Assembly: GCA_949287245.1 (NCBI GenBank)
Contig: CASEFL010000005.1
Location: forward strand, 1 to 64,000
Length of the DNA: 64,000 nt
From: an uncultured Bacillota bacterium
Lineage (GTDB): Bacteria; Bacillota_I; Bacilli_A; RFN20; CAG-826
Direction: 5' to 3'
Shown here: in pieces, positions 1 through 64,000 of the stretch
Layout: every line of letters begins with the position of its first letter
Numbering within the stretch: the first letter of the stretch is position 1
The notes under the pieces: model-generated
Told to the model about the DNA's origin: nothing
The model's database searches: none
What the model saw: the letters and a program-made list of their open reading frames with translations, nothing else
Program-made: the position numbers and the translations under genes

Positions 1-7
1 AATTTAA

Positions 8-27
8 CGAGGAATAACTTCTCCTCG
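8..27. other. Short inverted repeat at window edge
   Basis: Six-base arms (CGAGGA and TCCTCG) are separated by 8 bases. It lies downstream of the minus-strand tRNA pair and could be their terminator. The tail on that strand is only weakly T-rich (TTAAATT), so the call is tentative. Nothing else is recognised between the left edge and the tRNA genes. Confidence 0.25.
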
Positions 28-105
28 AGTGTTCTTTTCATAGAAAAAATCCTCCATTCATCTTACCCTACTTGGGCAAAATTATGGGGGATATTTCATA
101 TAAGA

Positions 106-179
106 TGGAGCGGGCGACGGGAATCGAACCCGCATGGCCACCTTGGAAGGGTGGTGTTCTTCCACTGAACTACGCCCGC
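106..179 (-). tRNA. tRNA-Gly (anticodon TCC)
   Basis: On the minus strand there is a complete cloverleaf. The 7-bp acceptor stem is GCGGGCG/CGCCCGC, the D arm is closed by GTTC/GAAC, and the anticodon loop CTTCCAA lies between CCACC and GGTGG. The T arm contains GGTTCGATTCC. The discriminator is U, as usual for bacterial tRNA-Gly, and CCA is encoded. It follows tRNA-Asp by 7 bases, so the two are co-transcribed. Confidence 0.95.
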
Positions 180-186
180 GCGCTTG

Positions 187-263
187 TGGCGGACCATACG
201 GGATTCGAACCCGTGGTCTCCTCCGTGACAGGGAGGCATGTTAGGCCGCTACACCAATGGTCC
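187..263 (-). tRNA. tRNA-Asp (anticodon GTC)
   Basis: Minus-strand cloverleaf with acceptor stem GGACCAT/ATGGTCC, anticodon loop CTGTCAC flanked by a 5-bp stem, a T arm with GGTTCGAATCC, discriminator G and encoded CCA. It is the first gene of a two-tRNA unit with tRNA-Gly. A promoter-like pair lies immediately upstream on the same strand. Confidence 0.95.
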
Positions 264-270
264 AGCGCAG

Positions 271-340
271 GCGCTATTTAATCACAAATTCTAATAATTA
301 CAAAAGAAATTTTGTGAAAATAGCGCTTTTATTATTTTTT
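271..340 (+). terminator. Long hairpin with plus-strand T tract
   Basis: The arms GCGCTATTT (271-279) and AAATAGCGC (318-326) pair perfectly. Inside them CACAAATT and AATTTTGTG pair with one bulge. The plus strand continues with TTTTATTATTTTTTT, so the geometry suits a plus-strand terminator, yet no plus-strand gene precedes it in the window. On the minus strand it lies between trxA and the tRNAs but lacks a T tract. A competing small hairpin AGCGC-AG-GCGCT (264-275) shares the left arm. Confidence 0.4.
276..303 (-). promoter_or_regulatory. Candidate promoter of the tRNA-Asp/tRNA-Gly unit
   Basis: Read on the minus strand, TTGTAA (-35) and TTAAAT (-10) are spaced by 16 bases, placing the start a few bases before the mature 5' end of tRNA-Asp. 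Each box matches 4 of 6 consensus bases. It overlaps a long inverted repeat. Confidence 0.4.
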
Positions 341-343
341 TAC

Positions 344-649
344 TTATAAATGACAGAAATGTTTTAAAGAATCATATGGACGATAACCAGCTGCCTGATC
401 AATCTTTTTTCCGTTTTCAAGATAGACCAATGTAGGAATACTATAAACGTTATATTCAGCAGCGGCACCAGGTACCTCATCTGTATCAATTTTAAGGATG
501 GTTAATTCTGGATATTCCTCGGCTAATTGTTCAATTAAAGGGGATAACATCCGGCAAGGTCCGCACCATGTAGCATAAAAATCAACAAGTACGCGTGACG
601 CTTTCATTTCTTCATGAAATTCTTCTAAGGTTTTAATGTGTTTAAGCAT
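344..649 (-). CDS. trxA: Thioredoxin
   Basis: Small cytoplasmic disulfide oxidoreductase of 101 residues, the usual thioredoxin length. The active site WCGPC is at residues 28-32 (Cys29, Cys32), preceded by the LVDFYATW strand, and the cis-proline segment SIPT follows the central sheet. It is the last gene of a minus-strand unit with the TraX-like and CPBP genes. Its AGGAGG ribosome binding site overlaps the end of the TraX-like gene, 9 bases upstream, so translation is probably coupled. Thioredoxin reductase is not in this window. Confidence 0.95.
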   Translation of the reverse strand: MLKHIKTLEEFHEEMKASRVLVDFYATWCGPCRMLSPLIEQLAEEYPELTILKIDTDEVPGAAAEYNVYSIPTLVYLENGKKIDQAAGYRPYDSLKHFCHL

Positions 650-658
650 AATTTCCTC

Positions 659-1564
659 CTATAGCACCATGATAAGCCAAAAGATAAGGGCAAGAAAAAC
701 AATATGCACTGGATAATAGAAATAATTGAAGTAGCGCCACCATTTTTTATCATATCCGCGACTTCCGTTATAAAAGTAAAGAGGAAGAAAAGAGAAAAGC
801 GCATAAGTTTGCCGGCTCATGTTTAAAGGGTCAGGAAGAGAAGAAAGGTTGACGATTCCCCAAAGCAAGATAGTAATAAGGACAAAAATGACAGAACCAA
901 TTAAATTTACGAGCCACTGATAATTCGTTGTTTTTTGATATTCTTCAATACTTGTTTCGGATAGAAGTTGGGATTTGTTAAGAAAGATTCTTGCTAAATA
1001 AGGGGCATAATAAAAACCAAGAAAAATTAAGAAACCAAATAGGGAATAACCCGTCCAGCAAAATTCGGGAAAATAGGCGGTCCAAGTAACTTCATATCCT
1101 GGCATATTGTTGGCAACCCCAGCAGCATAACTAAGAATAATCCAAGTAAGAGGAAGAAGAGCAAGGAACTTTAACGCACCTTTCTTTTCCAAAAAATAAA
1201 TAAAGAGAGCACAAGCCAGCAAATCACTAAAGGGTTGGGCAAAAGAATACATCGAAGTTTGAGGAATGAAAAATAAGACAAGTTCTGCTACAAAAATAAT
1301 CGCCCATAATACGGCAATTCTTAAAATATAGTTTCCTCGGTCATGGCTTTTATGGAGACCTTCTGCAAGCATAAACAAAAATAGAGGCATTGCTATCCGG
1401 CCAATTGAACGAAAAATGATAGAAAAGGTATCGCCTAGACTACCCGACACATTGGCAGGATTCATGTCTAAAAAAAGTCCAATATGATCAATGGTCATAA
1501 AAACTAAGGCAAGGATTTTTAGCCAAAATTCTGATAAATATAATTTTTTCTCTTTCATAATCAT
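659..1564 (-). CDS. TraX-family membrane protein
   Basis: A 301-residue polytopic membrane protein. The N-terminal segment LKILALVFMTIDHIG is the hallmark of the TraX family, named from the F-plasmid pilin N-acetylation protein. Many chromosomal Bacillota homologues have no known substrate. Roughly eight hydrophobic segments follow, and the C-terminal region contains a YPVHIVFLALIF segment typical of the family. The start overlaps the stop of the upstream CPBP gene (ATGA). An in-frame ATG two codons later is an alternative start. Substrate and function are unknown; acyl transfer is only inferred from family membership. Confidence 0.75.
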   Translation of the reverse strand: MIMKEKKLYLSEFWLKILALVFMTIDHIGLFLDMNPANVSGSLGDTFSIIFRSIGRIAMPLFLFMLAEGLHKSHDRGNYILRIAVLWAIIFVAELVLFFIPQTSMYSFAQPFSDLLACALFIYFLEKKGALKFLALLPLTWIILSYAAGVANNMPGYEVTWTAYFPEFCWTGYSLFGFLIFLGFYYAPYLARIFLNKSQLLSETSIEEYQKTTNYQWLVNLIGSVIFVLITILLWGIVNLSSLPDPLNMSRQTYALFSFLPLYFYNGSRGYDKKWWRYFNYFYYPVHIVFLALIFWLIMVL

Positions 1565-2445
1565 AGGGCAAACATCGTAATTAGATTAAAAATGCAGGCA
1601 ATAAGATTGTAGGTTCCATGGGCTAAATAAGAAGCACCAAAACCAAAACGGTCATAAATAAAGCCAAAGCATAAACCTCCTAAGGCATAAACGGGGAAGT
1701 TCAGCCATTCATTCAACGATCCAAAATCATGGATATGAATGAGACCAAAAATAATCATCGACCCAAGATAGGCGACAAGGGGATGAATTCTTTTTAAGAA
1801 AGTAAATAACCCTAAGCGATATGTTGCCTCTTCAAAAAAGGGAATAAAGATGACACTCATAATCGTAACTAAGACCGGATAAGAGGCCATCATAGCATTT
1901 GAAGTTTCTTGATTCTCACTTGTTTCTGCCCAAATAGAAAGAAATAAGGTAAGAAGATAAGAGATAACAAAAATAATTAGTCCACCTAAAAATCCCCACA
2001 AAATAGACTTCTTTTTAAAGGTTTTTAATAATCTAAAGCAATCTTTCCATAAGAAAAGAAGGAGAATGAGTAGGGCGATGATGTAGGTTCCATAATTTAG
2101 TAATGTTAAACAATCAACGCTTTGAAAATAACGGTTCATAGCCTCAAGAAGAGAAGCGCCGGTCAATCCTCCGTTCCATAAAATGGACTGGGTAAGCGAA
2201 ACTAATAATGCTTGAAAAATAAGACTAAGAATTTGAAGTCCCAAAAAGCCAAAAAGAAAAACGCTAATTTCTTTTATTGGACCCAAAGGTGTCAAATTTT
2301 TAAATTGCTCTTGAATAGCGTCTAAGGAAAAATCTTCATGACAATTTGGGCACTTTGGGAATACTTTGTCTACTGTTTGGTGGCAGTTAGGACATTCTTT
2401 TTTTTCGAATCCAGAGAAGAAAGAGTAAAAATTTTTCATTTTCAT
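1561..2445 (-). CDS. CPBP-family intramembrane metalloprotease with N-terminal zinc ribbon
   Basis: A 294-residue membrane protein related to the CAAX/Abi (CPBP) proteases. The family motifs are visible: EEATYR (EExxxR), a later helix with HIHDFG, and AHGTYNL near the C terminus. These supply the Glu and His residues expected for metal-dependent intramembrane proteolysis. Ahead of the membrane domain is a small zinc ribbon with two CPNC pairs (CxxC, 11 residues, CxxC). It is the first gene of a minus-strand unit with the TraX-like gene and trxA, and is divergent from the giant CvpA-like gene with only about 50 bases between them. Substrate unknown. Confidence 0.8.
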   Translation of the reverse strand: MKMKNFYSFFSGFEKKECPNCHQTVDKVFPKCPNCHEDFSLDAIQEQFKNLTPLGPIKEISVFLFGFLGLQILSLIFQALLVSLTQSILWNGGLTGASLLEAMNRYFQSVDCLTLLNYGTYIIALLILLLFLWKDCFRLLKTFKKKSILWGFLGGLIIFVISYLLTLFLSIWAETSENQETSNAMMASYPVLVTIMSVIFIPFFEEATYRLGLFTFLKRIHPLVAYLGSMIIFGLIHIHDFGSLNEWLNFPVYALGGLCFGFIYDRFGFGASYLAHGTYNLIACIFNLITMFAL

Positions 2446-2469
2446 GCGCTTTATTGTGCACCAGAGCGA

Positions 2470-2488
2470 CTTATCCTGCTAGGATAAG
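2470..2488. promoter_or_regulatory. Perfect 8-bp inverted repeat in a divergent promoter region
   Basis: CTTATCCT and AGGATAAG flank the 3-base spacer GCT. It occupies most of the gap between the divergent CPBP and CvpA-like genes. The right arm holds the only Shine-Dalgarno-like AGGA before the ATG at 2497. It could be an operator or an RNA hairpin that hides the ribosome binding site. Confidence 0.5.
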
Positions 2489-2496
2489 TGTTATCT

Positions 2497-5400
2497 ATGC
2501 CAGAAATTAGTGTTGAACAAATTACTTCTATCCTCTCCATTGGCCTTATTGTTCTTTTTGCTTGGACAATAGTGGTTGTTCTATATAGCGCTTTGCGCGG
2601 CTTTTTCCGTGGGTGGCGATATGGAACCTACCACTTAGTTATGACTTTGATATTTATCCTTGCGGCTGTTTTTACTTTACGCCCTTTGTTAGATTTTGCT
2701 GCAGCATTTGATTTATCAAGTTATGGCCTACCGGCTATTAATTTAGTGGTTAATGAAGTAAATATTTCTGTTTCTTGGACAACTCCTTTAGAAACTTTAG
2801 AAAATCTACTTTCTTCTGCGCTTATGGCGATGGATGTTGCTTTAGCTCCTGCTGAGATTCTTGAGGTAGTAACGCCCTTTGCTTTCTCTTTAATTGCGTT
2901 AATTCTTCTCTTTTTGGAATCAATTCTTCTTGTTACGGTTTGGGCATTCCTATCTTGGATTCTTTGGCATTTAATTTTCAAAAGATTTATTCGGAAGAAA
3001 AAGCATTTGACTGCCGAACAATTTGAGAAGAAAAGTTCCTATTATCGAAAAAGAAAATTTGTCCGAAAACAAGAGGATGGCTCTTACATCGTTTTGCATC
3101 GAAAAACGACTTACCGTAAAGGACGGTTGCTTTCCTCTTTCGAAGGACTGGTAACCGGTGTTCTTGCTTTAGCTTTATTTCTTTTCCCGTTGACCTCTAT
3201 TGTCAATTCCGTTTCCTCTGGCTGGAACGATTTAACCAAAGAAGAAGAAACGAATTTAAACCTAGCAAATGATGAAACTTATCAAACCATTAACACTTTC
3301 CTTGAGGCTTATGACAATAGTTTATTTGCTCAAGCTTTCTTTTCCTGGAGCAAAGATGAAAATGGGATCACTGCCGATGCAAAGTTAATGGATTACATTA
3401 CTTCTTTAGGAAATAAAGAAGGCGAAACAAGTTTCTTAAAAGAACTACCGAATCTTGTAAAAATTGGCTCCTACCTTATCGAGGGAGGATTACTTTCTGG
3501 AGAGAATGGTGCTTTAAACTATGTTGCTGCTTTTACTTCTTCTTTAGCACCAAATATTCTTCGTGCTTTAGGTGACTCAGGTTTAGTTACTGGTTTAATG
3601 CCGGTTGCTTTAAATTTAGCAACAAATATTGAAACGGTTGCTACTTATTTAAAAACGGATGCCAATATCGATTTTCATACTTTTGATTATGAGGTAACTT
3701 TGGATACTGCCGCAGATATTTATTCTTCCTTGCTTGAAAGCGGTGTGCTCGACGATGTGAATTTTAATGATGAAAAAGGAACCTCTGTTATTGTTGATCG
3801 ACTTTTAGAGGGTCAAGGGGATGAAAGTTTTAATCTTCTTTTCTCTTCTTTATCGAAAGACCAATTAGCGCTTGTTAATGATTTAATTGCTACTGTTTGC
3901 TACGTCCAAGCCGTTAAAGAATATGAAGAAAGACAATCTTTTGATGATATCTCGACCATTGGAGTAATGGATTTCATGCCGGAATTTTCTGATCCTGATA
4001 TTAACGGGAACGGAATTCCTGATGCAGTTCCGGAATCTTTCTTTGCTATTGATTGGGGACATGAACTTTCGCTTGTTTATACCAATCTTATAAAAGTTAG
4101 TGCTCTTGAACCTGGTTTAATTGTAGATTTACTTTTCCCTAATGCTAATGAAGAACCAGAGAACGAAGGGAATTCTTCTTTGCATGATTCAAGCGAAAAT
4201 AGCTTCGCAAATAGTAAGGATATGACGGACACTATATTATCGCTAGTTGCTGATCATACCGAAGAAATACAAGAGATTGTTGCTGGCAAAAATGAAGAAA
4301 GTGCAAAGAGTTCATTACTTGGTTCAGAACTTCTTTGTCGAGGGATGCCTCGTATCTTACAAATAATGGAGGTAACTTTAGAAAGTAGTGAGACACCTGT
4401 TGATGTTGATTTATCTCCCGTTATTGATTATTTAAAGCCTCAAGAAGGAGAAACCTCACTTACGCCTTCTATGATAAGAACACAAGATGAGTTCCGTTCT
4501 ATTCTTGGAGTTTTAATGGAGTTTACTTCTACGGAAGAAGGAAAGATGTTCCTTAAAAATAGTAAAGATATGCCTGGCATTTATCTTGATCCTGAAGGAA
4601 TGCTTCTGGGAATAGAAGATGGCCTTCTTTCTTCCTTTAAGAAAGCATTAATTTCAATGGATACTTCTTTTACTGTTCGTGAGGTTCTTCCTAATGCTAT
4701 TGAGTCTTTCTTAGAAGGAGAAGATAGTCCATTAGAGTCGCTTGGTTTTACTGCTGGGTTTGATTTCCAAGTCGAAAACCTTGGGGCTGAACTTGCGCAC
4801 ATTCTTGATTCTTATGCTTCTAGCCAAAGCTTAATAACTCTTATTTTGAGTTTAAGTAATATTAATCTTAGTCACCAAAGCGAGTTAGACCGTGTATTTA
4901 ATCAACTTGCGTTACATAGCGATGAATTGGTTTCTTTATTAACCACAATTGCTACATCTCCTATCTTTAATCCTGTGGTTGTGGGAGAAAACGGTGAGTC
5001 GATTTATAACGCGAACATTGCCGGTCTTTTGGAAATTGTCCTTTCTCCGATTTTTGGGGAAGAAGTAACGAAAGATGCTTTAGATATTGTGAAACAAGAG
5101 CATTTTGATTTAGAAAATGAATTTAGCGCCATCGGAGATGTATTAACGGAACTTGCTAGTCAACACATCTTCCTTATTCTTAATAGTGATGTTGATATTT
5201 CTAACTTTGCAGCAATTTCTTTTGAGAATATTTTTGGTGCCATAGGGGAGAGCCAAATTATGCGAGAAATCCTCCCTGAGTTCTTGGACGAAAATATTTT
5301 GCGGGACAATTTCCTTTCCGAGAGCGCCTCTTTTAAAAACATCAAAGATTGGGCATCAGAAGGAAAAGCACTTGATATCGTCATTGATAGTATCAGCATT

Positions 5401-6366
5401 GTTGGAACCAACATTACTTCTTTGGATTATTTCCAAAGTGATGCCTACGCCATTACTCAGTTAATTTACGGTTTAAGCCAAACTTCGTTATTTGATGATG
5501 CGGAAGGAAATTATGGTTTCTCTTCCTTTATTGCGGATGAATTTATTGAAAGCGTAATTGGTCAAAATGATGAAGGGTTATTTGCTAGTTTATTTGCCGA
5601 CCCTACAGTAGATGAAAATGGCAATATGACCTTTGAAAGATTACGTGCCGCCGTTTCTTCCATTACAAAAGAAGGTTGGGTAAAGGAATGTAACGTCTTG
5701 GAACGTTTAATTTATAACATGCAACGGGCTAGTGAAATGACCTTCTTTGGCCAAGGTGTTAATTTAAGCGAAGTGGATTTACGGTTTGTTTCCAATACGA
5801 TTGATGATTTGCTAGATAGCGCTGTTTTTGGTCCGATCATGATTCCTAACTTCTATAAGCAATTCGTACAGGCCATGGTTGATGGCGGCTTTGAAGAATT
5901 TGCTAATGCGGATATTACTTATTTATGGGAAACGGATTTAGATGGGTTAAAAGCGGAAATGAATATCCTTATTAACATTCTATATTGCGTTACTGACCCT
6001 GTTTATGGTTTCCTAGGAGAAGATGGAACGTTACTTAATGTATTAACTTCTGATTACTTCCAAGAGCATCCTGAACTTGTCCCAGGAATTATTCGTTATA
6101 ACGTGAACCCTCTTCTTACTTATATGGAGGGGAGTAATGTTTTAAATAGCACAAGAGAAGGTGCTATTCATCCAACACCTTACGAATCAATCCTTATTTC
6201 TTTAGAAGAGGCTCTCCGTTCTATGGTTCCAGAAGTTCCCTCTGATCCTGATTTGCCTTTTGATCCAGAGGACCCAGAAATTGGCGGTATCCTTGATGAA
6301 CTTCCCCCTGATGTTGAAGATCTTTTAGGGGATTTATTTCCTGATTTATTCCCTAAGCAAGCTTAA
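2497..6366 (+). CDS. Giant CvpA-like membrane protein with a very long extracytoplasmic region
   Basis: About 1289 residues. The N-terminal part has four hydrophobic segments. The second starts after ALRGFFRGWRYG, resembling the RGxxRG start of CvpA (colicin V production) proteins, and the fourth follows GRLLSSFEGLVTG, also CvpA-like. Between segments 3 and 4 is a strongly basic stretch, presumably cytoplasmic. About 1000 acidic, mostly helical residues follow with no further obvious membrane segment, ending in an Asp/Pro/Glu-rich tail. Normal CvpA proteins have about 160-200 residues. I chose ATG 2497 because AGGA lies 12 bases upstream; a GTG at 2488 is too close to it. Function of the long region is unknown. 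Confidence 0.7.
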   Translation: MPEISVEQITSILSIGLIVLFAWTIVVVLYSALRGFFRGWRYGTYHLVMTLIFILAAVFTLRPLLDFAAAFDLSSYGLPAINLVVNEVNISVSWTTPLETLENLLSSALMAMDVALAPAEILEVVTPFAFSLIALILLFLESILLVTVWAFLSWILWHLIFKRFIRKKKHLTAEQFEKKSSYYRKRKFVRKQEDGSYIVLHRKTTYRKGRLLSSFEGLVTGVLALALFLFPLTSIVNSVSSGWNDLTKEEETNLNLANDETYQTINTFLEAYDNSLFAQAFFSWSKDENGITADAKLMDYITSLGNKEGETSFLKELPNLVKIGSYLIEGGLLSGENGALNYVAAFTSSLAPNILRALGDSGLVTGLMPVALNLATNIETVATYLKTDANIDFHTFDYEVTLDTAADIYSSLLESGVLDDVNFNDEKGTSVIVDRLLEGQGDESFNLLFSSLSKDQLALVNDLIATVCYVQAVKEYEERQSFDDISTIGVMDFMPEFSDPDINGNGIPDAVPESFFAIDWGHELSLVYTNLIKVSALEPGLIVDLLFPNANEEPENEGNSSLHDSSENSFANSKDMTDTILSLVADHTEEIQEIVAGKNEESAKSSLLGSELLCRGMPRILQIMEVTLESSETPVDVDLSPVIDYLKPQEGETSLTPSMIRTQDEFRSILGVLMEFTSTEEGKMFLKNSKDMPGIYLDPEGMLLGIEDGLLSSFKKALISMDTSFTVREVLPNAIESFLEGEDSPLESLGFTAGFDFQVENLGAELAHILDSYASSQSLITLILSLSNINLSHQSELDRVFNQLALHSDELVSLLTTIATSPIFNPVVVGENGESIYNANIAGLLEIVLSPIFGEEVTKDALDIVKQEHFDLENEFSAIGDVLTELASQHIFLILNSDVDISNFAAISFENIFGAIGESQIMREILPEFLDENILRDNFLSESASFKNIKDWASEGKALDIVIDSISIVGTNITSLDYFQSDAYAITQLIYGLSQTSLFDDAEGNYGFSSFIADEFIESVIGQNDEGLFASLFADPTVDENGNMTFERLRAAVSSITKEGWVKECNVLERLIYNMQRASEMTFFGQGVNLSEVDLRFVSNTIDDLLDSAVFGPIMIPNFYKQFVQAMVDGGFEEFANADITYLWETDLDGLKAEMNILINILYCVTDPVYGFLGEDGTLLNVLTSDYFQEHPELVPGIIRYNVNPLLTYMEGSNVLNSTREGAIHPTPYESILISLEEALRSMVPEVPSDPDLPFDPEDPEIGGILDELPPDVEDLLGDLFPDLFPKQA

Positions 6367-6369
6367 TTT

Positions 6370-6981
6370 ATGGCTTATTCCTTAATTAAACCGGTTTCTG
6401 CAGAGATTTCTGTTTTAAAATCTCGTTTTATTGGTTACGCTTTCCCTTTAAAGAAGAAAGAAGACCTTCAAGAAATACTTTCTTCGATGCGTATTCAATA
6501 TAAGGATGCGCGGCACATTTGTTTTGCTTATCGTTTTCTAGGAAATGAAGGGGCAAGTGATGATGGAGAACCAGCAAAGACGGCAGGGATGCCGCTTTTA
6601 AATTTGTTAAGAGGGAAAGATCTCGACAAAACTCTGTTACTCGTTGTTCGTTACTTTGGTGGAACTCTTCTTGGTGCCGGTCGCTTAATGCACACGTATC
6701 AAGAAACAGGAAAACTAGTTCTTAACAAAGCAAAATTAGGAAAATTTGTTGAAGGCCTGCGTTTGTCGTTTATTGTCTCGTATCGTGATTATGAACATTT
6801 GAAGCGTTTTGGGGAAAAACTAGGAATTTCTCTTAAAGAATCAAAATTTAATATTAATGATGTATCCTTTTTTATTGAAAAGGAGATTAAAATGGCATCG
6901 AGGTTTCTCGAAGAAGCTTCATCTTATGGCTATTCTCCTTTCGCATCGGAAAAAATAATGTTTTTGGAGGAAAATATATGA
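6370..6981 (+). CDS. YigZ/IMPACT-family protein
   Basis: A 203-residue cytoplasmic protein of the YigZ (IMPACT, UPF0029) family. The central signature is clear: DARHICFAYRF, then DDGEPAKTAGMP, then VVRYFGGTLLGAGRL. A ferredoxin-like C-terminal domain follows. Family members are implicated in translation-related stress control, but the exact bacterial role is unsettled. It starts 3 bases after the giant CvpA-like gene with no clear Shine-Dalgarno sequence, so translation may be coupled. It overlaps the following aminopeptidase by 4 bases (ATGA). Confidence 0.9.
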   Translation: MAYSLIKPVSAEISVLKSRFIGYAFPLKKKEDLQEILSSMRIQYKDARHICFAYRFLGNEGASDDGEPAKTAGMPLLNLLRGKDLDKTLLLVVRYFGGTLLGAGRLMHTYQETGKLVLNKAKLGKFVEGLRLSFIVSYRDYEHLKRFGEKLGISLKESKFNINDVSFFIEKEIKMASRFLEEASSYGYSPFASEKIMFLEENI

Positions 6982-8270
6982 TTAAAGATACTGAATATTG
7001 TGCGCGTAGAGAAAAACTTTCCTCTTTATTAGAAGAAGATAGTGCACTTCTTCTTTTTTGTGGAGTGGCAAAAAATGCGACTGCTGATGAAACTTATCCT
7101 TTTGAGCCTAATCGAAATTTTTATTACTGCACAGGGATTAATCAAGAGGATGCTGCCTTGCTGATTGTTAAAGATGGGGGGATAACCCAAGAATATTTAT
7201 TTTTACCTCCGGATGATCCAAAAAAGGTTAAATGGTATGGGAAGCGCGTTTCCTACGAAGAAGGAAGAATTCTTTCAGGAATTCAAAATGTTCTTCCGCG
7301 CTCTTCCTTAGATGCACAACTTAACGCTTTACTCCAAGGAAAGATTGATACGGTTGGCTATTCTTCCGTTTTATATTTAGATTTGGAAGAGGAACTAAAA
7401 ATTGGCCCTTCTTTATCGACAAGAGATTTTGCAAGCGATTTACAAGCCTCTTATCCTGATACACGCATTCTTGATGTTTTTCCTTTAATGACGGAATTGC
7501 GGCTCCGTAAATCTAATAAGGAAATTAATGAATTAAAAGAAGCAATTCGCATTACAAATAGTGGTATTTTATCTACAATTATGAAAATGCGACCGGGGGT
7601 AAAAGAGTACGAATTAGCCGATACTTTTTTACACACAATTAATGATTTATCTGGTTATCAGGGATTGAGTTTTAACACAATTATGGCTTCAGGAGAAAAT
7701 GCCACAATTCTCCATTATCCTAATCCTCAAGGGTGCTTATCTGAAGGAGATTTACTCCTTATGGATTTAGGAGCACGATATCATTTTTATAACGGAGATA
7801 TTTCTCGTACTTTCCCTGTAAGTGGAAAGTTTGAAGGCAAAGCCAAAGAACTTTATGAAATTGTTTTAGAAGCCAATAAAAAAGTTATTGCTATGGCTCG
7901 GCCAGGAGTGACGATTCAAGATTTACAAAATATGGTTGTGGATTTTTATGGCGATGTTTTAGTAAAAAAAGGCTATATTGCTTCAAAAGACCATGTGATT
8001 GATGTTTACTTCCACAATGTTTCTCATTTTATTGGATTAAATACGCATGATCCCTATGTTCCTCTTAAGAAAGAAATTTCTTATAAACAAATACCTTTAG
8101 AACCGGGAATGGTTATCAGTAACGAACCGGGTTTATATTTTGCCGATCTCGGCATTGGCATTCGTATTGAAGATGATTTACTAATTACCGATGAAGGGTG
8201 TGAAAACTTATCCGCTTCAATTGTAAAAGAAGTGGAAGATATTGAGCGGCTTCTTGCTTCTAGAATATAA
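6978..8270 (+). CDS. pepP: M24B Xaa-Pro aminopeptidase
   Basis: A 430-residue metallopeptidase that removes N-terminal residues preceding proline. The N-terminal aminopeptidase-P domain (about 1-170) is followed by the pita-bread catalytic domain. All five metal ligands are identifiable: Asp263 and Asp274 (LMDLGARYHFYNGD), His350 (NVSHFIG), Glu383 (SNEPG) and Glu398 (IRIEDD). Length is normal for the AMPP-type enzymes. A GGAGGA ribosome binding site lies inside the end of yigZ. Cytoplasmic, probably in peptide turnover. Confidence 0.9.
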   Translation: MIKDTEYCARREKLSSLLEEDSALLLFCGVAKNATADETYPFEPNRNFYYCTGINQEDAALLIVKDGGITQEYLFLPPDDPKKVKWYGKRVSYEEGRILSGIQNVLPRSSLDAQLNALLQGKIDTVGYSSVLYLDLEEELKIGPSLSTRDFASDLQASYPDTRILDVFPLMTELRLRKSNKEINELKEAIRITNSGILSTIMKMRPGVKEYELADTFLHTINDLSGYQGLSFNTIMASGENATILHYPNPQGCLSEGDLLLMDLGARYHFYNGDISRTFPVSGKFEGKAKELYEIVLEANKKVIAMARPGVTIQDLQNMVVDFYGDVLVKKGYIASKDHVIDVYFHNVSHFIGLNTHDPYVPLKKEISYKQIPLEPGMVISNEPGLYFADLGIGIRIEDDLLITDEGCENLSASIVKEVEDIERLLASRI

Positions 8271-8296
8271 CTTCTCTCTTTCTTTTCTTTATTGCA

Positions 8297-8305
8297 TGTT
8301 ATGAT
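8297..8305 (+). promoter_or_regulatory. Candidate extended -10 promoter upstream of addB
   Basis: The sequence TGTTATGAT fits the extended -10 form TGnTATAAT with one mismatch. No convincing -35 box is seen, which is common for extended -10 promoters. It would give a leader of about 60-90 bases before addB. Confidence 0.4.
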
Positions 8306-8403
8306 TTCTTCATGAAAAGGAAGTTTTCTCATTTTACGGAGTTGTATTGTCTTCTTTCTAGAGGAGAAACTTGCTTTCTTTTCTCATGCATAAAAGGATG
8401 ATT

Positions 8404-11166
8404 ATGCGCGATAGAAAAAGCGATTTTGATTTTGTCTTTCCCGGCCTTCTTCCAGGTCAAAAGGGCGTGCTTGTTTGTCCGAAAGAAGAACATGATTTTT
8501 GGCTTACTTATAAGCGTTATCACCCCGAATATCATTTTCTTTTAAAATCAATTGAGGATGTAGAAAAAGATTATTCATATATCCCTTCTAGAGATTTAGT
8601 CCCCCTTCTTCTTAAAAAATCTAGGGATTACGAATCTTCATCAAAAGAAAAGGGAAAATCCTGTCTTCACCTTCATTATTTGGATGCTAAAACAATCGCG
8701 TCCATCCTTCTTTCTCCTTTATTGAAAAAGGAACCGGAAATATTTTCTCAATTTGGCTTAAAAAATATTCGTTCAATATTAGAAAATGAAGGTTGGATAA
8801 CTCCTCCTCTTTATCCTGATGTTGATTATCAAGACGCTACAATTCTTGTTGATCGCTCCTCTTTAAAAAGAATTGCTGCAATTTTTGAGCATTCCAAAAT
8901 AAAAAATTTAGCCATTCTTCCTTTTGATTCTCCTATTCAAAAACCGAAAAACGATGATTTTTCCTCTTCTCCTTTTGTAGAAAAGTATCCAAATCGTTTT
9001 GAAGAAATTCATGCTTTACTTAATCATCTTGCCTATGTTTTAGAACATGATGATATTTCTCCTAGCTCTATTTATATTTATGGCCTAGATGAAGAAGCCA
9101 AAGCAATGCTTAGAGATTTAGGCGAAAATTATGGCATTCCTTTTGATAAAAGCATTCGTTATCCGTTGTCTTCAACTCCTATTTTTAAAAGTTTTATTGG
9201 GTTTTTGCAGGAATTTTCTTATAAAGATGCGTATTTGAAAGTGAAAGATATGCATCAAGAAATAAAGGATGATCTGGCAATAAAATGTATTCGTAATTTA
9301 TGTCGTGAATATGGGGAGTTTGCGGATTTGTCTTTATGGAAGGAGATTGCCTCTTCCACAATGCTATCAACGCCCTCTTGTTATGAAGAGTATGTTCGTT
9401 TCACAAATAATCTTTTTATCCCTCCATTTTCTTATGTTTATTTGTTTTCTTTTGATACGGAAAATTATCCTTTCTTTCATCCTATAGGTGGCTTATTTTC
9501 GGAGGAGGAAAAGGGGGAATTAGGGATAAATACCGCGAAAGAAGAGGACCGCATTTGGAAAACCTTTTATAACCGTCTTTGGTCAGAAAGGAAAGTACTT
9601 GGCATCTCTTATTCTGAGCAGGTAAGCAATACCCGTTTTATTTCCTCTCTTGTCAATGGTGTTGATGGGAAATATGTTTTAAAAGAAAGAGCTTCACCTA
9701 AATTACCCTTTGAATATGCAAAGGATAAAGGTCTTTTCTACTTCTCTTCGCTTATTGATGATCGGGTGCGTTTTGGTTATACCTCAGAGGTATATAACCT
9801 CTATTTAAAAGAGTGGCAGAATGAACCTTCAGAAGTTGGGGCTTTTATAAAAAGTGTCCATGAACAAAAAGAAGGTCATTTATCAATGGATAAAAAAGAC
9901 TTTCGAAAGATTGAATTATCCGCTACAAGTCTTCGGAATTTTTATCAATGTCCCTTTGCCTATTATTGTTCTGATGTTTTGCACTTAGATCCGTTTGTTA
10001 CAAATTTCCCTCTTTCTTTGGGAAATGTAATCCACCAAGTGTTGATGGATTTAGGAAAGAAGCGGGAGTTATTTCATTTTTCAAATAGTTATAAAAATGC
10101 ATTGGAATTTGAAGAGAAGAAGCGAGAAGAAAACAACACACCTCTTACCTCCCTGGAAAAGGTTTTATTTTTCATTGAAGAAGAGCACGTTTATTACATT
10201 GCAAATTCTTATACTCTTTATTTTAAGGAAGTGGAAAGAGGGGGAGAAAACTTAACGATTTTTGCGGAAGAATCCTTTTCTTTTCCTTTAGAGGCATTTG
10301 ATACAAACACCTTATTAAAGGGCAGATTTGATGCCATTTATTGTTTAAGAAACGGGGAATACGTCATTGTTGATTATAAAACTGGACAAGAAACGTTCTC
10401 TATTGAAGGATATCGATATGGAATCAAACCTCAATTACCTTTATATGCCTTTTGGGCGGATAAAAGTGGGGTTATTCACGGGAAAAAGGAACCTTTAATT
10501 CATAAGAATTGGAATCTTTTAGGCTTATTTATCGCGAAAGCATATGGGAATAGTTATCCCGTATTTTCTTTAGCTTCTATCAACGAAAAAGAAGAGGATT
10601 GGAAAATTGATGAAGATGCGATTGCAAGTGACTTAGGTTACCGTGGTATTTTTTCTAAAGCAATTGAGACATCGAATTTTGTTGTGAAAAAGAACTTAAA
10701 TAGCCGTTCGAAATCAACGTGGATTAACGGGATAGCGTGCGCTAAAAAAGATGAACAGGCTAAGGGGAAAATTTATAGTACAAAAAATGAGTCTCTTCTA
10801 ATTTTAGATCAAGAAACAAAAAACATTCTTCTTGCTGACCATGGAGATTTTTTTGATGAAATTTATTTCCCCAGTATTTATGAAGAGATTGCCCTTGCAA
10901 CCTCTTATATTTCATCCTTTTGTTTTCCTATTGCTCCTTTAGTGGTGAATTTAGATGCCCTTGATGAAGAGGAGGAACCTAGAGAAGAAGAGAACGAAGA
11001 AGAGACTTCAAGTCATCTTTCGCAAAAATCTTTTAAATTTTTTGCCTGTTCAAACTGTTCTTATCATGACGTTTGTTATGCCACACGAGAAAATTACCGT
11101 CGGAATGAACCAGATTATCAAAATTATTCCCTCTTTTTAAAAAGAAAGGAGAATGCGAATGGATAA
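8404..11166 (+). CDS. addB: AddB-like helicase-nuclease subunit
   Basis: About 920 residues (Bacillus AddB has about 1160). Partner of AddA in processing double-strand breaks. The C-terminal nuclease domain has GRFDAIY followed by VIVDYKTGQ, the PD-(D/E)XK core, framed by the four cysteines of the AddB 4Fe-4S cluster: one in YQCPF and three in ACSNCSYHDVC near the end. The N-terminal region shows no Walker A motif, unlike Bacillus AddB. Start choice is uncertain: ATG 8404 has AAAGG 6 bases upstream, while TTG 8371 has GAGGAG 4 bases upstream in the same frame. It overlaps addA by 8 bases. Confidence 0.85.
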   Translation: MRDRKSDFDFVFPGLLPGQKGVLVCPKEEHDFWLTYKRYHPEYHFLLKSIEDVEKDYSYIPSRDLVPLLLKKSRDYESSSKEKGKSCLHLHYLDAKTIASILLSPLLKKEPEIFSQFGLKNIRSILENEGWITPPLYPDVDYQDATILVDRSSLKRIAAIFEHSKIKNLAILPFDSPIQKPKNDDFSSSPFVEKYPNRFEEIHALLNHLAYVLEHDDISPSSIYIYGLDEEAKAMLRDLGENYGIPFDKSIRYPLSSTPIFKSFIGFLQEFSYKDAYLKVKDMHQEIKDDLAIKCIRNLCREYGEFADLSLWKEIASSTMLSTPSCYEEYVRFTNNLFIPPFSYVYLFSFDTENYPFFHPIGGLFSEEEKGELGINTAKEEDRIWKTFYNRLWSERKVLGISYSEQVSNTRFISSLVNGVDGKYVLKERASPKLPFEYAKDKGLFYFSSLIDDRVRFGYTSEVYNLYLKEWQNEPSEVGAFIKSVHEQKEGHLSMDKKDFRKIELSATSLRNFYQCPFAYYCSDVLHLDPFVTNFPLSLGNVIHQVLMDLGKKRELFHFSNSYKNALEFEEKKREENNTPLTSLEKVLFFIEEEHVYYIANSYTLYFKEVERGGENLTIFAEESFSFPLEAFDTNTLLKGRFDAIYCLRNGEYVIVDYKTGQETFSIEGYRYGIKPQLPLYAFWADKSGVIHGKKEPLIHKNWNLLGLFIAKAYGNSYPVFSLASINEKEEDWKIDEDAIASDLGYRGIFSKAIETSNFVVKKNLNSRSKSTWINGIACAKKDEQAKGKIYSTKNESLLILDQETKNILLADHGDFFDEIYFPSIYEEIALATSYISSFCFPIAPLVVNLDALDEEEEPREEENEEETSSHLSQKSFKFFACSNCSYHDVCYATRENYRRNEPDYQNYSLFLKRKENANG

Positions 11167-14100
11167 CACATTAAATAAAGAACAAAGACTTGCCGTATAT
11201 TCTAACGCTCGTTTTATTCTTCTTTCTGCAGGAGCGGGATCTGGGAAAACTTTTGTTTTAAAAAATCGTGTTGCGCGTCTTGCTGATGAAGGTCTTGCCC
11301 TTTCTCAATTGCTTGTTTTAACTTTTACGAATGAAGCTGCCGCATCAATGAAAAATAAAATTCGTGAAAATTTTGTCGAACTAAGTTTAAAGCATCCAGA
11401 AAAATCAGAATTTTATCTTTCTTTAAGTAAGGATGTTGACCAAGCCGATATTACTACTTTTGATTCCTTTGCTTTAAAACTTGTAAAAAAATATCGCACC
11501 GAACTTGGGCTTGGTCCTACGATTCAAATCGGAGATGCTGCCGTTTTGTCTTTAGAAAAAAACCAACGTTTAAATATTTTACTTGAGGAAGAATATAAAA
11601 AATTAGAAGAGACTCTTGTCGAAGATAGAAAGAAAGGAACTACAGAACCGCTATATCGTTTCTTAAAAGAATATGCTCATCGTAACGATTCCTTTTTAAA
11701 AAGAGCAATTTTCTCTCTTATGGATGAAGCCGAACGCCAATCAAATCCTCTTGAATTTTTGCAGCAATTCCAAGGTAAATTTTCTGATATTTCAATTTTA
11801 AACGAACAAATTCTTGCGCTTGGCAAAAATTATCTTTCTTCCTTAAATACCGCAAAAGAATTAGTAAACTTTTATGATCATGGAAGTGAAGAAGATGGAA
11901 CAAATCTAGCAAGTCTTGATGCCTTACTAATTGAAGAACGGATTTCGCGTCTAAAAGGAGCTTTAAATAGAAGAGACGTTGAAGAAATTCTTTTATTACT
12001 TACAGAAAAATATGGTTTTAAAAAAATAACGAAAGAGAATTTTCCTAAAGAGGACACCGAGGGAAAAGAGTGGCGAAATTTGTTAAAAGAAATTTTGAGT
12101 TCTCCACTCAAAGATTGGACAAAGCTAAAAGAAAATAACCCGAATCTTTATCTTCTTATCAAAAAATTAGGCTTTGAGCACTTTTTACCATACCTATCTT
12201 TCATTTCAGACTTTGCCATCAAACTATATACGCAAATGGAACAATTCAAAAAACAATATGGGATATTTTCGTTTTCGGATATTTTCCATTTTGCTTTAAA
12301 AGCTTTAAAGTCAGAAAGAGCTAAAAAAGAATTGGCGTCTACATATTCCCATATTTTAGTCGATGAATGTCAGGACAATAATGACTTGCAAAATGAACTA
12401 TTGAATCGTCTTGTTCAATTAAAAGAGGATATGTCTTTGTTTATGGTTGGTGATGTGAAGCAATCGATTTATCGGTTTCGACACGCAAACCCCATGCTTT
12501 TTGCACAACGAGAAGAGCAATATGGCAAAGAAATGAAAAAAGGAAATTCAAATTATCTTGTGATACACATGCCCACAAATTATCGCTCTGCAGAAGAGGT
12601 TGTGAATGGCGTAAATAGTTTATTTTCCAATTTAATGAGTAAGGATTGCGGTGGCGTTACTTACGATGAATCGCAAGCAATGATCGCAGGGCGGAAAATG
12701 TTAGATAAGGAAGATAGAAACCATGTTGGTTTTCACTCCTTGCTTATTCCCAAAAGGCCAACTTATCAAGAAGCAAAAAAGAACTCACAATTATGGGAAG
12801 ATTTCTCGTTAAGTAATGCGGAACGTCGGGCTAAATATGTTGCAGGAGAAATTGCCAAACGATTAGAAAAAAACCCATCCTCAAGCCGCGAAAATTCGCC
12901 TAAAGATTTTGCCATTCTTTTGCGGAAAAAAAGCAATTTTATGTTGTATGCAAAAGCGTTAGCGGATTTATCTATACCGGTCAAAGTTATTAATGAAGTG
13001 GATTTAAATGATGAACCAGTCGTGATGACTCTTCTTTCTTCTTTTCGCTTTTTAAATTACTATCACCAATATATTCAATCAAAAACTGATGAAGAAAAGG
13101 AACGGAATTTAACTCTTTTAAAACACCCTTTTGCCTCTTTATATCGGAGTTATCTTACGGATAATTTCATGAATAATGATTTACTAAAATTAGAAGAACT
13201 TTTCGATACCAATAAATGGTTACATGATGATTTATTTTTAAAATTAGAAAAAATATATGAGGATTGCAAAGATAAATCACCAGTCGTTGGTCTAGAGGTA
13301 CTGATCTCTTCATTCAATGTTATTTTAAGATTGCCTTATCTAGGAGAAATCCAAGAGAACTATCAGCAAATCAACGCGATGCGAGGGTATGCAAAGACAT
13401 ACGAACAATTAGGCAATACTTTTTTAGAATTTGTTGCTTTTTTAAGTGAGGGAGTAGAGGATGAACAACTGACTTTTACTCCTTCAAAAAGTGAAAAAGA
13501 CGCTGTCAAAATCATGACAATTCACGCTTCGAAAGGTCTTGATTTTTCCTATGTTTATTTGCCTGAACTTTCTTGGTCAATGTTAAAACGAGAGGATAAG
13601 GCGTTCTCTTCTACCTATGGACCCCTTCTTTCTAATTCTTCTTTTGGATTTTCCTTACAACCGCTCGGGGCAATCCTTTCTAGGAAGGAAGAAAGAGAGG
13701 AAACAATATCCGAACTTGTCCGTTTATTGTATGTTGCTACAACTCGTGCCATTGAAGAATGCATTTTTGTTTATGATGAGAAAGAAGAAGCAAATCCTTC
13801 ATCGCGATATGGAAAATATGTTTCTTACGTTAAAAAAGAAAAGGATTTGAGCTGTTCCTACTCAATTGCATCAATTGTATCTTTTGAAGACATGATTCTT
13901 GCTTCTACTCTTGGCAACAATCCTTATCAAGTACCTAGAAAAGAAAAGGCAAGATTAGGGAAAACATATACTAGAACTAAGAGCGAGATAGGCGATAGCA
14001 GCCTTTCGTTGTGTTTTCCTTCTTTAAAGAAAAATTATTTAACGTTAAGGAAAGATTCTTTAACAACACACCGGCCATCTAAGGAACTTGGAGATGAAGT

Positions 14101-14518
14101 AAATCCTAAAGATCTGCTTTTTGGGAACATGCTTCATCGGGCAATGGAAATTTCTGATACAAAAAATGGTCATCCTTATGAGAATCTACCTCAAAATCTA
14201 AAAAAATATGTAGAACAGGCTTTTAATACACCCTTAATGAAAGAAATTCGAAGTGCCAAAGAACATTTTAAAGAGTATACGTATTTGGACGAAAGTGGGG
14301 TTGAAGGGCAAATTGATCTTCTTTGTCTTTGGGAAGATAAAGCATATATCATTGATTATAAAGCCTCTTCGATTGTTGACCCTGATTACGATTTACAACT
14401 TCTTTCTTATAAACATTATGTTGAAAAGACATTTCCTATGCTCAAAGAGGTTCGTTGTTTTTTACTAAGTTTGTTACATCCTGAGAAAACTAGAGAGGTC
14501 GTTGAAGAATTGAGGTAA
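11159..14518 (+). CDS. addA: AddA ATP-dependent helicase/nuclease subunit
   Basis: About 1119 residues, a UvrD/RecB-type helicase with a C-terminal nuclease. Walker A GAGSGKT is at residues 25-31, the DExx box is VDECQD, QSIYRFRHANP is motif III/IV-like, and VKIMTIHASKGLDF and LLYVATTRA are the late helicase motifs. The nuclease core near the C terminus is GQIDLLCLWEDKAYIIDYKAS. The start at 11159 has AAAGGAG 7 bases upstream; the ATG at 11153 is only 1 base from it. With AddB it would resect broken ends for recombination. Length is close to the usual 1200. Confidence 0.93.
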   Translation: MDNTLNKEQRLAVYSNARFILLSAGAGSGKTFVLKNRVARLADEGLALSQLLVLTFTNEAAASMKNKIRENFVELSLKHPEKSEFYLSLSKDVDQADITTFDSFALKLVKKYRTELGLGPTIQIGDAAVLSLEKNQRLNILLEEEYKKLEETLVEDRKKGTTEPLYRFLKEYAHRNDSFLKRAIFSLMDEAERQSNPLEFLQQFQGKFSDISILNEQILALGKNYLSSLNTAKELVNFYDHGSEEDGTNLASLDALLIEERISRLKGALNRRDVEEILLLLTEKYGFKKITKENFPKEDTEGKEWRNLLKEILSSPLKDWTKLKENNPNLYLLIKKLGFEHFLPYLSFISDFAIKLYTQMEQFKKQYGIFSFSDIFHFALKALKSERAKKELASTYSHILVDECQDNNDLQNELLNRLVQLKEDMSLFMVGDVKQSIYRFRHANPMLFAQREEQYGKEMKKGNSNYLVIHMPTNYRSAEEVVNGVNSLFSNLMSKDCGGVTYDESQAMIAGRKMLDKEDRNHVGFHSLLIPKRPTYQEAKKNSQLWEDFSLSNAERRAKYVAGEIAKRLEKNPSSSRENSPKDFAILLRKKSNFMLYAKALADLSIPVKVINEVDLNDEPVVMTLLSSFRFLNYYHQYIQSKTDEEKERNLTLLKHPFASLYRSYLTDNFMNNDLLKLEELFDTNKWLHDDLFLKLEKIYEDCKDKSPVVGLEVLISSFNVILRLPYLGEIQENYQQINAMRGYAKTYEQLGNTFLEFVAFLSEGVEDEQLTFTPSKSEKDAVKIMTIHASKGLDFSYVYLPELSWSMLKREDKAFSSTYGPLLSNSSFGFSLQPLGAILSRKEEREETISELVRLLYVATTRAIEECIFVYDEKEEANPSSRYGKYVSYVKKEKDLSCSYSIASIVSFEDMILASTLGNNPYQVPRKEKARLGKTYTRTKSEIGDSSLSLCFPSLKKNYLTLRKDSLTTHRPSKELGDEVNPKDLLFGNMLHRAMEISDTKNGHPYENLPQNLKKYVEQAFNTPLMKEIRSAKEHFKEYTYLDESGVEGQIDLLCLWEDKAYIIDYKASSIVDPDYDLQLLSYKHYVEKTFPMLKEVRCFLLSLLHPEKTREVVEELR

Positions 14519-14526
14519 TATAGGGC

Positions 14527-15666
14527 ATGCCATTAAGTGGAATAACATACGACAAATTTGCTGCATTTGCTTCTAAACTTAGTATTGCGCGAGACAAAAA
14601 TTTACCCTTTCTTTACCAGTGTTTACTTTCCTCTTGCGAAGCAGCGCAAAACATGAACGAAAAAACTGGGGCGTTAGGAAGTGCGATTATTAACCCTCTA
14701 TTACTTTCTTTATATTTAATTAACGAACACGACTTTTATTTAAAAATTCATCAAGACAAAAAAGAGGAACAATTAATCGAAGATGAAAATTATCAAACAT
14801 TTTTGATTTCTTTATCCCTAGATAAATATTTAACCATCGAACATATTGCTCCCAAGGAAAAAACATTTAGTTCTTGGTTTCGTCCGGATATTAGTACCTT
14901 AAATCTTTATTGTTCCTTTCTTTTAGGGATGCTTTCTCATTACAAGCAAGGCGAACCTTCGCAGACGCTTCTTGTTGATATCTTAAATAAAGCTTTTTCC
15001 ATGGCTCGTTGCATTCTTTATTTATTAACTTCAGGCTTTGAGACAGAGGCTTTTTCTACATGGCGCACACTTCATGAAAATGAATGCATATTGGAAATCT
15101 TATTAAAGGGCGGAAAAGAGGCCACTTCTGCCTATTTAAAGCACATGCGTTATGCTTTAGCTTTTCGTGGACAAATCGCTTCAAAAGAAGAAACAGATGC
15201 GATTTTTGAACAACTAAAAAAAGAAATGCGTGAACATGATTTAAAAAGCAAAGACATGAAGCGTTATATTGAATATGGTTGGATGATGGACCTTTCCTTT
15301 GTAAAAAACGACCCTTCTTTTAAATTAAATTTTAGAGATGGTGTAGAAAGAGTAGCGGGTTTATCTTCTTATCGAAAAGAATATGAAACAAGTTCGGAAA
15401 TTGCCCATAGTTCGCCCTTACTTCTTTATTCCCGAAAAAGTTATTTTTATTACAAAACTTTAATTAATCTATATGAGTCCTTTTTCCGATTAGAGAAAGC
15501 TTTTAGTTTCTTATATCTCCCTTCGATTTCTGAAGAAGAAAAGACCCGATATTTAAATATGCAGAAGTTATATTTTGGAGAGCTTCGAAGTTGCTATCAG
15601 TATATTTGTTTTGTTTTTCATGACTTAAAAAGAAGAGATTTAAAAGAAAATAACAAAAATATTTAA
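14527..15666 (+). CDS. DUF5677-like protein
   Basis: A 379-residue helical protein. The middle segment ARCILYLLTSGFETEAFSTW followed by RTLHENECIL resembles the Ala-rich/Arg...Glu core of DUF5677 proteins, which have no established function. No signal peptide or membrane segment is apparent. It starts 8 bases after addA and has only a weak ribosome binding site, so it belongs to the addBA transcription unit. It could be a regulator or sensor tied to DNA damage, but this is only context. It is convergent with the antiporter gene, 13 bases away, with no terminator visible between them. Confidence 0.55.
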   Translation: MPLSGITYDKFAAFASKLSIARDKNLPFLYQCLLSSCEAAQNMNEKTGALGSAIINPLLLSLYLINEHDFYLKIHQDKKEEQLIEDENYQTFLISLSLDKYLTIEHIAPKEKTFSSWFRPDISTLNLYCSFLLGMLSHYKQGEPSQTLLVDILNKAFSMARCILYLLTSGFETEAFSTWRTLHENECILEILLKGGKEATSAYLKHMRYALAFRGQIASKEETDAIFEQLKKEMREHDLKSKDMKRYIEYGWMMDLSFVKNDPSFKLNFRDGVERVAGLSSYRKEYETSSEIAHSSPLLLYSRKSYFYYKTLINLYESFFRLEKAFSFLYLPSISEEEKTRYLNMQKLYFGELRSCYQYICFVFHDLKRRDLKENNKNI

Positions 15667-15679
15667 GTTTTGCAGAGAT

Positions 15680-17062
15680 TTATTTCTTATGGGCTTTTCG
15701 GGCAAGTAGATAGGAAGAATAGGATGAGCGATGACGCCAATCTTGTGATTCTTCATGTTTTGTTTCTTCAATTTTTGTTTCCTCTACTAAAGGCAACATG
15801 TAAATCACTGCTGGCAGTTGTTTATCACTTTCATCAATTTTCTTAATTTCTTTTTTCGATAAAGTTATGGCACCGCTTTTAAATAACGCCAACTTTGCAA
15901 GGGCGGGGCCAGCCATTTCGTATAAAACGGAAGAAGTTAAAATAATCGAAAGAAATGTGCCTCCCATAGAAGCAGGGAGTATTCTTTCTCCCAAGAAAGC
16001 TAAGCCTATGGCAACACCGGCTTGCGGAGCCAAAGCAAGACCAAGATAGTTGCGTGTACTTTTTTCTCCTTTCACCATTAAGACACCTAAATATGCACCA
16101 AAATATTTTCCTAAAAGACGAATAACAAAGTAAAGAACACCAACAATGCCGATTGTCATAAAGGAAGAAAAATCCATGTTCATGCCACTTAAAACAAAGA
16201 AAAGAAGCATTAATGGTGGAGTAAAGTGATCGACATATTTAAAGAGTTTTTCATCATGGCTTACATTACAGTAAATTGCCCCAAAAACCATGCAGGCAAG
16301 TAGGGGGGAGACATCAAGCAAAATACCGATTCCTGCAAGCAAGGCAATTAAAGCTACAGCAAAAATCAGTTTCGAATTCGATGAACGATGACGAATAAAT
16401 AATGAAAGAAGAAAACCAAAAATAAATCCTAAGAAAATAAGAAGGAGGTTGTAGGCTATTGGAAGAAGAATTGTTTCGACTTGAACGCCATTTTGGGATG
16501 TTCCTTCGACAATGGCTGATATTAAAGTAAAGCATAAAAGGCAAACAACATCATCAAGGGCTACTACTTGAAGAAGAACATCGACAAGTTCTCCTTTCGC
16601 ATCATATTGTTTAATTGTCATCAACGTTGATGCAGGAGCAGTTGCAGTTGCAATCGCCCCTAGTAATAAAGCAAAATTCCATCCTAAATCAGGAAAAATG
16701 AGGCCAACAAAAATCGTAACTAACGCTCCTGCTAATAAAGACTCCATTAAAGTAATGATTAAAACCTTTTTTCCACTTCTTTTTAAAACGTCTTTTTTAA
16801 AAAACTTTCCGACGCTAAAAGCAATAAAACCCAGGGCTAAATCGCTTAAAAAGGACATATTGTCAATTATCGTATGGGGGATAAGGTCGAGAAGAAAAGG
16901 TCCAATAAGTATGCCTGCAAGAATATAGCCTGTTACATTTGGAAGACGGCACAATTTTGTAATACGTGAAAGAAGAAAACCTGCCACAAACATGATTGCT
17001 AAGGCAATTAAGATATTGGCACCAGAATATTCCTCATAAAATCGATAGAGAGCTAAATTCAT
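15680..17062 (-). CDS. CPA2-family cation:proton antiporter
   Basis: A 460-residue membrane protein with about 12 hydrophobic segments and the fold of KefB/NapA-type Na+(K+)/H+ exchangers. Typical segments are GYILAGILIGPF, ATATAPASTL and ALDDVVCLL, the last holding the Asp-Asp pair of the ion site. The C-terminal tail of about 70 charged residues lacks a TrkA-N domain. An AAGGAG ribosome binding site precedes the ATG. It is divergent from a LysR-type gene, with a 10-bp inverted repeat between them, so that regulator probably controls it. Confidence 0.87.
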   Translation of the reverse strand: MNLALYRFYEEYSGANILIALAIMFVAGFLLSRITKLCRLPNVTGYILAGILIGPFLLDLIPHTIIDNMSFLSDLALGFIAFSVGKFFKKDVLKRSGKKVLIITLMESLLAGALVTIFVGLIFPDLGWNFALLLGAIATATAPASTLMTIKQYDAKGELVDVLLQVVALDDVVCLLCFTLISAIVEGTSQNGVQVETILLPIAYNLLLIFLGFIFGFLLSLFIRHRSSNSKLIFAVALIALLAGIGILLDVSPLLACMVFGAIYCNVSHDEKLFKYVDHFTPPLMLLFFVLSGMNMDFSSFMTIGIVGVLYFVIRLLGKYFGAYLGVLMVKGEKSTRNYLGLALAPQAGVAIGLAFLGERILPASMGGTFLSIILTSSVLYEMAGPALAKLALFKSGAITLSKKEIKKIDESDKQLPAVIYMLPLVEETKIEETKHEESQDWRHRSSYSSYLLARKAHKK

Positions 17063-17116
17063 CTTTTATTCTCCTTTCCTTTTTGTTTTTGCCTCGCTAT
17101 GATAAGCAAAAGAAAA

Positions 17117-17162
17117 ATAAGTAAATCTAATAATTAAATATGGAACTATAAAATTTACTTAT
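17117..17162. promoter_or_regulatory. 10-bp inverted repeat in the antiporter/LysR divergent promoter
   Basis: ATAAGTAAAT (17117-17126) and ATTTACTTAT (17153-17162) are perfect inverted copies 26 bases apart. The right arm starts right after a TATAAA -10-like box (17147-17152) and ends at the AGGAGG of the LysR gene. The left arm lies near the likely -35 region of the divergent antiporter, which has a minus-strand TATCAT -10 candidate. This arrangement suits autoregulation by the LysR protein. Confidence 0.55.
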
Positions 17163-17175
17163 AGGAGGCAGAAGT

Positions 17176-18084
17176 ATGATTGATCCAAAATTACAAACTC
17201 TTCTTATGGTAATAGAAAAGGGTAGTTATAGCGATGCGGCAGATGCTTTATCGTTGACTCAACCTGCGGTAAGTCAACACATCCATCAACTGGAAAAAGA
17301 GTTGAATATCAAAATATTTCATCGTTCTTCAAGAAAGATAAATCTAACAAAAGAAGGGGAAATTGCGGTGAAATTTGCAAAAAGAGTGTCCTCCTTATAC
17401 CGAGAATTGGAACGAAAAATTAAAGATGAAGCCTTAGGAAGACATAGTTATGTCATCGGGATTACTCATACTGCTGAGGCAAGTGTTATTGCGGATGTGC
17501 TTGCTCTTTATGCAGTAAGTCATCAAGGAGTAAAGATAAAAATAAAAAGTGATTCTATAAAAAATCTTTATGAAAAACTTTCTACCTATGAAATCGATTT
17601 AGCCATTGTTGATGGTAAGCCTTTAAAAAAATATTCGTCCATTCTCTTAGATACCGACTCTTTAATGGTTGTTATGGGCAAACACCATCCTTTGGCAAAA
17701 AAACAAATTGTTACTTTGGAAGATTTAAAAAAAGAGCGTTTGGTCTTACGCTCTAAATCAAGTGAAACTCGAGCAATCTTTGATCGTGTCTTATCTTCTT
17801 TTAATTATTCTTTAGATGAGTTTGATGTACTTTTAGAAATTGATAACATCATGACGATTAAAGAACTTGTGAGTAAAGAGGAAGTAGTTTCAATCTTGCC
17901 TCGTAGTGCTTGTCACTCCTATGGAGATAAAGATATGCTTTCTTTAAGACCGATTGAAAACTGCGATATGATGCGCGAGATTAATCTTGTTTTCCCTAAA
18001 GATTTTTCTCATCGAGCATTTTTAGATGAACTTCTTCATCTTTATCGGAAACATTTTTTGGTTAATTTTTATACGTCTTTATAA
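17176..18084 (+). CDS. LysR-family transcriptional regulator
   Basis: A 302-residue DNA-binding regulator with the standard layout: an N-terminal winged helix-turn-helix (SYSDAADALSLTQPAVSQHI, about residues 17-36) and a periplasmic-binding-like effector domain from about residue 90. AGGAGG lies 7 bases before the ATG. It is divergent from the CPA2 antiporter, its probable target, and the intergenic inverted repeat would be the operator. The 3' end overlaps the convergent uridine-kinase-like gene by 16 bases. The effector is unknown; an ion- or pH-related signal is a guess from context. Confidence 0.9.
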   Translation: MIDPKLQTLLMVIEKGSYSDAADALSLTQPAVSQHIHQLEKELNIKIFHRSSRKINLTKEGEIAVKFAKRVSSLYRELERKIKDEALGRHSYVIGITHTAEASVIADVLALYAVSHQGVKIKIKSDSIKNLYEKLSTYEIDLAIVDGKPLKKYSSILLDTDSLMVVMGKHHPLAKKQIVTLEDLKKERLVLRSKSSETRAIFDRVLSSFNYSLDEFDVLLEIDNIMTIKELVSKEEVVSILPRSACHSYGDKDMLSLRPIENCDMMREINLVFPKDFSHRAFLDELLHLYRKHFLVNFYTSL

Positions 18085-19721
18085 CAAGAACCACCAATGA
18101 ATTCTCTCATTAAAGAGTTGCTTGGTACCCAAGTATCATCTAATTCGACAAAGAATTTAAGCATTCTGATAAGGCGCTGCGCAGTTAAGAAATAAGGGCT
18201 ATCTTTATCTACGGCAGTTAAAAGTTCCATAGCGTACTTTTTAATAATGGGAAGTTCATAAGGCAAATAGGAGTTAAAGACATAATCCGCGCCTTCTTGA
18301 TGGGCATAAATCCATTTAAATTCTCCCGCCCGAACACTTGGCCACATAGATAAGGTTTCCTCGGCTGGTGCGCCGCGAAATTTTTTATCTCGTACCAATC
18401 GCCTTAATAGACGTAAATCGGTTAAGGAAACAGGGTTATGGTCATCTAAATTGATTTGTGCTTGAGGCGAGATAAAAATCTTAAATTTGTCACTTTTTGG
18501 AATTGAAGGTGTTAAAGAATCATTTAACGCATGAATTCCTTCCACGATGATGGGTTGATTTTTTCCCAGCCGAACTTTTCTGCCAAATACCTGATGGCCA
18601 ATGTTAAAGTCAAAACGTGGAAGATTTACCTCTTCTCCAGAAATGAGAGCGACCATATCTTCATTAAATTCAGCAATATCTAAGGCGGCGATATTTTCTA
18701 AATCAGGAGCACCATCTTCTCCTAAAGGAACTTTACTTTTCTCTAAATAGTAGTCGTCAATCGATATTCTAATGGGAGAAATACCTCTGGAAAGTAGTTC
18801 AATTCTTAAACGATTCGCAAAAGTTGTTTTCCCTGAAGAAGAAGGACCGGCAATAAAGATAATCCGAACATCATCAATATCATCTTCAATAAGTTGACCT
18901 AGTTCGCAAAGCATACGATTATGTCTTGCTTCACAAAGGTTAATAAATTCCACAGGATCGGCTTGTTGGATTTTTTCATTAATTTTGCTCACTGTATCAG
19001 CGGAAATAATTTTTGCCCAATCATGACTTTCTTTTAAAGTACGCATGAAGGTTGGAGCGTCTTCAAATTCCGGAATTTCTCCTTTGCACTCCGCACGGGG
19101 ATACTGGAGCATAAATCCAGGAGCATATAAAAGGAGTTTCCATTTTGTTAAATAACCCGTAGAAGGAACAAGATGGCTATACATATAGTTCATATAATCA
19201 CCGCAGCGATAAAAGTGAACCGTTTTTTCAGGTCGATACTTCAAGATCGCCATCTTATCTTGATAATCTCTCTCCTGATATATTTTTTCTGCTTCTTCAT
19301 TAGGGACGACCATCCGTACTAAAGGTAAATCTTCATCAATTAAGCGTTGAATTTCATGACGGATTTGAATAAGCATGTTGGTATTTGCGCTTGCTTTTGG
19401 ATTCAAAAGGTGAATGGAAATGCTACGACTGACGTTATAGGCAAAACGAATCTTTAAGTCAGGATATAAATTATGGAAAGCCATGGCTACTACATAACGC
19501 AAAGACGCTTCATAAATTTTCATGGCTTCAATAGAAGAACAGTCTAAAAATTCAATCTCAGCATCGTAATAAACTTCATATTCTAATTCGCGCACACGGT
19601 TGTTCACTTTTGCCGCGATATATCTTTTTTCTTTTCGTTCTTCCTCATTTAAAAGAGACAAAAGAGATGCCTTTTTCTCTTTTGTTTCCGTTTTTCCGTT
19701 TATTGTTATTTGGTAGCTCAT
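18069..19721 (-). CDS. Uridine kinase-like enzyme with N-terminal TGS/ThrRS-like region
   Basis: A 550-residue cytoplasmic protein. The N terminus (about 1-60) resembles a TGS domain, residues 60-200 resemble the second additional domain of threonyl-tRNA synthetase, and the C-terminal half is a phosphoribulokinase/uridine kinase domain with Walker A GPSSSGKTT at 292-300. ISIDDYY and IIVEGIHALND are further kinase motifs. This fusion is a known family in Bacillota and Thermotogota, annotated as nucleoside or uridine kinase. The substrate is not established here. A cre-like site overlaps its promoter. Confidence 0.85.
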   Translation of the reverse strand: MSYQITINGKTETKEKKASLLSLLNEEERKEKRYIAAKVNNRVRELEYEVYYDAEIEFLDCSSIEAMKIYEASLRYVVAMAFHNLYPDLKIRFAYNVSRSISIHLLNPKASANTNMLIQIRHEIQRLIDEDLPLVRMVVPNEEAEKIYQERDYQDKMAILKYRPEKTVHFYRCGDYMNYMYSHLVPSTGYLTKWKLLLYAPGFMLQYPRAECKGEIPEFEDAPTFMRTLKESHDWAKIISADTVSKINEKIQQADPVEFINLCEARHNRMLCELGQLIEDDIDDVRIIFIAGPSSSGKTTFANRLRIELLSRGISPIRISIDDYYLEKSKVPLGEDGAPDLENIAALDIAEFNEDMVALISGEEVNLPRFDFNIGHQVFGRKVRLGKNQPIIVEGIHALNDSLTPSIPKSDKFKIFISPQAQINLDDHNPVSLTDLRLLRRLVRDKKFRGAPAEETLSMWPSVRAGEFKWIYAHQEGADYVFNSYLPYELPIIKKYAMELLTAVDKDSPYFLTAQRLIRMLKFFVELDDTWVPSNSLMREFIGGSCYKDV

Positions 19722-19754
19722 CGAAGTTTTTCCTTTCTATATGAAACGCAAAAG

Positions 19755-19781
19755 AGTATAGCAAACTTAGAAATAATGCAA
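19755..19781 (-). promoter_or_regulatory. Promoter of the uridine-kinase-like gene
   Basis: On the minus strand TGCTATACT is an extended -10 (box at 19755-19760). A TTGCAT -35-like box lies at 19776-19781 with a short 15-base spacer. The -35 overlaps the cre-like site, so binding there should block this promoter. Confidence 0.5.
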
Positions 19782-19790
19782 GCGCTTACA
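19777..19790. promoter_or_regulatory. Cre-like (CcpA) operator between the uridine kinase and atp genes
   Basis: TGCAAGCGCTTACA fits the cre consensus TGNNANCGNTNNCA at every fixed position. It overlaps the -35 region of the minus-strand kinase gene. Its centre is about 60 bases upstream of the predicted atp start, a distance seen at CcpA-activated promoters such as Bacillus ackA. Confidence 0.65.
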
Positions 19791-19808
19791 AAATGTTTGT
19801 TTCTATTC

Positions 19809-19837
19809 TTTACCGAAGAGTGGCAAACGAGTAGACT
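19809..19837 (+). promoter_or_regulatory. Promoter of the ATP synthase operon
   Basis: TTTACC (19809-19814) and TAGACT (19832-19837) are separated by 17 bases. The -10 box ends 6 bases before the first ATG and no Shine-Dalgarno sequence is present, so the transcript is predicted to start at the ATG itself. Confidence 0.6.
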
Positions 19838-19843
19838 AAGAAA

Positions 19844-20344
19844 ATGCTAGTTCAGAAGTGGAAAAACTGGGATGAAAATCAAAAATCACTTTGTATTCTT
19901 GTTACGTTAGGAATTTTTGGTTTTCTTGTGCAAATTCCTTTATTTCTTCTCCATGATGGAGATGGTTTTTCTTATGGGGCATATCCTCTTGGATGGCTTT
20001 TGGGTTCTTTTGCAGAGATTCTCGCTTTTCTTTCGATGACATATATGGTGAAAACTTTAAGCAAAGGGGGAGAGAAAAGTTCGGTCGCCTTGCTCATTAT
20101 GGGATCCTTCTTTCTTCGTTTTCTTCTTTATATTGGCGTCTTAATTGTAAGCGCAATCTGTACATTTAAACCGGATTTATTTGGTGGTTTTTCTGGCTTT
20201 AATTTTTATACATGTTTTGCTGCCTTGCTTCCTCTTCCTGTTGTGACTTGGATTTTTCACTTTTTGGAAAATAAAAAATCTCCCGAACCAAAAAAGGAAG
20301 AAACAAAGACTAGCGAAATTCATCTTGAGGAGAATAACGAATGA
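19844..20344 (+). CDS. AtpI-like small membrane protein
   Basis: 166 residues with four hydrophobic segments and a charged C-terminal tail of about 30 residues. It occupies the position of AtpI, ahead of subunit a, and overlaps atpB by 4 bases (ATGA). Sequence similarity to AtpI is not clear to me, so the name rests on position and topology. AtpI proteins assist c-ring assembly. This gene has no ribosome binding site and its -10 box lies 6 bases from the ATG, predicting a leaderless message for the first cistron of the operon. Confidence 0.6.
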   Translation: MLVQKWKNWDENQKSLCILVTLGIFGFLVQIPLFLLHDGDGFSYGAYPLGWLLGSFAEILAFLSMTYMVKTLSKGGEKSSVALLIMGSFFLRFLLYIGVLIVSAICTFKPDLFGGFSGFNFYTCFAALLPLPVVTWIFHFLENKKSPEPKKEETKTSEIHLEENNE

Positions 20345-21189
20345 GTTTTGAAGAACGTTTATCCTCCATGTTAGATTGGAATCTTGACGCCAATTTGTAT
20401 AGTTCCCTTCTTTGCATGCTTGTGATTTTACTTGTCGCGATTATTGTCGGTATAAAGGCACGTAAAGCACTAAAAAAGGAAGATTATGATAGCGCGAATA
20501 AAGGTTTGCTATTTTATGCTACTTGGCTCATTGAAGGGATGGAGCGTTTTGCTTCTGAACGAATGGGAAAAGAGTATGGAAGAAAATGGGAACCTTATTT
20601 GTTTGGTTTAACTTGCTATTTATTTGTTGCTTTTAATTGGGGCTTACTTGGTTTACCAACAATTGTTGACTGGATTGCCGCCCCTTTGTCGATGGCTCTT
20701 ATTATGTTTGTTCTTATTCAATATCAAGGAATTAAAACAAACCATTGGGGTTATTTTCACCGTTATGTAGAACCGATTAAAATTTGGTTCCCAATTAATT
20801 TAATTACGTGTTGGACTCCAATTATTTCTACAACGATGCGTTTGCTTGGAAACTGTTTGGCAGGGACAGTGATTATTTCTTTAGTTCAGTGGGCATTAGG
20901 AGCCGCTTCTGGGGCAATTTTTGAACTTTTTGGTGGTTTAACAAGTTTGGCGCAAGCAAGTTATGTGCCAAGCTGGGATGTGAATCATAGTTATGTATGG
21001 ACAGAAATCTTTTTCGCCCCTTTTGTTATGGGTGTTTTTAATTTATATTTCAGTTTGTTTAGTAGTTACGTACAAACATTAGTCTTCGTGAACTTAAATG
21101 CCCTTTGGATTGGGGCAGAAGTTCCTTCAAAAGAGGAGGAAGAACTTTCTCCTCTTGCTACCCGTTCTTCCTTAGGAACGGTTTCCTAA
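20341..21189 (+). CDS. atpB: F-type ATP synthase subunit a
   Basis: 282 residues, the membrane stator subunit that forms the ion half-channels against the c ring. The essential arginine is in TTMRLLGNCLAG (Arg167). The neighbouring Asn171 is also conserved. Later helices end in FAPFVMGVFNLYFSLFSSYV followed by QTLVF, the usual last helix. It overlaps the AtpI-like gene and precedes atpE by about 33 bases. Confidence 0.93.
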   Translation: MSFEERLSSMLDWNLDANLYSSLLCMLVILLVAIIVGIKARKALKKEDYDSANKGLLFYATWLIEGMERFASERMGKEYGRKWEPYLFGLTCYLFVAFNWGLLGLPTIVDWIAAPLSMALIMFVLIQYQGIKTNHWGYFHRYVEPIKIWFPINLITCWTPIISTTMRLLGNCLAGTVIISLVQWALGAASGAIFELFGGLTSLAQASYVPSWDVNHSYVWTEIFFAPFVMGVFNLYFSLFSSYVQTLVFVNLNALWIGAEVPSKEEEELSPLATRSSLGTVS

Positions 21190-21222
21190 TTTGGCTTTTC
21201 TTAATTCCATAGGAGGTTCAAC

Positions 21223-21465
21223 ATGGATATTAATTTAGGACTCATTGCCATTGCCTGCTCCATCTGTGTGGGTCTAGGCTGCCTTTCCGCTATTGGGGAA
21301 GGAATCATTTGCGCCCACGCCATAGATGGGATGTCTCGCAATCCTGACATGCAAAAGAAACTTCAATCAACAATGATGATTGCTGTTGCCTTAGACGAAT
21401 CAACCGCAATTTATTGTTTAATTATGGCCATTCTTATCCTCTTTGTTTTAGGGGGTAGAGCCTAA
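21223..21465 (+). CDS. atpE: F-type ATP synthase subunit c
   Basis: 80-residue hairpin proteolipid of the rotor ring. The polar loop is SRNPD (38-42). Helix 2 carries ALDESTAIYCL: Glu59 is the ion-binding carboxylate, and Ser60, Thr61 and Tyr64 match the Na+-binding signature of Ilyobacter-type rings. In helix 1 the position equivalent to Gln32 of that ring is Glu26 (AIGEG), so each hairpin has two membrane carboxylates. AGGAGG precedes the ATG. Na+ coupling is likely but is inference. Confidence 0.95.
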   Translation: MDINLGLIAIACSICVGLGCLSAIGEGIICAHAIDGMSRNPDMQKKLQSTMMIAVALDESTAIYCLIMAILILFVLGGRA

Positions 21466-21478
21466 GCGAGGCGCGAGG

Positions 21479-22024
21479 ATGCCTTTATTTGTTAATGACA
21501 CACCTTTTTCTCCAGAAGATTTTTTAAATAAGCTCATTCCTAATTTTTGGAGTCTTTTAATCAATCTTCTTGCGTTGATTGTTTTTTTCATTGTCTTGTA
21601 TTTCATTGCCTATAAGCCATTAAGGAAACTAGTTGATGAACGAAGAAAAAAGATGGAAGAGGAAAAGAACCATGCGCATGAACTTGAGAAAATTGCGCAA
21701 AATCGTGAACTGGAGACAAGAGGCATTGTAGAAGAAGCAAAAGCTGTTGCTTCTACGCTTCGTCAGCAAGGGGAAGAAGAGGGCCTTCGTTTAAAAGAAG
21801 AGATCTTACTTTCTGCAGAAGAGGATTTAAAAAAGAAAACGGCAGAAGCCGAAGAAGAATTAAAGCAAAAAGAACTCGCAATGCGGGCTTCTTTAAAAGA
21901 AGATACGGTTCATCTTGCCTTACAAATGGCAGAAAAACTTGTTGATCAAAAAATGAATGAAGATTTAGATGCCAAACTTCTAGATTCTTTTCAAAATGAG
22001 TTAGAGGGAGAAAAGAATGAATAA
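21479..22024 (+). CDS. atpF: F-type ATP synthase subunit b
   Basis: 181 residues: one N-terminal membrane helix (about residues 25-46, NLLALIVFFIVLYFIAYKPL), then a long charged coiled coil that forms the peripheral stalk. Length is normal. It starts 13 bases after atpE with a weak GAGG ribosome binding site and overlaps atpH by 8 bases. Confidence 0.93.
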   Translation: MPLFVNDTPFSPEDFLNKLIPNFWSLLINLLALIVFFIVLYFIAYKPLRKLVDERRKKMEEEKNHAHELEKIAQNRELETRGIVEEAKAVASTLRQQGEEEGLRLKEEILLSAEEDLKKKTAEAEEELKQKELAMRASLKEDTVHLALQMAEKLVDQKMNEDLDAKLLDSFQNELEGEKNE

Positions 22025-22556
22025 AGAGTTAGCGCATCATTATGCGGTCGCTTTGCTTGATTTAGCAAAAAGCGATTTCTCTTCCTTACGTCACGATTTA
22101 GAAAAAGCAGAAAAAATACTTGAGAATGAAAAGGTTTTTTCTTATTTATCCTCCCCGCGTCTTGGAAGAAATGGACGACTCGATTTATCAAAAATTGTGT
22201 TTTCTTCTTTTTCTTCTCCTTTAAAAGGGTTACTCCTTTCTTTATCGATGCATCGTCATATTTCTTATTTCAAAGACATTAAAAAGGCGACAATTGAATT
22301 AATGGATGATAAAGAGGGAATTGAGCGGGGAATTATTTGGAGTGTCCGTCCTTTGAAAAAAGAAGAAATAAAAGGGATGGAGGAAACTTTGACAAGAAAA
22401 GAAGGGCATCAAGTTGTCCTTGAAAACCGTCTTGATCCTTCTTTAAAGGGAGGAGTTTGTATCACTTTACATGAGAAACGTTACGATGGTTCGGTAAAAG
22501 AGAAAATGCGTCAATTGGAGCATTTTCTTTTAAATGGAGGTAAGTATGGCCAATGA
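22017..22556 (+). CDS. atpH: F-type ATP synthase subunit delta
   Basis: 179 residues. It links the b stalk to the top of F1. The N-terminal helical domain begins HHYAVALLDLAK. The C-terminal region has the family pattern in which a hydrophobic strand precedes LDPSLKGGVCI. It overlaps atpF and atpA at its two ends, consistent with coupled translation. Confidence 0.9.
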   Translation: MNKELAHHYAVALLDLAKSDFSSLRHDLEKAEKILENEKVFSYLSSPRLGRNGRLDLSKIVFSSFSSPLKGLLLSLSMHRHISYFKDIKKATIELMDDKEGIERGIIWSVRPLKKEEIKGMEETLTRKEGHQVVLENRLDPSLKGGVCITLHEKRYDGSVKEKMRQLEHFLLNGGKYGQ

Positions 22557-24050
22557 GAATTTGAGCATTCTTTTAGCAAAAGAGATTGAAAAATTTGAAG
22601 GAAAAATAGAAAACGCTGAAGAGGGAACAATTCTTTCTATTGGAGATGGAATTGCGCACGTTTATGGCTTATCTGACGCCATGATGGGCGAACTTTTAGA
22701 ATTCCCTCATGGGGCTTATGGCTTAGTGATGAATCTTGAAGAAGAAGAGATTGGTGTGGCTTTACTTTCTTCTAGTGAACTTTTAAAAGAAGGCGATTAT
22801 GCAAGGAGAACAAAAAGAGTATTAGAAACGAAAGTTGGGGACGCTTTATTAGGAAGAGTCGTTTCTCCTCTTGGGGAACCGCTTGATGGAAAAGGCCCCA
22901 TTCAAACAAAAGAAAAAATGCCCATTGAACGCATTGCACCTGGGGTTATGACACGAAAATCTGTAGATCACCCTTTGCATACAGGCATTAAAACAATTGA
23001 TTCCATGATTCCGATTGGACGAGGGCAAAGAGAACTTATTATTGGCGATCGTCAAACAGGAAAAACATCCATTGCCATTGATACAATCATTCGCCAAAAA
23101 GGGGAAGGGGTAAAATGTATTTACGTGGCAATTGGCCAAAAAAATAGTTCTGTTGCTGATTTTGTTGATTTACTAAGAAAGAAAGGGGCGATGGATTATA
23201 CCTTAGTTGTAAATGCCTCGGCTTCTGAAGCTGCCCCTATCCTTTATATCGCGCCTTTTGCTGGTATGGCAATGGCGGAATATTGGTTAAATAAAGGGGA
23301 AGATGTGCTTATCGTTTTTGACGATTTAAGTAAGCATGCGGTTAGTTATCGAACTTTATCTTTACTTTTAAGAAGATCACCGGGACGTGAAGCTTATCCT
23401 GGCGATATTTTCTACCTCCATTCCCGTTTATTAGAACGAGCTTGCCGATTAAATGAGAATTATGGTGGTGGTTCGATTACCGCTCTTCCCATTGTTGAGA
23501 CGCAAGCTGGAGATATAAGTGCTTATATTCCCACAAATATCATTTCAATAACGGATGGACAAATTTTCCTTGATCGTTCTGCTTTTGCTTCGGGACAGCG
23601 GCCCGCTATTGACATTGGTTTATCTGTATCGCGGGTTGGATCAAGTGCACAAACAAAGGCTATGAAACAAGTATCGCGTTCTTTAAAGATGAGTATTGCT
23701 AATTACCAAGAGAATCTTAGTTTTGCGCAATTTGGTTCCGATTTGGATGAATCCACCAAAAAGATTTTGCATCATGGCGATCGCGCTATGGAGACATTAA
23801 AACAAGGAAATGGTTCTCCTTTAAGTGAAGAAGAGGAAATTCTTTCCTTATTTGCCTTAGATCAGGGATACTTAGAGCGCTTGGAGAAACATCAAGTCAA
23901 GCCATTTTTGTCCTTTATGATTCAAGAAATCAAAAGATCGAATGGGGAATTGCTAGGAAAATTGAAAAATACTCATGAACTTAGCCCGGAAATGGTGGAG
24001 GAATTAAAGACGAACATGGAAGAGTGTTTGTCTTTATTTAGAAAATCAAT

Positions 24051-24054
<4 letters not shown>
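22546..24054 (+). CDS. atpA: F-type ATP synthase subunit alpha
   Basis: About 502 residues, the non-catalytic nucleotide-binding F1 subunit. The P-loop is GDRQTGKTS (about residues 170-178) and the family signature PAIDIGLSVSRVGS is present. Start chosen at 22546 because GGAGG lies 5 bases upstream; the ATG at 22534 overlaps that site. It overlaps atpG by 4 bases. Confidence 0.96.
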
Positions 24055-26559
<2,505 letters not shown>

Positions 26560-26560
26560 T

Positions 26561-26580
26561 TTTCTTCGGAAAGAGTTTTT
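26561..26580 (+). terminator. Weak terminator candidate after the atp operon
   Basis: TTTC and GAAA enclose a TTCG tetraloop (26561-26572) and TTTTT follows at 26576-26580. The stem is only 4-5 bp, so this is tentative. Confidence 0.35.
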
Positions 26581-26593
26581 CAATCGTTATAAT
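26565..26593 (+). promoter_or_regulatory. Promoter of the ATP-grasp gene
   Basis: A perfect TATAAT at 26588-26593 lies 17 bases after a weak TTCGGA. AAGGGA follows as ribosome binding site 5 bases before the ATG. The predicted leader is only about 9 bases. Confidence 0.5.
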
Positions 26594-26608
26594 TTTTAAG
26601 GGAATTAT

Positions 26609-27832
26609 ATGAATTTTATTTTTATCTCGGCGAACTTCCCCATCCGTAATTTTAAATGGGTGGAGGCTTTAAAAGGGCATGGCATTCGTGTTTTTGTCAT
26701 TGGGGATAGTCCACATTGGGACTTACATCCACGTTTGAGAAATGCCTGTGTTGAATATTATTTTGTTCCTGATTTAAGTAATTTTGATGATGTTTTGGCG
26801 GGTTGCCGATATTTTGAAAGAAAATACGGAAAAATTGACTATATTGAAAGCAATAATGAATGGTGGCTAATGCAAGATGCAAAATTGCGCGAGGCAATGA
26901 ACATTACTACCGGTTTTTGGCCACAAGATATGCTAAAAATTAAGGCAAAAAGTGCGATGAAGGAATGCTTTCGTAAAGGGGGTGCGAAGACGATGCGTTA
27001 CCTTCTTGTGAATGGTCCAGAGGATTTAGAGAACGCTTTCTCCTTTGCAAAAGAAGTAGGTTATCCTGTGTTTGTTAAACCTGATGTAGGCGTAGGTGCG
27101 TCGGATTCTTTTTCTCTTGCTTCTGAAACGGATATTCGTAATTTTCTAAAAAGTCCTCTTAGCGAAACCTATATTATGGAAGAATATATTGAAGGTTCGA
27201 TTGTTTCTTATGATGGATTTTGTGATTCCCATAGCAATGTCGTTTTTTCTACTTCGGATCATTTTCCCGTTGCGGTTGCTACTGTTGTGAACGATAACGT
27301 GGATGATATGTACTATACAAACCCCTTTTCTTTGCCCTTTTACGATTTAAATGCCGAAGAATTTGACCGGGTGGGAAGAAATGTTGTAAAAGCTTTTGGT
27401 ATTCGTCAACGGCCGTTCCATATTGAATTTTTCCTTTTATCGAAAGATCGTCCAGGCTTTGCCAATAAGGGCGAATTTGTTGCCTTAGAGTGCAACATGC
27501 GTACTCCTGGTGGATATACCCCTGATTTGATGGACTATGCGAATAGTGTTTCTTGTTATGAAATTTATGCGGACATCATTGCTTATGATGAAAACCGGCA
27601 AGATATGAACAAGGAAAAATATTATGCTTTTGCCTCCTCAAGAAAAGACGTTATTTCTTATCAACATACCCAACAAGACATTATGGAAAGATACCATCCT
27701 TACATTTGCATGATGGGACGTTATCCTGAACATCTTGCTTTATGTATGGGGGATGAGTACTATTACGCAAAATTTAAAAATTTCGAAGACGGGATTGCTT
27801 TTGATCAATTTGTCCGAGAACGAGCAAAATAA
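26609..27832 (+). CDS. ATP-grasp enzyme of unknown product
   Basis: 407 residues resembling ATP-grasp ligases of the carbamoyl-phosphate synthase/biotin carboxylase type. The order is an N-terminal Rossmann-like region, then the ATP-binding segment with AKEVGYPVFVKPDVGVGASD, the hinge IMEEYIEG, and the metal-binding region near VALECNMRTPGG. No signal peptide. It has its own promoter after the atp operon and is not beside any obvious pathway gene. Ligation of a carboxylate to an amine, as in peptide or amino-acid ligases, is expected from the fold; the substrates cannot be named. Confidence 0.7.
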   Translation: MNFIFISANFPIRNFKWVEALKGHGIRVFVIGDSPHWDLHPRLRNACVEYYFVPDLSNFDDVLAGCRYFERKYGKIDYIESNNEWWLMQDAKLREAMNITTGFWPQDMLKIKAKSAMKECFRKGGAKTMRYLLVNGPEDLENAFSFAKEVGYPVFVKPDVGVGASDSFSLASETDIRNFLKSPLSETYIMEEYIEGSIVSYDGFCDSHSNVVFSTSDHFPVAVATVVNDNVDDMYYTNPFSLPFYDLNAEEFDRVGRNVVKAFGIRQRPFHIEFFLLSKDRPGFANKGEFVALECNMRTPGGYTPDLMDYANSVSCYEIYADIIAYDENRQDMNKEKYYAFASSRKDVISYQHTQQDIMERYHPYICMMGRYPEHLALCMGDEYYYAKFKNFEDGIAFDQFVRERAK

Positions 27833-27835
27833 GTT

Positions 27836-28630
27836 TTAATCCATCTTCTCTTCGCCTAAAACATACGCTTTTAAATATCTTATGATTTCTTCAAAGTCTT
27901 GGATTATTTTTCCTTGTTCCGTTTTTAAAAATCCATCGACTTCAGTTACTTTATAAATGGTAGAAAAATGTTCAAAATTTAGGGAAAAATAAAGCGGTTT
28001 TGAACTTTTTATAATGGTGCTTTCTGGATAAAAAGATAAGGCATTATGTATTGTTTTCCCAACAATGAAGCAGGAATTTTCGATTTTTTCTTCAAGAAGC
28101 GAATATTCATTTAATGAAGAAAGAAAGACAGTATTTTTCTCTACTTCAATAAGCGATTGAAAGGTACTTTTAAACTGTTCATAACTCATCTCACCATAAC
28201 TAATTGTTATACATTCTCCTATATTTTTAACTAGATAACTTACAGGGGTTGCTCCAAAAGGATGATCCATGTCCGGAAAGGTAGAGTTTAGTAATTCCAT
28301 AATATCTTGAAATTCAAAGTAATTGTCTTCTTTTAATTCAATACGAAAACAAAGGGCCTCTTCTTCTTTTATTACTCTTGCGAAATTTTCTTCAAAATAA
28401 TCACAATGAGAACAATTATCGCTTGTGATAATAAAGTAAAAGGGCAAGCCTTGATTAAGCATGAAAGATAAATTTTCTTGATCTAATTCCGTGGTGGTTT
28501 CTTGATAAGTTAACGATGTTGATTCATGAAAAGACCTACTCATGATTTTTGTTTTTTCTAAGAATAAATCGCAAGAAACAAGGGAGAGAGGAATGAGAAG
28601 AGAAAGAAAAAATAAGATAATTTTTTTCAT
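27836..28630 (-). CDS. Lipoprotein with thioredoxin-like CxxC site
   Basis: 264 residues. The N terminus is a lipoprotein signal (basic MKK, hydrophobic stretch, lipobox LVSC, Cys20), so the mature protein should be anchored outside the membrane. A thioredoxin-like segment, YFIITSDNCSHCDYFEENF, has the CSHC pair at Cys73 and Cys76. The cis-proline region may be at ATPVSYLV. Likely extracytoplasmic thiol-disulfide exchange, but the partner is unknown. It ends 3 bases from the convergent ATP-grasp gene. No Shine-Dalgarno sequence precedes the ATG; TAAAAT ends exactly 6 bases upstream. Confidence 0.75.
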   Translation of the reverse strand: MKKIILFFLSLLIPLSLVSCDLFLEKTKIMSRSFHESTSLTYQETTTELDQENLSFMLNQGLPFYFIITSDNCSHCDYFEENFARVIKEEEALCFRIELKEDNYFEFQDIMELLNSTFPDMDHPFGATPVSYLVKNIGECITISYGEMSYEQFKSTFQSLIEVEKNTVFLSSLNEYSLLEEKIENSCFIVGKTIHNALSFYPESTIIKSSKPLYFSLNFEHFSTIYKVTEVDGFLKTEQGKIIQDFEEIIRYLKAYVLGEEKMD

Positions 28631-28636
28631 AGAAAT

Positions 28637-28642
28637 ATTTTA
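28637..28642 (-). promoter_or_regulatory. -10 box of the lipoprotein gene (leaderless arrangement)
   Basis: Minus-strand TAAAAT, 5 of 6 consensus bases, ends 6 bases before the ATG. The -35 region holds a small hairpin (TTCCC/GGGAA) and no good hexamer. Confidence 0.45.
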
Positions 28643-28667
28643 GCTATCTTTCCCAATAGGGAAGAGC

Positions 28668-30098
28668 TCATTTTTCGTTCATCGACTTAGGAATCCAACG
28701 TTTTGCCTCCCTAAAAGCACTTAGTGCTTCAGAAGAAATCTTTTTTATGTGAATCGTTTTAAATTCCTTTACTTTAACTTGTCCTGGATTTGTCCCTTTA
28801 TTTACCATTTTCCGATAGGTATACATGATGTCGCCATCTTCCTTATTGGAAGCAAGAAGAGTTAATTCTGCTGCAAAATGAATTTCGCTTTCTTCTACAT
28901 TGTCTTTGCGAATTATTAAGTGTGCTCCAGAATCTCCCATGACATGAAACCATAAATGATTCCTAGCTGTGCAATATAAAAAAGTTAGGCAATCATTTTG
29001 TTTCGCGTTTTTCCCAAAAAGATAATGCGTGTTATTATATTCAACAAAGTAAGGAAGAGTAGAAGAGGTTAAGGCTAAGTTATCTCTTCCTTTTCTTCCC
29101 GATTGCGGAGTTACTCCTAATTCTTGAGCAAGTAGTTCTAATCCTGATTCATCAGAAGCGATTAACTGCGCAAAACTAAGCTCTAATTCTTCTTTTTCTT
29201 TTTTTGAACGTTGAAGGAATTCTTCGCAGTACCGAATTGTTTCTTTCGCTTTCTTCGCGCGTTTAAAGTACATTTGGGCATTTTCAATGAGAGAATAGCG
29301 ATGATCTAAAATTATTTTCTGCCCTTCTATTTCAAAGGAAGAGGAGTTTGCAGGGATTTCTTCCATATATGTATAAATAAGATTTCCCAACTCCGCATCT
29401 TCGATATGCCCTTTTGCCTGTGTAATTTGTTCATGTAACCGCTCAATTTTTCTCTCCAATTGTTTGATTCTTTTTTCTACGCTTTTAATTAATGGACCAA
29501 AAAGATTTTTCTTTCTTTTTTCCTGGATTTCTTTTTCTTTTTCTAAACATTCTTCTTGATAAGAAGAGAAAGAAAAGGGACGAATATCGCCTCCTGCTTT
29601 TCTTAAAGGCTTATTCGGTAACGTATAGGGAAGATTGCGAATTAAAGGTCGAACATCATGAATGGTTCCTGGGCGGTAGGAAGAGATAATTTTTCGTTCT
29701 CCATCAACAACGATAAGATTAGTATGTAAAGGAATAAGTTCAACAACTAGATAACGAATTTCCTCTTTATAAACATTGTTAATAATTCGCAATTTCAGTT
29801 CCAAAATTCGGTCTTCCGATAGTTGTTGCACTTCAAGAATAAGGCTGGAATCAACTTCTTTTTTTAATTGTTGAAAAAACTTACTTTCTAAACTTTTAAA
29901 ACGAGGGACCCGTTCTCCAAAATAAACACGAGGATTCCGTTCATCAAGAATAATAGCGAAACGATTATTCTCCGTGCCTTGAATGTCAAAATAAAAGGCA
30001 CGATCCTCATACATATTTACTTTAAGAATTCTTCGCCCTTCTAAATATTTTTTTAAGTAGGGAACATACTGTTTTATTTGTTCTTCTTGTAAAGGCAT
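28668..30098 (-). CDS. rqcH: RqcH/NFACT family protein (ribosome quality control)
   Basis: 476 residues. RqcH binds stalled 50S-peptidyl-tRNA and adds alanine tails. The NFACT-N domain (about 1-175) retains the conserved Asp-Arg pair in LSEDRILEL (Asp96, Arg97). A long charged coiled coil follows (about 195-325). The C-terminal NFACT-R domain has HYLFGKNAKQND and LWFHVMGDSGAHLII. Bacillus RqcH has about 570 residues; the missing part corresponds to the helix-hairpin-helix region between NFACT-N and the coiled coil. It has no Shine-Dalgarno sequence, and TATATT ends 6 bases before the ATG. Confidence 0.87.
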   Translation of the reverse strand: MPLQEEQIKQYVPYLKKYLEGRRILKVNMYEDRAFYFDIQGTENNRFAIILDERNPRVYFGERVPRFKSLESKFFQQLKKEVDSSLILEVQQLSEDRILELKLRIINNVYKEEIRYLVVELIPLHTNLIVVDGERKIISSYRPGTIHDVRPLIRNLPYTLPNKPLRKAGGDIRPFSFSSYQEECLEKEKEIQEKRKKNLFGPLIKSVEKRIKQLERKIERLHEQITQAKGHIEDAELGNLIYTYMEEIPANSSSFEIEGQKIILDHRYSLIENAQMYFKRAKKAKETIRYCEEFLQRSKKEKEELELSFAQLIASDESGLELLAQELGVTPQSGRKGRDNLALTSSTLPYFVEYNNTHYLFGKNAKQNDCLTFLYCTARNHLWFHVMGDSGAHLIIRKDNVEESEIHFAAELTLLASNKEDGDIMYTYRKMVNKGTNPGQVKVKEFKTIHIKKISSEALSAFREAKRWIPKSMNEK

Positions 30099-30104
30099 GA
30101 AATT

Positions 30105-30110
30105 AATATA
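30105..30110 (-). promoter_or_regulatory. -10 box of rqcH (leaderless arrangement)
   Basis: Minus-strand TATATT, 5 of 6 consensus bases, ends exactly 6 bases before the rqcH ATG. No clear -35 hexamer is seen at 16-18 bases. Confidence 0.45.
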
Positions 30111-30176
30111 CTTGTTTTTAGGAAATTAGGAGATAACTTTCTTCGTTTTCTTCCATATGAGACGATTTTCCTCTAG

Positions 30177-30205
30177 TTGAATGATGATTTTTTGGGTTTT
30201 ATAAT
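30177..30205 (+). promoter_or_regulatory. Promoter of gmk
   Basis: TTGAAT (30177-30182) and TATAAT (30200-30205) are separated by exactly 17 bases, the best sigma-A-type promoter in the window. Transcription should start about 4 bases before the gmk ATG. Confidence 0.7.
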
Positions 30206-30215
30206 CTCAAAAAAT

Positions 30216-30797
30216 ATGAATAAAAAAGGTTTACTAATTATTCTTTCCGGCCCTTCTGGTGTAGGAAAAGGAACAATTCGGGAAAAAGTTATGGCCGATT
30301 CTTCCTTAAACCTTTCTTATTCTGTTTCTTTAACAACGAGAAAACCTCGGGATGGGGAAAAAGACGGGGTTGATTATTTTTTTGTATCGAACGAGGAATT
30401 TGAAAAACGGATTCAAGAAGGTCTTCTTTTGGAGTACACACGTTTTGTAAAACATAGTTACGGGACTCCTAAAGATTATGTAGAAAAACTTCGGAACGAA
30501 GGGAAAAACGTTCTTTTAGAGATTGAAGTGAATGGGGCTAGACAAGTCATGAGGGCTATGCGGAAAGATAAACCTGTGTCCATTTTTATCTTGCCTCCTT
30601 CCTTTGATGAGTTAGAACGGAGAATTCGCGGTCGTTGCACGGAATGTGAAGCGGCAATTCAAGAACGGCTTAAGCAAGCTCGGGCAGAGTGTAAACTTGC
30701 AGATCAATATGAATATCGTGTGATTAATGACACGATTGAAGATTGTGCAGCACAAATTATACGAATCATTAAGACAGAGATTGCTCGTCATAATTAA
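30216..30797 (+). CDS. gmk: Guanylate kinase
   Basis: About 193 residues, phosphorylating GMP to GDP. The P-loop is SGPSGVGKGT near the N terminus. The GMP-binding elements SLTTRKPRDGEKDGVDYFF and the LEYTRF-HSYGTP region are conserved. I start it at ATG 30216. An upstream TTG at 30177 in the same frame is the -35 box of the promoter and cannot be on the transcript. It lacks a Shine-Dalgarno sequence and has a predicted leader of about 4 bases. First gene of the cluster leading to priA. Confidence 0.95.
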   Translation: MNKKGLLIILSGPSGVGKGTIREKVMADSSLNLSYSVSLTTRKPRDGEKDGVDYFFVSNEEFEKRIQEGLLLEYTRFVKHSYGTPKDYVEKLRNEGKNVLLEIEVNGARQVMRAMRKDKPVSIFILPPSFDELERRIRGRCTECEAAIQERLKQARAECKLADQYEYRVINDTIEDCAAQIIRIIKTEIARHN

Positions 30798-30810
30798 TTT
30801 CTTTTATACT
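30781..30810 (+). promoter_or_regulatory. Promoter of priA (leaderless arrangement)
   Basis: TTGCTC (30781-30786) lies inside the end of gmk and TATACT (30805-30810) is 18 bases further. TATACT ends 6 bases before the priA ATG, which has no Shine-Dalgarno sequence. Confidence 0.5.
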
Positions 30811-30816
30811 TTATAA

Positions 30817-33012
30817 ATGCAAATCCTTTCGGTTTTAATGGAACAAGGGGCAAGGGCTCTTGCCGAGAGTTTTACGTATTTATATGAAGGGGAAGAGACT
30901 TTAGAGCCTTATATTCGCCTTCGTGTTTTGTTTGCCGGCAAAATGCGCATTGGATTCTTAGAAAAATCAGAAAAAACAACCGAGAAACGTGGGGATATTG
31001 AAAAAAGACTTGGCTTTTCGCCTCATGTAGTGAATAAGGAAGACATTATTGATGAGGCTCCAATCCTTGATGAAAATTTAGTTTCTTTAGCAAAAAAAGT
31101 ATCTGAATATTACATGGCGCCACTAATTACGGTTTTTCAAGCCATGCTCCCTCCTTCTTTAACCCCGCGTACAGCATCCTTAAAAAAACCACAAATTTCT
31201 TATGAAAAAATTGTTGTTCCTCTCTCTTTTGATGAAACCAATTTAACTCCCAAACAAATTGAGTTAATGCGGAGTTTAGCACACGGTCCAATTTTAAAAA
31301 AAGACGTTTCCTCTACTTCTGCTTTAGAAGGCTGTCTTAAAAAAGGACGTTGTAAGATTGTTTTACAAGAAAGAAAAAAACGCAAAGCTTATTTTGGCGA
31401 AAAAGAGGAAGCACACTCTCTTCTTCCTATGCAAAAGCAAGCAATGGAAGACATTCTTTCTTCTTCCCAGAATGTTGTTCTTCTTCAAGGGGTTACGGGT
31501 TCAGGAAAAACGGAGGTTTACCTTCATTTATCGGAAAAGATTTTATCTAGTGGCGGTAATGTTTTGATGCTTGTTCCTGAAATTAATTTAACTCCGCGTA
31601 TGGTGGAATATTTTCAACGACGTTTTGGGGATCAAGTTGCCGTTCTTCATAGTGAATTATCCGACGGCGAACGGTATGAAGAATATCGAAGAATAAAAAG
31701 AGGAGAGGCTTCAATTGTGATTGGGGCAAGAAGTGCAGTTTTTGCTCCTCTTCCTCATATCGCTCTTATTATTTTAGATGAAGAACATGTTGACAGTTAT
31801 AAGCAAGAAAATATGCCTCATTATCATGCTCGAGAAGTCGCAATTTGGCGGGGAGAACAAGAAGGCGCGAAAGTCGTCTTAGGTTCAGCAACTCCCAGTT
31901 TAGAAAGCAAAGCACGGGCAAATAAGGGTGTATATGGCTATACAGAAATGAAAGAACGGGTTTCTGGAAAGCCTTTGCCGCAAGCGACAATTATTGATAT
32001 GCGAAAAAAAGAAAATCGCTTTAAAGATAGTCAAAAAATTTCGCTTCCTTTGGCAAAAAAAATGAAAGAAAAACTTTCCTCTCATGAGCAATGTCTTCTC
32101 TTGCTAAATAGGCGTGGGTATTGGGTTGGCGTAGAATGTGCTTCCTGTGGTCATTTATTTTTATGTCCCGTTTGCGGTTCATCTTTAACTTATCACTTTG
32201 AAGATTCTTTATTAAAGTGCCACCACTGTGGGCATGTGGAACTTTATCCTAAGTATTGCCCGATATGTGGGAAAGTTAATTTTCGCCGTGTAGGGTATGG
32301 AACAGAGCGCCTAACCGAAGAAATAAAGCGTTTATTTCCAGAAGCTACAGTTGAACGTCTTGATTCCGATGTTGCTTCTTCCAAAAAGAGAATGGAAGGA
32401 ATTCTTCAAGATTTTCGTAACCATAAAATTGATATTTTGGTAGGAACGCAGATGATTGCGAAAGGACATGATTTTCCTGATGTTGGTTTATCTGCCCTAG
32501 TGGATGCAGACATTGGACTTAGTATTCCCGGTTATCGAAGTTCTGAACGAGTTTTCAATTTAGTTTGTCAAATGATTGGACGTGCTGGGCGAAGCAAAAT
32601 TGCTGGGGAAGCGTTAGTTCAAACATACAACCCTCAATTTTCCGCCATTGCTTTAGGGGCAAAACAAGATTACGAAACTTTCTATCAAAAAGAAATGAAA
32701 GTTCGCAAAGAAGGAGGCAATCCTCCTTATCGATATTTGCTTTTATTGTCTTATTTGAGTCACAAAGTGGAACGGGCAGAAGAAGCCGTATTTGAAACAA
32801 AGGAAGCTTTGATGAAAGAAGATTTTCCATCTTTCCGTGCTTTAGGGCCTATTGATCCCTATTATAAAGAAATCGATGGACGCTTCCGTAAATCTCTTCT
32901 TTTAACCGCAAAAGATATGAATCCTATAAAAATAAAAGTAAAAGAACTGGCGGAAAAGTATTTAAAAATGGGAATTTCTTACGATATTGATGTGGATCCG
33001 CTCGATTCTTAG
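30817..33012 (+). CDS. priA: Primosomal protein N' (PriA helicase)
   Basis: 731 residues, the 3'-to-5' helicase that restarts stalled replication forks. The N-terminal DNA-binding domain is followed by the helicase core with Walker A GVTGSGKTEVY (225-235) and the DEEH box. The two zinc sites are built from CASCGHLFLCPVCGSS and CHHCGH...CPICG. All eight zinc cysteines are present. Length matches the family. In Bacillus, coaBC and rpoZ lie between gmk and priA; here they are missing. Confidence 0.95.
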   Translation: MQILSVLMEQGARALAESFTYLYEGEETLEPYIRLRVLFAGKMRIGFLEKSEKTTEKRGDIEKRLGFSPHVVNKEDIIDEAPILDENLVSLAKKVSEYYMAPLITVFQAMLPPSLTPRTASLKKPQISYEKIVVPLSFDETNLTPKQIELMRSLAHGPILKKDVSSTSALEGCLKKGRCKIVLQERKKRKAYFGEKEEAHSLLPMQKQAMEDILSSSQNVVLLQGVTGSGKTEVYLHLSEKILSSGGNVLMLVPEINLTPRMVEYFQRRFGDQVAVLHSELSDGERYEEYRRIKRGEASIVIGARSAVFAPLPHIALIILDEEHVDSYKQENMPHYHAREVAIWRGEQEGAKVVLGSATPSLESKARANKGVYGYTEMKERVSGKPLPQATIIDMRKKENRFKDSQKISLPLAKKMKEKLSSHEQCLLLLNRRGYWVGVECASCGHLFLCPVCGSSLTYHFEDSLLKCHHCGHVELYPKYCPICGKVNFRRVGYGTERLTEEIKRLFPEATVERLDSDVASSKKRMEGILQDFRNHKIDILVGTQMIAKGHDFPDVGLSALVDADIGLSIPGYRSSERVFNLVCQMIGRAGRSKIAGEALVQTYNPQFSAIALGAKQDYETFYQKEMKVRKEGGNPPYRYLLLLSYLSHKVERAEEAVFETKEALMKEDFPSFRALGPIDPYYKEIDGRFRKSLLLTAKDMNPIKIKVKELAEKYLKMGISYDIDVDPLDS

Positions 33013-33042
33013 AAAAAGTCTCACCCTTCGCACGCGTGAGCG

Positions 33043-33051
33043 TGATATGAT
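33043..33051 (+). promoter_or_regulatory. Candidate extended -10 promoter after priA
   Basis: TGATATGAT matches the extended -10 form TGnTATAAT with one mismatch. It lies after two tandem GCGTGA copies and precedes the DUF1904-like gene by 24 bases. Confidence 0.4.
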
Positions 33052-33075
33052 ATCTTCCGTTTTGAGAGGACTTTG

Positions 33076-33564
33076 ATGATTCTAATTACGTTTGAAGGTC
33101 TTGATCCCTTTGTGACAGGACGCTATAGCCGAGAACATCTAAAAAACCTTGCATCTCTTTTTGAGACGAAAGAAGAGGAAATTTCTTTCTTCGTTCCGAA
33201 TGGGACAATCGTTCATGAAGGGATTGAACAAACAAGTTGGAACATTGTTGTGAAAGTAGAATGTTCCATGAAGTATCAAGGTTTAGAAAAGAATGTTGCG
33301 GCTTATTTATTAAAAACTTTAAAGGACTTTGCCATTCACTGTACGGTTCTTTTTAGTTACCATGATGAAAGACATTTGCATTCTTTCGTTAATGAAAAAT
33401 ATCCGCTTTATTTATCTCATGACGAGATTCAAGAAGCTGAGGAAGCTTTGGAAGAAGCAGAAGAGGAAGTGTATACCGGTGATATTTTTGCCGAACATAA
33501 AGAAGAACTTGAAGAATTAGAAAAAACGCTTGAAGGAAAAGCGAAAGGGTCGAAAGAGGATTAA
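33076..33564 (+). CDS. Possible DUF1904-like protein
   Basis: About 162 residues. The N-terminal 110 residues resemble DUF1904 proteins, a small tautomerase-fold-like family of unknown function. Points of resemblance are the start MILITFEGL, the segment SFFVPNGTIVHEG, and a hydrophobic strand near the middle. The last 45 residues are an acidic, Glu-rich helix. ATG 33076 has GAGAGGA 5 bases upstream; a TTG one codon earlier is less likely. It sits between priA and an RsmB-like gene, where Bacillus has def and fmt. Assignment is tentative. Confidence 0.5.
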   Translation: MILITFEGLDPFVTGRYSREHLKNLASLFETKEEEISFFVPNGTIVHEGIEQTSWNIVVKVECSMKYQGLEKNVAAYLLKTLKDFAIHCTVLFSYHDERHLHSFVNEKYPLYLSHDEIQEAEEALEEAEEEVYTGDIFAEHKEELEELEKTLEGKAKGSKED

Positions 33565-33566
33565 TT

Positions 33567-34895
33567 ATGAAACAATTAGAAATTGCGAATAAAATTTTGC
33601 AAGACATTGAAGAGAACGGAACTTCTTTCCGTGATGCCATTGGAACTTATTTCCGTGAAAATAAAGGGGATGAACTCTATCGTTCGGTAGTAACCAATCT
33701 TGTTGGTACTTCTTTGCGTCATAAGATGCTTTTTGAACATGTTTTGCAATATTTCAGCACCTTAAGTGCGGAAGATAAGCGCCTCATTTATCTTGTGATG
33801 GCAAATGCTCATTACGCAAAAGTTCTTGGGAATGAGCAAGATGTTTTAGCCTATTTAACCTCGGTAATGGGGGATGAAAAAGCGATTTTGGTTCGTGACA
33901 ATTTCTTAGCCAAAAGACCACAAGAAATTTTGCAAAGCGACAACAAGCCTTTTGAAGAAAAATACCTTCTTCTTTCTTGCAATTGCCCCCTTTGGGTATA
34001 TCGCACCATTCGTAATACTGTAAATACTTCAAAAGCCTATAACTCGATTCGTGAATTAACTCATCCTTCCAAACCAACGGTGCGGTTAAGAAGAACTCAT
34101 TTATCTGAACGGGTGTTTTTAGAAATGCTTGAAAGTAAGGATTATCGTCCCACCGCGGTAGAAGATATTTATTCTTATGTTGGTAAAGCTCCCTTACGAA
34201 CAAGGAATGAATGGAAATCAAATGATATTTTCTTAGAAAAACTGGGAACAAAATATGTTTTAGATCAAATTTCGTTAAAGGAAAATGATCATGCGTTAAT
34301 GTATTGTGAGAACGAAGATTGTTCTCCTTTAAGAGAGCTTATTGAACGCTATATGAATCATGTTGAGAAAATTTCTTTAGGCGTTCATCACGTGGAAAAT
34401 CACGGGGAAGTTCGACGGATGATTAACCGTGATAAACTTAGTAAAAACTTTAATTTCTTTAGTGCAGAATATAAAGATGTTCCTACTTGTTTAGAAGGTG
34501 AAAAACAAAACGTTATTTATTTACTTCCTTTCAGCAGCGGCTTTGATCTTATTCCTACCGCTCCTGATTATCTTTTGCGTTTAAAAGAAAGCCAGGTCCG
34601 TGAATATATTGCCTCCCAAAAAGAGATGCTTGATACTTTTGCGCCTCTTTTGGAAGAAAACGGACAACTCGTCTATATGGTTTATACCATCAACGAAAAA
34701 GAAGGGAAACGACAAATTTCTTCTTTCTTAGAACGCCACCCCGACTTTTATTTAGAAAAGGAAGAACAACTGCTTCCTTGCGATAAAAAGTACGGCACGG
34801 CTCTTTATTACGCTATTGTTCGCAAAGGGAAAAAACCTGAAGCTGGAGAAGAGAAAGTAGAGGTTTCTTCTACTGAGGAAAATCGTAACGAATAA
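33567..34895 (+). CDS. RsmB-like protein lacking the methyltransferase active site
   Basis: 442 residues. The N-terminal 130 residues resemble the NusB-like RNA-binding domain of RsmB (16S rRNA m5C967 methyltransferase). The linker CPLWVYRTIRNTVN ... PTVRLRRTH matches RsmB as well. In the C-terminal half the SAM loop (normally AAPGGKT) reads CENEDCSPL at 247-255. The PCSG catalytic motif reads PFSSG (321-325), and the second catalytic Cys (YSTCT) is replaced in YMVYTINEKE (370-379). Gene order (before rlmN) is the RsmB position. It is probably catalytically dead, with a possible retained rRNA- or protein-binding role. Confidence 0.75.
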   Translation: MKQLEIANKILQDIEENGTSFRDAIGTYFRENKGDELYRSVVTNLVGTSLRHKMLFEHVLQYFSTLSAEDKRLIYLVMANAHYAKVLGNEQDVLAYLTSVMGDEKAILVRDNFLAKRPQEILQSDNKPFEEKYLLLSCNCPLWVYRTIRNTVNTSKAYNSIRELTHPSKPTVRLRRTHLSERVFLEMLESKDYRPTAVEDIYSYVGKAPLRTRNEWKSNDIFLEKLGTKYVLDQISLKENDHALMYCENEDCSPLRELIERYMNHVEKISLGVHHVENHGEVRRMINRDKLSKNFNFFSAEYKDVPTCLEGEKQNVIYLLPFSSGFDLIPTAPDYLLRLKESQVREYIASQKEMLDTFAPLLEENGQLVYMVYTINEKEGKRQISSFLERHPDFYLEKEEQLLPCDKKYGTALYYAIVRKGKKPEAGEEKVEVSSTEENRNE

Positions 34896-35956
34896 TGGAA
34901 ACTACACCAGAGATTAAAAGTATTTATAGTTTTCCTCTTCAAGAACTTACGCTTGAATTAGAAAAAAGAGGAGAAAAGTCCTATCGCGCGAACCAGATTT
35001 TTGAATGGCTATATGTTAAAAAAGCCAAGTCTTGGGAGGAGATGACGAATCTTTCGAAAGAACTTCGTTCCGAATTATCTGCTCATTTTTTTCTTTCTCT
35101 TCCTAAGATTTTTCATAAAGAGGAAAGTAAGGATGGGACAATAAAGCTTCTTTTAGAAATGGAAGATGGCGCGAAAGTTGAAACGGTGTTGATGCGTTAT
35201 GATTATGGGAACGCGATATGTGTTTCTTCCGAAGTTGGCTGTTCCATGGGTTGTGCTTTTTGTGCTTCTGGCTTGTTAAAGAAAGAACGAGGACTTACCG
35301 CTGGGGAAATGGTAGGACAAGTTCTTCTTATGGATGAAATACTTGAAAGTGAACTGGAAAGAGTCTCGCATGTTGTCGTAATGGGCACGGGTGAACCTTT
35401 TGATAATTATGATGAAGTAATGAAATTTATTTCCATCATTAATGAGAACAAAGGTCTTGCGATCGGTGCGCGCCATATTACTGTCTCTACTTGTGGGCTA
35501 CCAGATGGGATTCGTAAGTATGCTCATAGTGGTTTACAAATTAATCTTGCCATTTCTCTTCACGCCCCAAATGACGAAATCCGTGCAAAACTCATGCCAA
35601 TTGCAAGAAAATACCCGTTAAGTGAACTCATGGATGCAATACGTGAATATCTTGAGGTATCTGGACGCCGGGTGACCTATGAATACATTATGTTAAAGGG
35701 AATAAATGATTCCTTAGACTGCGCCCATGAACTTGTTTCTTTAATCAAAGGCACTTTTGGTTATGTAAATTTAATTCCCTTTAATCCCGTTAAGGAGAAG
35801 CCTTTTGTTCGTGCAGAACGAAAAAATGTAGAAAAATTTCGCGATTATTTAAATGATCATGGCGTGAAATGCACGATTCGGAAAGAATTTGGAACGGATA
35901 TTGACGCCGCTTGTGGTCAGCTCCGTGTTAAAGTAGAAAGAGGAGCAAAAAAATGA
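34895..35956 (+). CDS. rlmN: Dual-specificity RNA methyltransferase RlmN
   Basis: 353-residue radical-SAM enzyme that methylates C2 of A2503 in 23S rRNA and A37 in some tRNAs. The cluster-binding motif CSMGCAFC uses Cys116, Cys120 and Cys123. The SAM-binding MGTGEPFDNYD and the C-terminal CGQLR cysteine are present. Length is normal. It overlaps the RsmB-like gene by 1 base and the phosphatase by 4 bases. Confidence 0.96.
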   Translation: METTPEIKSIYSFPLQELTLELEKRGEKSYRANQIFEWLYVKKAKSWEEMTNLSKELRSELSAHFFLSLPKIFHKEESKDGTIKLLLEMEDGAKVETVLMRYDYGNAICVSSEVGCSMGCAFCASGLLKKERGLTAGEMVGQVLLMDEILESELERVSHVVVMGTGEPFDNYDEVMKFISIINENKGLAIGARHITVSTCGLPDGIRKYAHSGLQINLAISLHAPNDEIRAKLMPIARKYPLSELMDAIREYLEVSGRRVTYEYIMLKGINDSLDCAHELVSLIKGTFGYVNLIPFNPVKEKPFVRAERKNVEKFRDYLNDHGVKCTIRKEFGTDIDAACGQLRVKVERGAKK

Positions 35957-36714
35957 GTCAAAAGGTTTATCGTGGAGTATATGCTTCGAAAACTGACCGT
36001 GGTCGAGTGCGAAAAACAAACGAGGATCAAGCTCATGTTGCCATTAGTGCGAATGATGAAGTTTTCTTAATTGTTTGTGATGGTGTTGGTGGGGCAGCAC
36101 GGGGTGAACTTGCTTCAAAAATGGCGGTTGACTCACTTTTAGCTAGTTTTCAAAAGAAAAAATCCCATCGTTTTGCTTTTTTTGACCGGATATTTTTCCA
36201 TCGGGCTTTAAAGGAAGCGAATTCTTTAATTTACGAAACTGCCAGAAAAAACGAATCCAATTGTGGAAATATGAGTACCACTCTTGTTTGCGCGCTTATT
36301 TCTCGTAATCGTTTGTTAATTGCTTCTTTAGGAGATTCTCGTGCGTATTGGGTAAAAGAGGGAAAACTTTTGCAGTTAACGGAAGATGAAACTTATGTTC
36401 ATGCCTTAGTAAAAGCAGGAAAAATTAGTGAACAAGAAGCGGCTGTCCATCCAGACCGTCACGTCATTATGAATGCTTTAGGAATTTATCCTTCTATCTC
36501 TTTCTCATTTTTAAAAAGAAAATACTCAGGTGAACCAATTCTTTTATGTAGTGATGGGCTTTATACTCAAGTTAGCGAAGAAACGATTGAAGCCATTCTT
36601 TTAACCAATCAACGCGTCGATCAAAAAGTCGGTTCCCTGATTATGGAAGCAAATAGTGCTGGGGGGAGTGACAATTGCGCAATTGCCTATTGGGAGGCTT
36701 TCCCTCATGATTGA
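35953..36714 (+). CDS. prpC: PP2C-type Ser/Thr phosphatase
   Basis: 253 residues, a metal-dependent phosphatase that reverses PrkC phosphorylation. Motifs: SKTDRGRVRKTNEDQ at the start, VCDGVGGAARGE, IASLGDSRAYW, and LLCSDGLYTQV. The final Asp motif is GGSDNCAI. It forms the usual PrpC-PrkC pair, overlapping the kinase gene by 8 bases. Confidence 0.94.
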   Translation: MSQKVYRGVYASKTDRGRVRKTNEDQAHVAISANDEVFLIVCDGVGGAARGELASKMAVDSLLASFQKKKSHRFAFFDRIFFHRALKEANSLIYETARKNESNCGNMSTTLVCALISRNRLLIASLGDSRAYWVKEGKLLQLTEDETYVHALVKAGKISEQEAAVHPDRHVIMNALGIYPSISFSFLKRKYSGEPILLCSDGLYTQVSEETIEAILLTNQRVDQKVGSLIMEANSAGGSDNCAIAYWEAFPHD

Positions 36715-37585
36715 AATTGGTTCAAAAGTGGAAGGGAGATACCGTATTGTTGGGCGCATTGCCCATGGCGGTATGGCCGATATTTATGAAGCCTATGATG
36801 TAGTTACTCATCATGCCGTGGCGTTAAAACTTTTACGCGCGGACATGATGGATAAAAAAGAAAATGTGGAACGTTTTCATCGTGAATGCATTGCGGCTGC
36901 CTCTTTAAATAATCCCAATATCGTAAAGGTTTATGGTTCAGGAGAAATTGATGGGCGGCCTTATATGGCGAATGAATATGTAGATGGCCGTACTTTACGC
37001 GATAAATTAAATATGACCGCAGGTCATACTTTAGGACCACTTGAGGCTTGCGAAATTATGCTTCAACTTTGTGATGGGGTTGCCTATATTCATGCACATG
37101 GACTCATTCATCGTGATTTAAAACCAGATAATTTATTTTATCTTCCTGATGGTTCCATCAAAATTAGCGATTTTGGGATTGCATGCCGTTTAGGGGAGGA
37201 TTCAAAAGGGGACGCCATCCCTGGTACGATTTTTTATACCGCACCTGAAATTTTATTGTCGGGAAATGCATGTATTCAAAGTGATATTTATTCGATGGGA
37301 ATTCTCTTTTTTGAGATTTTAACAGGACGTGTTCCTTTTGATGCCAGTAGAAGCGAGGAAATCGCAATGGCCCATATTAAGAAAAAGATGCCAGATCCTT
37401 CTTCTTTTGTGCCAAGTATTCCCAAATCTTTAGACCGAATTATTCTGAAAGCAACAAGGAAAAGGCCCCAAGACCGCTTCCATAGCGCAGAAGAAATGAA
37501 GGCTTCTATTGAAAGTGCTTTAAAGAATGGAAATGATTTTCATGAAAGAAGGGGCTTCCTTTCTCGTTTATTTGGGTTTAAATAA
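36707..37585 (+). CDS. prkC: PrkC-like Ser/Thr kinase without membrane or PASTA domains
   Basis: About 292 residues containing only the kinase domain. The ATP lysine is Lys41 (VALKLL), the catalytic loop HRDLKPDN has Asp137, DFG is at 155-157, and PGTIFYTAPE is the activation segment end. Bacillus PrkC has about 648 residues with one membrane helix and extracellular PASTA repeats; here the gene stops about 20 residues after the kinase domain at FLSRLFGFK. ATG 36707 has GGGAGG 9 bases upstream. It should be cytoplasmic and cannot sense peptidoglycan directly. Confidence 0.92.
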   Translation: MIEIGSKVEGRYRIVGRIAHGGMADIYEAYDVVTHHAVALKLLRADMMDKKENVERFHRECIAAASLNNPNIVKVYGSGEIDGRPYMANEYVDGRTLRDKLNMTAGHTLGPLEACEIMLQLCDGVAYIHAHGLIHRDLKPDNLFYLPDGSIKISDFGIACRLGEDSKGDAIPGTIFYTAPEILLSGNACIQSDIYSMGILFFEILTGRVPFDASRSEEIAMAHIKKKMPDPSSFVPSIPKSLDRIILKATRKRPQDRFHSAEEMKASIESALKNGNDFHERRGFLSRLFGFK

Positions 37586-37588
37586 GGA

Positions 37589-38272
37589 ATGGAACTTTTT
37601 GACTTAATTTATCCAACAATCTCTCCCTCCTTATTAGCAAAAAAAGGAAAGGATTTATTGATTGAAGCAAAAAAATGCGAGGAAATAGGAATCTCTCTTC
37701 TTCATTTTGACTTTATGCGTCCTCCATTTGTTGAGGGAACGGGTTTATCTTATGAAGACTTTTTAACCATTCATAATCAAACTTCCTGTTTAGAAGACGT
37801 CCATGTTATGAGTGATGATGTTCGTAATGATGGTCTTTTCTTTCTTAATCATGGTGCGGATATTTTAACTTTTCACGGAACCGTTAGTGATAAAAGCGCA
37901 CTTCTTGAAATGTACCGTTTAATCCATTTACGAGGGAAAAAAGCAGGGATTGCCATTAACCCAAACGATTCTTTAGAAGTCATCTCTCCTTTCCTTGACC
38001 TCATTGATCTTGTTTTAGTGATGGGAGTAATCCCAGGAGCATGCGGGAAAGCCTCGGATCCTCGAGGAGAAGAACATCTTATTGCATTAAGCAAAATGAA
38101 AGAGGAACGAAGTAAAGAGGGAAAGAAAAGTTTTCTCCTTTCCTTTGATGGTGCGGTTAATGGAGAAAACGGGAAACGGCTCATTGAAGAAGGGGCAAAT
38201 ATTCTTGTCTCTGGTTCGTATTTTTTTAAAGGAGATAAAGAAGAAAAGAGGAGGATTTTGCTTGGATTATGA
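37589..38272 (+). CDS. rpe: Ribulose-phosphate 3-epimerase-like protein
   Basis: 227-residue TIM barrel. It is in the position of rpe in the Bacillus cluster, although rsgA is absent between. Parts of the active site are kept: HFDFM in place of HxDxMDG, DVHVM for the second His, and LSFDGAVN for the C-terminal Asp. Other parts differ: MDG has become MRP, and NPGFGGQ has become IPGACGK. It may be a fast-evolving Rpe or may act on a related ketose phosphate. Overlaps the next gene by 4 bases. Confidence 0.75.
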   Translation: MELFDLIYPTISPSLLAKKGKDLLIEAKKCEEIGISLLHFDFMRPPFVEGTGLSYEDFLTIHNQTSCLEDVHVMSDDVRNDGLFFLNHGADILTFHGTVSDKSALLEMYRLIHLRGKKAGIAINPNDSLEVISPFLDLIDLVLVMGVIPGACGKASDPRGEEHLIALSKMKEERSKEGKKSFLLSFDGAVNGENGKRLIEEGANILVSGSYFFKGDKEEKRRILLGL

Positions 38273-38934
38273 AAGAAATTCTTTATTCTTTTATCCCTTA
38301 CATCGTGAGTTTTGTCGGTTTTTTGTTGATTATCTTTGCAAAACCTCGTGATTTTTCTCGCTTTTCATTAAAAAATCATTACCCTTATGAAATTTTAAAA
38401 GAAGAAAAATCGGTGCTTCGTTATTGTGGTTTCGCTTTCCTTCTTCTTGGTTTTGGTGGACTTAGTTATGCACCCATCCATTTACTTACAAATACTTATG
38501 GTGAGACCAATTCTTTTCTCTTCTTATTTATTGTTCTTATTGCCTTATTCGTTTCTTCTCTTTTGGGTTATTTTGTTTACTCTTTCCATACAGAAAAATT
38601 TCATTTTGCTTCCTTTGGGGTTGCCTTACTTTCACAAAGCGTTTTATCCCTTATGGAGGGTCTTTATCTTCTTGGAGGACGCTTTCAAAATGATGCTATT
38701 TGGCCTTCTATCCTTTGTTCGGTTCTCCTTTTTGTTTTTGCTCTTCTTCCATTCTTTCCTTTTCTTTTTAAAAAGACTTATCACTGGAATCAAATGGATA
38801 AAGTTATTGAAAAAGATGGAACCTCTTCCTATCAACGACCGAAAATTATTTCTTTATGTTTGTGGGAATGGGGCATTATTGTTCTCCATTTCTTCAGTGA
38901 ACTCATTTGGATTTTAGGAGTATCGCTTCTATAA
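38269..38934 (+). CDS. Hypothetical six-helix membrane protein
   Basis: 221 residues with about six hydrophobic segments and one charged loop (KDGTSSYQRPK) before the last. I do not recognise the family. It is the last gene of the gmk cluster and overlaps rpe by 4 bases. A bidirectional terminator follows 9 bases after the stop. Confidence 0.6.
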   Translation: MKEILYSFIPYIVSFVGFLLIIFAKPRDFSRFSLKNHYPYEILKEEKSVLRYCGFAFLLLGFGGLSYAPIHLLTNTYGETNSFLFLFIVLIALFVSSLLGYFVYSFHTEKFHFASFGVALLSQSVLSLMEGLYLLGGRFQNDAIWPSILCSVLLFVFALLPFFPFLFKKTYHWNQMDKVIEKDGTSSYQRPKIISLCLWEWGIIVLHFFSELIWILGVSLL

Positions 38935-38942
38935 AAAGAAAA

Positions 38943-38966
38943 CCTCTAGTTTCCTAGAGGCTTTTT
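38943..38966. terminator. Bidirectional Rho-independent terminator
   Basis: CCTCTAG and CTAGAGG form a 7-bp stem around TTTC (38943-38960). CTTTTT follows on the plus strand, and AAAAAGAAAA precedes it, giving a T tract on the minus strand too. It ends both the plus-strand gmk cluster and the minus-strand rpmB transcript. Confidence 0.88.
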
Positions 38967-38986
38967 CATCATTGATAAACGTACAA

Positions 38987-39181
38987 TTAAGCAGCTTTTG
39001 TTGATTTCTTTAATGTACGATAAGCACGGGCAGACATCCGTAATTCCACAAGTTGTCCATCAATCATTACCTTGTGCTTTTGAAGATTTACATTCCAAAC
39101 ACGACGGGTAGCACGGACGGAGTGGGAGCGGTTATTACCACTCATTGGGCCTTTTCCAGTATAGAAGCATTTTCTCGCCAT
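38987..39181 (-). CDS. rpmB: 50S ribosomal protein L28
   Basis: 64 residues, the normal L28 length. It starts MARKCFYTGKGPMSGN and has the central SVRATRRVWNVN segment. I start it at ATG 39181, which has AGAGAGG 8 bases upstream. A further ATG 10 codons upstream would add a non-homologous extension. It ends the window's version of the gmk-to-rpmB cluster. It is downstream of trkH on the same strand. Confidence 0.95.
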   Translation of the reverse strand: MARKCFYTGKGPMSGNNRSHSVRATRRVWNVNLQKHKVMIDGQLVELRMSARAYRTLKKSTKAA

Positions 39182-39264
39182 ATTTTTACCTCTCTTATAT
39201 TTCACATTCAAAACGAATTGCAGGCAGGATATTACTCTTTTCTTTTCCGAGGTTCAACAAGAAC

Positions 39265-40914
39265 TTATGAGTTTATTTGCCTTAGCGTTCTTCTTTCTTT
39301 GTAGCATTCAATAGGAGCACTTATCGTACGAATCAAAGCACTGCCAATAGGAATAATCTCAAGTCGACCTAAAAGCATTGCTAAAGATACAATCCATAGC
39401 AACAAATCGTAGGTATAGGAAAATTCTGCACGATACTCAAAGAAGTTAATAATGGATAATCCGGTACCCGATAATGCGGAAGCGCTAGTAAATAGCCCTT
39501 CTTGTACACGGATGCCTGGCAGCATCATAATCGCCAAAGCAAATAAAGAAAGGACAATTAAGTATAAAAGAGCGAAATTTGTTGTATCGCGCAAATCTTT
39601 TGCCCCAATCTCTCTTGTTTTTCCAAGACGATAAACCGGATGCGGGTGAATATAGTGAGAGGAAACAAGATTATCTCTAAACCACCAATATAGTTCTTTA
39701 ACAAGAATAACAACACGGTATTGTTTAATTGCTCCGCCTGTTGAGCCGACCCCGCCACCAATAATCATTAAAATAATCATGACAAAATAGGCTACTTCTC
39801 CAAGCTGCATTAAGTTAGCGCAATTTGTAAACCCGGTTGTAGTCATTGAAGAGACAGTCGTGAATATGGCATAACGGAAAGAATCTCCCCAATTGAGTCC
39901 AATCATTGTTTCTAAATCTGTGTCTGTATATAGATACGTTAAAGAGAACATCATTAATAAGGCAAAAACCACGATAAAGATTGCCATTGATTGGAATTCG
40001 CAATCTTTTAAAAACTGTTTAATTTTTCCGCGGAATAAATAAGTATGCAAAATAAAGTTTGTTGCCCCTAAAAACATTAATACCATCGCAATCACTTCAA
40101 AGGCAATTGGACTGCACCACGGGGTGACTCCAAAACCTGTGTAGGTGCCTAAAGCTGCATTTTCTGCATACCAGAAAAAACCTGTACTACGAGTAGAAAA
40201 ACCACCGGTAGCAAGGGCAGCCGTTGATTGGCAAAATCCTTCAAAAGGATCCATTCCTGCTAAGAAAAAGGCGAAAGTTCCAAGAGCGATATAAGCAAAA
40301 TAAATGGCAAAAGTTAGCTTTGCGGAACGTCGCATATTTGGTAAGAGCCGATCATTATGTCCTTCGGCAAAATAAAGTTGAAGATTATAGCGATCACTAA
40401 TGGCGCTAGTGATGACAAGAACTAAACCAATTCCTCCAAAGAAATGAGTAACTGCACGGTGAAATAAATAAAGGTGAGAACAATAGCCTGTTACATCAGG
40501 TCCATCAAGAAATGCTTCGTTTGGGAACACCGTAAAACCTGTTGCAGAGTACCCGGACATTGATTCAAAAAAGGCTTCCGAGAAGCTCATCTTTGCTTGG
40601 CCAAAAAATCCTCCTAGAAAGAAGGGAAAAGCTCCACACAAAACAGCAGTTAGCCAAACAAGAGTTAAAAGCAAAGCATCTTCTCTTTTTTTGAAACGAC
40701 TACGGGGGCGGTTATGGATTAAAGGAAAATATAACCCTAAACCAATCGCTAAAGCGATGAGGCCAGGAATTAAAAAAGAAGGGAAAGCCCGCCATTCTTG
40801 GCCATAGAAAATAAGCATCGTAATGGGCAAAAGTGTGACAATTCCTTCAAAAATAAGGAATACACCGAGATAGCCAAAAATGAGTCGTGCTCCACTAGCG
40901 GGCGTCTTCTCCAT
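39265..40914 (-). CDS. trkH: TrkH/KtrB-type potassium uptake protein
   Basis: 549-residue membrane subunit of a K+ transporter. The four pore-loop repeats are visible: SGYSATGFTVF, TGGFSTRSTG, MTTTGFTNC and LSGTGLSI, each with the selectivity glycine. Before the first repeat the N terminus has two extra hydrophobic segments, as in TrkH. It overlaps the upstream RCK gene by 20 bases, so the three genes form one unit. Confidence 0.93.
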   Translation of the reverse strand: MEKTPASGARLIFGYLGVFLIFEGIVTLLPITMLIFYGQEWRAFPSFLIPGLIALAIGLGLYFPLIHNRPRSRFKKREDALLLTLVWLTAVLCGAFPFFLGGFFGQAKMSFSEAFFESMSGYSATGFTVFPNEAFLDGPDVTGYCSHLYLFHRAVTHFFGGIGLVLVITSAISDRYNLQLYFAEGHNDRLLPNMRRSAKLTFAIYFAYIALGTFAFFLAGMDPFEGFCQSTAALATGGFSTRSTGFFWYAENAALGTYTGFGVTPWCSPIAFEVIAMVLMFLGATNFILHTYLFRGKIKQFLKDCEFQSMAIFIVVFALLMMFSLTYLYTDTDLETMIGLNWGDSFRYAIFTTVSSMTTTGFTNCANLMQLGEVAYFVMIILMIIGGGVGSTGGAIKQYRVVILVKELYWWFRDNLVSSHYIHPHPVYRLGKTREIGAKDLRDTTNFALLYLIVLSLFALAIMMLPGIRVQEGLFTSASALSGTGLSIINFFEYRAEFSYTYDLLLWIVSLAMLLGRLEIIPIGSALIRTISAPIECYKERRTLRQINS

Positions 40915-41578
40915 GTTTTTTCTCCTCTTTTAAGAATGACATTAAGGCTTCTTGATTTTCGTATCCAGCAACAACATATAACTTATCGCCTGGATAAAGA
41001 ATGACTGAGCCATTAGGAACAATCATTTTATGTTGGCGAACAATTGCGGCAATGGAAGCATAACTAGGGAACTGCATATCCATAATTTTCATATTCGCAA
41101 TTCGGTCTTCCTCGCTAACGGTAGATTCTACCATTGCAAAAGTTTCATCCTCCATCGCTAATGTTTTAATCATTTTCTTTAAAGTGGCTTCTCCAAGAAT
41201 AGAATTCGCCAAAAGATAAGTAGAACAGATGACTGAATCAATTCCTAATTTCTTAAAGAGTTCAACATTAGCAGGGTTATCAACTAAACAAATAACCTTT
41301 TTAACTCCAAAAACATTTTTGGCCATTAAACAGGAGGCAAAATTATTCATATCATTGGAAGAAAGAGCAATAAACAAATCCGCATCTTTGGCGCCGGACT
41401 CTTCTAATGCAAATCTTCTCCAAGGATGACCAACATATACGGGCACATGGTGGTTTGTCGCTAATTCTTCGGCAACCTCATGAGAACTATTGATCACAAC
41501 AAGTTCATGACCATGTTCTTTAAAAGAGTCGACAACATAAGCCGCTTGTGAGCTGCCCTCGGCAATTACAACTTTCAT
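40895..41578 (-). CDS. trkA: TrkA-like RCK protein with full N and C domains
   Basis: 227 residues: a TrkA-N Rossmann domain (about 1-125) and a TrkA-C domain (about 145-220) ending GDKLYVVAGYENQ. The first nucleotide-binding loop reads VIAEGSSQAAYV, lacking the normal GxGxxG, so binding of NAD(H) or ATP here may be weak. It pairs with the smaller RCK protein encoded just upstream, and together they resemble the two halves of E. coli TrkA. Gating of the TrkH channel is the expected role. Confidence 0.85.
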   Translation of the reverse strand: MKVVIAEGSSQAAYVVDSFKEHGHELVVINSSHEVAEELATNHHVPVYVGHPWRRFALEESGAKDADLFIALSSNDMNNFASCLMAKNVFGVKKVICLVDNPANVELFKKLGIDSVICSTYLLANSILGEATLKKMIKTLAMEDETFAMVESTVSEEDRIANMKIMDMQFPSYASIAAIVRQHKMIVPNGSVILYPGDKLYVVAGYENQEALMSFLKEEKKHGEDAR

Positions 41579-42009
41579 TAGTCTTCCTCCTTTTCTAGTG
41601 AGGTTAATTTTTCTAAAGTTAGTTCAAAAGGTGAAATGGCAATGACGTGAGGTAAATCTTTTACTAATTCACTGCGATCAGGATCATCAAATCGCACATA
41701 AATCCTTGCAATTCCGAACTCTTTTGCGCAAATATGCGCTAAAAAAAGGTTCGCATTATCATTTCCTGTTACTAAGAAAACCGTTGTCGCATTTTCAATT
41801 CGACAGGAATTTTTTAAAAAATTAATATTCGTGGCGTCTCCCACTTGGCGGTCACCAGCAAAAAGTTGATCAAGACGATCAAAAGCATTTTCATTCTCGT
41901 CAACAACAACGACATTGATGCCAGACTCACTATAACGATTGGCAATAGAGGCTCCTAAACGCCCACAGCCAAGGATGAGAACGTTATTTGCAGAAGTAAA
42001 TTTGCTCAT
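41578..42009 (-). CDS. TrkA-N (RCK) domain protein, single domain
   Basis: 143 residues with an intact nucleotide loop (LILGCGRLGASIANRY) and acidic residue VVVVDE. It contains only the TrkA-N Rossmann domain and a short tail; no TrkA-C. It is the first gene of the trkH unit and overlaps the second RCK gene by one base. AAGGAG lies 5 bases before the ATG. It presumably supplies the nucleotide-binding half of a split TrkA. Confidence 0.85.
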   Translation of the reverse strand: MSKFTSANNVLILGCGRLGASIANRYSESGINVVVVDENENAFDRLDQLFAGDRQVGDATNINFLKNSCRIENATTVFLVTGNDNANLFLAHICAKEFGIARIYVRFDDPDRSELVKDLPHVIAISPFELTLEKLTSLEKEED

Positions 42010-42030
42010 AATTGCTCCTTACGGGTGAGG

Positions 42031-42036
42031 ATTATA
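42031..42036 (-). promoter_or_regulatory. -10 box of the trk operon
   Basis: A perfect minus-strand TATAAT 21 bases before the first RCK gene. No good -35 hexamer is visible. Transcription would be divergent from glgC. Confidence 0.45.
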
Positions 42037-42127
42037 GCCGAGCATAAATATAAAGTTACTTATTTTTCATTTTTTGTGTATGAAAGGCTTTTCTTTTCAA
42101 CGACTTTTCTTTATTTCTTCTCTTCTT

Positions 42128-42150
42128 TGGAAGCGCTTACGCGTTATAAT
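42128..42150 (+). promoter_or_regulatory. glgC promoter with a cre-like site in its spacer
   Basis: TATAAT at 42145-42150 is a perfect -10. Just before it, TGGAAGCGCTTACG (42128-42141) matches the cre consensus except the last base. The site fills the -35/-10 spacer, so binding would block RNA polymerase. No good -35 box is seen. Confidence 0.6.
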
Positions 42151-42184
42151 GAATTAGAAACTTTGGGGCAGAAAGGAGAGGAGA

Positions 42185-43327
42185 ATGTCGACAAAACTTG
42201 CAGCGATGATTCTCGCTGGCGGCAAGGGCACTAGACTACAGGCCTTGACAAAAAAAGTGGCGAAGCCTGCAGTAAGTTATGGAGGAAAATACCGCATTAT
42301 TGATTTTCCTTTAAGTAACTGCGCCAACAGCGGAATTACTAGTGTTGGTGTTTTAACTCAATACGAATCAAGCGAACTCAATAGTTATGTAGGAAACGGG
42401 GAAAAATGGGGGTTAAATGGTGTTCGTTCTTTAACTTCTGTTTTAACACCAAAGCAAACCGAGGAGGGAAGCGCTTGGTATCTTGGTACAGCCGATGCAA
42501 TCACGCAAAATATTGATTGGCTGGACCGTGTTGATCCTGAATACGTGCTTATTTTATCTGGCGACCATATTTATTCTTGCTCTTATGAAGAAATGTTAAA
42601 AACCCACATTGCCAAAAAAGCGGATTGTACGATTAGTGCATATCCTGTGGCAATGGAAGAAGCCTCACGTTTTGGAATTTTAGTTGCCGATAACGAAGGA
42701 AATATTGTCGATTTTGTCGAAAAACCGAAAAAACCTGTATCCAATCTCGCCTCGATGGGAATTTATATTTTCACTTACAAAGTTTTAAGGGCAGCTTTGT
42801 TACAAGATGCAAAAGACGAAGAAAGTGATCATGATTTTGGAAAAAATATTATTCCAAAAATGCTTCACGATAAAAAACGACTTGTGGTTTATCGCTATAC
42901 GGGCTATTGGCGCGATGTAGGAACTGTCTCCTCTTTGCATCAAGCCAATATGGATTTATTAATGTCTGGAACGGATAAAACGAATTTATATACTGTTCAA
43001 GGAAATAATCGTATTTATAGCGAAGACCCCTTTTCTATTCCTCAATACATCGGAAAGAAAGCAACAGTGCGTGATAGCTTGATTAACCAAGGAGCGATTA
43101 TTGAAGGCGAAGTTGACCACTGTGTCATTTCCGGTGGAGCTTTTGTTGAAGAAGGGGCCATTTGTCGAAATGCGGTTATCATGAATGGGGCTTGGATTCG
43201 TAAAGGTTCCCATATTGAAAATTGTATTGTCGCCCCACACTCTGGAACAGAGGAAGGGGAGGAAATGAATATCAACGGAGAAACCATTGTTTTAATTGCG
43301 AATAGTAAAGGGAGGAAAGAGGAATGA
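42185..43327 (+). CDS. glgC: Glucose-1-phosphate adenylyltransferase
   Basis: 380 residues, making ADP-glucose from glucose-1-phosphate and ATP, the committed step of bacterial glycogen synthesis. The N-terminal pyrophosphorylase motif is GGKGTRL followed by KPAVSYGGKYRIIDF. The substrate site includes WYLGTADAI and VEKPKKP. A left-handed beta-helix of hexapeptide repeats forms the C terminus. AAAGGAGAGGAG precedes the ATG. It leads glgD and glgA and is under a cre-marked promoter. Confidence 0.95.
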   Translation: MSTKLAAMILAGGKGTRLQALTKKVAKPAVSYGGKYRIIDFPLSNCANSGITSVGVLTQYESSELNSYVGNGEKWGLNGVRSLTSVLTPKQTEEGSAWYLGTADAITQNIDWLDRVDPEYVLILSGDHIYSCSYEEMLKTHIAKKADCTISAYPVAMEEASRFGILVADNEGNIVDFVEKPKKPVSNLASMGIYIFTYKVLRAALLQDAKDEESDHDFGKNIIPKMLHDKKRLVVYRYTGYWRDVGTVSSLHQANMDLLMSGTDKTNLYTVQGNNRIYSEDPFSIPQYIGKKATVRDSLINQGAIIEGEVDHCVISGGAFVEEGAICRNAVIMNGAWIRKGSHIENCIVAPHSGTEEGEEMNINGETIVLIANSKGRKEE

Positions 43328-44442
43328 AAGATGTTATTGGTTTAGTGGATTGCCATACTTCCCCTGCTTTAGGAGAATTGACAGCCCATCGTACTTTAGC
43401 CTCCACAAGTTTCTTAGGGCGATATGCCTTTATTGACTTCACCTTATCTAATTTTTGTAATTCAGAAATTCCTACAGTAGGAGTTTTAGTCAAAAATCAC
43501 CAACGTTCTATTTTAAAGCACATGGGGAATATGCTTTCTTGGGTGAACAATACGAAGACTGGCCATGTTCATATTTTCTATAACGAAAAAGGACTTTTAA
43601 ATCCTGCATATAATTCGGATATTGCTAACATCTTAGAAAATGATTGGGTGCTTTATGATTCGGAAGCAAATTACATCGTCTTTGCCTCTCCTCACATTCT
43701 TCTGAACATCGATTTACGGCCTATTTTGGAAGAACATATTGCTCGCAAAGAAGAATGCACTTTGGTCTATCAAGAACGCGAAGATTGTAATGTCTCTTTT
43801 CTTGGGGAAGATTTGGTTACTTTGGATGAAAATCAATATGTTACCAATTTAACAAGAAATGATGGATTAAAGAAAAAAGGAAAGGTATCTCTAGAGATTT
43901 TTATTGTTAATCGTACTCTTCTTGCTGAACTTACTCGTCGTCATCAAATGGTGGATGCTTCTTGGGGAGTACGAGAACTTCTTCCTTATTGTTTAAAGAA
44001 CAATCTTTTCAAAATTCATGCAAAAGAGTTTAAAGGCTATGCCCGCTGTTTTGATTCTTTAAAACATTATGTTGAATATAGTTTTGAACTTTTGGATCGA
44101 AATATTGCTTCTTCTTTATTCTTAGATGAACGGCCAATTTATACTCTTACTCATGACACACCGCCTGCCTTATATGGAGAAAATTCTTCGATTTCTAATT
44201 CTTTTATTTCCAATGGTTGTGTCATTGAGGGCGAAGTCAAAGATAGCATTATTTGCCGAAATGTTCGCGTTGGTAAAAATGCGAAAGTAAGGCGTTCAAT
44301 TATTTTGTCTAACGTCGCGATTGGGGATCGTTGTTCTCTTCAAGATGTTGTTGTTGATAAATATGCGATTGTTACAGCACGTCATGAATTAAAGGGCGAC
44401 CCAACCAATATTATTTATTTTCCACAAGGAGCTATTTTATGA
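43324..44442 (+). CDS. glgD: GlgD, regulatory subunit of ADP-glucose pyrophosphorylase
   Basis: 372 residues. A GlgC paralogue with the same nucleotidyltransferase and beta-helix layout but without the GGxGTRL nucleotide loop: the start reads GLVDCHTSPALGELT. This is the normal state for GlgD, which modulates GlgC in Bacillota. Overlaps glgC and glgA by 4 bases each. Confidence 0.93.
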   Translation: MKDVIGLVDCHTSPALGELTAHRTLASTSFLGRYAFIDFTLSNFCNSEIPTVGVLVKNHQRSILKHMGNMLSWVNNTKTGHVHIFYNEKGLLNPAYNSDIANILENDWVLYDSEANYIVFASPHILLNIDLRPILEEHIARKEECTLVYQEREDCNVSFLGEDLVTLDENQYVTNLTRNDGLKKKGKVSLEIFIVNRTLLAELTRRHQMVDASWGVRELLPYCLKNNLFKIHAKEFKGYARCFDSLKHYVEYSFELLDRNIASSLFLDERPIYTLTHDTPPALYGENSSISNSFISNGCVIEGEVKDSIICRNVRVGKNAKVRRSIILSNVAIGDRCSLQDVVVDKYAIVTARHELKGDPTNIIYFPQGAIL

Positions 44443-45875
44443 ACATTGTCATGGTTGCCAGTGAATCACTACCTTTTGCTAAATCGGGCGGACTTGCGGA
44501 TGTTGTTTATTCTCTTTCTTCCGCTTTGGTTTCAAAGGGCGAGAAGGTAAGTATTATTCTTCCTTATTATCAACAAATTGCAAAAAAAGGAATTGAGCTT
44601 GAATATGTTGCGCAATATGACATTCGTATGTCTTGGCGTGATCAAGCCGTGACGCTTTATAAAAAAGAGGAAGAGGGAATTGATTATTACTTTATTGCAA
44701 ACGACTACTATTTCCGTCGAGAAAAGATGTATGACTACATGGACGATGGTGAACGTTTTGCCTTCTTTGCCTTAGCTTCCACGGAAGCGATTCGTTATCT
44801 TAAAGAGAAAGTGGATATTGTTCATGTTCACGATTGGCAGGCTGCCATTATTCCCACTCTTGTTGCGGAAAATTATTATAAAGACCCAACTTTTGCAGGG
44901 ATAAAGTTTGTTTTAACCATTCATAACCCTGCTTTTAAAGGAATGCTTGATCGTTATTTTGTTTCTGATTTTTTCAACCTTTCTGATTACTTATTTGACA
45001 TTGGAAAAATCCGTTTTGAAGGAATGTTTTCCACTTTAAAGTCAGGTATTATTTATAGCGATGTTATTACCACTGTTTCTCCTACGCATCGCGAAGAACT
45101 TCTTACGCGTGAAGGAGGGCAAGGTTTGGATACGGTTTTAGAGTATCGACGAGATGATTTTTATGGCATTTTGAATGGGATTGATTATGAAGAATGGTCT
45201 CCTCATAAAGATCCCTTTATTGCAAAAAAATATAACAAGACAAGTTTAGAAATTGGGAAACATCTTAATCAAGCCGACTTATTAAGAAGTTATAACCTTC
45301 ATTGGTATGGAGGTCCCGTATATGGAATGGTATCGCGTTTAACTTGGCAAAAGGGTGTTGATTTGGTGCTTGAAGAAGCACGAAGCATATTGTCCAAAGG
45401 AGGAAACTTCGTCCTTCTTGGCTCTGGAGAATATGAAGTTGAACAAAAGTTTGAGGCATTAAGAACACAATATCCTGATACCTGTGGGATTTATATTGGT
45501 TATAACAACGCTCTTGCTCATAAAATTTACGCTGGTTGTGATTTCTTCCTTATGCCCTCTTTATTTGAACCTTGTGGGCTTAGCCAAATGATTGCTCAGC
45601 GCTATGGAACCTTGCCTATTTGTCGAAAAACAGGCGGGTTAGCCGATAGTGTTCATCCCTATGATGGAGTCATTTCAGGAAAAGAAGATGGTCTTTTATT
45701 TGAAGACTATAATATCCAAGGCCTCGATTACGCAATTTATCGCGCCGAAGAGTTATATCGCAATCAAGAAGGTTATTACAAAGTAGCCCGTGTTGCCATG
45801 AATCAAGATCATTCTTGGGCTACTTCTGCAAAAAATTATTTAACTCTCTATCGCAAAGTGCTTAAGAAAAAATAA
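44439..45875 (+). CDS. glgA: Glycogen synthase (ADP-glucose)
   Basis: 478-residue GT5 glycosyltransferase that elongates alpha-1,4-glucan. The ADP-glucose site KSGGLADV is at 15-22, the C-terminal [17 protein letters not shown] motif is conserved, and HVHDWQAA is present. Branching enzyme and glycogen phosphorylase are not in this window. Overlaps glgD (ATGA). No terminator is visible before leuS. Confidence 0.96.
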
Positions 45876-45904
45876 AATACGGGGCGTCCTTGAAAGGAGT
45901 CCTT

Positions 45905-48307
45905 ATGTACGACCATAAACGTATCGAATCAAAGTGGAAGAAATATTGGGAAGAGAATAACACGTTTTATTGTGACACCCACGATTTTTCAAAACCAAAA
46001 TATTATGCCTTAGATATGTTTCCTTTTCCTTCTGGGCAAGGGCTTCATGTTGGTCATCCAGAAGGATATACCGCGACCGATATTGTCTCGCGAATGAAAA
46101 GGATGCAAGGGTATAACGTTTTACATCCTATGGGCTGGGATGCTTTTGGTTTGCCTGCGGAACAATATGCCATTGAACATAATGAACATCCGGAAATTTC
46201 TACAAGAAAAAACATTGCCCATTTTAAAGAACAAATTAAAGCTTTAGGAATGTCGATTGACTGGAGCAAAGAAATCTCAACCATTGACAAAGGTTACTAT
46301 AAATGGACCCAGTGGATTTTCTGTCGCTTATTTGAACATGATTTAGCTTATGTAGCGGATGTTCCCGTTAATTTTTGTCCGGAACTTGGGACGGTTTTGG
46401 CAAATGAAGAAGTCATTGATGGAAAATCGGAACGGGGTGGTTATCCCGTTATCCGTATGCCCATGCGTCAATGGATGTTAAAAATTACCGCTTATGCGGA
46501 TCGTCTTGAAAAAGATTTATCTCTCCTTAATTGGCCAAAATCCACGATGGAAATGCAAAAAAATTGGATTGGGCGCTCGGAAGGAGTAGAAATTACCTTT
46601 AAAGTGAAAAATAGCGAAGAAACGTTTAAAGTTTTTACTACAAGAGTCGATACTTTGTATGGCTGTACTTATTGTTGCCTTGCTCCGGAACACCCTTTAG
46701 TGAAAAAACTCGTGGGAAAAAAGGAGGCAAAAGAGGTTTTTGCTTATGTTGAGGAAAGCGCAAGAAAAAGCGATTTAACGCGCACCTCCTTAAATAAAGA
46801 AAAGACAGGGGTGCCTCTTGGAGCGATGGCTATTAACCCAATTAATCAAAAAGAGATTCCTATTTATGTAGCCGATTACGTATTAGGAAGCTACGGAACA
46901 GGGGCGGTTATGGCAGTTCCTGCTCACGATGAACGCGACTATGATTTTGCAAAAGCGCATCATCTTCCCATGATTCAAGTCTTAGAAGGAGATATCTCTA
47001 AAAAAGCGATGATTGATGATGCTCCGCATATGAATTCTGGGGATGCGGATGGCAAAAATATTGCGGAAGCAAAAAAGATTATTACTGAGAAATTGGTTAC
47101 CTTAGGCGCAGGAAAAAAAGTCATTAATTATAAACTTCGTGATTGGCTTTTTAGTCGTCAACGTTATTGGGGGGAACCTATGCCTGTTGTGATTACAGAT
47201 GATGGCGTCCCTCACATTCTTCCTGATGAAGAACTCCCGTTAACTTTACCTGAACTTGATAATTACACACCAACAAAGGATGGAAAACCTCCTTTAGCAA
47301 AAGCCCCCTCTTCTTGGTTAAATGTTTCCTATCAAGGGAAACATGCCGTAAGAGAAACAAATACAATGCCGCAATGGGCGGGATCTTGTTGGTATTATAT
47401 TCGCTATATTGATCCTCATAATAGTGAGGCTCTTGGCGATAAAAAGTTACTCGACCATTGGCTTCCAGTTGATTTATATATCGGCGGACAAGAGCATGCT
47501 GTATTGCATCTTCTTTATGCACGCTTTTGGCATAAATTCTTATACGATATTGGGGTTTTATCTTCTAAGGAACCTTTCACGCGTTTATTCCATCAAGGCA
47601 TGATTCTTGGTGCGAATAATGAAAAGATGAGTAAATCACGAGGAAATGTGGTAAATCCAGATGAGATTGTGGAAACTTCTGGTGCCGATTCCTTGCGCTT
47701 ATTTGAAATGTTTGCGGGCCCCTTATCCGATAGCAAACCTTGGTCAACTTCTGGGCTAAATGGGGCAAGACGGTTTATTGAACGTGCTTATCGATTAGTG
47801 GATGGTGAGGAAGAAAAGAAACGCCATTCTCTTGAGAATTCCCATGAACTTGATTTTGTTTATCATTCAATGGTCAAAAAATGTACGGAAGATTTTGAAA
47901 CTTTAGATTTTAATACTGCCATTTCTTCGATGATGGTCTTTGTTAATGAGTGTTATAAGGTAAAATCTCTTTATGTTCCTTACTTAGAAGGATTTACGAA
48001 GATTTTCTCTTGTATTTGTCCTTTCGCTGGAGAAGAAATGTGGTCGCTTCTTCATCATGAAGGGACAATTGCCTATGAGTCTTGGCCAAAATACGAAGAA
48101 AGTTATTTGGTCCAAAAAAAGGTAAAAGTCGCCTTACAAATAAACGGAAAAGTGCGAGACGTTTTTGAAGTTTCACCAAGTGCGAACGAAGAGGAAATAA
48201 AAAAACTAGCCTTAGAAAGTAAAAAGGTCGCTTCATATTTAGAAAATAAAACCATTCGTAAAATCATTTACATTCCTGGGAAAATTATGAATATTGTTGT
48301 TGGTTAG
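45905..48307 (+). CDS. leuS: Leucyl-tRNA synthetase
   Basis: 800 residues, class I synthetase charging tRNA-Leu. The HIGH-equivalent is [14 protein letters not shown] and KMSKSRGN is the second signature. The CP1 editing domain (about 220-400) includes the TRVDTLYG and [11 protein letters not shown] segments that discard mischarged tRNA. Start at 45905: AAAGGAG lies 5 bases upstream. It follows glgA by 29 bases with no T-box leader and no terminator, so it may be read from the glycogen promoter. Confidence 0.97.
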
Positions 48308-48436
48308 TTGCCCTTCTCATCTCCTTATTTTTATAGAAATACAGGCTTTTTTGATGCATCTTTTTTAATTGAGGAGTAGGATGCTTTTGGCAGGATATCT
48401 TAAAGAAAGAATCCTAGCTAAGGAGATGCCTTATTT
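48308..48436. other. Intergenic region upstream of coaX
   Basis: 129 bases with no gene. It contains GATGCATC, a weak GCATC...GATGC hairpin and an AGGAT...ATCCT hairpin. I see no consensus promoter and no known riboswitch. An AAGGAG lies 11 bases before the coaX ATG. Confidence 0.3.
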
Positions 48437-49204
48437 ATGAATATTGCTGTTGATGTAGGGAATACGTTAACAAAATTTGGTTTAGAAGAAAGAGGAGTTG
48501 TTCTTTCTTCCTTTGAATGGTCGACAAATAGCAATCAGCGAAAAGATGAATTGCTTCGAGAATTAAAACGCTTCTTATCGCCTTTTTTGTCTAAGGATAT
48601 AGATTTCCAAGCGATATTATCTTCTGTTGTGCCTTCTTTAAGCAAGGAATACGTGAAGGCTTTAGAAGAAATAACACATAAAAAAGTAACAATTGTGGGG
48701 CCTGGACTTAAAACAGGATTAGCTTTATATGTTGATCATCCAAAGGAAGTGGGTGCGGATCTAATTGCGGCAAGTATTGGTGCTTTAAAATATGGAAAGG
48801 GAAATCTTTTTATCGCAGATTTAGGAACCGCATCAAAATATATTTATCTAGATAAAGAGGGGAGATTTGCAGGGCTTTCGATTGCCCCTGGTCTTGATAT
48901 TTCAGCAAAAGTCCTTTCCGAAAAGGGTGCCGCTTTGCCTTCCTTTGCTTATGAAATTCCTCCTTCTCCTTTAGGAAAAAATACTTTAGATTGTCTAAAA
49001 AGCGGGCTTATTTATGGAACTTATTTTGAAATCAATGGTTTTAAAAACGCCTTTGAAAAGATTGCCAATCATTCTTTGACTTGTTTTTTAACAGGAGGAA
49101 ATGCTTCCTTTCTTGCCCCGTTATTTCCCGATTATTTTTATAAGGAAAATCTTGTTTTAGAAGGTCTTTTTTCGATATTAAAAAGGAGAGAAATTCATGA
49201 TTAG
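48437..49204 (+). CDS. coaX: Type III pantothenate kinase
   Basis: 255 residues, phosphorylating pantothenate in the first step of coenzyme A synthesis. ASKHA-fold motifs: DVGNTLTKFG at the start, DHPKEVGADLIAAS for substrate binding, and FIADLGTASKY. The last includes the catalytic-site Asp. It overlaps the ECF S-component gene by 8 bases, and this pairing suggests a pantothenate uptake-and-trapping unit. Confidence 0.93.
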   Translation: MNIAVDVGNTLTKFGLEERGVVLSSFEWSTNSNQRKDELLRELKRFLSPFLSKDIDFQAILSSVVPSLSKEYVKALEEITHKKVTIVGPGLKTGLALYVDHPKEVGADLIAASIGALKYGKGNLFIADLGTASKYIYLDKEGRFAGLSIAPGLDISAKVLSEKGAALPSFAYEIPPSPLGKNTLDCLKSGLIYGTYFEINGFKNAFEKIANHSLTCFLTGGNASFLAPLFPDYFYKENLVLEGLFSILKRREIHD

Positions 49205-49883
49205 AACCATTTTATTTTGGATTTTCCTTCTCCTTTTTCTTCTTATGTTTTTATTTCTTTTTCAAAAAAGTTATAAGAAACATTCAATTACGGCAAGAAG
49301 TGTTGCGATTGATGGTATTTTTGCCGCCATCATTTTCCTTCTTGGTTTTATTCCTCAACTTGGCTATATCCAGATTTTTCCTGGGATCTCATTAACGTTA
49401 AATCATATCCCTGTTTTAATTGGAGCTTGTTTATTTGGGGCTAAAAAAGGAACACTTTATGGTTTTCTTTTTGGGATTACTTCCATGATTCAAGGTGCGA
49501 TTAATGGGACGGGTTTAAATGTTTTATTTATTTATCCTTGGATTGCCTTACCTCCTCGTATTCTTTTTGGATTATTTGCTGGTCTTTTCTTTTCTCTTCG
49601 AAAAAGAACTTCTAAGATATGGGGAAGTACTTTATTTGAAAGCATAGGCGCTTTCTTCCTTACAGTACTTCATACTGCTCTTGTTTTTGGGGATTTATTT
49701 CTCTTTTACTATGAAGAAACTCTATCCTTCTTTATTAGTGATAGCCCTATAATTCAAGGCGTTGGTTTTACTTTCTTAGGGGCCTTGCTTATTGGGGCCT
49801 TAGGAGAGGCAATTCTTGCTGCAATGGTTGTTCCTGCAACATGTGGCGGGGTAAGAAAAGCATTAGGAAATCGAAATGAATAA
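49197..49883 (+). CDS. ECF transporter S component, probably for pantothenate
   Basis: 228 residues with six hydrophobic segments after a short N-terminal membrane stretch. The family pattern ARSVAIDGIFAAIIFLLGF, then FPGISLTLNHIPVLIGACLF and GAKKGTLYGFLFGITSM, is typical of energy-coupling-factor substrate-binding subunits. It must share an EcfAAT module encoded elsewhere. Overlap with coaX suggests pantothenate (PanT-like) as the substrate; this is context only. Confidence 0.72.
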   Translation: MIRTILFWIFLLLFLLMFLFLFQKSYKKHSITARSVAIDGIFAAIIFLLGFIPQLGYIQIFPGISLTLNHIPVLIGACLFGAKKGTLYGFLFGITSMIQGAINGTGLNVLFIYPWIALPPRILFGLFAGLFFSLRKRTSKIWGSTLFESIGAFFLTVLHTALVFGDLFLFYYEETLSFFISDSPIIQGVGFTFLGALLIGALGEAILAAMVVPATCGGVRKALGNRNE

Positions 49884-49892
49884 AGGAGAATT

Positions 49893-51248
49893 ATGAATAC
49901 AAAAAAGATTGCCAAAAGATATCAAAAAGAAGCATTACTCGCCTTACAAAAGTGGATACAAATTCCTTCCACTTATGATGAAAGTACAATTACGGAGGGT
50001 GCACCATTTGGTAAAGGAGTGCAGAAGGCTCTTAAGTTCTTTGGAACTTTAGGAGAAAAAAATGGCTTCCATGTTGAAAATATTGATGGTTACGCAACCG
50101 AATTATCTTATGGAGAGGAAGGTCCTTTAATTGGTATTTATGGACATGCAGATGTTGTTCCTCCTGGAGATAAATGGAAGCATGCTCCTTTTGGCGGCGT
50201 TTATGAGAATGGCGTTATTTATGGACGTGGAGCCACAGATGATAAAGGGCCTATGATTGCTGCTTTTTTTGCTACCAAAGCTTTAAAGGATTTAGGACTT
50301 ATTCAAGGGTTCCGTGTCAAACTTGTTGCCGGTGGAGATGAAGAAAGAGGAAGTAGTTGTCTCCGTTATTATTTTGAAAAAGGGCATGGAGAAAAGCCTA
50401 CTTTTGGCTTTACTCCTGATAGTGATTGGCCACTTATTTATGGAGAAAAAGGAATGCGCGGCTACTCCTTAACAAGAGTATGCGATTTATCACCGATTGT
50501 TGCTATGGATGGAGGAAGCGTTTCTAACGCTGTCTGTGATTCTCTTTTGGTGACAATGAAGAAGAATATAGAAATTGAAAAAGCAGTAAAAAGAGAGGGG
50601 ATTGACGCCGATTTATTAGGTAATGAAGCCTTAACGATGATTCGTTTTAAAGGAAAAGCGGCGCATGGTTCTACTCCTGAACTTGGTAAAAATGCAGCGG
50701 GTAGTGCCTTCTCTTTCCTTGGGAAAGAATGCAAAAATATTTGGTTAGAAAAATTAGGAAATATTCTTCTTTCTGGAGATGGTTCTTTCTGGGGCGGAAG
50801 AGATGAAAGCAAAGAATTAGGCAAAGCTAGTTATAATTATGGTGTGATTAATTATGACGGAAAAAGATTAAAGATTTCTTTAGATTTCCGTTTTGGTGAA
50901 ACTGCAGATCCAGATTGTTTAATGAAAAAATTAGGTGAGGAATCAAAAATGAATCTTGTTTTGCTTAATGAGCATAAGCATCTTCTTTTTGATAAAAAGA
51001 GTCCCTTGGTCAAAACCTTACTTACTTCCTATCGTTTTGTAAGCGGTGATCTTTTTGCTAAGCCATTTACCATTGGGGGAGGAACTTACGCAAAAGAAGC
51101 ACCGAATACGGTTGCCTTTGGTGCTTGTTTTAAAGGAAGAGATGGGAATATGCATGCTCCAGAAGAATATTTATTAGAGAAAGACTTCATGCTGGATATT
51201 GCTATTTATATGAAAGCGATTTTATCTTTGGGGAAGAAAGCAAAGTGA
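49893..51248 (+). CDS. pepV: M20 dipeptidase, PepV/Sapep-like
   Basis: 451-residue two-zinc peptidase. Visible ligands and motifs are GHADVVPPGD, GRGATDDKGP, the catalytic GGDEERGSS, FTPDSDWP, and the C-terminal GGGTYAKEAPN. A lid domain lies in the middle. Length is close to PepV (about 470). It would hydrolyse dipeptides in the cytoplasm. AAAGGAG precedes the ATG. Its TGA stop overlaps the GTG start of trmB. Confidence 0.9.
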   Translation: MNTKKIAKRYQKEALLALQKWIQIPSTYDESTITEGAPFGKGVQKALKFFGTLGEKNGFHVENIDGYATELSYGEEGPLIGIYGHADVVPPGDKWKHAPFGGVYENGVIYGRGATDDKGPMIAAFFATKALKDLGLIQGFRVKLVAGGDEERGSSCLRYYFEKGHGEKPTFGFTPDSDWPLIYGEKGMRGYSLTRVCDLSPIVAMDGGSVSNAVCDSLLVTMKKNIEIEKAVKREGIDADLLGNEALTMIRFKGKAAHGSTPELGKNAAGSAFSFLGKECKNIWLEKLGNILLSGDGSFWGGRDESKELGKASYNYGVINYDGKRLKISLDFRFGETADPDCLMKKLGEESKMNLVLLNEHKHLLFDKKSPLVKTLLTSYRFVSGDLFAKPFTIGGGTYAKEAPNTVAFGACFKGRDGNMHAPEEYLLEKDFMLDIAIYMKAILSLGKKAK

Positions 51249-51856
51249 GAGGAAGATACAAGGCTTGGGCACCAAGTTTATTAAAGGAACATCCTGAATA
51301 TGTTTTTCAAGGGGAAAAGGATCCTTTTCTTGATGAAGCAAAAGAACTAGAAATTGGTGCAGGGAAAGGGTCTTTTGCTGTCCAAATGGCAAAAAAGGGC
51401 CATGTTTTGCTTGCTTTAGAGCGGGATATTTCTTGTGCCGGTTTATTTTTAAAAAAACTTCTTCTTGAAGAAGAAAGTCTTCCTTTACGGATTTTTCCTG
51501 TTGATTTCGACGATGCTTTGCCTATTTTGGGCAAGAAAAAATTTACGAAGATTTATCTTAATTTTTCTGATCCCTGGCCCAAGAAAAAGCATGAAAAACG
51601 AAGACTATTTTATCCTCCGCGCTTTTCCCAAATTGGTAATCTTTTAGATCGTGGGGGAGAGATTTATATCAAAACGGATAATGATGACTTATATTCTTAT
51701 GCGTTAAAGTGTGTGGAACCTTCGGGATTTTTTATGAAAAAAAGACAAGATATTTATGAAAACGTTGAACAGATGGACGCGATGAGTGAATATGAAGCGA
51801 ATTTTCGTAAGGAAGGGAAAAATATCCATCGTTTAATCTTAGGGAAGGAGAATTAA
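51245..51856 (+). CDS. trmB: tRNA (guanine-N7)-methyltransferase
   Basis: 203 residues, forming m7G46 in tRNA. The SAM motif is ELEIGAGKGSFAVQMAK, the family motif is YLNFSDPWPKKKHEKRRL, and the C-terminal part has IYIKTDNDDLY. It starts with GTG overlapping the stop of pepV (GTGA). Length is normal. Confidence 0.95.
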   Translation: MRGRYKAWAPSLLKEHPEYVFQGEKDPFLDEAKELEIGAGKGSFAVQMAKKGHVLLALERDISCAGLFLKKLLLEEESLPLRIFPVDFDDALPILGKKKFTKIYLNFSDPWPKKKHEKRRLFYPPRFSQIGNLLDRGGEIYIKTDNDDLYSYALKCVEPSGFFMKKRQDIYENVEQMDAMSEYEANFRKEGKNIHRLILGKEN

Positions 51857-51860
51857 CTGC

Positions 51861-52466
51861 ATGTATCGTTTATTTTATAACCATGAAGTAACAGGAGATG
51901 TTTTGTTCTTGTTATTAAAACCAGAACTCATACCAAATAAAGTTATCGAAAAAGAAAATGCGGCACTTCTTTACTTGAATGATGAACTTATTGGTGTGAA
52001 CTTTTTTCATGTTTCGCGAATTATTCGTTTATATAGTCACGGGATGATTGCTACTCCAGGAGAAGAACTTTTAACAATTGTAAATTCTTTATTAAAAGAA
52101 GTGGGGCTTCCTGCTTTACCTCCAACACTTGACTCTGGTTATCATGTTTTCCGCCTTATGAAAAGAGAAGAACATCCTCTTTCTGATCAATTGTCTATCC
52201 TTACTTTAAAAGACAAAGAGAGAGAATATTCTACTGTTACCTCTTTAAAAGAACTAAAAGAAGGTGCTTATGTTGTTGCTGCAACCGCAAACTGTATCCT
52301 GCGTGATGGAAGCTTATTTACGCCTCATGAGGATCATCATATTCCTGTCGATTTATATCTTTGTTCACCATATGCCTTGCGTTTAGGGGAAAGAAAAGAT
52401 ATTCCCTTTTATCCAGAAGGATATGAAGAGGGAGAAGATTTTTATCTTCCTAAGGAGGAAAAATAA
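51861..52466 (+). CDS. YtpR-like tRNA-binding-domain protein
   Basis: 201 residues. The N-terminal part (MYRLFYNHEVTGDVLFLLL) fits YtpR, a stand-alone protein with a tRNA-binding OB domain like the N terminus of PheT. The OB part is weak here: HPLSDQLSILTL matches the HPxxDxLxxC pattern of the domain, but the later GMxxS motif is missing. The function of YtpR is not settled. Adjacent trmB suggests a tRNA connection. Confidence 0.65.
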   Translation: MYRLFYNHEVTGDVLFLLLKPELIPNKVIEKENAALLYLNDELIGVNFFHVSRIIRLYSHGMIATPGEELLTIVNSLLKEVGLPALPPTLDSGYHVFRLMKREEHPLSDQLSILTLKDKEREYSTVTSLKELKEGAYVVAATANCILRDGSLFTPHEDHHIPVDLYLCSPYALRLGERKDIPFYPEGYEEGEDFYLPKEEK

Positions 52467-53569
52467 TGGAAGAGTTAGAGATTCATTTAAAAGAACAAGG
52501 GAAGATTTCTCGTTTAACAAATAAAACATTCCAATTTGACTCGCGGATTGGCGAAGGTTTTTGGAGTGCAAATTATTTTTTAAAAACTCGAGAGATTGTT
52601 CGAAAATGCGCTCCAGGACACATCGTGGAAGAACAATTCTTTCAAAGAAAAGATAACGTTATGGTGTGTGGTATTGATGAATGCATTGCTCTTCTTCACC
52701 AATTTGCCGCGCATCCTGAGGACCTAGAAATTTGGGCATTAAACGATGGAGACATCGTAAGTGCTGGTGAACCTGTAATAAAAATATTCGGACGATATGA
52801 GGATTTTGGCTATTTAGAATCGATTTTAGATGGGATATTAGCTAGAAGAAGTTCGGTGACAACAAACGTAAAAGAAGTGGTTACTGCTTTGCGTGGAACC
52901 GACGCTTTTTCCATGGCAGACCGCCAAGATGATTATCAAACCCAAGCAGGAGATGGCTATAGTACTTATGTTGCCGGTATTAAGAAATTTTCTACCGATG
53001 CTCAAGGTTCATGGGTGGGAGTTAAAGGAATGGGTACAATGCCGCATGCTTTAATTGAGATTGCAAATGGTGATATCGTGAAAGCAGCCAAGATGTATAA
53101 ATCCACCTATCCTGAGGAACAAGTGACTTGTTTAATTGATTATCATAACAATGTTGTTCGTGATACGTTAACCGTTGCTAAAGAGTTAGGCCATGATTTA
53201 AGAGGAGTGCGCGTTGATACCTCAAAAGCCTTAATCGATCATTATTTTGATGACAAAGATACCAGCGGTTTTGATCCCCATGGTGTATGCAAAGAACTGA
53301 TTTATGCTTTAAAGAAAGCATTAATTCAAAACGGTTATGATTGGGTAAAAATCACAGTTTCTAGTGGTTTTACGGCAAAGAAAATTGAAGAATGGACACG
53401 GCTTGGTGTGCCTGTTGATTGTTATGGTGTAGGAAGCTCTCTTATTGTGAATGATACCGTTGGTTTTACAGGCGACTTAGTAAAAATTGATGGGAAAGAT
53501 GAGGCAAAAGAAGGAAGAAAAGATATTCCTTCTACGCGTCTTCTTCGTGTTCCTTATTTTTCGCATTGA
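52466..53569 (+). CDS. pncB: Nicotinate phosphoribosyltransferase
   Basis: 367 residues, converting nicotinate and PRPP to nicotinate mononucleotide for NAD salvage. Motifs include RRSSVTTNV near residue 133, GVKGMGTMPHALIE, and the C-terminal VRVDTSKALIDHYF and GVPVDCYGVGSSL. It is of the short form rather than the 430-490-residue form. It overlaps the YtpR-like gene by one base and is followed by a strong terminator. Confidence 0.92.
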   Translation: MEELEIHLKEQGKISRLTNKTFQFDSRIGEGFWSANYFLKTREIVRKCAPGHIVEEQFFQRKDNVMVCGIDECIALLHQFAAHPEDLEIWALNDGDIVSAGEPVIKIFGRYEDFGYLESILDGILARRSSVTTNVKEVVTALRGTDAFSMADRQDDYQTQAGDGYSTYVAGIKKFSTDAQGSWVGVKGMGTMPHALIEIANGDIVKAAKMYKSTYPEEQVTCLIDYHNNVVRDTLTVAKELGHDLRGVRVDTSKALIDHYFDDKDTSGFDPHGVCKELIYALKKALIQNGYDWVKITVSSGFTAKKIEEWTRLGVPVDCYGVGSSLIVNDTVGFTGDLVKIDGKDEAKEGRKDIPSTRLLRVPYFSH

Positions 53570-53583
53570 AACAAAAAGAAAAG

Positions 53584-53613
53584 AAAAACATCCTTTTTCG
53601 AGGGATGTTTTTT
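53584..53613 (+). terminator. Rho-independent terminator after pncB
   Basis: AAAAACATCC and GGATGTTTTT form a 10-bp stem around a short loop, ending in TTTT. It closes the coaX-to-pncB unit. The A-rich left flank would also give a T tract on the other strand. Confidence 0.88.
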
Positions 53614-53624
53614 CTTATATAACA

Positions 53625-53638
53625 TGAAAACGCTTACA
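53625..53638. promoter_or_regulatory. Cre-like site upstream of the CcpA-like gene
   Basis: TGAAAACGCTTACA matches the cre consensus at all fixed positions. It lies about 110 bases upstream of the best promoter for the LacI-family gene, just after the pncB terminator. It may serve autoregulation. Confidence 0.6.
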
Positions 53639-53670
53639 AGATAATTTATTCGATAAATCCCTATGATTTA

Positions 53671-53720
53671 TGAAAGTTTACATTCGAAATATATGTAACT
53701 TTCACATCTCTTTCATGAAA
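53671..53720. promoter_or_regulatory. Inverted repeat and palindrome upstream of the CcpA-like gene
   Basis: TGAAAGTTTACAT (53671-53683) and ATGTAACTTTCA (53693-53704) are inverted copies apart from one extra T. TTTCATGAAA (53711-53720) is a perfect 10-base palindrome. Both lie between the cre-like site and the promoter, so a second regulator may bind here. Confidence 0.45.
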
Positions 53721-53735
53721 ATAAATAAAAATATA

Positions 53736-53765
53736 TTGGAAAACTAGTTTTTGAGTTGTCATAAT
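53736..53765 (+). promoter_or_regulatory. Promoter of the CcpA-like gene
   Basis: TTGGAA (53736-53741) and the extended -10 TGTCATAAT (box 53760-53765) are spaced by 18 bases. The leader is about 25 bases and contains GGCAATTTGCC, a small palindrome, before AAAGGGG. Confidence 0.55.
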
Positions 53766-53796
53766 TTAATTGGCAATTTGCCGAAAGGGGATAAGA

Positions 53797-54795
53797 ATGC
53801 GAAATACGAAAGATCGAGTGACGATATATCAAGTTGCACAAAAAGCTCATGTTTCTTTAGCAACCGTAAGCCGTGTTATTAATAAAAAAGGAAATGTTAC
53901 GGAAGAAACAAGAGAACGGGTCGAGAATGCAATTAAGGATTTAGGTTATAAGCCGAGCGGTTTGGCTCAAGCCTTAGCAACAAATAAAACAACCAATATT
54001 GGTTTGATTATTCCTAGTGCGAATTATGTTTATATCTCGAATATCCTAAATGGCATTACGGAAGTAACAAAAGAAAAAGGATTTACCTTAACGGTTTTTA
54101 CTACTTCTCATAGTCGTGAGGAAGCTTTACAAACTTTAGAAAAAGTCATTGTTACGCATGTGGATGGTGCGATAGTTTTTGATGATGAACTTTCAGAAGA
54201 AGATGTTATCAATTTAAATTCTTATAGTGTGCCTACAATTGTTATTAATAAGAATTTGCAAGGAGAAAAGACTGCTTCCATTTCTTTATCCTATGGGCGT
54301 TTGCTTGCTAGTTTAATTGAAGAACATTATCAACGGAATGACCGCCCAATGACCTTCCTTCATGTGCATGATGGTGGGCGTTTATTAGCGCACTGCGAAC
54401 ATATTTTCTGTGAAACACATGCTCGTTTGAATCGTCCTTATCAAATTGTAAATGTTGACGATTCTTATAAACGAACTTATTACGATTTCTTAGAGCGTTT
54501 TAAAGAAACAAAAGATGGCTATTTCATTGCGTATCGTGATTCTATTGCCGCGGCGGTAGAAAACGCCGCCACCGATAGTGGACTTGAAGTTCCTAATTCT
54601 GTTGAAGTCCTTTCTTTAGTAGGAACAAAATATGCAAATATTGTTCGTCCCATGCTTACTTCTTTTGAAATTGACTTACAAGAAGTAGGAAGACGTGCAA
54701 TGTATATGTTAATTGATCTTATTAACGAAACTTTATACGACAAGAGTTACAGTTTTGAGGCGCGATTAATTACCAGAGATTCGACCTTACATTAA
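53797..54795 (+). CDS. ccpA: CcpA-like LacI-family transcriptional regulator
   Basis: 332 residues. The N-terminal LacI helix-turn-helix reads VTIYQVAQKAHVSLATVSRV, and the hinge helix is GLAQALATNK. A periplasmic-binding-protein-like core follows. The close match of the DNA-reading part to catabolite control protein A, and three cre-like sites in the same window, support CcpA over a local sugar repressor. No sugar operon is adjacent. ATG 53797 has AAAGGGG 6 bases upstream; the TTG at 53770 has no such site. A terminator follows. Confidence 0.75.
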   Translation: MRNTKDRVTIYQVAQKAHVSLATVSRVINKKGNVTEETRERVENAIKDLGYKPSGLAQALATNKTTNIGLIIPSANYVYISNILNGITEVTKEKGFTLTVFTTSHSREEALQTLEKVIVTHVDGAIVFDDELSEEDVINLNSYSVPTIVINKNLQGEKTASISLSYGRLLASLIEEHYQRNDRPMTFLHVHDGGRLLAHCEHIFCETHARLNRPYQIVNVDDSYKRTYYDFLERFKETKDGYFIAYRDSIAAAVENAATDSGLEVPNSVEVLSLVGTKYANIVRPMLTSFEIDLQEVGRRAMYMLIDLINETLYDKSYSFEARLITRDSTLH

Positions 54796-54802
54796 AAGGG
54801 GC

Positions 54803-54826
54803 AGGAGGGGGAACCCTCCTTTTTTT
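54803..54826 (+). terminator. Rho-independent terminator after the CcpA-like gene
   Basis: AGGAGGG and CCCTCCT form a 7-bp stem around GGAA, followed by TTTTTT. It closes the monocistronic regulator gene. Confidence 0.88.
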
Positions 54827-54860
54827 GAAACAAAAATGCATGTCATTTCGTCTAATAAGT

Positions 54861-56048
54861 ATGAGAAAAAAGAGTCTAATTTTTGGTTTTGAACATTTCT
54901 TGGTCGATTATTTATCTTTATTTCCTTTTGTCTTTTTAGGAAAAGGAGGAAATTCTCTTCTTTATGAAGATGATGGTTTTGCCTTATTTTCTCTTGCTTC
55001 CTATGTTGTTTTTGCTTTTCTTCTTCAAGGCCCAATTGGGCTTCTTCTTGATGATAAAAAAGGAAAATGGGATAACCTTTTTCTTTCTCTCTCACTCCCT
55101 TTCATTTTATCAGGAGGAATTTTAGGAATACTTGTTTCTTCTGTTTTGCCTTTCTCTTCCTTCCAGCCTCTTTTTGTTTTCCTTTTTATCCCTCTTTTTG
55201 GTCTAGGGAATGCTTTCTTTCACGTTGCTTCAGGGAAGAAGTTACTGGATAACGGGGCAAAAAGTTGTGATTTAGGAATTTTTATTTCTTTTGGTTCTCT
55301 TGCGGTAGCCTTAACTTCTCCTGATTTTGCTGCATTAAAAAGTTCTAGTTTTTCTCCTTTCTTATTGTTAAGTATTCTTTATGGATTCTCGCTTTTTATC
55401 GGGTTCCTTCTCTTGCCTTATCTTTTAAAAACTTCAGTAAATATCGAAGAAAATAGTTCACATCCTTCTTTTTCTTACTCCTTTATTGAAGGCGCGATTT
55501 TCTTATTGCTTATTGGTATTTCTGTATTTTTGCGAGGCTTTATTGGAAGTTATCACGCCTCCTCTTCTCCTACTTACGCTTTCTTAATTGTTTCCCTTGC
55601 TATTTTCTTTGGAAAGTTTCTAGGGGGATTTATTGTTGATTATTTAGGAACAGGATTTTTGCTTATCCTTTCTATCCTTTTTACGGTTGTTGGTTATTCT
55701 TTAAAGATGTTCGATAATCCGATACCCATGAACTTCTTTATGGCTTTCTCCATTAATCTCTTTATGGGTTTGACTTTGTCTTTAAGTGGGGAAGTTTCTT
55801 TCAAAAGCAAAGGTTTTGCCTTTGGAATTCTTTCAACATTCCTAGGTTTTGCCTCTTTTGCTGGAAGTTATGTTTCAAGCTTAATTTCATTGCCATATTT
55901 AAATTTAATTTTAAGTGTCCCGAATTTCCTTCTTATATTTTTTGTTTTATTTTTTCTTGGAAGAAAAAAGAAAAAGAAATATAAGGAAATTTTCTTCGGA
56001 GGTAGTTTAATGAATATTAGGAGGAGTATTCATGATGAATCTCTTTGA
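54861..56048 (+). CDS. MFS-like membrane transporter
   Basis: About 395 residues with about 12 hydrophobic segments. The start FEHFLVDYLSLFPF and the middle GGFIVDYLGTGFLLI loop resemble major facilitator proteins. I cannot name the substrate. ATG 54861 is preferred over 54825, which falls in the terminator of the upstream gene. No Shine-Dalgarno sequence precedes it. TCTAAT lies 4 bases from the ATG, a possible leaderless start. It overlaps the next small gene. Confidence 0.6.
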   Translation: MRKKSLIFGFEHFLVDYLSLFPFVFLGKGGNSLLYEDDGFALFSLASYVVFAFLLQGPIGLLLDDKKGKWDNLFLSLSLPFILSGGILGILVSSVLPFSSFQPLFVFLFIPLFGLGNAFFHVASGKKLLDNGAKSCDLGIFISFGSLAVALTSPDFAALKSSSFSPFLLLSILYGFSLFIGFLLLPYLLKTSVNIEENSSHPSFSYSFIEGAIFLLLIGISVFLRGFIGSYHASSSPTYAFLIVSLAIFFGKFLGGFIVDYLGTGFLLILSILFTVVGYSLKMFDNPIPMNFFMAFSINLFMGLTLSLSGEVSFKSKGFAFGILSTFLGFASFAGSYVSSLISLPYLNLILSVPNFLLIFFVLFFLGRKKKKKYKEIFFGGSLMNIRRSIHDESL

Positions 56049-56214
56049 TGTTGCCATTATTGAGCCTTTTTTCTATTTTGGAGGATGGGTTCTTTTGGCG
56101 TTAGGAATTATTTTTGTTGTAGTTTTATTGATTTGTTTCATCGTGAAAGCCGTGCGAAGAAAAAATGAAAAAGAGTTTTCGATTCTCGATGAGCATGAAA
56201 ACGATAAAAAATGA
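56032..56214 (+). CDS. Small single-helix membrane protein
   Basis: 60 residues with one long hydrophobic segment (about residues 17-41) and a charged C-terminal tail. AGGAGG lies about 10 bases before the ATG, which supports real translation. It overlaps the MFS gene by 17 bases and the next gene by 4 bases. No family recognised. Confidence 0.6.
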   Translation: MMNLFDVAIIEPFFYFGGWVLLALGIIFVVVLLICFIVKAVRRKNEKEFSILDEHENDKK

Positions 56215-56579
56215 GTTCACCTCTTTCTTCCCTTCTCTTTCTTCTTTTCGCTTTATTTCTCACGCTTATTTTTGAAATTCCCTATCTTGCGATTTGGGGA
56301 AAAGCGTTTTGTAACAAGAATTTTTTAAAGACAGCCATATTCGTCAATGTCATATCGAATTTGACTTTAAACCTCCTTTTAAAAGGATTTGCCTCTCTTC
56401 TTTCTCCTCTTACTTACTTTCTTCTTTTTGTGGGGCTTGAAATTTTTGTTGTTCTTTTTGAATTTTGGATTTACCAAAAAATCATTAAGAATTGCAAAGT
56501 TTTTCTTTTTCTTCTTACGTTAAGTGCGAATCTTTTAAGTTTATTTTTTGGTAGTCTCATTCTTTTCTTTCTTTTTTGA
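56211..56579 (+). CDS. Small hypothetical membrane protein
   Basis: 122 residues, four hydrophobic segments and few charged residues. It overlaps the 60-residue membrane protein (ATGA) and ends the MFS unit. No family recognised. The following 162 bases are a leader region for rnfC. Confidence 0.6.
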   Translation: MSSPLSSLLFLLFALFLTLIFEIPYLAIWGKAFCNKNFLKTAIFVNVISNLTLNLLLKGFASLLSPLTYFLLFVGLEIFVVLFEFWIYQKIIKNCKVFLFLLTLSANLLSLFFGSLILFFLF

Positions 56580-56610
56580 AAAAATCAGAGGAAATAATGG
56601 GAGAATGCAA

Positions 56611-56699
56611 GGTTATTAAGCTTTTGACTTTTTAAATCAGAGATTTTTATCTTATTGATAACCCTAGAAACTATCATTTCTCTCTTGCGCGTAGCGCGC
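56611..56699 (+). promoter_or_regulatory. Structured region with candidate promoter upstream of rnfC
   Basis: GGTTATTAAG (56611-56620) can pair with CTTATTGATAACC (56651-56663) with an interior mismatch; an inner AAATC-AGA-GATTT hairpin lies inside. TTGACT (56624-56629) and TATCTT (56648-56653), spaced by 18, form a candidate promoter in the same place. Further on, GCGCG-TAG-CGCGC (56687-56699) is a perfect 5-bp GC-only repeat in AT-rich DNA. No known riboswitch or Rex site is recognised. Confidence 0.45.
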
Positions 56700-56741
56700 G
56701 AAATTATTAATCTTTCTTTTAGAAAGTGAAGTTTAAACAGC

Positions 56742-58046
56742 ATGATAGCGAAAGCACGTCACATTGAACTGCCCAATTATCTTCTCTCTCATCAAGAATT
56801 AGAGGTGGCTCCACTTCCAAAGTATGCCTACATTGCAGGGACAAATGGAAGATGCGCTTCTTATTCTTTGACTGTGAAAGAAGGCGATCATGTATGCATT
56901 GGAGATACTCTTGGTATCCGGAAAGGTCCCTTTTTTGAGCAACCCATTATTGCCACCGTCTCTGGGACTTATCTTGGGATTGAGAATCATCTTCATCATA
57001 CGGGCAAAAGTTGCGAGTTCTTGAAAATTGAAAATGATTTCAAGGACGAGTATGGCTCTTCTTGTAAAGAGCGTTCCGAAGAAGAAATTGCTTCTTTAAG
57101 TAAAGAAGATCTTCTCTCCATCATGAAAGACATGGCTTTAGTGGGTCTTGGAGGTTCCTCCTTCCCAAGTTATGTCAAGTTACAAGGCGACCACAAGATC
57201 AATACGATTGTGATTAATGGCGTGGAATGTGAGCCTTCCTTAGCAAGCGACCATCGTTTGATGCTTGAACATCCTCATGAGATCATTGAGGGAGTCAAGA
57301 TTTTAATGAAGGCCGTTGGGGCAAAAGAAGGCATGATTTGCGCGAAATGGATTTATAAAGATTTAGCTGAATCTTGGAGTAGCGCTTTAGCGGGTCAAGA
57401 AGGAACGGGGGTTTCTTTCACTCCTGTTTACAATTTCTATCCCCAAGGATGGGAAGTGGCTTGTATTAAAACAGCAACAGGCATTGATATTCCTAGCGGT
57501 CATCTTCCAGCAGAGTTTGGTATTTTAGAGTATAACGTGGCGACAATTTATTCTCTTTACCTTGCAGTGAAGTATCGTCGTCCTTTATTAACCCGTTATG
57601 TTCAAATCCACGGGAATGGGGTAAAGGAACAAAAATTCTTAGCCGTCCGTATTGGGACTCCTTTTAGCGATTTGCTTCCTTTAGCAAATGGTTATGCTGA
57701 TTCTCCTAACAAAAAAAGAATGATTTTAGGTGGCCCAATGATGGGGAACACCGTGAATGGCGATGATATTATTTGTACGCCTACGGTTACCTCTTATCTC
57801 ATCTTAGATGAAGAAGCTTGGCACGTGGATCCTTGTGTCCGCTGCGGCTCTTGTATTTATAGTTGTCCCACGCATTTGCTCCCGGCTTTAATTAGCCAGG
57901 CGGTAAAATCTGGCAACAAGGACAAAGTAAAAGCACTTCATCCTGAACGTTGTATCGAATGTGGTCTTTGTGCTTATAGCTGCACAAGCCATATTAATGT
58001 GACGGAATTTGTAAGGAGGGCTAAACGGATAGCAAGATTACCATGA
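56742..58046 (+). CDS. rnfC: Rnf electron transport complex subunit C
   Basis: 434 residues. RnfC docks to the membrane complex and carries FMN/NADH-binding and ferredoxin domains. VGLGGSSFPSYVKL is the flavin/NADH region (near 134), similar to the Nqo1 fold. Two 4Fe-4S motifs lie near the C terminus: CVRCGSCIYSCP and CIECGLCAYSC. It begins the rnfCDGEA(x)B operon and overlaps rnfD by 4 bases. Its ribosome binding site is weak. Confidence 0.95.
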   Translation: MIAKARHIELPNYLLSHQELEVAPLPKYAYIAGTNGRCASYSLTVKEGDHVCIGDTLGIRKGPFFEQPIIATVSGTYLGIENHLHHTGKSCEFLKIENDFKDEYGSSCKERSEEEIASLSKEDLLSIMKDMALVGLGGSSFPSYVKLQGDHKINTIVINGVECEPSLASDHRLMLEHPHEIIEGVKILMKAVGAKEGMICAKWIYKDLAESWSSALAGQEGTGVSFTPVYNFYPQGWEVACIKTATGIDIPSGHLPAEFGILEYNVATIYSLYLAVKYRRPLLTRYVQIHGNGVKEQKFLAVRIGTPFSDLLPLANGYADSPNKKRMILGGPMMGNTVNGDDIICTPTVTSYLILDEEAWHVDPCVRCGSCIYSCPTHLLPALISQAVKSGNKDKVKALHPERCIECGLCAYSCTSHINVTEFVRRAKRIARLP

Positions 58047-59191
58047 GTGAAATGAATCAGGTGCGATTTTTGCAAGAACCAAGTCCGCATGTGCGTCGTC
58101 ATGATAGTGCGACCCGCATGATGCTTGATGTTCTTATTGCCTTACTCCCTCTTCTTCTATTTTCCTTTATTATTTATCGCCTTGACGCGCTAAAAGTATT
58201 TGGAATTGCTATTCCTACGATGCTTTTAGCCGAATGGGTGTTTGTCATGATTAAAGGAAAAATGCCTTATGACGGCATGAAACACTCTTTTAAAGAGAAG
58301 TTTTTACACGCCATTAAAACTTACACTCCTTTGAATGCTGTGGCTCCTTTGGTAAGCGCAGTGATTTATGGAATGTGTTTACCTCCAACAACCAGTTGGT
58401 ATGGTGTATTTGTTGGGGCACTTGTGGGCATTGTTCTTGCAAAACTTGTCTTTGGCGGTACAGGACATAACATATTTAATCCTGCCGCTGTAGGGATGAT
58501 TGCTGCTCGGTTATCTTTTGGCAGCAGCATGAGTTATCCGGAAATTACGTGGACAAATGGGGGAACAATTATTGAAGAAATCACCACAGGTGGTTCTCTT
58601 TTATCCCAAGTTTCGCAAACAGGATATGGTTCCCTTACAGATATTAGTCTTCTTGATCTTTTCTTAGGAAAGATGCAAGGAGCGATGGGCGAGGTTTGCA
58701 AAGTCCTTATTCTTGTTGGTTTGCTTTATCTTCTTCTCCGTCAAACCATTGATTGGCGGATTACCTTTACTTATATTGGTGCCTTTACTGCTTTAGTTGC
58801 CATTGTTGGCATTTGTATTGGAGCAGGAAACTTCTACAAAGATTTTGATATTTGGCACTTTATTGGTTTTGAATTCTTAACAGGAGGAATGCTTTTTGGG
58901 GCTGTGTTTATGTTGACAGATCCTGTCACCTCTCCGATTACAAAACCCGGCCGTTATCTTTATGCTTTAATTGCTGCTTCTCTTACTGTGATTATTCGTT
59001 TCTTGGCAAGTGCGCCTGAAGGAGTTGGATATTCCATCCTTTTATCAAATCTCCTTGTCCCAGTTATTGATTATCCAAAATGGGCAAGTGCGCGTTGGAC
59101 TTGGAAAAAAGCGCTTATTGTAGTTGTAATTATTTTTGTTGATATTTTGATCCTTTGCTTAGGGGTCTTCTTTGGAGGAAAAATCAAATGA
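58043..59191 (+). CDS. rnfD: Rnf electron transport complex subunit D
   Basis: 382-residue integral membrane subunit homologous to NqrB, with about ten hydrophobic segments. NPAAVGMIAARL and the C-terminal MLTDPVTSPITKPGRYLY are family motifs. The site where FMN is normally attached to Thr (SGAT) reads TTGGS (181-185), so the acceptor would be Ser185 if it is used at all. Overlaps rnfC and rnfG by 4 bases. Confidence 0.93.
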   Translation: MSEMNQVRFLQEPSPHVRRHDSATRMMLDVLIALLPLLLFSFIIYRLDALKVFGIAIPTMLLAEWVFVMIKGKMPYDGMKHSFKEKFLHAIKTYTPLNAVAPLVSAVIYGMCLPPTTSWYGVFVGALVGIVLAKLVFGGTGHNIFNPAAVGMIAARLSFGSSMSYPEITWTNGGTIIEEITTGGSLLSQVSQTGYGSLTDISLLDLFLGKMQGAMGEVCKVLILVGLLYLLLRQTIDWRITFTYIGAFTALVAIVGICIGAGNFYKDFDIWHFIGFEFLTGGMLFGAVFMLTDPVTSPITKPGRYLYALIAASLTVIIRFLASAPEGVGYSILLSNLLVPVIDYPKWASARWTWKKALIVVVIIFVDILILCLGVFFGGKIK

Positions 59192-62169
59192 AAATCAAAC
59201 TTGATGCTCGACATGTTTTATCCGTCGTTGGCGTTCTTGCCTTAATTGGTGGGGGTGCTGGTGCTTTAGTAGGAACTGTTAATTACTTTACCGATCCCAT
59301 TATCAGTGAAAATAACGACCGTAAAGAATTAGAAGCTTATTACGATTGTTTTCCAGATGCTGCTTCGATTGGGGAAGAAGTTGCTGTTAGTGGGGCAAAG
59401 TACGTTAAGGCTTATCGCGCGGCTTTGGATGCAAGCAATAAGGAAATTGGTCGTGCTTATATCGTTAATGGAAAATCAAGCTACAATGCTGACATTAATT
59501 TAATTGTTGGGGTGAATGATTCTGGTTTAGTCCACATTTCTCTTGTGAATTATGGTCCAGATAATACTGGTGGTTCAGCAACCGTTATTCCTGCTTGGAT
59601 TGACTCTATTAATGAAGATACAAGTAATTTAGAAAACGGGGTTACAACCGGTGGTACGGCGACGGCAAATACGATTCGTGAGATGGTCGCAGAAGCTATT
59701 TCCCTATACGAAGGGGCAGAACCTGGTCCAGGACCAGTGGATCCTTCTTTAGAAAAGTACATCAATCTTTTTGAAGGAGCTGCTTCTGTTGAGGATGAAG
59801 TTAGTGTTTCTGGAACCTATGTGAAGTCTTATCGTGAGGTTAAGGATGCCTCAGGAAATGTGTTAGGAAGAGCATATCTTGTTTCAGGTGAAAATAGTTT
59901 TACCGCCACAATTGAATTCTTAGTCGGAATTACCGCTGAAGGCGAAATTTCTGGTTTATATTTGGAAAAATATGAAGGAAATATTGGCGGAACTCAAGCA
60001 ACGATTGAAAATTGGTTTGACTCGGTAAATAGCAATCCCTCCAATTTTGAAACAGGGCCTTCTGCAAGTGCGACTTATACCACAATTAAAGATGCGGTTA
60101 ATGAAGCAAGAGAACATTATGGAAATGCTCCAGTTACTTCCGATGAGGAGAAATATCTTGCCTTATTTGATGGCGCAGCATCTGTTGGTGAAGAGGTTGC
60201 TGCTTCTGGAACTTATATTACTTCTTATCGCGAGGTGAAAGATGCAAGTGGCAATCTTTTAGGAAGAGCTTATCGCGGAGAGGGGTATAACAGTTATGAT
60301 GTTCATATTGAAATTCTTGTTGGATTAACTCCTGAATTCTCGGTTAGTGGGTTAAGTCTTGAAGACCATTCTGGTGGTATGCCAATGGGTGAAGAAGGCA
60401 TTCGCGACTGGTTTGACGATGTAAACGAAGATCCTTCCAATCTTATTAATACGATGCCAAGTGCAAGTTTCTCTTATGAAACGATTATGAGCATTATCAA
60501 AGAAGCTCAAAAGCACTACGAAGAAGGACCTACCATTAATCTTGATGAATATTACTTATCTTTATTTACAGGCGCTTCAACTTTAGGCGAGGAAGTAGAA
60601 GTAGAAGGGACTTATATTTCTTCTTACCGTGAAGTGAAAGATAGTCATGGCGAGGTACTTGGAGTTGGTTATCTTGCTAATGGGGAAGTGGAAAAGTATA
60701 ACACTAATGTTTCCTTAATCATTGGTGTGAATGAGAATGGTTTAGCTCGTTTAGCCTTAGTTGATTATGGTTCTAGTGGAAAACCTGGTCCTACAACCGA
60801 TACGGTGAACAACTGGATTGATTCTGTCAATGAAGATCCTTCTCATTTAGATGATGTGGACACTGGTGCTTCTTATACCTTGTCTTTAATTAATGACATG
60901 ATTGACGAAGCGGTTTCTCATCATTTAGATGCGGATTATGATGCTTTAGTTTCTAATGTTTCTTCTTGGGGAAGAGTTATTGCTTTAGGCGATACCGACT
61001 TTGTTACTTCCTATCGTACCGCCTATGATGAGAATCAAGAACGGCTCGCGCGTGTTTATAGGGGAAGTTATACTCAAAATGATGGTTCGACGGTAAGTGT
61101 TCTTGTTGCGCTTGATAAAGATGGAAAGCTTACTGTTGGGAATCTAGAAATGTCTGGTGTGGACTCTGCTTATGAAGAAGGAGTAAAAAACTGGATTAGT
61201 AAAATTAATGCAGGAACTGTGGATTATCGCGAAGATATTTCTACTTCTGGCGTTGAACTTGCCGCCTATTCTCTTGCCGCTATTCTTGATGAGGCAAAAG
61301 AAAGCGAAACTCTTTTACTAGAAGAAGAAGGAATTATCACTCCTACCGATCCTGATACCCCTGTTTCAGCAAATGGGGAAGTGATGGCGATGTTCCCAGA
61401 AGCCACTTCTTGGGGCAATCAAGTCACAATTAGTAATGTATGGATGGCCACCGATTACTGGGTTGCCTATGATGAAGAGGAAGCAGAAATCGGCCGTGTT
61501 TATACCATTCGCTTAACAACAGAAGCAAAAGATACTTTATATATTGCGCTTAACGCCGATGGTACTTTTGAAGAGATGAAGATGATTAAGAACTCTTTAT
61601 CCTTAGAAGCCTTAACCGAAGTCGAAAGTTGGATTACGACTTCAAATGCAAGTGACAATATGCCTACTCCAACAGGCGATCCTACAAGCAGTTCTTTAAG
61701 TGATGTTGAAAAAGAAGTTGCAAGTTACACCACAAATGTTGTTTTAGGAATCGAGGATTGCCAAAGAGAATATAACTTAGCAACCGCTGCTACGATGGAT
61801 GAAGCCATTAAAGCTGCGGTGAGCAAAAACTTTGGTGAAAATGCACAATATGACCTTCTTGGGAACGGTTCCTTCACCGTAGATGGCTGTCCTGAAATTG
61901 ACGGAAACTATTACTCTGTTCGTATTCCAGCAAGCAATCCGATGGGTGGAACACCAACTTACCCAGGAAATGTTTATGTTGCTCATATTGACGAGGCCGA
62001 TTATCAAGCAACCTTAATTATCTCGGTTGGCGAATTAACCGATGAGGCTACTGGGGTAACAGCTATTGTTGATGTTTATGGGGAAGAAACAGGAACTCGG
62101 AATCAAGATACGATTGATCGCATTACTGCGGCGTTAATTGAACTGAATAGCGGAAGTGATGCCGCTTAA
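59188..62169 (+). CDS. rnfG: Rnf subunit G, giant form with tandem FMN-binding-like modules
   Basis: About 993 residues (RnfG normally about 200). The N terminus is standard RnfG: one membrane helix (about 10-35) followed by VNYFTDPIISEN. About six related modules of 130-150 residues follow, each with a SYRE-like strand and a L/I-G-R-A-Y strand. The equivalent SYR-like triplets lie at residues 75, 214, 346, 479, 608 and 756. The flavin-acceptor position reads TTGGT (T157), SASAT (T296), SASFS (S429), TGAS (S562), and is lost in modules 5 and 6. A different C-terminal domain of about 130 residues follows. GGAGG precedes the ATG; rnfD overlap is 4 bases. Confidence 0.9.
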   Translation: MKIKLDARHVLSVVGVLALIGGGAGALVGTVNYFTDPIISENNDRKELEAYYDCFPDAASIGEEVAVSGAKYVKAYRAALDASNKEIGRAYIVNGKSSYNADINLIVGVNDSGLVHISLVNYGPDNTGGSATVIPAWIDSINEDTSNLENGVTTGGTATANTIREMVAEAISLYEGAEPGPGPVDPSLEKYINLFEGAASVEDEVSVSGTYVKSYREVKDASGNVLGRAYLVSGENSFTATIEFLVGITAEGEISGLYLEKYEGNIGGTQATIENWFDSVNSNPSNFETGPSASATYTTIKDAVNEAREHYGNAPVTSDEEKYLALFDGAASVGEEVAASGTYITSYREVKDASGNLLGRAYRGEGYNSYDVHIEILVGLTPEFSVSGLSLEDHSGGMPMGEEGIRDWFDDVNEDPSNLINTMPSASFSYETIMSIIKEAQKHYEEGPTINLDEYYLSLFTGASTLGEEVEVEGTYISSYREVKDSHGEVLGVGYLANGEVEKYNTNVSLIIGVNENGLARLALVDYGSSGKPGPTTDTVNNWIDSVNEDPSHLDDVDTGASYTLSLINDMIDEAVSHHLDADYDALVSNVSSWGRVIALGDTDFVTSYRTAYDENQERLARVYRGSYTQNDGSTVSVLVALDKDGKLTVGNLEMSGVDSAYEEGVKNWISKINAGTVDYREDISTSGVELAAYSLAAILDEAKESETLLLEEEGIITPTDPDTPVSANGEVMAMFPEATSWGNQVTISNVWMATDYWVAYDEEEAEIGRVYTIRLTTEAKDTLYIALNADGTFEEMKMIKNSLSLEALTEVESWITTSNASDNMPTPTGDPTSSSLSDVEKEVASYTTNVVLGIEDCQREYNLATAATMDEAIKAAVSKNFGENAQYDLLGNGSFTVDGCPEIDGNYYSVRIPASNPMGGTPTYPGNVYVAHIDEADYQATLIISVGELTDEATGVTAIVDVYGEETGTRNQDTIDRITAALIELNSGSDAA
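59338..59730 (+). repeat. RnfG module 1 (best FMN-binding match)
   Basis: Residues about 51-181. It has AYRAALDASNKEIGRAY and the acceptor motif TTGGT (residues 153-157). Its position right after the membrane helix is that of the normal RnfG flavin domain. Confidence 0.8.
59758..60135 (+). repeat. RnfG module 2
   Basis: Residues about 191-316. SYREVKDASGNVLGRAY is very close to module 3. The acceptor region is SASAT (T296). A Pro/Gly linker (GPGPVDP) separates it from module 1. Confidence 0.75.
60149..60534 (+). repeat. RnfG module 3
   Basis: Residues about 321-449. SYREVKDASGNLLGRAY differs from module 2 at one position, suggesting duplication of this pair. The acceptor region is SASFS (Ser429). 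Confidence 0.75.
60545..60930 (+). repeat. RnfG module 4
   Basis: Residues about 453-581. SYREVKDSHGEVLGVGY, then VSLIIGVNENG, which resembles module 1 (LIVGVNDSG). The acceptor region is TGAS (559-562), one residue from the SGAT consensus apart from the final Ser. Confidence 0.75.
60937..61330 (+). repeat. RnfG module 5 (acceptor lost)
   Basis: Residues about 584-715. SYRTAYDENQERLARVY matches the module pattern. The acceptor region reads STSGVE, with no Thr at the flavin position. Confidence 0.65.
61378..61770 (+). repeat. RnfG module 6 (most divergent)
   Basis: Residues about 731-861. DYWVAYDEEEAEIGRVY keeps the strand pattern. The acceptor region (GDPTSSSLS) has no recognisable motif. 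A different C-terminal domain follows to the stop. Confidence 0.6.
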
Positions 62170-62178
62170 GGAGGGAGT

Positions 62179-62901
62179 ATGGCGGAAGCAACTCTAAACT
62201 TAAAAGGAGAAAGAAAGGAAGCCTTCCTTTCCGGAATTTGGAAGGCGAATCCTTTATTTGTCTCCTTACTTGGAATGTGTCCTGCACTTGCCGTAACAAC
62301 AAATTTTGAATCGGCTATTGGCATGGGTATTCTCTTTACTTTTGTTCTTCTTGGTTCCAATGTCTTTGTTTCTCTTTTACGGAAGATTATTCCTGAAGAA
62401 GTAACAACTCCCTGTTACATTGTCATCATCGCTACTTTTGTTACGATTGTGAAAATGCTTTGCGAAGCATTCCTCCCGGAACTATATACTTCTTTAGGCG
62501 TTTTCCTTTCTTTGCTTGTCGTGAACTGCATTGTTTTAGGAAGAAGCGAAGCTTATGCTTCTAAAAATACGGTCTTAAATAGCACTTTAGACGCTTTAGG
62601 AAATGGAATTGGATTTACTTGGGCGATTTGTGCAATTGCCTTAGTAAGAGAAATTTTAGGAACAGGAATGATTACTTTTGGAAAAGTGTTTACTTTTATT
62701 CCTGAATATTCTCTCCCTATTTTAAAAGTGGAAGGTGTCTATGATCTTTCGATTGAATTCTTCCAACGTTCTCTTGGTGGTTTCCTTGTTCTTGGTATTG
62801 CTTTAGCGATTATTGCTGCATCTTCTAACTACAAGAAAAACAAAAAGCGTGTGGATGAAGCATTAGCGAAAAACGCTGCAAGCGTGGAAGGAGGGAATTA
62901 A
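62179..62901 (+). CDS. rnfE: Rnf electron transport complex subunit E
   Basis: 240 residues, homologous to NqrD, with six hydrophobic segments. The start GIWKANPLFVSLLGMCPALA carries the conserved Cys, and VNCIVLGRSEAYASKN holds the second; together with RnfA these ligate the membrane iron site. GGAGG precedes the ATG, 9 bases after rnfG. The C-terminal tail of about 30 residues is charged. Confidence 0.95.
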   Translation: MAEATLNLKGERKEAFLSGIWKANPLFVSLLGMCPALAVTTNFESAIGMGILFTFVLLGSNVFVSLLRKIIPEEVTTPCYIVIIATFVTIVKMLCEAFLPELYTSLGVFLSLLVVNCIVLGRSEAYASKNTVLNSTLDALGNGIGFTWAICAIALVREILGTGMITFGKVFTFIPEYSLPILKVEGVYDLSIEFFQRSLGGFLVLGIALAIIAASSNYKKNKKRVDEALAKNAASVEGGN

Positions 62902-62903
62902 CA

Positions 62904-63488
62904 ATGGATTTATTTGTTGCCTTTCTTTTAGCGATTGTTTCTAGTGCCTTAATCGATAATGTTGTCTTAAGTCGTTTTTATGGCATTTGTTCTTTTGTTG
63001 GCACAGGGAATAAGATAAAACCCGCTTTCTGCATGGGTTTAGCGGTCACCTTTGTTATTGTTTTAGCCGCTATTGTTTGTTGGCCTTTATATACCTATGT
63101 TTTAGTGCCCGCAAACATGGCCTTCTTAGACACGATTGTTTATATCTTAGTCATTGCTTGTCTTGTGCAATTAGTAGGAATCTTTATCAAAAAAACTTCT
63201 CCTACTTTATATAAAACATTAGGCATTTATCTTCCTTTAATTACCACAAACTGTGCGGTGCTTGGTGTCGCGCAAGGCAATACGGATCAAAGCTTAGATT
63301 TCCTTTCTTCTTTAGGAAATGCATTAGGAACTTCTCTTGGCTATTTAATTGTCATTGTTCTTTTTGCTACCATTCGGGAACGGCTTGAAAGTGCTGATAC
63401 TCCCAAAGCCTTTAAAGGAATTCCTCTTGCTTTAGTCACGGCTGGCTTAATGGCTTTAGCCTTCATGGGCTTACAAGGGATTGTTTAA
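62904..63488 (+). CDS. rnfA: Rnf electron transport complex subunit A
   Basis: 194 residues, homologous to NqrE, six hydrophobic segments. YGICSFVGTGNKI and LPLITTNCAVLGVA contain the conserved cysteines for the shared iron site with RnfE. It starts 2 bases after rnfE. A small Cys-rich protein gene follows instead of rnfB. Confidence 0.95.
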   Translation: MDLFVAFLLAIVSSALIDNVVLSRFYGICSFVGTGNKIKPAFCMGLAVTFVIVLAAIVCWPLYTYVLVPANMAFLDTIVYILVIACLVQLVGIFIKKTSPTLYKTLGIYLPLITTNCAVLGVAQGNTDQSLDFLSSLGNALGTSLGYLIVIVLFATIRERLESADTPKAFKGIPLALVTAGLMALAFMGLQGIV

Positions 63489-63489
63489 T

Positions 63490-63726
63490 ATGTCAAGTGA
63501 AGTGGCAACCATTCTTGCCATTCTCATTGTTGTATTGCTGGTTATCCTTTTTGTTGTTTCCTTTGTTATCTATGTGAAAACGCCTCCTCCGAAAGGATGT
63601 GAACGTCTTCCTAAAGATAAGGAAGCTTGTATGCACTGCGATAATGAAGGATGTAAGTTATATGTTCCAAAGGGAGCATTAAAACCTCAAGAAGAGGAGA
63701 ATAAGGAGGATGTAGGACATGATTAA
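63490..63726 (+). CDS. Small membrane protein with four cysteines, NqrM-like
   Basis: 78 residues: one membrane helix (about 7-29), then KTPPPKGC, with Cys37, Cys47, Cys50 and Cys55, then an acidic tail. This layout, one helix and four cysteines next to a Rnf/Nqr-type complex, recalls NqrM, the maturation factor that delivers iron to the NqrD/NqrE site in Na+-NQR. Homology is not proven. It lies between rnfA and rnfB in the operon. ATG 63490 is preferred; a TTG at 63481 overlaps the rnfA stop. It overlaps rnfB by 8 bases. Confidence 0.65.
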   Translation: MSSEVATILAILIVVLLVILFVVSFVIYVKTPPPKGCERLPKDKEACMHCDNEGCKLYVPKGALKPQEEENKEDVGHD

Positions 63727-64000
63727 TTTACTCTTTGATCAAAATCTTGATAATGGACTTGCGATTTTATATAGCATCCTTGTTTTAGTTGCTTTAGGCG
63801 CTATTTTTGCTTTTCTTCTTTGCTTATTTTTTCAAATCTTCAAAGTAAAAGAAGACTTAAGAGTTCGTGAAGTGGAAAAGAAATTACCCGGATATAACTG
63901 TGGGGCATGTGGGAATCCTGGCTGTCATGATATGGCAGAGAAACTTGTTTCTGGTGAAATTAAAGATCCAAGTTTGTGTAAGCCAGGGAAAAAAGAAACA
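63719..64000 (+). CDS. rnfB: Rnf electron transport complex subunit B (partial, runs off window)
   Basis: The first 94 residues are in the window. One N-terminal membrane helix (about 14-40) is followed by YNCGACGNPGCHDMA...SLC, the first 4Fe-4S motif of RnfB. The remaining ferredoxin domains lie beyond the window edge. AAGGAGGA lies 8 bases before the ATG. The order A-x-B completes the usual rnfCDGEAB set. Confidence 0.93.
   Translation, partial: MINLLFDQNLDNGLAILYSILVLVALGAIFAFLLCLFFQIFKVKEDLRVREVEKKLPGYNCGACGNPGCHDMAEKLVSGEIKDPSLCKPGKKET

Follow-up and report, generated by a model that had tools for sequence, protein, structure and literature searches.

In the Rnf complex, electrons pass from the iron-sulfur centre of RnfA/E to RnfG and then to RnfD, and the 2x[4Fe-4S] ferredoxin-like domain of RnfB is their usual entry point. 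Multi-flavinylated RnfG proteins have been reported in RNF gene clusters and were proposed to offer electrons an additional route to acceptors outside the cell (Meheust et al., 2021, eLife, PMC8238504). Proteins with several FMN domains have been produced, and for one of them mass measurement confirmed three covalent flavins (PMC10339131); such multi-FMN chains have been both made and modelled (PMC10339131, PMC11334425). The motif recognized by ApbE, D-x-x-[S/T]-G-A-[S/T], tolerates substitutions: loss of the Asp has little effect, Gly-to-Ala and Ala-to-Val changes bring flavinylation down to about half, and ApbE acts less efficiently on Ser than on Thr (PMC12052999).

We compared with these systems a long RnfG encoded in a window of 64,000 nucleotides from an uncultured Bacillota bacterium (assembly GCA_949287245.1, contig CASEFL010000005.1, positions 1 to 64,000, forward strand). 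A first-pass annotation, made from the sequence letters, had proposed that RnfG is expanded here into a chain of FMN-binding-like modules.

The long rnfG gene occupies the rnfG slot of an rnf operon

The operon is complete, with the layout rnfCDGEA-x-B-apbE, and the long rnfG is a single open reading frame whose start ATG overlaps the rnfD stop. The genes are as follows:

56742..58046, forward strand: rnfC (TIGR01945, 314 bits, cut-off 246)
58043..59191, forward strand: rnfD (PF03116, E 1.3e-77), with the ApbE acceptor segment ITTGGSLL
59188..62169, forward strand: rnfG, 993 aa, an N-terminal membrane helix followed by tandem FMN_bind-type modules
62179..62901, forward strand: rnfE (PF02508, E 5.2e-59)
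62904..63488, forward strand: rnfA (TIGR01943, 239 bits, exceeding the cut-off)
63481..63726, forward strand: gene for a small membrane protein with a Cys motif, between rnfA and rnfB
63719..64000, continuing to contig position 64084, forward strand: rnfB, 121 aa, with one Fe-S domain and no 2x[4Fe-4S] domain
contig 64141-65205, past the window end and directly after rnfB: apbE (PF02424, E 1.1e-37)

Next after apbE, beyond the window, come one NusG_II gene and one Hpre_diP_synt_I gene. The order in which rnfG lies between rnfD and rnfE is repeated in a further 25 genomes from this genus, and ApbE is confined to the rnf-carrying genomes within the genus. This position, together with the N-terminal helix and an RnfG-type domain, supports the original identification of the protein as RnfG. 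Long orthologues of 976, 1015, 1114, and 1118 aa stand at the same locus in four more genomes from the genus, all uninterrupted reading frames with 44-54% identity to the window RnfG.

Several further features of these loci were observed. At the genus loci where RnfB was found (63719 here; equivalents L027-L051), it is about 105-130 aa long: it has a membrane helix plus a single Fe-S domain and lacks the 2x[4Fe-4S] ferredoxin-like domain. The small membrane protein with its conserved Cys motif (68-81 aa) is present in the rnfA/rnfB gap of G001, G006, G020, and G031 as well, and the copy at 63481-63726 gave no NCBIfam match. Two genomes with a three-module RnfG contain a second rnfD-like gene adjoining a single FMN_bind protein (G013:C6:12134-13769 and G033:C28:6385-8022), probably a second Rnf-like cluster. 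About 6.5 kb past apbE and outside the window, a lipoprotein (L054:9706-11502; contig 71705-73501) combines an FMN_bind-like domain with BspA-type LRR_5 repeats and carries SGVTGASAS; it is a possible second ApbE substrate and has no match in any of the 36 remaining genomes from the genus. Phage records gave no match.

RnfG is built from six, possibly seven, tandem modules

In self-comparison of the 993-aa protein, strong off-diagonals appeared at offsets of 132, 133, 139, and 148 residues; strands of the SYR/GRAY type are repeated at protein positions 88, 214/227, 346/359, 479/493, 608/622, and 756/770. An iterated module HMM found six copies (E 5.7e-26 to 8.9e-38), bearing out the earlier description of one long reading frame with tandem modules at these spacings. 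Homology to RnfG was assessed with a reference profile built from ten single-module RnfGs of the genus, which matched the profile of modules 2-4 and their relatives with E 6.5e-19 (hhalign). The modules, all on the forward strand, are:

59338..59718, forward strand: module 1, equivalent to the usual RnfG domain; acceptor TGGT with T157; HMM E 8.9e-38; hhalign against single-module RnfGs E 3.1e-17; 9eri_G Z 12.4
59758..60129, forward strand: module 2, acceptor region PSASAT; CbFMN4 domain 1 (8p2b) Z 8.4 over residues 227-310
60154..60528, forward strand: module 3, acceptor region PSASFS; 7zc6_G (RnfG) Z 12.7 over 129 residues, rmsd 2.7, residues 314-448
60553..60933, forward strand: module 4, DVDTGAS, the sole full ApbE consensus; recognized by module HMM and profile comparison
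60937..61323, forward strand: module 5, SGVE in place of the acceptor, in a segment conserved in orthologues; hhalign against single-module RnfGs E 1.7e-9; 9eri_G Z 12.4
61381..61782, forward strand: module 6, acceptor lost; HMM E 5.7e-26; hhalign E 1.2e-5 against single-module RnfGs and 8.4e-9 against modules 2-4
61795..62157, forward strand: possible module 7, residues 870-988, similar only in strand/helix order (AlphaFold2 secondary structure)

When module 1 was excluded, the profile of modules 2-4 and their counterparts matched CbFMN4 domain 1, a proven FMN domain, in the PDB (E 0.0023), as well as A. woodii RnfG (E 0.018) and C. tetanomorphum RnfG (E 0.032). The full-length AlphaFold2 model shows a similar strand/helix pattern seven times, with pLDDT mostly 75-85 within modules and a pTM of 0.33, at which the placement of the modules relative to one another is not confident. 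In structural comparison of this model, seven chains aligned with Z >= 8, on modules 1, 2, and 3, and all are RnfG, NqrC, or CbFMN4; A. woodii RnfG (9eri_G) aligns across residues 16-178. A separate model of residues 580-993 placed module 5 on A. woodii RnfG over 128 residues (2.5 A, 8% identity), and here again no chain of another kind than these three reached Z 8. Structure prediction, one of the checks proposed at the outset, therefore points to an FMN_bind fold for modules 1-3 and 5 (Z 8.4-12.7), and modules 4 and 6 match FMN_bind by profile. The top rows of a full-length Foldseek search were long proteins with TM of about 0.06 and are meaningless.

Mutual alignment of the modules, their alignment with RnfG, and a fold or profile match of FMN_bind type, on which the first-pass proposal depended, were all borne out, module 7 excepted. 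The earlier count of about six modules holds by HMM and missed the C-terminal module-like unit at residues 870-988. This unit has no significant profile match to the other modules; its homology to them is unsupported by profiles, the likeness being one of secondary structure only.

Standard family models perform poorly on this lineage. TIGR01947 matched residues 16-115 (E 1.3e-5, 25.4 bits), below the NCBI curated cut-off of 102 bits; since the three ordinary RnfGs scanned from the genus, each with a single module, also miss this cut-off (29-43 bits), the failure reflects divergence of the lineage, and membership in RnfG rests on gene position and fold. In the suggested search against PF04205 (gathering cut-off 22 bits), the window protein gave no match at E 10, module 1 reached 14.1 bits in a genome scan, and none of the three scanned single-module RnfGs attained the cut-off. 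Two long orthologues did pass it, namely G032 (30.6 bits, in its sixth module) and G017 (25.6 bits). An sCache_3_3 Pfam match above its own cut-off (34.7 bits) was put down to the repeated strand pattern, because it falls within RnfG-like modules whose predicted folds match RnfG.

Candidate flavin acceptors are retained in some modules

A single full ApbE consensus is present in the protein, DVDTGAS at residues 556-562 (60853..60873, forward strand), compared with 0.015 expected in shuffles; S562 of module 4 is thus a predicted acceptor. Module 1 has TGGT in register at residues 154-157, where orthologues have TGAT or TGAS; T157 is a good candidate for covalent FMN. In modules 2 and 3 the corresponding segments are PSASAT and PSASFS; T296 and S429 can be brought into register only by taking two residues out of the helix that follows, and otherwise the last S of PSAS takes the aligned position. 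These PSAS-like remnants are weak candidate sites, PSAS/PSAG being putative substrates. SGVE stands in module 5, and module 6 has no acceptor. We count two good candidates (T157 and S562) and two weak ones. The first-pass annotation had named all four residues, which do exist, with the reservation on register for T296 and S429; it was right about the decay toward the C terminus and the loss in modules 5-6, but not in treating the motif as intact in module 1 and partly kept in modules 2-4, as module 1 has TGGT and the full consensus belongs to module 4 alone.

The acceptor motif of RnfD also varies across the genus, with TGGS, TGGT, AGGT, SPT, and SAT in the aligned region and GG[T/S] variants common. 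This variation suggests relaxed ApbE specificity in the lineage, and because GG[T/S] is common in RnfD, TGGT is probably accepted by the lineage's ApbE.

In this mixed layout flavin is probable on modules 1 and 4 and conceivable on modules 2-3, and none is expected on 5-6, which suggests a short flavin relay whose end is flavin-free. The multi-flavin relay and the extended arm had been offered as alternatives; the sequence favours a mixture of both. We give an about even chance to an outward relay of two to four flavins with a flavin-free distal part, derived by in-gene duplication of a single FMN_bind domain. Under this proposal, the single domain of RnfG would have been duplicated within the gene, so that six modules, or possibly seven, follow one another head to tail on the outside of the membrane. 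Module 1 would keep the ordinary RnfG role between the iron-sulfur centre of RnfA/E and RnfD, and ApbE would flavinylate module 4 too and perhaps modules 2-3. The resulting chain could take Rnf electrons outward to an extracellular acceptor, and terminal modules 5-7 might serve as a spacer or a docking end free of flavin. The observations underlying this proposal are gene position, tandem homology, predicted fold, the orthologues, constraint on the modules, and the apbE gene at the operon end. Against it, the best extra acceptor, that of module 4, does not keep its place across the long-RnfG clade (the counterpart is missing in G021 and reads SSGT in G025, G017, and G032).

It is also possible, though distinctly less probable, that flavin is bound on module 1 only and that the remaining modules are FMN_bind-derived spacers, making up an arm or coat at the surface whose task would be to position the complex, protect it, or bind a partner. 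Modules 5 and 6 fit such a role, having lost the acceptor in all five long orthologues and yet remaining conserved and folding as or matching FMN_bind. The same applies to the restriction of the full consensus to module 4 in the window and to a two-module lineage that has weak motifs only. However, DVDTGAS lies in the correct register, and downstream modules of orthologues carry in-register acceptors of their own: TGAT in module 3 of G017 and SGGT in module 6 of G032, the very module that passes the PF04205 cut-off, besides the SSGT segments. Moreover, a separate three-module lineage (G015, G026, G034, and G036) retains a G-x-T acceptor in all three modules.

The host appears to lack a peptidoglycan wall

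The PF00905 transpeptidase and PF01098 FtsW/RodA families are absent from all 37 genomes of the genus and present in ten of 14 control genomes. Judged from this gene content, cells of the genus probably have no peptidoglycan wall, so an arm that crosses the wall is unlikely, and we disfavour this candidate. Since the bacterium appears wall-less, the chain proposed above would project freely into the surroundings rather than cross peptidoglycan. A bolder version, in which the free chain of a wall-less cell delivers electrons straight to acceptors outside or to partner cells and the distal domains have turned from covalent flavin carriage to non-covalent ligand binding or docking, strikes us as improbable. 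As a point against the relay in general, no conserved extracellular electron acceptor or partner was found, the lone FMN_bind-like lipoprotein near the operon being unique to this genome within the genus.

Module number varies within the genus

Of 26 genomes surveyed in the genus, ten have a single-module RnfG, four have two modules, seven have three, and five have six or more; module count differs even among the five long orthologues. Multi-module genomes do not form one clade on a tree of RnfD, which was chosen because it is independent of the repeats; the tree, which contains long branches, implies four state changes (AU p 0.0002). Multi-module RnfG hence occurs in several separate lineages, through repeated gain or else through loss. 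Beyond the genus, the profile of modules 2-4 found one match in each of 60 genomes of the order, in RnfG-sized frames of about 160-280 aa, none longer than 277 aa, as judged by sequence match and frame length.

Copy number might instead be largely a by-product of frequent in-gene duplication by slippage or recombination, with variable surface repeats tolerated on a wall-less cell and no role in electron transfer. The spread from one to seven or more copies inside one genus, the differing counts of the long orthologues, and near repeats in DNA (82% identity between modules 2 and 3 of G021; 79% between modules 4 and 6 of G017) are in keeping with this explanation. We nevertheless think it unlikely, as dN/dS between G025 and G032 is well under 1 in every module and the tail (0.16-0.34, tending upward toward the C terminus) and the long form is found in all five members of one clade. 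Some G017/G032 pairs gave higher dN/dS, up to 0.79, partly because the compared modules may not be orthologous. Finally, although at least one related genome is a metagenome assembly, an assembly or annotation artefact or frameshift fusing separate genes is refuted to near certainty by the continuous reading frame at the same locus in five genomes, four of them orthologues, with tight neighbours conserved.

The survey of relatives proposed in the first-pass annotation thus yielded four orthologues of 976-1118 aa and a genus-wide range of 1, 2, 3, and 6-7+ modules. Such a range in one genus provides a natural series for studying the effect of extra flavin domains on the Rnf pump and for asking whether Rnf can pass electrons outward.

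Comparison with known systems

The canonical RnfGs of A. woodii (9eri_G) and C. tetanomorphum (7zc6_G) share with the window RnfG the place in the operon, the N-terminal helix, and the fold of modules 1, 3, and 5. They have one domain in about 200 aa, whereas the window RnfG has six or seven, with TGGT in module 1. SaFMN3 and CbFMN4 (PMC10339131) likewise consist of head-to-tail FMN_bind domains, and modules 2-4 find their best PDB sequence match in CbFMN4 domain 1. Within each of these two proteins, which are not RnfGs, the domains share more than 80% identity and all carry the binding motif; in contrast, the modules of the window RnfG are divergent and their acceptors partly lost. The beads-on-a-string FMN-bind1 proteins (Huang et al., 2024, PMC11334425) resemble it in that the predicted model shows distinct domains with low-confidence linkers between them, but the window RnfG belongs to an Rnf complex and its distal domains are acceptor-less.

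The multi-flavinylated RnfGs of Meheust et al. (2021) also lie in an RNF cluster and have more than one FMN-binding domain; the first-pass statement that no such RnfG had been described was therefore mistaken as to kind. That survey counted annotated FMN-binding domains, and the window RnfG, which lacks PF04205 at cut-off, could have escaped it. Since multi-domain RnfGs can evade the standard FMN_bind and RnfG models, surveys based on those models may undercount them. The window RnfG further differs in mostly lacking a full acceptor motif per module and in a host that appears wall-less. With six modules of FMN_bind type, it is best regarded, on sequence grounds, as a divergent form of the multi-flavinylated RnfG class; its distinguishing features are that acceptors are kept in only some domains and that relatives have chains of other lengths.
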